Origin: a virus
Direction: 5' to 3' (one strand)
IMG/VR virus record: IMGVR_UViG_3300008267_007453
Span: 1-24,737 of that record
DNA length: 24,737 nucleotides
Position numbers and translations under genes: made by a program. Positions within the stretch are counted from its first letter, which is position 1; each line of letters begins with the position of its first letter. Under the pieces are notes generated by a model. It was not told the origin of the DNA and searched no databases. It saw only the letters and a list, made by a program, of their open reading frames with translations. Below are positions 1-24,737 of the stretch, one piece after another.

Positions 1-1
1 A

Positions 2-1618
2 CAGGAAATTACCGCTGGGCGTGTGCCAGAATTCCTCAAGGATCACGAAGTCTGGGGCTTGGAAATTGGTAGCTTGTTGGCTGGCAGCAAATATCGCGGC
101 GAGTTTGAAGAAAAGTTCAAGCAGGTCATAGCTGCTCTTGAAGCCAAGAAAAAATGTATCTTGTTTGTGGACGAAGCACACACCATGAAGGGTGCAGGAG
201 CAAGTAGCCAAAGCAGTTTGGACTTTGCCAACATGTTGAAACCGGCCATTACCAAGGGCAATCTAAAGGTAGTGGCGTCAACCACCTGGGAAGAATACTA
301 CGAAAGTTTTGAAAAGGATCGCGCCCTCATGCGCAGATTCCACAGAGTCAGTATTGATGAACCCACAGCAGGAACCACGGAACAGATCTTGATTGGACTC
401 AGTCCAAGACTGGAACAGTTCCATGACGTGCTGATTGATACCGAAGCCATCACAGCCGCAGTAGAACTGAGTGGACGTTACATACATGATCGTAAAAATC
501 CCGACAAGAGCATTGATCTCTTGGACGGAGCCTGTGCCCGAGAGCGTGTGAAAGACCTGGGCACTGTCACTGTGACCCGTGACATGATCATGGCACAACT
601 GAGTCGTGTGGCCAGCGTGCCCATGGATCGTGTACAAAACGAACGAAGCGCCAAAATTGTTGAACTAGAAAGCAACATCAAACAAAAATTGTATGGACAA
701 GACGACGCTGTAAATTCTGTGTTGGATCGTGTGTACATCAACTTCAGTGGCATAGGCAATGCCCGTAAACCCATGGCCAGCTTTTTGTTCTTGGGCCCCA
801 CTGGCACAGGCAAAACCGAACTGGCACGCTTGTTGGCTGAAAATCTTGACATGAAATTGCTCAAGTACGACATGAGTGAATATCAAGAAAAACACACAGT
901 GGCCAGCCTGATTGGTGCGCCTCCGGGTTATGTGGGCTTTGAAGATGGCAATGTGGGTGGCGGCAAGTTGATCAGTGATCTCAGCAAAAACCCATTCAGT
1001 ATCCTGTTGTTTGATGAAATTGAAAAGGCACATCCTGATGTGATCAACATCATGTTGCAGATGCTGGACGAGGCTCGTATCACTTCCAGCAGTGGCAAGA
1101 CCTTGGACATCAAGAACACCATCATAATCATGACCAGCAATTTGGGTGCCCGAGACAACGAAAACAACAACATTGGTTTTGGCCAGAGTCTGGAAAGAAC
1201 TGGCAGTGAAGATCGAGCCATGAAAGAATTTTTCCGTCCAGAACTGCGAAATCGTATAGACCAGATATGCAAGTTTGTCAAGTTAGATAACCTAGCCATC
1301 AAGAAGATTGTGATCAAATTCTTGGATGAACTGCAAAACAGTTTGACTGAGAAAAACATCCGATTGAATCTCAGCGAAAGTGTCATTGATCTCTTGGCTG
1401 AAAAAGGCTACGACAATAAAATGGGTGCCAGGCCCTTGGGCAGGAAAATTGATGAACTGATCCGTGTGCCTTTGAGCCGTCGTATCCTGTTTGATCAATT
1501 GGCCAACTGCAACATCTACGCCGTTGTACAAGACGATCAAATACAGTTCCGCATAGAATCTTCAACACCCATGCTCACAGTAGATCACAAAGGATACATA
1601 GTTGCCGACGAATCTTGA
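2..1618 (+). CDS. clpA: ClpA-like AAA+ protein unfoldase, 5'-truncated
   Basis: This is an ATP-dependent unfoldase of the Clp/Hsp100 class, which threads substrates into a partner protease. The reading frame is open from base 2, and residues before the GTG at 23 still align with ClpA, so the gene starts outside the window and GTG 23 is not the real start. Numbering from GTG 23, the end of D1 is present with Walker B ILFVDE (about 46-51) and the RALMRRF arginine-finger region. D2 is complete, with Walker A GPTGTGKT (258-265), the GAPPGYVG pore loop, Walker B ILLFDEIEKAHPD and sensor 2 GARPLGR. Between them NNIGFGQS (I384-G385-F386) sits where bacterial ClpA carries the IGL/IGF ClpP-docking loop, which ClpB lacks. 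The N-domain and D1 Walker A are outside the window. The next gene begins inside its last 17 bases. Family assignment is secure; use of host ClpP is inference. Confidence 0.93.
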   Translation, partial: QEITAGRVPEFLKDHEVWGLEIGSLLAGSKYRGEFEEKFKQVIAALEAKKKCILFVDEAHTMKGAGASSQSSLDFANMLKPAITKGNLKVVASTTWEEYYESFEKDRALMRRFHRVSIDEPTAGTTEQILIGLSPRLEQFHDVLIDTEAITAAVELSGRYIHDRKNPDKSIDLLDGACARERVKDLGTVTVTRDMIMAQLSRVASVPMDRVQNERSAKIVELESNIKQKLYGQDDAVNSVLDRVYINFSGIGNARKPMASFLFLGPTGTGKTELARLLAENLDMKLLKYDMSEYQEKHTVASLIGAPPGYVGFEDGNVGGGKLISDLSKNPFSILLFDEIEKAHPDVINIMLQMLDEARITSSSGKTLDIKNTIIIMTSNLGARDNENNNIGFGQSLERTGSEDRAMKEFFRPELRNRIDQICKFVKLDNLAIKKIVIKFLDELQNSLTEKNIRLNLSESVIDLLAEKGYDNKMGARPLGRKIDELIRVPLSRRILFDQLANCNIYAVVQDDQIQFRIESSTPMLTVDHKGYIVADES

Positions 1619-2303
1619 ATTCAAATCTGTGACCAAGGATCGGCTGTTTTACAGTCGATTCCAATACTGTCTGGGATTTAATCTGGATGAAGCCACTTGT
1701 TTGAGAGAACTGGATCATGCCAACATTGATGAGTTGATCCATCGCAGGAAACAATGGCAAGAAGTGGCACAGCAACGCTGGATCAATGGACGGCAAAATA
1801 CCACCATATTGAGACGGCGCTGGAAAGAAATCACTGAAAAGACCGTGACAGATCTGCACTCAGTGGCCGATGTGTTGTTGACCAGCACAGCAGATTTCAA
1901 ACTGGTGGTCAGTGTACATCAGGGCTATGTTTACACCAATGACCTGTCTTTGTTGGCCAAGTTGGATGGTATGCCCGAATTGACTTGTAAAACTTGCACA
2001 CAAGCCCGGGTTGATCGTCCTGAAAATACCATTCGATTAAAAAAATCCAATTATAATTTCCGTAGTTATTTTAGGACCCGGCATCTGTCTGCACAGGAAA
2101 AGCAACAGTTGGTTAATTTTTTAAAAACACAGCAGGATTTTGTAAGAACAAGCCCGGCCATGAACCGATGGCTACAAGAACCCTTTAATCGTTTGCAAGA
2201 CTACTATTTTGTGGATCATGATTCCCAACAATGGCTGACACTGATCAGCCTGGTGTCACCGGGGATAATTAGAAAGACCATGCAAATATTGACAGATAAA
2301 TAA
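1602..2303 (+). CDS. Conserved-looking phage protein of unknown function (233 aa)
   Basis: I do not recognise a named family. The TTG start at 1602 overlaps the end of the Clp gene by 17 bases, which implies translational coupling. The 233-residue product is soluble, basic in the middle, and has no signal peptide or membrane segment. Visible features are an early stretch rich in Arg, Trp and Glu (HRRKQWQEVAQQRW, about residues 47-60), a CKTC pair near residue 130 followed by a basic region, and a C-terminal part with WLQEPFNRLQDYYFVDHD and LVSPGIIRKT that looks like a conserved core. The C-terminal style is reminiscent of uncharacterised T4-like phage proteins, but this is from memory only. 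A clamp-loader or structural role cannot be argued from the sequence. The coding call is strong because the frame is long and packed between coupled genes. Confidence 0.75.
   Translation: MPTNLEFKSVTKDRLFYSRFQYCLGFNLDEATCLRELDHANIDELIHRRKQWQEVAQQRWINGRQNTTILRRRWKEITEKTVTDLHSVADVLLTSTADFKLVVSVHQGYVYTNDLSLLAKLDGMPELTCKTCTQARVDRPENTIRLKKSNYNFRSYFRTRHLSAQEKQQLVNFLKTQQDFVRTSPAMNRWLQEPFNRLQDYYFVDHDSQQWLTLISLVSPGIIRKTMQILTDK
2295..2302 (+). promoter_or_regulatory. Candidate T4-like late promoter box GATAAATA
   Basis: GATAAATA closely matches the T4 late promoter element TATAAATA. It overlaps the stop codon of the preceding gene and leaves 7 bases before the ATG at 2310. If the start site lies the usual few bases downstream, the transcript would be leaderless or nearly so. 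No Shine-Dalgarno sequence is visible here. Confidence 0.4.
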
Positions 2304-2309
2304 AACACT

Positions 2310-2474
2310 ATGGCAAAAATCAACGAACAAACTTTAATAATCACAATGAGTCAAATGGTGCGCGATGATGCGCCTGTGCAAGCTCTGCTCAGCCCAGAAG
2401 TTGTGGCACAATTGGAATCAGTGGTTGCGGAATTGGCGGGTGCAGGCACCCTGGTGGAAATACGTCAGGCATGA
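2310..2474 (+). CDS. Small protein of unknown function (54 aa)
   Basis: A 54-codon frame starts with ATG at 2310 and ends with TGA at 2472-2474, where the ATG of the next gene (2471) overlaps its stop (ATGA). The product is small, mildly acidic and probably helical: an N-terminal MAKINEQTLIITMSQMVRDD segment, then a Leu/Val/Ala-rich helix (PEVVAQLESVVAELAGAG) and a short tail. There is no signal peptide, no Cys and no motif I can name. Support comes from exact tiling between neighbours, the stop/start overlap and the upstream TAAATA box. Alone it is too short to assign. A small virion or assembly component is possible because the following genes look structural, but that is a guess. Confidence 0.6.
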   Translation: MAKINEQTLIITMSQMVRDDAPVQALLSPEVVAQLESVVAELAGAGTLVEIRQA

Positions 2475-2833
2475 TACTGACCACAGAAACCCTGCTGAGC
2501 ACCACAGTGTATGGCACTGCATCTGGCAACTACGATGGCAGCAGCCAGGACTTTCTCAGCGATGTAAAACGTGCGGCCAACTACTACCAAGGTCAAGGCA
2601 GCATACAAACAGTGACCATACAGGTTGAAGGGTTTGTGGGTCGCATACGCTTGCAGGCCAGTCTCAATGATGATCCTGCAGCAGCTCTGTGGTTTGAGGT
2701 GTATGACTATGATCGTGTTTCTCCGACCACTGATTACCATCCTGTGAGCTTGGTGGGCAATTATGTTTGGATGCGGGCTGAAATAACTGATTTTTCTGCT
2801 GGCACCATTGTGGGCATCACGGTCAGTTACTGA
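2471..2833 (+). CDS. Beta-rich small phage protein, possible virion component (120 aa)
   Basis: The ATG at 2471 overlaps the preceding stop as ATGA. The 120-residue product is dominated by alternating hydrophobic/polar beta-strand patterns: TVTIQVEGFVGRIRLQASL (about 44-62), WFEVYDYD, a VSLVGNYVWMRAEIT strand, and TIVGITVSY at the C-terminus. The final strand and the FVGRIRLQASL segment resemble jelly-roll or Ig-like modules in marine T4-like virion proteins, where a short strand-rich protein often precedes tail-associated genes. There is no catalytic motif, signal peptide or Cys. A carbohydrate-binding or decoration role is possible. The coding call is strong and the structural role is inference from fold pattern and neighbourhood. 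Confidence 0.72.
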   Translation: MILTTETLLSTTVYGTASGNYDGSSQDFLSDVKRAANYYQGQGSIQTVTIQVEGFVGRIRLQASLNDDPAAALWFEVYDYDRVSPTTDYHPVSLVGNYVWMRAEITDFSAGTIVGITVSY

Positions 2834-2852
2834 TCGCAATTATGAGGCAACT

Positions 2853-3290
2853 ATGAGCAATACTGCATCAATTTCCTGTGACATAGGAACCACAGATTCC
2901 ACAGCTGATCTGGGCATAGAGGTCTGGCTCAATGATCAGAAATTATTAGATTTAAATCATGTGCAAGAGACCTTGCTTTTCCGTCACGAAATTCGTGATG
3001 AGGATCATGACTACGTGTTGAAATTCCAATTAAAAAATAAAACCGCTGCACACACTGAAATTGACAGCGAAAATCGCATTGTCAAAGATGCCTGTGTTAC
3101 AGTGACCAATTTGCAGTTTGATGGCATACCCCTGGGTCAGGTCTTTTTTAACCTGGCTGTGTATGAACATGATTACAATGGAACTGGCACGCTGATACAG
3201 GAAAAATTCTATGGACAAATGGGTTGCAACGGCACAGCGAGCCTGGCCTTTAGCACACCTATTTACATGTGGTTGTTGGAACACATGTAA
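2853..3290 (+). CDS. Beta-sandwich phage protein, probable virion structural/binding module (145 aa)
   Basis: I chose ATG 2853 because a GAGG box lies about 5 bases upstream and it begins just after the previous stop; the frame is open further upstream (GTG 2808) but that would overlap the preceding gene. The product reads as one beta-sandwich domain: MSNTASISCDIGTTDS, then paired strands IEVWLNDQKLLDLNHV and YVLKFQLKNKT, a HTEIDSENRIVKDACV segment, and the C-terminal FYGQMGCNGTASLAFSTP followed by IYMWLLEHM. This layout (FxLKNKTxxHT, FYGxxGCNGT, STPIYxWLLE) is familiar from short proteins and terminal domains of T4-like marine phages, where Ca-dependent carbohydrate-binding domains have a similar strand plan. 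No enzymatic motif is visible. A virion surface or receptor/glycan-binding role is inference. Confidence 0.75.
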   Translation: MSNTASISCDIGTTDSTADLGIEVWLNDQKLLDLNHVQETLLFRHEIRDEDHDYVLKFQLKNKTAAHTEIDSENRIVKDACVTVTNLQFDGIPLGQVFFNLAVYEHDYNGTGTLIQEKFYGQMGCNGTASLAFSTPIYMWLLEHM

Positions 3291-3291
3291 C

Positions 3292-3299
3292 CATAAATA
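3292..3299 (+). promoter_or_regulatory. Candidate T4-like late promoter box CATAAATA
   Basis: CATAAATA matches seven of eight bases of the T4 late element TATAAATA and lies immediately after the stop of the preceding gene. Its last A is the first base of the ATG at 3299, and a second in-frame ATG follows at 3305. Initiation a few bases downstream would favour a leaderless message starting at 3305. Confidence 0.4.
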
Positions 3300-4009
3300 T
3301 GTCTATGAAAACTGTGGTAATCATGCCGGGTGGATTCCACCCATTTCACGCTGGACACATGGCTCTGTATCAATCGGCTCGCGAAGCCTTTCCAGATGCA
3401 GATGTGTATGTGGCGGCCACCGATGATACCAGTACCCGGCCTTTTCCTTTTGCAGTCAAAGAAAAACTAGCACAGCTGGCCGGAGTTGAACCTGGGCACT
3501 TTGTCAAGGTAAAAAGTCCATTCGGTGCTGAAGAGATAACCAGCCGTTACAATCCTGCTGAAGATCGTGTGATATTTGTCCGCAGTGAAAAAGATCGTGA
3601 CCAACCACCCAGACCCGGCGGAAACAAAAAGGATGGCACACCAGCCAAGTTACAACCTTTAGACGATAACCCCCAACCGTTTGGCCAGCACGTTTACATG
3701 ACCTATCTACCCACAGTGGAATTTGGTCCGGGACTCACATCAGCCACAGAAATACGCACAGCTTGGCCCACTTTGAATGAAAAACGCAAAACAGCCTTGG
3801 TCATGAGCCTGTATCCGGCCACCCAACGCAATCCTGCCTTGGCCGCCACGGTGGTCAAGATGTTGGACACTGCCATCGTAAAAGACAGCACTAATGAAAA
3901 TGCTGACTACATAGAAGAAAAATGGAGCCAGAAATACAAGAGCAGTATCAACTGTGCCAACCCCCGAGGCTTTAGCCAACGGGCACACTGCGCCGGCCGC
4001 AAAAAATAA
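3299..4009 (+). CDS. HxGH-family nucleotidylyltransferase with Cys-containing basic tail
   Basis: This belongs to the cytidylyltransferase-like superfamily (which includes NMN adenylyltransferase and phosphopantetheine adenylyltransferase) and would transfer a nucleotidyl group from an NTP. Residues numbered from ATG 3299: the Rossmann nucleotide site VVIMPGGFHPFHAGHMALY (about 6-24) contains the HxGH signature, and TSATEIR further on fits the (T/I)SSTxxR motif that binds the triphosphate. The substrate cannot be read off; NMN or a sugar/polyol phosphate are all possible. The last 18 residues, CANPRGFSQRAHCAGRKK, form a separate Cys-containing basic module not expected in these enzymes. ATG 3305 is an equally good start, because neither ATG has a Shine-Dalgarno box and the late-promoter-like box ends at 3299. 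A glycosyltransferase follows, so nucleotide-sugar or cofactor chemistry is plausible. Confidence 0.85.
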   Translation: MSMKTVVIMPGGFHPFHAGHMALYQSAREAFPDADVYVAATDDTSTRPFPFAVKEKLAQLAGVEPGHFVKVKSPFGAEEITSRYNPAEDRVIFVRSEKDRDQPPRPGGNKKDGTPAKLQPLDDNPQPFGQHVYMTYLPTVEFGPGLTSATEIRTAWPTLNEKRKTALVMSLYPATQRNPALAATVVKMLDTAIVKDSTNENADYIEEKWSQKYKSSINCANPRGFSQRAHCAGRKK

Positions 4010-4028
4010 ACTCTACCTGCCTACAACT

Positions 4029-4036
4029 GTTAAATA
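4029..4036 (+). promoter_or_regulatory. Candidate T4-like late promoter box GTTAAATA
   Basis: GTTAAATA lies in the 50-base gap between the nucleotidylyltransferase and the glycosyltransferase, 23 bases before ATG 4060. Unlike the other boxes in the window, this one leaves room for a leader carrying a clear GAGAGGA ribosome-binding site (4049-4055 region). Confidence 0.4.
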
Positions 4037-4059
4037 TCTGACACTTTTGAGAGGAACGC

Positions 4060-4956
4060 ATGTCAGAGCAAGATCAATCCGGAATGAAAATCCAAGTCAA
4101 TGTTGACTATCTAAAAAACACCCGTGTGCATATTTGTATGCCTTGCTACGGTGGCATGCTGACCGAAAGCACATTTACCAGTTTTATCAAATGGGGCAAC
4201 ACTGCCAAACAGTTGGGCATCAACTGGACTGTGGAAACTCTCAGCAATGAAAGTTTGATCAGTCGTGGTCGTAACACGCTCACAGCCAGATTCTTGCACA
4301 ACTCAGAAAGCACTCATTTAATGTTTATTGATGCTGACATTGGTTGGGAGCCATGGCATCTCCTGGTGTTGTTGAATCGTGATGTGGATGTCATAGGCGG
4401 ACTATATCCCATGAAGAGCATGCCAGTGAAATGGTGTGTGAATGGTTTTGAAGGTGCCGAAACAGGTCCGGACCACTTGCAAGAAGTGACCAAGACTGGC
4501 ACAGGATTCTTGTTGATCAAGCGACATGTATTTGAAAAACTCAATGCTCATCCTGCAGTCAAGCCTTTTGTCAACGACATTGGCCTGCCAGCTGAACTGA
4601 ATCCTCACATGAAAACCTACTTTGACACAGCCGTGCGTGAAGGTCGTTACTACAGCGAAGACTGGACTTTCTGTGAAAACTGGCGTGACCTAGGTGGCAA
4701 AGTCTGGGTAGACAAGCGTGTGTTGTTGCGTCATTCTGGAACCTATGTGTTTGATTATGCGGCCCAGGATCGTGTTTATCAGGAACTGCATGCCTTGGCC
4801 CAACAGAATGGCACAGGCGTGGCAGCTCCAGTCAACGTGGCCGCGGCAGAAGCTGTGGAAACACCCGTGAAAACCCGTGTTTTGGCCAGTAGCAAAAAGA
4901 CCACAGCCAAGGCCAAGGCTGAACCCGAGAAAAAAACCAAAAGTCGAGCCAAATAG
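4060..4956 (+). CDS. GT-A-type glycosyltransferase-like protein with Ala/Lys-rich tail
   Basis: This is a probable family 2-like (GT-A) glycosyltransferase. ATG 4060 has a good GAGAGGA box. The N-terminal strand VHICMPCYGGMLTESTFTS opens the fold, SLISRGRNTLTARFL binds the nucleotide in related phage proteins, and HLMFIDADIGW (about residues 86-96) supplies the DxD metal/nucleotide-sugar motif. Later features are DVIGGLYPMK, the TGTGFLLIKRHVFE segment and EDWTFCENWRDLGGKVW, the last matching the acceptor-side ED motif and terminal helix of such enzymes. Residues from about 250 form a low-complexity tail (Ala/Val, then Lys-rich, ending KKTKSRAK) that is probably disordered and binds nucleic acid or another anionic partner. 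The target could be modified DNA, virion protein or host polysaccharide; the sequence does not decide. Confidence 0.83.
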   Translation: MSEQDQSGMKIQVNVDYLKNTRVHICMPCYGGMLTESTFTSFIKWGNTAKQLGINWTVETLSNESLISRGRNTLTARFLHNSESTHLMFIDADIGWEPWHLLVLLNRDVDVIGGLYPMKSMPVKWCVNGFEGAETGPDHLQEVTKTGTGFLLIKRHVFEKLNAHPAVKPFVNDIGLPAELNPHMKTYFDTAVREGRYYSEDWTFCENWRDLGGKVWVDKRVLLRHSGTYVFDYAAQDRVYQELHALAQQNGTGVAAPVNVAAAEAVETPVKTRVLASSKKTTAKAKAEPEKKTKSRAK

Positions 4957-4962
4957 CCAGAC

Positions 4963-4970
4963 GGTAAATA
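4963..4970 (+). promoter_or_regulatory. Candidate T4-like late promoter box GGTAAATA
   Basis: GGTAAATA lies in the 23-base gap ahead of the giant multidomain gene, with 9 bases between it and ATG 4980. There is no Shine-Dalgarno sequence in those 9 bases, so a very short leader or leaderless initiation is implied if the box is active. Confidence 0.4.
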
Positions 4971-4979
4971 CAGTTCATT

Positions 4980-7900
4980 ATGAATATTCTTGAACTGGAT
5001 TCTTACCGTCTTGGCGACGCTGTCAAGTTTAATGACCAATTAAACCCAAAACTGTGGGGATCCGACGAGCACCTGCATCCGCAAATCCGTGAGCAACTGT
5101 TACGCATAGCTGAAGATTTTGCTGAGTTCCTAGGTGTTTCGAACTTTGAAATCAAAGACATCACCATTTCGGGCAGCAATGCCGCTTATACCTACACTGC
5201 CAATTCTGACATAGATCTGCACTTGGTGGTGGATCTGCCCAAGGCCGACGCCAGCGAAGTGTACAGAGAACTGTTTGACGCTAAGAAGTATCAGTACAAC
5301 GATCAGCACAACATCACCATTGGTGGCTATGACGTAGAACTCTACGTACAAAATGCCAACCAACCACACATCAGCCAAGGCATTTATTCTGTGTTGAACA
5401 ACGACTGGGTTTCAGTGCCCCGACGTGCCCGACCCACAGTGGATGACATCAGCACACGCAGCAAATATGAAACCTTGAGCCAACAGATTGACCAGGCTAT
5501 CGAATCCAAGGACTATGAAATGATCACGACCCTGGTCAACAAGATCAAAAAGATGCGCCAAACAGGGCTGGAACAGCATGGAGAATTTGGTCCAGAAAAT
5601 ATAGCATTCAAAATGTTACGCAGCCAAGGCGCTATCGAACGCCTGTATGCCGCACGCAACGCAGCCAAGGACGAATTATTAAGTTTAGACGAACGTCGTC
5701 GAAAGAAAAAAGGTTCTAGCAAAAAACGCTGGGGGTACTTTGGCGGTTACTGGTATCCGGGCACAGGCTATGCTGGCCAAGACACTCCGGCTGCACAGGC
5801 TGATGGTGGCGGCGATGGCGGTGCTGAAAGCATCAGAGAAGATGCGGGACAGACTGATGAACAGATACTCAAAGATTTTATACGATTCTGTGTGTCCGAA
5901 CTTGAGATCAAACAGATGCCTCGAGTTCGACTGCGTAAAGATCCAGAATGGCCCAAACGTCATCGAACATTTGGTCGTTACAGTGATGATGCCCAGCAAT
6001 TGGAAGTGGCCTGGGGCAATCGCCACATCATGGATGTGTTGCGTACTGTGGCCCACGAACTCACTCACAAACGCCAACACGAACGTGAAGCAGTTCCAGC
6101 CGATGCAGGCGAGACCGGCAGTGAATATGAAAACGAAGCCAACGCCCGAGCCGGTGTACTCATGCGTGACTGGGCCCGACTGCATCCCGAACACTTTGAA
6201 GCAGGCCAAGTTGATGAGCTAGAAGAAGGTTGGAAAGAACGAGCCGGTGCTGTTGCAGCAGCGGCCTGTATTGCTGGAACACCGGGATGCAGTAGCACAG
6301 GACAGGTTATAAAAACCACACAGGATGTGGGCCGCACTGTACAGACAGCCAAGAACATGACACGTGCCGGAGTTCAGGATGAATTGAGCCAAGAACTGCG
6401 CAACTTTATCCGTGCCCAAGGTGGTGACCCAGGCAGCCAGAATTTGAGTACCTTGTACAAATTAAAAAAGCGTATAACCAACAAGCCCGATCCAGCAAAT
6501 GAATCAGCTTCTGGATATATTCCAACAAAGAAGCAGGCCCGGGATCCAAGATTCAGTATGGCATTGACTGTGGACATCAAACCAGGTCAAGTGGGCAAAG
6601 AAGCCAACAAATTAAAATTACGGACCAACCGGCAAGGTGCACCACAAATTGCCCAAGCCAATGGCCTGTTTGAAAACTTGTTTAAAGAATATAAACAGTA
6701 CAAGGCCGACGAAGACTACAGCCCGGATGAACCGCCTGGCCCAGAATTTGATCCTGACCTGTTCGAAATCAGTGACGATTTACGCCGTAGTTATTTAGGT
6801 CGTGCTGGTCAACAGGTCGATCGCAGACAGGAACGCATGGCCCAGGTCAGAGATAGACTCAACAAGGGCTACGAAATATACCACGCTGAAGATCCCACTT
6901 TCACAGTCCACAGATTTGAAGCCAACACACCTGCTGATGCACGACGCTATTACGAAACGTTTATTGATCGCTACGAGAGTGATCGAGACTTTGATTTGCA
7001 ACTACGTAGAGCCACAGGTTTGATGGAAAGTGAAGAAGAACTAGACGAAGTCAACATGAGTCCTGGTGCACTGGAAAAGTTTGCCGCCAGCAAAGAAGCA
7101 CAAGGCATACGTGCTGGTTTTGAAGCCGAACTCATATTCCGCGATACCCAGGGCGAATCGGATGAGGAGGATCCTGAACCCGACTACGATGCTGACGAGC
7201 GTGCCTACAGCATCTCACAGGTCATTGAGTTCTTTGACAATGACGAATACGGCTATGGACTCGGCGATAGAGAACGCAACAGGCTGGAAGAAAATCTTGA
7301 CGAAACTTACATGAACTGGCGCGATGAGCAGATGACATCGGACTTCCGCAACGACGCCGAAGATCTGGTGCGTGAAATACATTTGGACGAAGTGCCCTTG
7401 AGCGAACGTATCATTAAAGTGCTAACAGATGGCATGGAGATAGATGATGCCGAAGCAGATAAAATCTTGGCCGTGGGAGTGGATGCACCACGATTTACCA
7501 GCAGCGCGGAGCAAGCGGCCTATGCTGAACAGAATCCTAACTACAAGATATATCTGGAAGCCTTGGACGATGCTGAAGCTATTTTGGACGAAGAAGTAGA
7601 AACCAGTATTGAGAAACAAGACGGCTATTACGATCAAGCCTTGGACGACTATCGCGACAACTGGTCGGGTGACGATGACAGCTTTTTCTCAGATGTTGGT
7701 CTGCGTTGGATGAGCGACATTGCCAACGAATACGGTCTGGACTGGCCGGTGTGGAACATGGGCAACGGCGGCAACAGCGGCAGCAGAGACTGGGATGAAA
7801 TTGGTGCAGAACTACAACAAGTTGTAGGCATGCCGGTCAAAGTCAGTTCAAACTATCACAGCACACCACGCAAAGAAGGACAATGGATCATAGAACCCGA

Positions 7901-9668
7901 CGGCAGTTTGAGTCCGGATGACCGCAGTGAAGAAGCCGGCTTGGAAATAGTCAGCCCGCCCATGCCCTTGCTGATGGCCATAGCCAAATTGAAAGAAGTC
8001 ACAGACTGGGCCAATGATCCGCAAGGAGGCAATGCCTACACCAACAGCTCAACAGGCCTGCACATGGGTGTGAGCCTGCCCATTAGAGGTGGCGATGTGG
8101 ACTATGTGAAGTTGATCTTGTTCATGGGTGACAAGTATGTGTTGGACACATTTGGTCGCGAAGCCAACAGCTTTACTGCCAGCGCCTTGGGCAAACTTCA
8201 GCAAAACATCCGAGGCAAACGAAGTGATCCGGCTGGTGTGGTAGAGTTATTGCGCCACGGACTCACTGAACTGGCTTTCAAAGAACTACAAAAAGGTGTG
8301 GGTACCAGCAAGTACACATCAGCACATCTGCAGAACGGCTACATTGAATTCCGTAGTCCGGGTGGTGACTGGTTGGCCAAGGCCGACGAAGAAATGGGTG
8401 TGTTGGAAAACACCATGATGCGTTTTGCCCGTGCCATGCAGATCGCTGGCGACCCCAGTGCCGAACGTGCGGAATATGCCAAGAAGCTGTACAAGTTGGT
8501 CACTGCCGACAACGAACAGTACACGGATCAACTGCGCCTGTTCAGTGAATTCTCAGCCGGTACCATCAACAAAGAACAGTTAAAGAAACAGTGGGCTGAA
8601 AAGACCATTGGCAAACAAAAAGAAATAAATCAGCGTTGGAAACTGTATCAAATGTTCAACGGCACCTGGTCACCAGTGCCCGGACAAGAATACAACGGCT
8701 ATACCGAAGACGAAGCCAAGAACAAAGTATGGAGCAAGTATGGTCGTGAAGCACTAGACTCGGGCGAATATCAATTGGTCAACATGGGCGAGCAAGACTG
8801 GGAAGTGTATGATGTCAAAACCAACAAGACCCTGGAAGTAGTCAAAGGCAAGAGCAAGGGTGAAGTGGCCGATGCTGTGTATGACAAGTATGTGGATCAA
8901 GGTATTGGATTCAATGTGCGTCCTTACGAAGATCCAGCCACCATGACACCAAGAGCCAAGTTGGCCAAGCGTATCACAACCAAGAAACAAGAACCCGAGC
9001 AACTTACACAAGCAACAAACGAGCGTGGCGTTCCTTATTGGGAAATTTTTGAACGCGAAACTGGACATGTTGTGCATACCTTCCTGGCTGACACACAAGC
9101 AGATGCTTGGGAAGATACTAAGAATTGGTTGGCGGGCATGAACGCAGAACAGCCTAACCTGTTTAGTATGCGACCCAAGATGATACCAAATCCGCAGACC
9201 ACAGACAACAAAAAAGATTCTGTGGACATACAACGCAGATTGGGTGTGCAGGATGTGGACACGGATGTGGCGCAGAACTTTAATCAGCCACAAGATGCCA
9301 CACAAAGATCAGGTTCCTGGAGCATATATGATGTTACCCTGGGGCGCGAAATCACTAGAATGGACAATGTTCCATGGCAACAGGCCAATGATCGTGCCAA
9401 TGAATTGGAACAAAGCACTGGACACAATATGTCGGTCCGAGGGCTGTCAGAAAATCGCAGTGCCATAGGGCAGTCCATAAAAAGTATAGAAGAAAACTTT
9501 GCCGACGGCCGAGTCAAAGGAAAAAGCCGCCCAGGACGTGTGAAACGTGCAGGTGCCAGTTGCAACGGAAGTGTGACGGACCTACGTCGACGTGCTAAAA
9601 ATGCAAGTGGCGAAAAGGCAAAAATGTATCATTGGTGTGCCAATATGAAATCAGGGAGAAAAAAATGA
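4980..9668 (+). CDS. 1562-aa multidomain protein: nucleotidyltransferase, HExxH metallopeptidase, amidoligase-like, repeats, Cys/basic tail
   Basis: This is the largest gene in the window and an unusual fusion. (a) Residues 1-235: nucleotidyltransferase-like, with GSNAAYTY (65-72), DID (77-79) and D118/E120 as the third acidic site. (b) About 230-280: Lys-rich linker, then YWYPGTGYAG and a Gly-rich segment. (c) About 285-410: metallopeptidase-like, with HELTH (359-363) and a downstream ENEA (E386) as probable third zinc ligand, a gluzincin pattern. (d) About 700-1150: amidoligase-like (glutamine-synthetase-like fold), with GFEAEL (713-718), WIIEPDGSL (969-977), LEIVSPP (988-994), STGLHMGV (around H1028) and EFRSPGG (E1123), and an acidic insert between the first two. 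(e) Four related modules of about 50 residues, one before and three after the amidoligase. (f) A C-terminal tail with KMYHWCANMKSGRKK. Domain order is seen; the functions are by motif. The combination suggests ATP-dependent peptide or amide chemistry combined with proteolysis. Confidence 0.82.
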   Translation: MNILELDSYRLGDAVKFNDQLNPKLWGSDEHLHPQIREQLLRIAEDFAEFLGVSNFEIKDITISGSNAAYTYTANSDIDLHLVVDLPKADASEVYRELFDAKKYQYNDQHNITIGGYDVELYVQNANQPHISQGIYSVLNNDWVSVPRRARPTVDDISTRSKYETLSQQIDQAIESKDYEMITTLVNKIKKMRQTGLEQHGEFGPENIAFKMLRSQGAIERLYAARNAAKDELLSLDERRRKKKGSSKKRWGYFGGYWYPGTGYAGQDTPAAQADGGGDGGAESIREDAGQTDEQILKDFIRFCVSELEIKQMPRVRLRKDPEWPKRHRTFGRYSDDAQQLEVAWGNRHIMDVLRTVAHELTHKRQHEREAVPADAGETGSEYENEANARAGVLMRDWARLHPEHFEAGQVDELEEGWKERAGAVAAAACIAGTPGCSSTGQVIKTTQDVGRTVQTAKNMTRAGVQDELSQELRNFIRAQGGDPGSQNLSTLYKLKKRITNKPDPANESASGYIPTKKQARDPRFSMALTVDIKPGQVGKEANKLKLRTNRQGAPQIAQANGLFENLFKEYKQYKADEDYSPDEPPGPEFDPDLFEISDDLRRSYLGRAGQQVDRRQERMAQVRDRLNKGYEIYHAEDPTFTVHRFEANTPADARRYYETFIDRYESDRDFDLQLRRATGLMESEEELDEVNMSPGALEKFAASKEAQGIRAGFEAELIFRDTQGESDEEDPEPDYDADERAYSISQVIEFFDNDEYGYGLGDRERNRLEENLDETYMNWRDEQMTSDFRNDAEDLVREIHLDEVPLSERIIKVLTDGMEIDDAEADKILAVGVDAPRFTSSAEQAAYAEQNPNYKIYLEALDDAEAILDEEVETSIEKQDGYYDQALDDYRDNWSGDDDSFFSDVGLRWMSDIANEYGLDWPVWNMGNGGNSGSRDWDEIGAELQQVVGMPVKVSSNYHSTPRKEGQWIIEPDGSLSPDDRSEEAGLEIVSPPMPLLMAIAKLKEVTDWANDPQGGNAYTNSSTGLHMGVSLPIRGGDVDYVKLILFMGDKYVLDTFGREANSFTASALGKLQQNIRGKRSDPAGVVELLRHGLTELAFKELQKGVGTSKYTSAHLQNGYIEFRSPGGDWLAKADEEMGVLENTMMRFARAMQIAGDPSAERAEYAKKLYKLVTADNEQYTDQLRLFSEFSAGTINKEQLKKQWAEKTIGKQKEINQRWKLYQMFNGTWSPVPGQEYNGYTEDEAKNKVWSKYGREALDSGEYQLVNMGEQDWEVYDVKTNKTLEVVKGKSKGEVADAVYDKYVDQGIGFNVRPYEDPATMTPRAKLAKRITTKKQEPEQLTQATNERGVPYWEIFERETGHVVHTFLADTQADAWEDTKNWLAGMNAEQPNLFSMRPKMIPNPQTTDNKKDSVDIQRRLGVQDVDTDVAQNFNQPQDATQRSGSWSIYDVTLGREITRMDNVPWQQANDRANELEQSTGHNMSVRGLSENRSAIGQSIKSIEENFADGRVKGKSRPGRVKRAGASCNGSVTDLRRRAKNASGEKAKMYHWCANMKSGRKK
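6870..7010 (+). repeat. WxIYD-type protein module, copy 1 (divergent)
   Basis: The encoded segment begins YEIYHAEDP, continues FTVHRFEANTPADARRYYE and ends near DFDLQLRR. It shares the plan of the three C-terminal modules of the same protein: aromatic-x-I-Y, a short turn, a strand ending in F or V, then an Ala/Asp helix. The copies are protein-level repeats and are not obviously similar as DNA. Confidence 0.45.
8799..9439 (+). repeat. Three tandem WxIYD-type protein modules, copies 2-4
   Basis: Copy 2 (8799 to about 8924) starts WEVYDVKTN and ends near FNVRP. Copy 3 (9039-9176) starts WEIFERETGHVV and ends FSMRP. Copy 4 (9318 to about 9439) starts WSIYDVTLGRE and ends MSVRG. Each is about 40-46 residues: a WxIYD strand, a Gly turn, a second strand, a helix containing Ala-Trp or Ala-Asn, and a closing (S/N)(V/M)R(P/G). 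Spacing is about 240-280 bases start to start. They look like small alpha/beta binding modules; the ligand is unknown. Confidence 0.6.
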
Positions 9669-10270
9669 AACATCTATTACTAGTATTAGCGTTACTGACT
9701 GTCAATGTCCAGGCGCAAACACCGGGCATTACCACTTGTGATGGTGAATATGCGCTGTGTGCCGCAAGCACTTGCAAACCAGTCCTGAACAAAGACGGTA
9801 CACCAAAAACAATCACCGGCAACAACGGTGTGGCCTATCCCGAAGTCGAATGCCGTTGTCCTATACTCACAGGTCGTGCCATTGCTGATACCTCAGCCGG
9901 CAACATGAAAGGCTCATGTGCGCCTACCAGTGATAAAAACGTTTGGAGTTTGTTTGCTCCCAAACTGTTTTATCCACAAGAAGCCAATGACTTTAGTTCA
10001 TTGCCTTGGAAACAAAAAGCCACTGTACAAAAATGCGATGCCAGTTTGAATCTTGGCGCCAAGTCCAGCAACTGTTTCAGTTGGAATTGTGTCAAGGGTG
10101 CAGATGGCATAGCAGTGTGTTCATGCCCTACAGGACAAGTACCACCAGCAACATCATTCTTGACCGAAGCTGGGCAAGGCAATCCTGAAGCATGTGCTCA
10201 GTATCCAGTGAGCTTACCACTCAAGGCACAAGACCGAGCTGAAGCTAAAGACTCTAAAGGAAAGAAATGA
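9665..10270 (+). CDS. Exported Cys-rich protein (201 aa)
   Basis: ATG 9665 overlaps the stop of the giant gene as ATGA, with GGGAGAAAAAA as ribosome-binding region, so the longer open frame upstream is not needed. The first 18 residues, MKHLLLVLALLTVNVQAQ, are a textbook signal peptide with probable cleavage after Ala 17. The mature protein has about ten Cys (for example CDGEYALCAASTC, ECRCP and VCSCPTG), consistent with disulphides in the periplasm or outside the cell. I recognise no enzymatic motif. The C-terminus is charged (RAEAKDSKGKK). It forms a coupled pair with the next gene, whose ATG overlaps this stop, and that partner is also exported, so they probably act together. An exported protein pair is uncommon inside a T4-like block and suggests an acquired host-derived cassette. 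Confidence 0.8.
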   Translation: MKHLLLVLALLTVNVQAQTPGITTCDGEYALCAASTCKPVLNKDGTPKTITGNNGVAYPEVECRCPILTGRAIADTSAGNMKGSCAPTSDKNVWSLFAPKLFYPQEANDFSSLPWKQKATVQKCDASLNLGAKSSNCFSWNCVKGADGIAVCSCPTGQVPPATSFLTEAGQGNPEACAQYPVSLPLKAQDRAEAKDSKGKK

Positions 10271-11361
10271 AAAATATTAAATCGGGAATCGTAGCGGTAT
10301 TATTTGCTGTAGGCAGTGTTGCCATGGCATCGGATGAACCAACCACATTGTTAAGCTCTGGAACCATAAGCCCTTACGAAGCTCAAAGGAATGGACTGTT
10401 CATGGCTGCAGATTTTCTTGCGGCAGTGCCTGGCAACACACGATTCGAAATCAGCACACAGCCCTGGATGGATACCACAAACAACACCGTGGTCATCGCA
10501 AAGATGCCATTTGTGAGTGGTACCAAATATGCCAAAGACTATGCCAAGGAAGGCAGTGTATTTGCTATAACCGAAGATGCTAAGTATCGTTATTTTGTAG
10601 GCAATGGATTGCCAAACACCGCCATGGGCGACTTTCCTGTGCAACCTGGCACTCCTGCTTACAAGTTTTACCAGGCAGCTCCAGGCGGCCATGACTTTAG
10701 AACAGGCTTTCCTGGTCATGACTATTCCAGTGCCGCGGCCATTGGCGTCAGTCCTTATGAGTTGAATATCCAACTACCTAAAATCCCAAAGCTAAGTGCC
10801 AAGCCCAATCCCATTGCCGCATTGCCAATCGGTGTCACGCTCACAGGCACAGTATGGCACGCTGAGATTGCCAACGCCAGTAGCACAGCCTGGTATCCAC
10901 CAGCTTCAATCTTGCCCGTTGATCAGTGCTGGGGACATCCTTATGCTCAACAATATCACCTGCACGGTTATAGCTGGAAGTGTTTCCCCAATCAAGGAAC
11001 TGAAGGACATTCACCCTTGTTTGGTTATGCCCTGGATGGATTTGGTATCTACGGTCCCAGAGGCGACGATGGCAAAATGGTTACCAATGCCCAACTGGAC
11101 GAATGCCATGGACACACCCATCCAGTCATGTGGGATGGAAAGATGCAGAATATCTATCACTATCACTTGAACAATGAATTTCCCTATGCCATTGGCTGTT
11201 TTAGAGGGGAAGTTAACTATGACCAAGCCCTAGGGTCGGCTGATATGAGGGCACACAACAAGCCTCATGGAGTACCAGGCAAAGGACACAACCACAAACA
11301 TAATCAGAAAAGTGACAAACTGCCAAATATTATTGCAGTACCCATTGGAGCCTTCCAGTAA
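10267..11361 (+). CDS. Exported YHYH-domain protein (364 aa)
   Basis: The ATG at 10267 overlaps the previous stop. Residues 1-21 (MKNIKSGIVAVLFAVGSVAMA) form a signal peptide. The C-terminal half carries the hallmarks of the YHYH domain (Pfam YHYH family): YALDGFGIYGPRG (254-266), LDECHGH (277-283), the eponymous YHYH (297-300) and FPYAIGCFRGE. The region before it is His/Trp/Cys-rich (CWGHPYAQQYHLHGYSWKC), and the extreme C-terminus has GHNHKHNQK, so metal binding is plausible. YHYH proteins occur in bacteria and some eukaryotes and have no established activity that I know of. It is full-length, with no frameshift. With the upstream secreted Cys-rich protein it forms a two-gene exported unit. 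The next gene starts directly after its stop (TAAATG). Confidence 0.85.
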   Translation: MKNIKSGIVAVLFAVGSVAMASDEPTTLLSSGTISPYEAQRNGLFMAADFLAAVPGNTRFEISTQPWMDTTNNTVVIAKMPFVSGTKYAKDYAKEGSVFAITEDAKYRYFVGNGLPNTAMGDFPVQPGTPAYKFYQAAPGGHDFRTGFPGHDYSSAAAIGVSPYELNIQLPKIPKLSAKPNPIAALPIGVTLTGTVWHAEIANASSTAWYPPASILPVDQCWGHPYAQQYHLHGYSWKCFPNQGTEGHSPLFGYALDGFGIYGPRGDDGKMVTNAQLDECHGHTHPVMWDGKMQNIYHYHLNNEFPYAIGCFRGEVNYDQALGSADMRAHNKPHGVPGKGHNHKHNQKSDKLPNIIAVPIGAFQ

Positions 11362-12546
11362 ATGCGAGCACAAGAGCTAGGATCCGGCAAGCTGGTCATA
11401 TTTGACATTGATGACACCTTGGTCAACACTGACACCCGAGTCAATGTGGTGCAAGATGGCAAGGTCATCAAGCAGTTGAACAGCCACGACTTTACGCACT
11501 ACAAACTGGGTCCCGGTGAAACATTTGACTTTGGTGCTTTCAAAGATGCTAGAGAATTTTTTACCAAAGCTAAACCCATACCCGGCATGATACGACAATT
11601 AAAGCAAGACATAGCCACAGGCAATCGAGTGATCATGCTCACAGCTAGGTCGGACTTCAATGACCGCGATGTGTTCTTGGACACATTCCGCAGATTTGGC
11701 ATAGACATGGACCGGGTTCACGTATATCGTGCCGGCAATCTTGCCATCAAAGCAGCCACAGAAGAAAAGAAAAAGATCATACTCAAGCATTTGTTGGGCA
11801 AAGAGCACTTTGACAAGCTGATCATGTATGATGACTCAGTACCCAACTTGAATGCTTTCTTGAGCTTAAAGCAGGATTATCCTTACAGCAAATTTTACGC
11901 CTGGCACGTGGACCCAAATGGCCAAGCCGCAGAATATCATAGAACCGACGAAGGTGCAGTAATGGAGATAGCCCGTATACCACAAGGTGACTTTGGTGAC
12001 AAAGACACACTTGCACCCATGGCAAACAAACCCAAAACCAAACCCTTGCCCGGTGGAAGCCAATTCTCCTATGCCGTAAACAAAAAAGATCCTGAGTTTA
12101 TGGAAATCATGATCTTTGACGGTGACACATTAGTTGCCGAACTAGATGTTTCTGCAACACTTGATCCATTAAAAACTTGGATAATAGAAACTATAGCTGT
12201 TGATCCTGACTATCGTAATCGAGGTTTAGGCAAGGCCTTGTATGGTATCGCTCTTACCATACTCAAACTTACCTTAGAAGCCGGGGCAACACAGACCAAA
12301 TTTGGTCAAGCCATGTGGATCATGTTAAACAGTATTCCAGGAGTAGAAGTTCTAGGATATGCCATGGAACCAACCGATAAGTATCGTCCACGATCAGGTG
12401 ACCGTGTAGTAGATCAAAACGATACGTGGACTCGATACACATTTCCTGTAGAGCCCGGACGTAGAAGTATGCGTAGCACCCGACGTGGCACTGGCATTTA
12501 TAGTAGTCAGTATGTTAGTATGATAGCACGGTGGACTGGACAATGA
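11362..12546 (+). CDS. HAD-family phosphatase/hydrolase fused to GNAT acetyltransferase
   Basis: Two enzyme domains lie in one 394-residue chain. Residues 1-175 are a HAD domain: FDIDDTLV (14-21) with nucleophile D15 and general acid/base D17, the second motif in MLTARSDFND (92-101), a Lys-rich segment with the motif III lysine near 136-138, and IMYDDSVPN (154-162) with the metal-binding DD pair. The pattern resembles polynucleotide 3'-phosphatase-like HADs of phages. Residues about 235-370 are a GNAT N-acetyltransferase domain with VDPDYRNRGLGKALY (280-294) as the acetyl-CoA loop. An Asp/Pro/Lys linker joins them. The chain ends with Arg/Ser-rich residues. Substrates cannot be read from sequence; nucleic-acid end repair for the HAD half is only a possibility. 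Its stop overlaps the next ATG (ATGA). Confidence 0.88.
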   Translation: MRAQELGSGKLVIFDIDDTLVNTDTRVNVVQDGKVIKQLNSHDFTHYKLGPGETFDFGAFKDAREFFTKAKPIPGMIRQLKQDIATGNRVIMLTARSDFNDRDVFLDTFRRFGIDMDRVHVYRAGNLAIKAATEEKKKIILKHLLGKEHFDKLIMYDDSVPNLNAFLSLKQDYPYSKFYAWHVDPNGQAAEYHRTDEGAVMEIARIPQGDFGDKDTLAPMANKPKTKPLPGGSQFSYAVNKKDPEFMEIMIFDGDTLVAELDVSATLDPLKTWIIETIAVDPDYRNRGLGKALYGIALTILKLTLEAGATQTKFGQAMWIMLNSIPGVEVLGYAMEPTDKYRPRSGDRVVDQNDTWTRYTFPVEPGRRSMRSTRRGTGIYSSQYVSMIARWTGQ

Positions 12547-12731
12547 AAGCCCGAGAAATATATCCCAAGTACAAACTGTGGTCCGCACCTGTGCGTATCA
12601 AACAACCCGGTTACGTTGGCTCGATCGAAGTCACTGTTACTGCAGCCAATCAACAACAAGCTCGACAACTCATGCGTGCCCAATACGGAGTTCCAGATTG
12701 GCATGTGGGCTCGGTAAAAGAAGTCAAATAA
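12543..12731 (+). CDS. Small phage protein of unknown function (62 aa)
   Basis: ATG 12543 overlaps the HAD-GNAT stop as ATGA; an in-frame GTG at 12531 would only extend it into the preceding gene. The 62-residue basic protein reads MKARDxYPKY-like at the N-terminus (actual MKAREIYPKYK), then strands RIKQPGYVG and SIEVTVTAAN, a Gln/Ala/Arg helix (QQQARQLMRAQYG), and WHVGSVKEVK. That is a beta-beta-alpha-beta mini-domain with no Cys or signal peptide. The helix resembles helices in small double-stranded RNA/DNA-binding or ribosome-associated folds, but I make no functional claim. Compact conserved-looking composition and coupling support it as a real gene. Confidence 0.7.
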   Translation: MKAREIYPKYKLWSAPVRIKQPGYVGSIEVTVTAANQQQARQLMRAQYGVPDWHVGSVKEVK

Positions 12732-12736
12732 AATAC

Positions 12737-12744
12737 AATAAATA
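12737..12744 (+). promoter_or_regulatory. Candidate T4-like late promoter box AATAAATA
   Basis: AATAAATA lies in the 17-base gap between the two small genes, with 4 bases before ATG 12749. This is the tightest box-to-start spacing in the window after that at 3299. No ribosome-binding site fits between them. Confidence 0.4.
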
Positions 12745-12748
12745 CAAC

Positions 12749-13045
12749 ATGACCAAGCAATATGTTCGTGTTGTAGCAGATTTACACTGTAGTTGGGAAG
12801 GATTACCTCCCATATATCGTGTGTATGTCAATGACGAATTATTCAGCGAGCGCACCTGGATCTGGACCGACTCGTATTTGGAAGAGAATTTGCAGATATT
12901 GGCAGAGCCTGGCAAATACAAAATACGCTTTGAGCTGGTGCCGCCGTATTTGGCGCAATTATGGATGAAAGATCTGCGTGTGAGCCAGGGTCGTGCTTCT
13001 ATCAAAAACAACGAATTATTAAGGATACGCGATGCGAGCCAGTGA
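12749..13045 (+). CDS. Small beta-rich protein, possible virion component (98 aa)
   Basis: I use ATG 12749; the open frame extends further upstream but into the preceding gene. The 98-residue product alternates strands: YVRVVADLHCSW, IYRVYVNDELFSERTWIW (about residues 22-39), LEENLQILAEPGKYKIRFEL (44-63), and a closing VSQGRASIKNNELLRIRD. The motif of a short strand, VNDELFSERTWIW and a PGKY turn is reminiscent of jelly-roll accessory proteins near structural genes in T4-like marine phages, similar in style to the proteins at 2471 and 2853. No catalytic residues or targeting signals are seen. Its end overlaps the next gene by 14 bases. Confidence 0.7.
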   Translation: MTKQYVRVVADLHCSWEGLPPIYRVYVNDELFSERTWIWTDSYLEENLQILAEPGKYKIRFELVPPYLAQLWMKDLRVSQGRASIKNNELLRIRDASQ

Positions 13046-13232
13046 GTTTATTGCAGAAAATGCTTCAGCAGGAGCTACCAGCTCAGGCAGTGTGGCCACA
13101 GTTGCCATGCCACTGGGAGGCGTGCAAAAAAGAAATGGCGGTTCTTTTTTTACAGGCGCTAAATACTCTAACGAGCCATTTCCGAACACACCGGATTGGA
13201 TGAAAAAAGGGAAAAAGAAACGTGCTAGATGA
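13032..13232 (+). CDS. Small Gly/Ser-rich basic-tailed protein (66 aa)
   Basis: ATG 13032 has an AAGGA box 6-8 bases upstream, inside the end of the preceding gene. The 66-residue product starts MRASEFIAE, has a flexible Ala/Gly/Ser segment (ASAGATSSGSVATVAMPLGG) and ends in DWMKKGKKKRAR, a strongly basic tail. It is unlikely to fold as a globular domain and looks like a peptide that binds nucleic acid or is packaged in the virion. The basic terminus echoes the tails of several larger proteins in this window. An A6GAA/TTCT7 inverted repeat lies within its coding sequence. The function is unknown. Confidence 0.65.
   Translation: MRASEFIAENASAGATSSGSVATVAMPLGGVQKRNGGSFFTGAKYSNEPFPNTPDWMKKGKKKRAR
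13126..13151 (+). other. A/T-only inverted repeat inside a coding region
   Basis: AAAAAAGAA (13126-13134) pairs perfectly with TTCTTTTTT (13142-13150) around a 7-base loop, followed by another T. It resembles a weak bidirectional terminator in form but lies in the middle of a small gene and has no G/C pairs at the stem base. Transcript slowing or polymerase slippage is possible; a coding coincidence (Lys-Arg and Phe-Phe codons) is equally likely. Confidence 0.3.
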
Positions 13233-13662
13233 TTTATTAAAACAGTTATTGGCCTCAAATTTCGCTTATTATTTGAAAGCGCACATGTTCCATTGGAACG
13301 TGGAAGGCCCTGACTTTGGACAACTGCACAAATTTTTCAGTAAGATCTACGAGGACGCCTACGGTGCCACAGATCCTATCGCCGAATATATCAGAACACT
13401 AGAAGAATATGCGCCGGGCAGCTTAGAGCGTTTTCAAGAACTCAGTCTTATTTCCGGGCAGACCAAGATTCCACGTGCCCGACTCATGTTGGAAGAATTG
13501 TTGGCCGACACACAGACCATGAAAGATCTGGTCATGCAGGTGTTTGCTGTTGCACAGGAAGCCGGCAGAGAAGACATTGCCAATTTCATGGCCGAGCGTC
13601 AAAACAGCCATGGCAAATACATGTGGCAAATAAAGAGTTACTTGAAAGACGCCAGAGCATAA
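13222..13662 (+). CDS. dps: Dps-like ferritin-family protein
   Basis: This is a 146-residue DNA-protection-during-starvation type ferritin, which oxidises Fe(II) with peroxide, stores iron and can coat DNA as a dodecamer. The frame starts with GTG 13222, overlapping the preceding gene by 11 bases. Dps ligand spacing is preserved: HMFHW with H24, H36 (GQLHKFF), D51 and E55 (DPIAEYIR), the same 12/15/4 spacing as H51, H63, D78 and E82 of E. coli Dps. The domain is slightly short, and the N-terminus lacks the Lys-rich DNA-binding tail of E. coli Dps. Its presence inside a phage block suggests protection of phage or host DNA against oxidative damage during infection, or iron sequestration; that is inference. 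The stop overlaps the next ATG as TAATG. Confidence 0.88.
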   Translation: MLDDLLKQLLASNFAYYLKAHMFHWNVEGPDFGQLHKFFSKIYEDAYGATDPIAEYIRTLEEYAPGSLERFQELSLISGQTKIPRARLMLEELLADTQTMKDLVMQVFAVAQEAGREDIANFMAERQNSHGKYMWQIKSYLKDARA

Positions 13663-14291
13663 TGACCGACCACAACGACATTTACAGTATCGTAGAAAGA
13701 TTGCGCTTGATCGAAACCGCGATTACTCCCGCCACTGTGAAAAAAGGTCTCAACGCCCAGCAGAAATCAGTACCACAGTTGCCGGCCTTGTTCAAACCCA
13801 AAACACAAAAAATACTCGGAGGCAATGCCAACGCCAAGAATCCCATGTCCGGCTACGCTGTAGGCAGTGGCGAAAGTGTTGACTATGATGAAGAAATGGT
13901 CGAAGAAGCAGTGGCCACTGAAGATGTGTTAGACCGGGTCAAACGATCGTTTACAGACTTTATCAAAAGCGTAGAAGACGACATCAATGACTCTGACATC
14001 AACGACAAAAAACGCGAAGACACAGATCTCAAAAGCCGAGACAAAAAGGATCGGGGACTCCGAGCCAAGGAAACCTATGCCGAATCAGCACCTGTCAAAA
14101 CCATGACCATGGAAGATGGCAACATGTTTGAAATACACGGCAATGAACACGATGGATTTGAAATACGCCGAGAAGGTCGTTGTATGCGCAGCAGATTTGA
14201 AAATCTTGATCACGCTGTCATGGCCTTGGAGATGTTCCAAGCTCGTCGTCGTAAAGCCGACGAGTCACAAGATTACATGGATGAAGAATAA
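13662..14291 (+). CDS. Modular phage protein of unknown function (209 aa)
   Basis: ATG 13662 overlaps the Dps stop (TAATG). The N-terminal part has DIYSIVERLRLIETAIT (about 6-22), then a Gln/Pro-rich stretch (NAQQKSVPQLPALFKPKTQK) and GYAVGSGESVDYDEE. A highly charged helical middle follows (residues about 85-140, DVLDRVKRSFTDFIKSVEDD and an Asp/Lys-rich run). The C-terminus is a compact alpha/beta domain, MFEIHGNEHDGFEIRREGR followed by SRFENLDHAVMALEMFQARR (about 155-197). That domain has the same strand-strand-helix plan as the WxIYD modules in the giant protein. The N-terminal peptide is the kind that recurs across uncharacterised aquatic phage proteins. I assign no function; it may be a scaffold-like or virion adaptor protein. 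Confidence 0.72.
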   Translation: MTDHNDIYSIVERLRLIETAITPATVKKGLNAQQKSVPQLPALFKPKTQKILGGNANAKNPMSGYAVGSGESVDYDEEMVEEAVATEDVLDRVKRSFTDFIKSVEDDINDSDINDKKREDTDLKSRDKKDRGLRAKETYAESAPVKTMTMEDGNMFEIHGNEHDGFEIRREGRCMRSRFENLDHAVMALEMFQARRRKADESQDYMDEE

Positions 14292-15559
14292 TGTTAAGCC
14301 TAGATTTGTTTGATTCACGATACGAACGTGACCTGCGTGAAGGTGCTGTTGACGACCTAGAAGCCCGCAGGATTGATGATCTTAACGATCGCATGCAGGA
14401 CTTGTTGGCTCGTGCCCGAGAAGCCAAGACACCTGAACACAAAGCAGGTCTTAAGCGTGAGTTTGACAAAGTCAAAGACGAGCGTGACAGCTATTATAAA
14501 GTACGCGAAGCTGGCATTCCTGGCAACGTGCCAGTAGAAAAGATACCTGGCAAAGAAGACCTACTCCGAGGCCGGGGCCGTAGCTACTACGAAGATCAAA
14601 AAAAAAGTTCTGATGAAGTAGACGAACACGGCGGCGGCATAGGTCCGCGTCAACACTGGCAGGATCTCATGCAAGAGCGTAAATTGTCAGTGGGTGATCC
14701 TGTTGTGGTTACAGCACCCAACGAGTTCGAAGGCAAGACTGGTGAAGTTGCTGAGTTTAGCCCAAGTGGCAAGTTTGTGGTAGTTAACTTGTACAACCAC
14801 GGTGAACACAGCATGCACCTAAGCGATATTGCCTTTAATGAATATGCTGATCAAGAAGATGATGATGAAGGTGTGGCGGAGACTGTGACAGATCATCGTG
14901 CAGGCATGGCTCGAATATATCGTCGACTGGCTCCTAAGATTGAACGCTACCGAGACAGTTTCCTTGCTGGCCAACTGTATGATGAACTAGAAAACTATGC
15001 TGAACTACATGGTGCTGAAAGAGAATTCAAACAGATGATGAATGGTGCTAGAAACCGTGCCCACATGGAATACGACACCAACCCGGGTGGTTTCCACAAC
15101 TGGTTCTGGTTCCTGCCGTTTGAGGACGAAGGTGTAGAAGAAGGTTGGAGTGATGCCGTGGTTTCTCGAAGAACAGGCACGCCACGCACACCGTATTCAG
15201 TTTTTATCAAAGGTAGGAAGTGGAAAGACTTTGAGAATGACGATCATGCTGAGGCTGTAGCAAACAAATTACGGGCCAAGTTCAAAGCAGATGGACGTGA
15301 TCCGAGCGTTATTACTATTGCTCCCACTGACATGTCCGAAGGCGTCACAGAAGATCAAGACACATCGGGTGTGGAACAAGCAATACTCAAACGTATCATG
15401 GTTGCTCATCTTGATTTGTTACGACAATATGGTCCAGAAAAAGTCATGCAGGCCGCAGAAGAAGTGGCCTATAATGTGGGTGATGTGGACGAGATTGGCA
15501 CCAGTGATGTCAGTGCGTATGTTCAACAGGTCAAACAAATTCTCGGAGCTGTCGCTTGA
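14291..15559 (+). CDS. Modular protein with KOW/SH3-like domain (422 aa)
   Basis: ATG 14291 shares a base with the previous stop (TAATG). Residues 1-75 are helical and charged (LDLFDSRYERDLREGAV, LEARRIDDLNDRMQDLLARA). A KOW/SH3-like barrel lies at about 132-185: KLSVGDPVVVTAP, then FEGKTGEVAEFSPSGKFVVV and HLSDIAFNEY, which resembles ribosomal/NusG KOW motifs used in RNA or protein binding. A helical segment follows, then an alpha/beta module with YSVFIKGRKWKDFENDDHAE and ITIAPTD, related in plan to the WxIYD modules. The C-terminal helix pair (RIMVAHLDLLRQYGPEKVMQ, VDEIGTSDVSAYVQQV) is acidic. There is no signal peptide or Cys motif. The overall impression is a multi-module adaptor protein of unknown partner. 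Confidence 0.75.
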   Translation: MLSLDLFDSRYERDLREGAVDDLEARRIDDLNDRMQDLLARAREAKTPEHKAGLKREFDKVKDERDSYYKVREAGIPGNVPVEKIPGKEDLLRGRGRSYYEDQKKSSDEVDEHGGGIGPRQHWQDLMQERKLSVGDPVVVTAPNEFEGKTGEVAEFSPSGKFVVVNLYNHGEHSMHLSDIAFNEYADQEDDDEGVAETVTDHRAGMARIYRRLAPKIERYRDSFLAGQLYDELENYAELHGAEREFKQMMNGARNRAHMEYDTNPGGFHNWFWFLPFEDEGVEEGWSDAVVSRRTGTPRTPYSVFIKGRKWKDFENDDHAEAVANKLRAKFKADGRDPSVITIAPTDMSEGVTEDQDTSGVEQAILKRIMVAHLDLLRQYGPEKVMQAAEEVAYNVGDVDEIGTSDVSAYVQQVKQILGAVA

Positions 15560-16659
15560 GATACGCTGAAATCCTAGAAGCCTGTTGGAAGGGTTATCGT
15601 CAAGCCGGCATGAAGAAAAAGGGTGATCGTCAGGTGCCCAACTGTGTACCTGTCAGCGAGAATGAAGTTCGCCACGATGCTGACAATTTTAGTCCCAATG
15701 ACAATGCACTAGATCGACTGCATCATGAATTTATTCCCACCTGGCAAATATTAAATCATAAAGTTTTAAAGACTGCTTACAATTTTGCAGATGACGACAC
15801 AGCCTTGGAATTTGTACAAGCCATCAAACTGATGGGAGAACACATGGATCACAACGGTGTAATCACCCTGGACAACGCACAGGTCACTGTGGAAGTGACC
15901 ACACATGATGTCAACGGTCTTACACGTTTAGATTTTGAATATGCATTGAAAGCTCACGATCTGGCCAACAAGATGAATGGTGATCAAGAGCCACATCCTA
16001 CAAATTCTTTAGAAGCCATAGAAGAAGATTTAAAAAAATGGTTCAAAGAAAAGTGGGTGCGTTTTGGACCCGACGGCAAGATCCGTGGAGACTGTGCCCG
16101 AGGATCCAGCAAAGAAGGCAAGCCAAAATGTTTACCACAAAGCAAGGCACATGCTCTAGGTAAAAAAGGTCGTGCCAGTTCCGCGGCCAAGAAACGTAGA
16201 GAAGATCCCAATCCTGAACGTCGTGGTCCAGCCCGGAATGTTGCCACCAAGGTCAAAGAAGGTTCATCAGCGATCACAGATGAAGATGTAACTGATTTAA
16301 TACACGACATAGCTGTGAATTTAATATTCAATAAACAAAGAATGTCTATTAGAGAAAATGATCCAACACTGGTTGCCAAGGAAGTTCATAAGGCATACAA
16401 GATGGAAGGTATTCCTTTTACACAAACTGATTTAGATCGCGTGTTGGCCTTGTTTCCTAAAGTTATGAAACGTTTAAGAAAAGGTTTCCGCGATGAAGGA
16501 GACATGTACAAAGAAGAACAAGAACTTGATGAAAAACAAGATGCCTGCTATAACAAAGTAAAAAGTCGTTACAAGGTCTGGCCGTCGGCTTATGCCAGCG
16601 GAGCCCTTGTTCAGTGTCGTAAAAAAGGTGCCGCTAATTGGGGCAACAAGAAAAAATGA
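15556..16659 (+). CDS. Pterin-4a-carbinolamine dehydratase-like domain flanked by Cys modules (367 aa)
   Basis: TTG 15556 overlaps the previous stop. The N-terminus is a Cys module, CWKGYRQAGMKKKGDRQ followed by VPNCVP (10-32). Residues about 53-137 match the PCD/DCoH fold: PTWQI, YNFADDDTALEFVQAI, the GEHMDHNG active-site region (94-101) and VTVEVTTHDVNGLTRLDFEY. Of the PCD active-site signature, E95, H99, N100, H117 and D126 are present, but the Pro and the aromatic that normally follow are replaced, so the enzyme is degenerate or repurposed. Residues 175-225 carry a second Cys/basic module (GDCARGSSKEGKPKCLP, with KKRRE after it), 240-315 are helical, and 330-367 form a third module (DACYNKVKSRYKVWPSAY then CRKKGAANWGNKKK). 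The function is probably binding rather than pterin chemistry. Confidence 0.7.
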   Translation: MRYAEILEACWKGYRQAGMKKKGDRQVPNCVPVSENEVRHDADNFSPNDNALDRLHHEFIPTWQILNHKVLKTAYNFADDDTALEFVQAIKLMGEHMDHNGVITLDNAQVTVEVTTHDVNGLTRLDFEYALKAHDLANKMNGDQEPHPTNSLEAIEEDLKKWFKEKWVRFGPDGKIRGDCARGSSKEGKPKCLPQSKAHALGKKGRASSAAKKRREDPNPERRGPARNVATKVKEGSSAITDEDVTDLIHDIAVNLIFNKQRMSIRENDPTLVAKEVHKAYKMEGIPFTQTDLDRVLALFPKVMKRLRKGFRDEGDMYKEEQELDEKQDACYNKVKSRYKVWPSAYASGALVQCRKKGAANWGNKKK

Positions 16660-17225
16660 GAAATTTAATCAACCTATTAGAAGCCATAGAGTCGGGATGT
16701 CCCCCGGCTACACAAAGCATTGATCTCAATCTTAAGAATCGCCAGAAAGCCATAGACGAATATCACTATGGTCCACTAAATCCTGCGGAACCCAACGAAG
16801 AATACTGGGCCGAGCTGGCTGACAAATGGAACACTGATGACATAGAGTCAGTCAAGGCCAATCGCTGTGGCAACTGTGCGGCCTTTGACATTAGTGAAGA
16901 CATGTTGGACTGCATTGCCCGAGGTATTGGTTCAGAACCTGGCAGTGATCCACATGATACCATAGATGCTGGAGATCTAGGCTACTGTAAGTTTTTGAAA
17001 TTTAAATGTGCTGCCAAACGCACCTGTGATGCCTGGGTCGAAGGTGGTCCTGTTACAGAAGAACAACTGGATGAACTGGAATTTCTTGGTAGCACCTGCA
17101 CCAAAGACTGCTCGGGTCATAGGGCTGGCTATGCCTGGAGTCAAAGCAAAGGCGGTCAAGTGGCCAACAGTCCATTTAGTCCCAGTTTCAACAAAGGCAG
17201 CCAACTGCACGTGGACGGCAAATGA
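16656..17225 (+). CDS. Cys-cluster protein with CTKDCSGHxAGY tail motif (189 aa)
   Basis: ATG 16656 overlaps the previous stop as ATGA. The Cys-rich core has C71, C74 (RCGNCAAF), C86, C111 (GYCKFLKFKC), C118 and C124 (RTCDAW), a spacing that could bind an Fe-S cluster or zinc; a HiPIP-like or zinc-knuckle fold is conceivable. A second module follows, STCTKDCSGHRAGYAW (147-161) and SPFSPSFNKGS. Motifs of the form C(T/S)xDCSGHxAGYxW occur in phage head- or toxin-associated proteins as far as I recall; this is memory, not a search. There is no signal peptide, so it acts in the cytosol or virion. Its last base triplet overlaps a short leader-like ORF and the methyltransferase-like gene follows. 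Confidence 0.75.
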   Translation: MRNLINLLEAIESGCPPATQSIDLNLKNRQKAIDEYHYGPLNPAEPNEEYWAELADKWNTDDIESVKANRCGNCAAFDISEDMLDCIARGIGSEPGSDPHDTIDAGDLGYCKFLKFKCAAKRTCDAWVEGGPVTEEQLDELEFLGSTCTKDCSGHRAGYAWSQSKGGQVANSPFSPSFNKGSQLHVDGK

Positions 17226-17295
17226 ACACTTACCCAGTATATCCCGAGGACGACGGTAGTGATACTCCAAGACTTCCATACGCACCGGCCTAACC
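17224..17295 (+). CDS. Possible 23-residue leader or remnant ORF
   Basis: ATG 17224 overlaps the preceding stop in the standard ATGA arrangement of this genome and runs 23 codons (MNTYPVYPEDDGSDTPRLPY, then APA) to TAA 17293-17295. It overlaps the start of the methyltransferase-like frame in another phase. It may be a translated coupling peptide, or the true N-terminus of the next gene if a frameshift separates them. Support is positional only. Confidence 0.25.
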
Positions 17296-17849
17296 TAGAT
17301 GAAAGCAGTGGTAGTAGCCTGTCAGGCAGCATGACACGTGACCTCACAGCCAGCAAGGTCTGGTTGATGTCGGAACTAGAACGCATACAACAAGATTTTA
17401 GTGCAGTCTACATACTAGGAGCCTGGTATGGCAACCTGGCCTTGTATATGAAATTACAGCCCAGAATCACAGCAGATCAAATCATACTTGTGGAAAAGAA
17501 CAAGGAGTTTTTGACGACCAGCCGTCGGTTACTGGACTTGGCCGGTGCTGACAATGTGGAATACATGCTGGCCGATGCCAACCGACTCGATTACAGACAG
17601 CTGGGCAGTTCCGGTGTTGTGGTCAATACCAGCCTTACTAACATGCCAGGACGAGCATGGTTTTTGAACATACCCGACGGCACCTTGGTGGTGCTCCAAG
17701 GACGTGATCATGATCCCAACCGAAACTTTGAAAGCACACAGAGCATCATAGATCGTTTTCCCTTGAGTGAAATTCTGTATCATGGAAGTATGCAACTGCG
17801 TGATCCCGAAACTGAATACACTCGTTACATGGTGATCGGACGCAAATAG
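17259..17849 (+). CDS. SAM-dependent methyltransferase-like phage protein (196 aa)
   Basis: This is a class I methyltransferase-type Rossmann protein. Residues about 48-62 read AVYILGAWYGNLALY (motif I with GxWYGN), LVEKNKEFL is motif II, EYMLADANRLDY follows motif III, and VVVNTSLTNMPGRAWFLNIP with GTLVVLQGRDHD resembles a known phage methyltransferase-like family with a WYG motif. The target (nucleic acid, small molecule or protein) is not evident. GTG 17259 is the only good start in this frame after the upstream TGA (17223); GAGGA at 17246-17250 lies 8 bases ahead of it. Because the ORF at 17224 overlaps the beginning in another phase, a frameshift at the N-terminus is possible. The gene is followed by a 96-base gap with a G/C-rich hairpin. 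Confidence 0.7.
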   Translation: MILQDFHTHRPNLDESSGSSLSGSMTRDLTASKVWLMSELERIQQDFSAVYILGAWYGNLALYMKLQPRITADQIILVEKNKEFLTTSRRLLDLAGADNVEYMLADANRLDYRQLGSSGVVVNTSLTNMPGRAWFLNIPDGTLVVLQGRDHDPNRNFESTQSIIDRFPLSEILYHGSMQLRDPETEYTRYMVIGRK

Positions 17850-17880
17850 AACACCCTTAGGACCGCACTAGTTGCGAGGG

Positions 17881-17897
17881 CGGGCGGCTGCTGCCCG
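17881..17897 (+). other. G/C-rich hairpin in the longest intergenic gap
   Basis: CGGGC (17881-17885) pairs with GCCCG (17893-17897) with possible extra G-T and G-C pairs and a 3-base loop. It sits in the 96-base gap (17850-17945) before the A/T-rich glycosyltransferase-like gene. The 3' flank is TAGAAAACG, not a T run, so it is not a typical rho-independent terminator. It could be a structured leader, a decayed tRNA-like element or a recombination scar. Confidence 0.4.
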
Positions 17898-17945
17898 TAG
17901 AAAACGATTCGCTACCGTGGACTACCAAGTGAGCTAATTACTTAC

Positions 17946-19013
17946 ATGACAAAACAGATGTTGGTTCCCGGTCCTTATCAAGGCACCAAAGATAACGTTC
18001 CTCAATTTCCTGGGTACGGATGGATTTGGCAACTTCCCAACAAAAAAATTTACTTTGCATTGTTTCAAGGGTGGAACAAACAAAATTTACCCCGGGGGTA
18101 TGACAACTATATTGTCAGCTTTCATTTAGAAACAGTAGATGTTGGTTGGCTTAAACAACAACAGGTTACTGGACCGATTGTTGTTTTGTTTGACGGTCAA
18201 GATTATGATTTAAAAATACCTGGCGTATATTTTGTGCCGTTTTACTATTGGCATCACCAGCTCAACCTCATGATTGAATGGTTCGGCCTACAAGAAAAAG
18301 CAAAACCCAACTACAAATTCAGTGCAGTTTGTAACAGGATAACCCAAAGCAAATTATGGATCACAACCAAACTGTTAGAAACAGCCCCGGATTCATCTTT
18401 AGTTGTGTTGAACTCTTGGCTAGAAGAAAAAAATGTACATAGGTGGCAACCAGTTGGCAATGTTACTCTTGACAATCTCACGCAGATATTTCGAGACAGT
18501 TATCTTGGTCAAGAAATAAAAATTGACAAGTTTGATAATACTACTCAAAATTCTCAAAACATAACCAGTGATCCTTGGCAACCATTGTATCAAGACTGCG
18601 CTGTACATTTTACAAATGAAAGTTTTCACTATAGCTACATGGTTGAAGATGGACAAGAATATATTTGGCCAGGGCCATTTATTACAGAAAAAACACTAAA
18701 ATGTCTGTTAGGGGGTACTGCATTTATACCAGTCGGTCAATTTGAAACTTACAAAACATTGACTAGTTTAGGGTTGCATTTTGATTATGACTTTGATACT
18801 ACCTGGGATTTGGATGCTGGTAATATAACCAGGTCGGCTAGTATTGTTAATTTAATTGACAAACTATCTCAATTCAGTGTAGACCAATTGGTAAGTAAAA
18901 CCCAGGAAAGTAGCAAGTATACCCAAAATTATATTGTATCTGGAAAATTTTTTAATCAATGCGAGCAAAAAAATAACGAGTCAATTGCCCAAATTTTCAA
19001 ATTAATCTGTTGA
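17946..19013 (+). CDS. A/T-rich glycosyltransferase-like protein (GT10-like C-terminus)
   Basis: ATG 17946 begins a 355-residue protein whose third positions are visibly richer in A and T than neighbouring genes. The C-terminal part holds FITEKTLKCLLGGTAFIPVG (about 247-266), then LTSLGLHFDYDFDTTWD. This (F)xTEKxxKxLxxGxxFIPxG...LxxLGxxFDxxxD arrangement is what I associate with alpha-1,3-fucosyltransferase (GT10)-like C-terminal domains and with uncharacterised phage relatives. The N-terminal half (about 1-200) carries WLKQQQVTGPIVVLFDGQDY and an aromatic stretch YFVPFYYWHHQLNLM, resembling a phage-specific Rossmann domain. There is no signal peptide or membrane span. Base composition and the preceding hairpin gap suggest independent acquisition. 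A glycosyl-transfer role is plausible but not proven. Confidence 0.6.
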   Translation: MTKQMLVPGPYQGTKDNVPQFPGYGWIWQLPNKKIYFALFQGWNKQNLPRGYDNYIVSFHLETVDVGWLKQQQVTGPIVVLFDGQDYDLKIPGVYFVPFYYWHHQLNLMIEWFGLQEKAKPNYKFSAVCNRITQSKLWITTKLLETAPDSSLVVLNSWLEEKNVHRWQPVGNVTLDNLTQIFRDSYLGQEIKIDKFDNTTQNSQNITSDPWQPLYQDCAVHFTNESFHYSYMVEDGQEYIWPGPFITEKTLKCLLGGTAFIPVGQFETYKTLTSLGLHFDYDFDTTWDLDAGNITRSASIVNLIDKLSQFSVDQLVSKTQESSKYTQNYIVSGKFFNQCEQKNNESIAQIFKLIC

Positions 19014-19037
19014 CTTTTTATCATAATACTGTACAAT
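19010..19037 (+). promoter_or_regulatory. Candidate sigma70-type (early/middle) promoter for dsbA-gp43
   Basis: TTGACT (19010-19015) is separated by 16 bases from TACAAT (19032-19037), close to the bacterial consensus TTGACA-17-TATAAT. It lies between the stop of the glycosyltransferase-like gene (19013) and ATG 19063. A strong AGGAGA ribosome-binding site (19052-19057) follows. It would drive dsbA and, through read-through, gp43. Confidence 0.65.
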
Positions 19038-19062
19038 AACAAAACTAACCCAGGAGAATTCC

Positions 19063-19323
19063 ATGACATCAAGAGTATTCACAGCCGACCAAACTAAAAA
19101 ACTCAACCAGGTCATCAATGAAGGCATGCAGGTCATGCACGAAATTGAAACTTTAACCGGCGGCCTTAATGACACAGTGAAAGCCATTGCCGAAGAGCTG
19201 GATATCAAACCTAACATTCTCAAGAAGGCCATCAAGTTGGCACACAAGAGTGAGTTTGGCCGCGAACAGCAGGATCATGAATTGCTTGAGCAAATTTTAG
19301 TCACTGTGGGCAAGACCTTATAA
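19063..19323 (+). CDS. dsbA: DsbA-like dsDNA-binding protein
   Basis: This small protein (86 aa) is similar to T4 DsbA, a double-stranded DNA-binding protein that assists late transcription. It begins at ATG 19063 after the AGGAGAATTCC leader. It is all-helical: KKLNQVINEGMQVMHEIETL, then VKAIAEELDIKPNILKKAIK with a helix-turn-helix-like AEELDIKPNILKKAIKLAH core, and EQQDHELLEQILVTVGKTL. Size and helix order match cyanophage and T4 DsbA homologues, and the position next to gp43 fits the conserved replication block. DNA binding is inferred from family, not from a diagnostic motif. A candidate sigma70-type promoter lies directly upstream. Confidence 0.72.
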   Translation: MTSRVFTADQTKKLNQVINEGMQVMHEIETLTGGLNDTVKAIAEELDIKPNILKKAIKLAHKSEFGREQQDHELLEQILVTVGKTL

Positions 19324-19398
19324 GTACTGTTTTACAACAGCGAGTCGTTCACGTTACGAACATGAATCATGGCAAGCCAGCCATAACTGGAGAAAGAA
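19324..19398 (+). other. 75-base spacer between dsbA and gp43
   Basis: The spacer contains CTGTT-TTAC-AACAG (19326-19339), a 5-base-pair stem with a 4-base loop, followed by a second short inverted repeat GTTC-ACGTTAC-GAAC. No T run follows either. The 3' end supplies the TGGAGA box for the TTG start of gp43. A translational operator for gp43, as exists in T4 where gp43 binds its own leader hairpin, is possible but unproven. Confidence 0.35.
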
Positions 19399-22056
19399 TT
19401 GAGTTATATTGACGCACTATTTGATCGTGAACACGATCGCATACATGTGGTTGAACGCAGAGATGGCGAACGTCGCTATCAAGAATACGCACCCAACTAC
19501 ACATTCTACTATGATGATCCTCGTGGTAAATTTACTAGCCTATTTGGCACACCTGTAAGCAGATTCAGTACACGCAACAACAAAGAGTTCCGAAAAGAGA
19601 TCCGCATACAGAGTGGCAAGCAACTGTATGAATCGGATATCAATCCAATCTTCCGTTGCCTTGAAGAAAACTACAAAGGCCAAGACGGCCCAAAACTAAA
19701 TGTAGCGTTTTTCGATATTGAAGTAGACTTCGATCCAGAACGTGGTTTTAGTCCAACAACAGATCCATTCAATGCTATCACTGCTATTTCAGTTTATCTG
19801 CAATGGCTAGATCAAATGGTTACCTTGGTTATTCCTCCCCGGCACATGAGTCGTGCGACCGCGGATGAGATTGCCGGCGAGTTTGAAAACTGCGTTGTAT
19901 TTGATCGAGAAGAAGAAATGTTAAAAACGTTCTTGGACTTGATCGAAGACGCAGATGCACTTTCAGGTTGGAACAGTGAGGGGTATGATATACCCTACAC
20001 AGTAAATCGTGTTACTCGGGTCCTCAGCAAGGACGACACACGTAGATTTTGTTTATGGAATCAATATCCTAAAAAGCGTGTATTTGAACGCTTTGGTGCA
20101 GAGAATGAAACATATGACTTGATTGGTCGTGTGCATATGGACTATATGCAACTGTATCGCAAGTATACCTATGAAGAACGTCACAGTTATAGCCTGGATG
20201 CCATTGCCGAATATGAACTCCAGGAAACCAAGACAGTGTTCGAAGGCACGCTAGATCAACTGTACAATCAAAACTTTAAACGGTTTATCGAGTATAACAG
20301 ACAAGATACAATGATCCTGGCCAAGCTGGACAGGAAATTAAAGTTTTTGGATCTTGCTAACACCTTGGCACATGAGAACACAGTGTTGTTGCAGACCACA
20401 ATGGGTGCTGTGGCTGTAACTGAGCAGGCCATCATCAACGAAGCACACGAGCGTGGCATGGTTGTGCCCAATCGCAAGGAACGTTACAGTGATGAGGATA
20501 CGCAGGCCGCTGGAGCTTATGTTGCATTTCCAAAGAAAGGCATCCACGAGTATGTGGGAAGCATAGACATCAACAGTTTGTATCCCAGTACTATTCGTGC
20601 GCTCAACATGGGACCAGAAACCATCGTCGGGCAGTTGCGTCCTGTAATGACCGAACGATATATCAGTGACAAAATACGCAGTGGTAGTAGTTTTGCTGCC
20701 GCATGGGAGGGCCTGTTTGGCAGTTTAGAATACACGGCTGTTATGAATACCGAACCGGGCACAGAAATTACCATTGATTGGAAAGATGGTGAAGAGAGTG
20801 TACACAGTGCTGCGGACGTATGGAAGATAATTTTTGATAGTAACCGCCCTTGGATGATCACGGCCAACGGCACTATCTTTACTTACGAGAAGGAAGCAGT
20901 TATTCCTGGCTTGTTAAAACGCTGGTATGCCGAGCGCACAGAAATGCAGGCCCGACTAAAGGAGTGTAAAAATGCAGAAGATGAAGAGTATTGGGATAAA
21001 AGACAACTGGTTAAAAAGATTAACCTCAACAGTTTGTATGGTGCTATTCTTAATCCTGGTTGCAGGTTCTTTGACAAGCGTATTGGCCAATCCACAACTC
21101 TTACTGGTCGTGCCATTGCCCGTCACATGGATGCTTATGTAAATGAATGTATCACTGGCAAATATGATCATGTAGGTGAAGCAATCATTTATGGCGACAC
21201 AGACTCATGTTATTTCTCAGCGTATCCAGTGTTGCAAAAAGAAATAGAAGCCGGCAACATGACATGGAGTCGTGAAATTGCTGTACAACTGTACAACAGT
21301 ATTGCTGATCAAGTTAACGAATCGTTTCCTGGCTTTATGGAAACTGCATTCCACGTGCCTAGAGAGATGGGTGATGTGATCCGAGGTGGTCGAGAGATTG
21401 TGGCCAGCAAGGGCTTGTTTATTACCAAAAAGCGTTATGCTGTCATGTACTACGACAAAGAGAACAGGCGTGTGGACACGCACGGTAGCCCTGGCCGAGT
21501 AAAAGCCATGGGTCTTGATCTCAAGCGCAGTGATACTCCCAAAGTCATCCAGGAGTTTTTAAGTCAAATACTTGACGAGATTTTGATCGGCACCAGTCGT
21601 GAGCAGATCATTGAAAAGATCCGCGAGTTCAAGTACAAGTTCAAAGAGCGTCCAGGTTGGGAGAAGGGCAGTCCCAAGCGTGTGAACAACTTGACCAAGT
21701 ATGCCAAGGAAGAAGAACGCCAGGGCCGAGCCAACATGCCAGGCCATGTGCGTGCAGCCATCAACTGGAACAACCTACGCAGAATGAACTCAGACAAGTA
21801 CAGCATGCAGATTGTCGATGGCATGAAGACCATTGTGTGCAAGTTGAAATCCAATCCCTTGGGCTGGACCAGCATAGGGTACCCCACAGACGAGATCCAT
21901 TTGCCAACCTGGTTCAAAGAACTACCCTTCGACGACAGCGAGATGGAAGCCACAGTAGTGGATCAAAAGATTGACAATTTGCTGGGTGTGTTGGGCTGGG
22001 ATTTAGCCAGCGCCACCAACACAGAAAACACCTTCCAAACTTTATTTGAGTGGTGA
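19399..22056 (+). CDS. gp43: T4-like family B DNA polymerase with 3'-5' exonuclease
   Basis: The replicative DNA polymerase has 885 residues, close to T4 gp43 (898). All catalytic motifs are present. Exonuclease: FFDIEVDFDP (D106, E108), SGWNSEGYDIPY (D197) and YNRQDTMI (D303). Polymerase: motif A SIDINSLYPSTIRA (D390), motif B KKINLNSLYGAILN (539-552), motif C IYGDTDSCYFS (D600 and D602) and a KKRY box. The C-terminus ends TFQTLFEW, a clamp-binding (PIP-like) tail comparable with the LFDMFDF end of T4 gp43, consistent with gp45 two genes downstream. TTG 19399 has GGAGA about 5 bases upstream; no better ATG precedes it. The next gene begins right after its stop. Confidence in the function is very high; only the exact start could shift. 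Confidence 0.97.
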   Translation: MSYIDALFDREHDRIHVVERRDGERRYQEYAPNYTFYYDDPRGKFTSLFGTPVSRFSTRNNKEFRKEIRIQSGKQLYESDINPIFRCLEENYKGQDGPKLNVAFFDIEVDFDPERGFSPTTDPFNAITAISVYLQWLDQMVTLVIPPRHMSRATADEIAGEFENCVVFDREEEMLKTFLDLIEDADALSGWNSEGYDIPYTVNRVTRVLSKDDTRRFCLWNQYPKKRVFERFGAENETYDLIGRVHMDYMQLYRKYTYEERHSYSLDAIAEYELQETKTVFEGTLDQLYNQNFKRFIEYNRQDTMILAKLDRKLKFLDLANTLAHENTVLLQTTMGAVAVTEQAIINEAHERGMVVPNRKERYSDEDTQAAGAYVAFPKKGIHEYVGSIDINSLYPSTIRALNMGPETIVGQLRPVMTERYISDKIRSGSSFAAAWEGLFGSLEYTAVMNTEPGTEITIDWKDGEESVHSAADVWKIIFDSNRPWMITANGTIFTYEKEAVIPGLLKRWYAERTEMQARLKECKNAEDEEYWDKRQLVKKINLNSLYGAILNPGCRFFDKRIGQSTTLTGRAIARHMDAYVNECITGKYDHVGEAIIYGDTDSCYFSAYPVLQKEIEAGNMTWSREIAVQLYNSIADQVNESFPGFMETAFHVPREMGDVIRGGREIVASKGLFITKKRYAVMYYDKENRRVDTHGSPGRVKAMGLDLKRSDTPKVIQEFLSQILDEILIGTSREQIIEKIREFKYKFKERPGWEKGSPKRVNNLTKYAKEEERQGRANMPGHVRAAINWNNLRRMNSDKYSMQIVDGMKTIVCKLKSNPLGWTSIGYPTDEIHLPTWFKELPFDDSEMEATVVDQKIDNLLGVLGWDLASATNTENTFQTLFEW

Positions 22057-22057
22057 T

Positions 22058-22999
22058 ATGAAGCTGAGCGAACTGGTCGCCTACCGCAATTATTTGGAAC
22101 AAACAAGTGCGTTGCTTGTTGGCAGAGCAGCTGATCGCGATTTGGCCACGATCATGCACATGGTACAAAACAGCGTGCAAATAGAGCAATTTGCAGATCA
22201 GTTAAAAACTCAGCAAGAAACCATACAAAAAAACTTTGAGAGATTTGAACAGTTGTTGGATCAACTCAAACAACAAATCAAAAAATTAATTGCACAGCAG
22301 GAACAGCCCTGGTTTGTTGAAAGTTACAGACTGTACGAATGTGAAATGTGTTACGAAACCGCAGAATACATTCTTAAACGACACAGTCCGATATCAACTG
22401 AATCTCGTATCACTTTGCAAACACGTCTTTTAAACTACACTGACTGGCAATATGCTGGCATGGTCATACGTCCGGGGTTAGAAACTTTTACCTACGACAT
22501 GGTAAGTCTTGATCCCTTGTATATAATTGACGAAAGTTATGAACTATTGGAGCCAACCATTGTCAAATTTCCAGCACAATATCAGCGGCGATTGAGACCC
22601 TATGTGATCAATGAAAGACAACCAGACCCTATCCTGATCAAAATACCAGATGGCCAATTTGGCCTGTGTTTGGTTTATCATTTGTTCAATTTTCGGCCTT
22701 TAGAAATCATCAAACGGTATCTCATTGAGATCTTACAAAAACTCAAACCGGGAGGCATATTGGTCATGACCTTCAATGACTGCGACCGTGAACAAGCCGT
22801 TATGTTGGTTGAACAACATTTTGCCTGTTACACTCCTGGATACCTTGTCAAAGATTTAGTGGTCAGTCTCGGATACGAAATACTGTATTCGTGGCACGAC
22901 GGTGGACCCAGCACTTGGCTAGAGTTACGCAAACCCGGAACACTTACCACGGTCAAAGGCGGCCAAAGTTTTGCCAAAGTTGTTGCATATCCCAATTAA
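22058..22999 (+). CDS. Coiled-coil plus methyltransferase-like protein (313 aa)
   Basis: ATG 22058 is one base after the gp43 stop; the same frame is open slightly upstream. Residues about 1-90 are a long coiled coil (KTQQETIQKNFERFEQLLDQ and LKQQIKKLIAQQ). The remainder resembles a degenerate class I methyltransferase: MVSLDPLYIIDESYELLEP, FGLCLVYHLFNFRPLEI where the acidic/hydrophobic motif IV would fall, and EILQKLKPGGILVMTFNDCD as motif VI with the KPGG turn, ending with a beta-hairpin (VVSLGYEILYSW). A glycine-rich SAM loop is not obvious, so activity is uncertain. It sits between gp43 and gp45 within the replication block, where related phages carry an uncharacterised protein. A base- or protein-methylation role is inference. 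Confidence 0.62.
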   Translation: MKLSELVAYRNYLEQTSALLVGRAADRDLATIMHMVQNSVQIEQFADQLKTQQETIQKNFERFEQLLDQLKQQIKKLIAQQEQPWFVESYRLYECEMCYETAEYILKRHSPISTESRITLQTRLLNYTDWQYAGMVIRPGLETFTYDMVSLDPLYIIDESYELLEPTIVKFPAQYQRRLRPYVINERQPDPILIKIPDGQFGLCLVYHLFNFRPLEIIKRYLIEILQKLKPGGILVMTFNDCDREQAVMLVEQHFACYTPGYLVKDLVVSLGYEILYSWHDGGPSTWLELRKPGTLTTVKGGQSFAKVVAYPN

Positions 23000-23011
23000 A
23001 CGCTGTATAAT
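22983..23011 (+). promoter_or_regulatory. Candidate sigma70-type promoter for gp45
   Basis: TTGCAT (22983-22988), a 17-base spacer and a perfect TATAAT (23006-23011) form a near-consensus host-type promoter. It begins inside the end of the preceding gene and lies just upstream of AGGAG (23021-23025) and ATG 23032. The leader resembles the one ahead of dsbA, so both probably share early or middle timing. Confidence 0.72.
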
Positions 23012-23031
23012 CAAACACAAAGGAGAATTAC

Positions 23032-23754
23032 ATGAGAGATCACTTACTAGACTTAGTAGAACACACACACGACCTAGGCGTCATTGACTTGGTCAAAATC
23101 ACTGGAGATGACAAATCAACCGTGATCAATGGCTTGGCCGAAGATCGCAGCGTAGTGGTAGAAGGCACATTTGCACAACCGCACGCAGACTTTATTGGTA
23201 ACTTTGGTATGCCAAACTTGAGCAAATTGAAGATCCTATTGAACTTACAAGAGTACAAGGAAAACGCAGATTTAAGTCTGACACGCAAGGATACTGGTGC
23301 ACCAGACGGCATTAATTTTAAAAATGCCACCGGCGATTTTAAAAACAATTACAGGTTTATGGCATCAGAGATTGTGAATGAAAAGTTAAAGACCGTGAAG
23401 TTTAAAGGTGTAAACTGGCATATTGAATTTGAGCCAACCGTGGCCTCTATCCAGCGACTCAAGATGCAGGCGCAGGCCAATGCTGAAGAAGTCAACTTCC
23501 AGGCCAAAACTGAAAACGGTGACTTAAAGTTTTTCTTTGGTGATCATTCGACCCATGCAGGAAACTTTGTGTTCCAGCCTGGTGTAACCGGTACACTAAA
23601 ACGTGCATGGTCCTGGCCAATCAAGACTGTGATTGGTATTCTTGATCTAACTGGTGACAAGACATTCAAGATCAGCGATGATGGTGCGGCCATGATTACT
23701 GTAGACTCTGGACTTGCTGTTTATAACTATATTCTTCCAGCACAGAGCAAGTGA
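23032..23754 (+). CDS. gp45: Sliding clamp (DNA polymerase processivity factor), gp45-like
   Basis: At 240 residues it is close to T4 gp45 (228) and follows the polymerase in a replication block. Sequence supports the clamp fold: an N-terminal MRDHLLDLVEHTHDLG helix, FIGNFGMPNLSKLKILLNL (about 55-73), then repeated strand/turn units (NYRFMASEIV, IEFEPTVASIQRLKMQAQA, DLKFFFGDHSTHAGNFVFQP) and a C-terminal VIGILDLTGDKTFKISDDG ending in YNYILPAQSK. It would form a ring that tethers gp43, whose C-terminal TFQTLFEW is the expected ligand. A strong promoter and AGGAG box precede it. The clamp loader gp44/gp62 genes are not in the window. Its stop overlaps the following GTG (GTGA). Confidence 0.85.
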   Translation: MRDHLLDLVEHTHDLGVIDLVKITGDDKSTVINGLAEDRSVVVEGTFAQPHADFIGNFGMPNLSKLKILLNLQEYKENADLSLTRKDTGAPDGINFKNATGDFKNNYRFMASEIVNEKLKTVKFKGVNWHIEFEPTVASIQRLKMQAQANAEEVNFQAKTENGDLKFFFGDHSTHAGNFVFQPGVTGTLKRAWSWPIKTVIGILDLTGDKTFKISDDGAAMITVDSGLAVYNYILPAQSK

Positions 23755-24737
23755 GCCAAGACAATCTAACCGCCAAGCAGAATGATTATGCTGTGTTCCT
23801 GCCAGCTATCAGTGGTTTCTACGCCACATTTGTAGGCAAGCAACGTGATCCTGTGGCGGGTCCTTATGTGGATCCAGCAAGGATGCCCGCAGGTATTCCA
23901 GACATGGAACAGATGAATTGGCTTAACAGTTCTAAAGGTCTGTTTCCATATCGCTGGAGTCTGTATTCAGGTGGGCATGCCAATCTAGATTTGAACAAGC
24001 AGGACTGGTCAGAAGACATGGTACGCAACAGAGATCCTGGCACACTTATGCTAGGCGACTCGGGTGGATTCCAGATTGCCAAGGGCTTGTGGGAAGGTGA
24101 CTGGAAGGCCAACTCAGGTTGTCCCAAAGCACAGAAGAAACGTGAAGCTGTGCTGAAATGGCTAGACAACATCAGTGATTATTGCATGACCCTTGATATT
24201 CCGACCTGGGTCATTCATGATAAAAATGCCAGTGACAAATGCCAGATCAGCACGCTACAAGAAGCTGTGGATGCTACCAAGTACAACAACGAATACTTCA
24301 TGCGTCACCGCAAGGGCAAGGCCAACGGTGGTACCAAGATCTTAAACGTACTACAAGGCGCCAATCATGCTGACGCTGATCGCTGGTATGATCTCATGAA
24401 AGACTACTGTGATCCTGCCAAGTATCCTGACACGCACTTTGATGGTTGGGCCATGGGTGGTCAGAACATGTGTGACGTACACTTGGTGTTAAAACGATTA
24501 GTAGCATTACGTCATGACAACTTGTTACAAGAAGGTGTTCACGATTGGATGCACTTCCTGGGTACTAGCAAGTTAGAGTGGGCAGTCCTGCTCACTGATA
24601 TCCAACGTGCTGTGCGTCGGTATGTGAATCCAAGTTTTACCATCAGCTTTGACTGTGCCAGTCCGTTCTTGGCCACAGCCAACGGTCAAGTTTATCATCA
24701 TATTGATTTGCCACACAACGACAAATGGTGCTATCGT
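23751..24737 (+). CDS. dpdA: TGT-fold deazaguanine transglycosylase, probably DpdA-like, 3'-truncated
   Basis: This is an incomplete gene open to the last base (329 codons visible). It begins with GTG 23751 overlapping the gp45 stop as GTGA. It belongs to the tRNA-guanine transglycosylase superfamily: LGDSGGFQ (101-108, with D103 at the base-recognition site), MTLDIPTW (D149), VLQGANHADADRW (200-212, corresponding to the VQGG loop), GWAMGGQ (232-238) and FDCASP (300-305), where D301 falls at the catalytic nucleophile of TGT's FDCxxPTR. The normal PTRxAR tail of a tRNA enzyme is replaced by SPFLATANG, which points to the phage DpdA branch that inserts 7-deazaguanines into DNA. PreQ0 synthesis genes are not in the window, so they may lie outside or be host-supplied. 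DpdA over tRNA-TGT is inference from divergence and phage context. Confidence 0.8.
   Translation, partial: MSQDNLTAKQNDYAVFLPAISGFYATFVGKQRDPVAGPYVDPARMPAGIPDMEQMNWLNSSKGLFPYRWSLYSGGHANLDLNKQDWSEDMVRNRDPGTLMLGDSGGFQIAKGLWEGDWKANSGCPKAQKKREAVLKWLDNISDYCMTLDIPTWVIHDKNASDKCQISTLQEAVDATKYNNEYFMRHRKGKANGGTKILNVLQGANHADADRWYDLMKDYCDPAKYPDTHFDGWAMGGQNMCDVHLVLKRLVALRHDNLLQEGVHDWMHFLGTSKLEWAVLLTDIQRAVRRYVNPSFTISFDCASPFLATANGQVYHHIDLPHNDKWCYR

Follow-up and report, generated by a model that had tools for sequence, protein, structure and literature searches.

The 1562-residue protein P0001, encoded by a virus record of 24,737 bases (analyzed here over its whole length and called the window), is probably a polyprotein that a T4-like jumbo phage packages in its head and that would be cleaved as the head matures, yielding separate proteins for ejection. 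P0001 is a single open frame and a real ORF. The same N-terminal domain order recurs in ∼20 long relatives, and the modules of the chain were found in ∼80 related contigs, either singly behind a short leader or fused with other modules (Table 1). The original prediction placed a nucleotidyltransferase (NTase), an HExxH peptidase, and an amidoligase-like domain in this one frame, and all three calls stand. Together they give P0001 the feature by which polyvalent proteins are recognized, unrelated enzymatic domains on one polypeptide of a mobile element. The segments at residues 239 to 287, 417 to 690, and 1241 to 1562, absent from that prediction, are included here. A phmmer search of the chain against PDB sequences returned nothing useful.

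Table 1. Features of the window discussed in the text; a slash marks the putative cleavage point at a junction or leader end.
Feature	Position	Strand	Evidence and remarks
Cytidylyltransferase-like protein with C-terminal T2 after junction YIEE/KWSQKYK	3305..4009	+	PF01467, E 1.7e-5
P0001, putative polyprotein ORF, 1562 aa	4980..9668	+	One open frame; ∼20 long relatives with same N-terminal order
Pol-beta-type nucleotidyltransferase, residues 1-238, starts MNILEL, ends at junction LSLDE/	4980..5693	+	phrog_36119; AAD(9)-like model
Basic Gly/Tyr-rich linker peptide, residues 239-287, ends at junction ESIRE/	5694..5840	+	pI 9.9; low pLDDT
Minigluzincin-like HExxH domain, residues 288-416, ends at junction DELEE/	5841..6227	+	HExxH conservation; jannalysin model match
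Basic segment, residues 417-565, begins GWKERAGAVAAAACIAGTPGC, ends at junction NGLFE/	6228..6674	+	Start shared with leader-borne forms in L012 (12904) and L052 (13035)
Acidic linker, residues 566-596, ends at junction PDLFE/	6675..6767	+	Stand-alone ISDE modules start directly after leader
ISDD module, residues 597-690, ends at junction EELDE/	6768..7049	+	L052 MRAKEFINE/ISDEQLERYLSRAGRQ; L012 MRAQEFVSE/ISDEKLQ
Amidoligase module, residues 691-1240, begins VNMSPGALEKF	7050..8699	+	PF12224 in 31/31; stand-alone with leader in L033, L036, L037, L039
Short W-x-[IVLS]-[YF]-[DE]-like repeats, then junction KSIEE/, residues 1241-1505	8700..9494	+	Read from sequence by eye
T1 module, residues 1506-1562, 57 aa, two Cys	9495..9665	+	Basic (pI 11.3); 72 loci carry T1
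HAD-like plus GNAT protein, starts MRAQEL (targeting-like, without cleavage half)	11362..12546	+	PF00583, E 1.6e-6; relatives MRASEF, MRAQEF
66-aa leader peptide MRASEFIAE/NASAGATSSGSVATVAM...	13032..13232	+	Resembles mature capsid protein N terminus of relatives
Leader MRYAEILE/ plus T3, pterin dehydratase, AIEE/ T4, ELDE/ T5	15556..16659	+	PF01329, E 2.9e-16; TTG start

The N-terminal domain, singled out originally by GSNAAYTY...DID, is a Pol-beta nucleotidyltransferase: it combines a GS motif and DxD, in which D77 and D79 are invariant, with profile and fold matches. The sequence GSNAAYTYTANSDID falls within a profile match of phrog_36119 to residues 15 to 232 (E = 4.8e-46), and the AlphaFold model of the domain matches AAD(9)/AadA in Foldseek (E = 9.6e-4). 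In Pfam, NTP_transf_2 matches 21 of the 23 NTase homologues (best E = 5.5e-6), with the window protein itself under the cut-off. M1, E5, and L6 are invariant among these 23 homologues, stand-alone relatives start with MRLEEF and MRLNEF, and the MNILEL start of P0001 is followed by no cleavage site at residues 8 to 10. To judge by its sequence, the MxxxEL start of P0001 would be a targeting element without the cleavage half.

In the peptidase domain, HELTH corresponds to H359, E360, and H363. These residues, together with R355 and Q366, are invariant in 36/36 homologues, and E384 is conserved in all 35 readable ones. The sequences therefore carry the HExxH and downstream Glu that define gluzincins and minigluzincins (36/36 and, for E384, 35/35 readable). 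The metallopeptidase-like call is upheld, but the downstream glutamate originally named, E386, is conserved in 33 of 36 homologues, and the third zinc ligand is for that reason more likely E384. Foldseek matched the domain model (HELTH within residues 288 to 412) to the minigluzincin jannalysin (4jix) with a probability of 0.99 but an E value of 0.03; IrrE (3dti) was a weaker match. PF18818 (MPTase-PolyVal), the zincin of polyvalent clades, matched 1 of 23 homologues (E = 0.016).

The amidoligase assignment, drawn originally from the series GFEAEL/WIIEPDGSL/LEIVSPP/EFRSPGG, is borne out by PF12224 (Amidoligase_2), which scores 25 bits in P0001 against a gathering cut-off of 22 (E = 2.1e-5) and matches every amidoligase homologue (31/31 at E 0.01). 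GFEAE, EPDGS, EIVSPP, GLHM, and EFRSPGG are strongly conserved. A comparison of residues 700 to 1150 with glutamine-synthetase-like ligases had also been proposed; the top Foldseek matches of the amidoligase model are mostly to that family but weak, the best having an E value of 0.017.

The chain ends in a different kind of module. T1, its C-terminal 57 residues, is 79 to 95% identical in dozens of contigs with no other similarity to the query; at E 1e-3, tblastn of T1 matched nothing in isolated phages, and hence no isolate carrying it was found. Four more small basic modules with two Cys lie in the window, T2 closing the cytidylyltransferase-like ORF and the other three (T3, T4, and T5) in the pterin dehydratase ORF, and each recurs in other contigs, alone or joined to different partners. 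T5 occurs in 365 phage records, mostly of cyanophages. In the three genomes searched, each module looked for was present in at most one copy, in different carriers, a pattern to be expected if what counts is the mature pieces, not whether they are fused. Upstream of T1, repeats of the form W-x-[IVS]-[YF]-[DE] run through window positions 8700 to 9449 (residues 1241 to 1490), possibly forming a small alpha-beta domain; a similar stretch lies near residue 640.

At most junctions between modules, the preceding residues follow a hydrophobic-x-E rule. Among nonredundant contexts with Glu at P1 (T6, with too few contexts, was left out), 87 of 92 have L, I, V, M, or F at P3, although the contigs counted here also served to shape the module and leader patterns. 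By module, P3 is hydrophobic in 42/46 contexts for T1, 18/18 for T2, 4/5 for T3, 8/8 for T4, 7/7 for T5, and 8/8 for the amidoligase start; other Glu residues of these ORFs have such a P3 in 26% of cases and those of these linkers in 29% (binomial P = 5e-44; Fisher P = 1e-31). Other positions are mostly near or below background, with P4 of T2 and T5 somewhat raised. A conserved Glu could belong to the module, but a hydrophobic P3 in otherwise unrelated sequence hardly can. At the sequence level, these 87 of 92 borders of mature parts carry the L/I-x-E-type sites that mark T4 gp21 cargo.

The rule is not universal, since Glu is absent before T3 in 7 of 12 contexts and before T5 in 3 of 10. Nor does the motif alone predict cutting: P0001 holds 32 hydrophobic-x-E sites, many of them within folded parts. 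The junction sites are largely kept in 22 long relatives, near residues 238 (in 21 relatives), 287 (20), 416 (20), 565 (19), and 690 (21); the PDLFE/ site near residue 596 is kept in 7/22 only.

Stand-alone modules begin with a short leader, MRAxEF[IV]xE, which ends where the fused modules begin. Examples are MRAREFVVE/ before the peptidase, MKYLELKEQLLNE/ before the amidoligase, MRAKEFINE/ before an ISDD-type module, MRAFEIVE/ before T1, MKAYEFITE/ before T2, and MRAKEFISE/ before T4. A cleavable-looking N-terminal capsid targeting sequence is present on the stand-alone modules, and P0001 itself has MNILEL only. In the loci, the leader pattern occurs in 173 of 1512 predicted ORFs versus 9 of 2365 overlapping control ORFs, a comparison for which the pattern was partly shaped on the same data. 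The fairer, held-out count, from outside the loci in three records of 328 to 355 kb, shows a smaller effect (12/1200 versus 2/1882; P = 4e-4) and indicates that the leader occurs only rarely across a genome, mostly within a few clusters. Scanned proteins bearing it include pterin dehydratase, GH19 chitinase, cytidylyltransferase, 5'-nucleotidase, GNAT, methyltransferase, and ParB-like domains. In a partial coverage of the literature since 2010 on "capsid targeting sequence," no title or abstract dealt with environmental phages.

In T4, gp21 cleaves after L/I-x-E, and the ten N-terminal residues of IPIII are enough for packaging (PMC9026906). The window is a fragment in which no head genes, and hence no prohead protease, are seen. 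Peptidase_S77 (the gp21 family; at 285393 to 285815 in the relative G008, for example) and the Gp23 capsid protein occur together in 8 of 15 relative records; the other 7, which may be fragments, have neither. Every record with the capsid gene (8/8) therefore also encodes a gp21-family protease. The capsid proteins read in these relatives have YLxE/ or HLxE/ ahead of the mature part; one has KYLKE/NASAGSTVSGNIATLN, and small leader peptides have MRASEFIAE/NASAGATSSGSVATVAM. Because the resemblance extends across the bond in both directions, it links the leaders to capsid maturation; it would reflect either a mimic of the capsid arm or a shared protease site. Past the presumed cut, the small leader peptides (that of the window included) read NASAGATSSGSVAT and the mature capsid N termini of relatives read NASAGSTVSGNIAT; the capsid N termini compared were those of L080 to L082, L086, and L087.

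Homologues of some of the window's proteins have been detected in virions. Mass spectrometry of purified virions of Synechococcus phage S-CREM2 (PMC10665884, Table 3) yielded 3, 5, 6, and 7 unique peptides for gp154, gp155, gp156, and gp160, respectively; gp154 is annotated as cytidylyltransferase and the other three as hypothetical, and the authors noted that copurification is possible. We found that gp156 is a homologue of the P0001 NTase (37%, E = 1e-41) and that gp160 carries T4-T3-T5-type modules joined at LEE/ and ISE/; BLAST matches the T3 and T5 parts of gp160 to the window's pterin dehydratase ORF, and the T4 part was assigned by eye. The start of gp154 is MKNFSSFLTE/. BLAST of gp154 against the window's cytidylyltransferase-like ORF gave no match, so only annotation and gene order pair the two. 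In S-SM1 virions, too, a putative cytidylyltransferase was reported (PMC3037559). Virion presence is thus observed for homologues in S-CREM2 and would be predicted for P0001.

Across the S-CREM2 proteome, a loose leader pattern occurs in 5 of 52 detected versus 4 of 167 undetected proteins (P = 0.037). A tighter F-L-x-E form is confined to detected proteins, but it was chosen after the fact and is given no P value. Leaders resembling the T4 capsid targeting sequence were seen on the virion-detected gp6, gp13, gp14, gp136, and gp154 (OR473000), which comprise a SAM hydrolase, a kinase, the cytidylyltransferase, and two hypothetical proteins; the S-CREM2 leaders read MKDFDSFLEE, MKRFDAFLTE, MKNFSSFLTE, MKDLHSFLTE, and MQTFSMFFSE. 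The Cas9-like gp12 has RFASFMAE near its start. The virion protein gp174 (146 aa) was suspected, from its equal length, to correspond to the ferritin-like neighbor in the window and was rejected because the two share no similarity.

Cleavage, delivery by ejection, and the targets of the enzymes we infer as follows. The MxxxEL of the NTase, as the targeting half of a T4-type capsid targeting sequence, would bring the chain into the prohead core, where a gp21-family prohead protease, while maturing the capsid, would cut it after hydrophobic-x-Glu at the module junctions, most likely after residues 238, 287, 416, 565, 596, 690, and 1505. The cuts would free the NTase, the minigluzincin, the amidoligase, and small basic peptides inside the head. 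The freed proteins would be ejected with the DNA, and the enzymes would then act on the new host, where, to judge from T4 Alt and polyvalent proteins, their substrates early in infection are expected to be host macromolecules. Contact with the packaged DNA, and possibly a role there, may fall to the basic two-Cys peptides. More broadly, there is a reasonable likelihood that a group of uncultured T4-like jumbo phages shares a modular polyprotein grammar, in which enzymes and two-Cys peptides are drawn from a common pool and joined or kept apart at will, the leader gives entry to the head, and the capsid-maturation protease separates the pieces.

Could the chain instead act as a unit? The original prediction saw the three domains as jointly forming a peptide-tagging or precursor-processing system. 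All three are present and the amidoligase motifs are conserved, but the domains are separable: the NTase is the sole domain in many isolated phages, the peptidase in S-SRM01, and the amidoligase in Atu_ph07, with leader-borne copies of the latter in L036 to L039. In addition, no substrate peptide was identified, and we give a joint machine hardly any credence. What survives of that proposal is its precursor-processing direction, with the roles changed. The chain is more likely a precursor than a processing system because its junctions, like the capsid protein, conform to the rule of gp21-type prohead proteases. Ejection of P0001 whole, as one multidomain effector of the polyvalent type (Iyer et al. 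2017), would suit its disparate enzyme domains, zincin-like and Pol-beta ones included, and the N4 virion RNA polymerase is packaged unprocessed (PMC5512222); given the junction rule and the stand-alone modules whose leaders end at the same point, we consider it unlikely.

The remaining alternatives concern the junctions themselves. If the HExxH domain cut its own chain, the hydrophobic-x-E junctions would be its sites, and autoprocessing by such domains was proposed for other polyvalent proteins (PMC5512222). The same junctions, however, occur in peptidase-free chains (the pterin dehydratase ORF of the window and S-CREM2 gp160) and in the capsid protein, which makes self-cutting highly improbable. 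Equally hard to credit is a motif that arises without any protease, as a mere linker habit or a recombination seam: the modules are clearly shuffled, but other Glu residues of the same linkers have a hydrophobic P3 in only 29% of cases, and the capsid protein and leader peptides are alike on both sides of the bond.

A head-packaged precursor closely recalls the T4 internal head proteins (IPI to IPIII and Alt, with their CTS and gp21), with which it shares L/I-x-E-type sites, an N-terminal leader of ∼10 residues on the stand-alone forms, and, in relatives of P0001, a gp21-family protease and a Gp23-type capsid protein. Unlike T4 cargo, which is one protein per gene, P0001 chains several enzymes and peptides with internal sites; it also lacks a cleavable leader, and V is commoner at P3 of the junctions than in the T4 rule. 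Polyvalent proteins (Iyer et al. 2017, PMC5512222) resemble P0001 in joining unrelated enzyme domains, zincin-like and Pol-beta among them, and in their expected entry into the host with DNA. The main text of that study, however, includes no amidoligase, and the processing proposed there is by the zincin, whereas the P0001 sites fit a prohead protease and occur without a zincin. In the parts of the accounts of phiKZ and SPN3US head maturation that we cite (PMC7411985, PMC9026906), a gp21-related protease likewise cuts after Glu and cargo is ejected, but it is long propeptides that are removed, and a multienzyme chain is not described. The cyanophage proteins S-SM2 SSM2_109 and S-CREM2 gp160, the latter found in virions, are strings of the same two-Cys modules with several hydrophobic-x-E junctions; both are annotated as hypothetical only, and no enzyme domain was recognized in gp160.

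If the proposed processing holds, P0001 would be a phage polyprotein from which the protease that matures the head releases several enzymes, an arrangement more familiar in RNA viruses. A sequence rule would then predict the head-carried proteins of uncultured phages, including many annotated as hypothetical, and the injected arsenal of these phages could become legible from sequence alone. The shared leader would also explain the SAM hydrolase, kinase, and cytidylyltransferase in cyanophage virions.

Several further observations concern neighboring genes and related modules. A ferritin/Dps-like protein (window 13222 to 13662; PF00210, E = 8.7e-22) lies inside the cargo cluster and has no leader; in G008, a similar ORF (138052 to 138489) follows the leader peptide. 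Between leader-type genes, window positions 9632 to 11361 hold two ORFs with signal-peptide-like N termini, the second with a YHYH motif. SSM2_109 (L115:2669-4795, T4-GC 119) is located between gp16 and gp17. Another two-Cys module (RRRSFRARHNC...YWSCRAW) is found in G008 (322698 to 323369), HTVC008M (L116:3737-4138), and Roseobacter phages CRP-901 and CRP-902; the Roseobacter/Pelagibacter phages with it have genomes of ∼50 kb or less and seem unlike T4.
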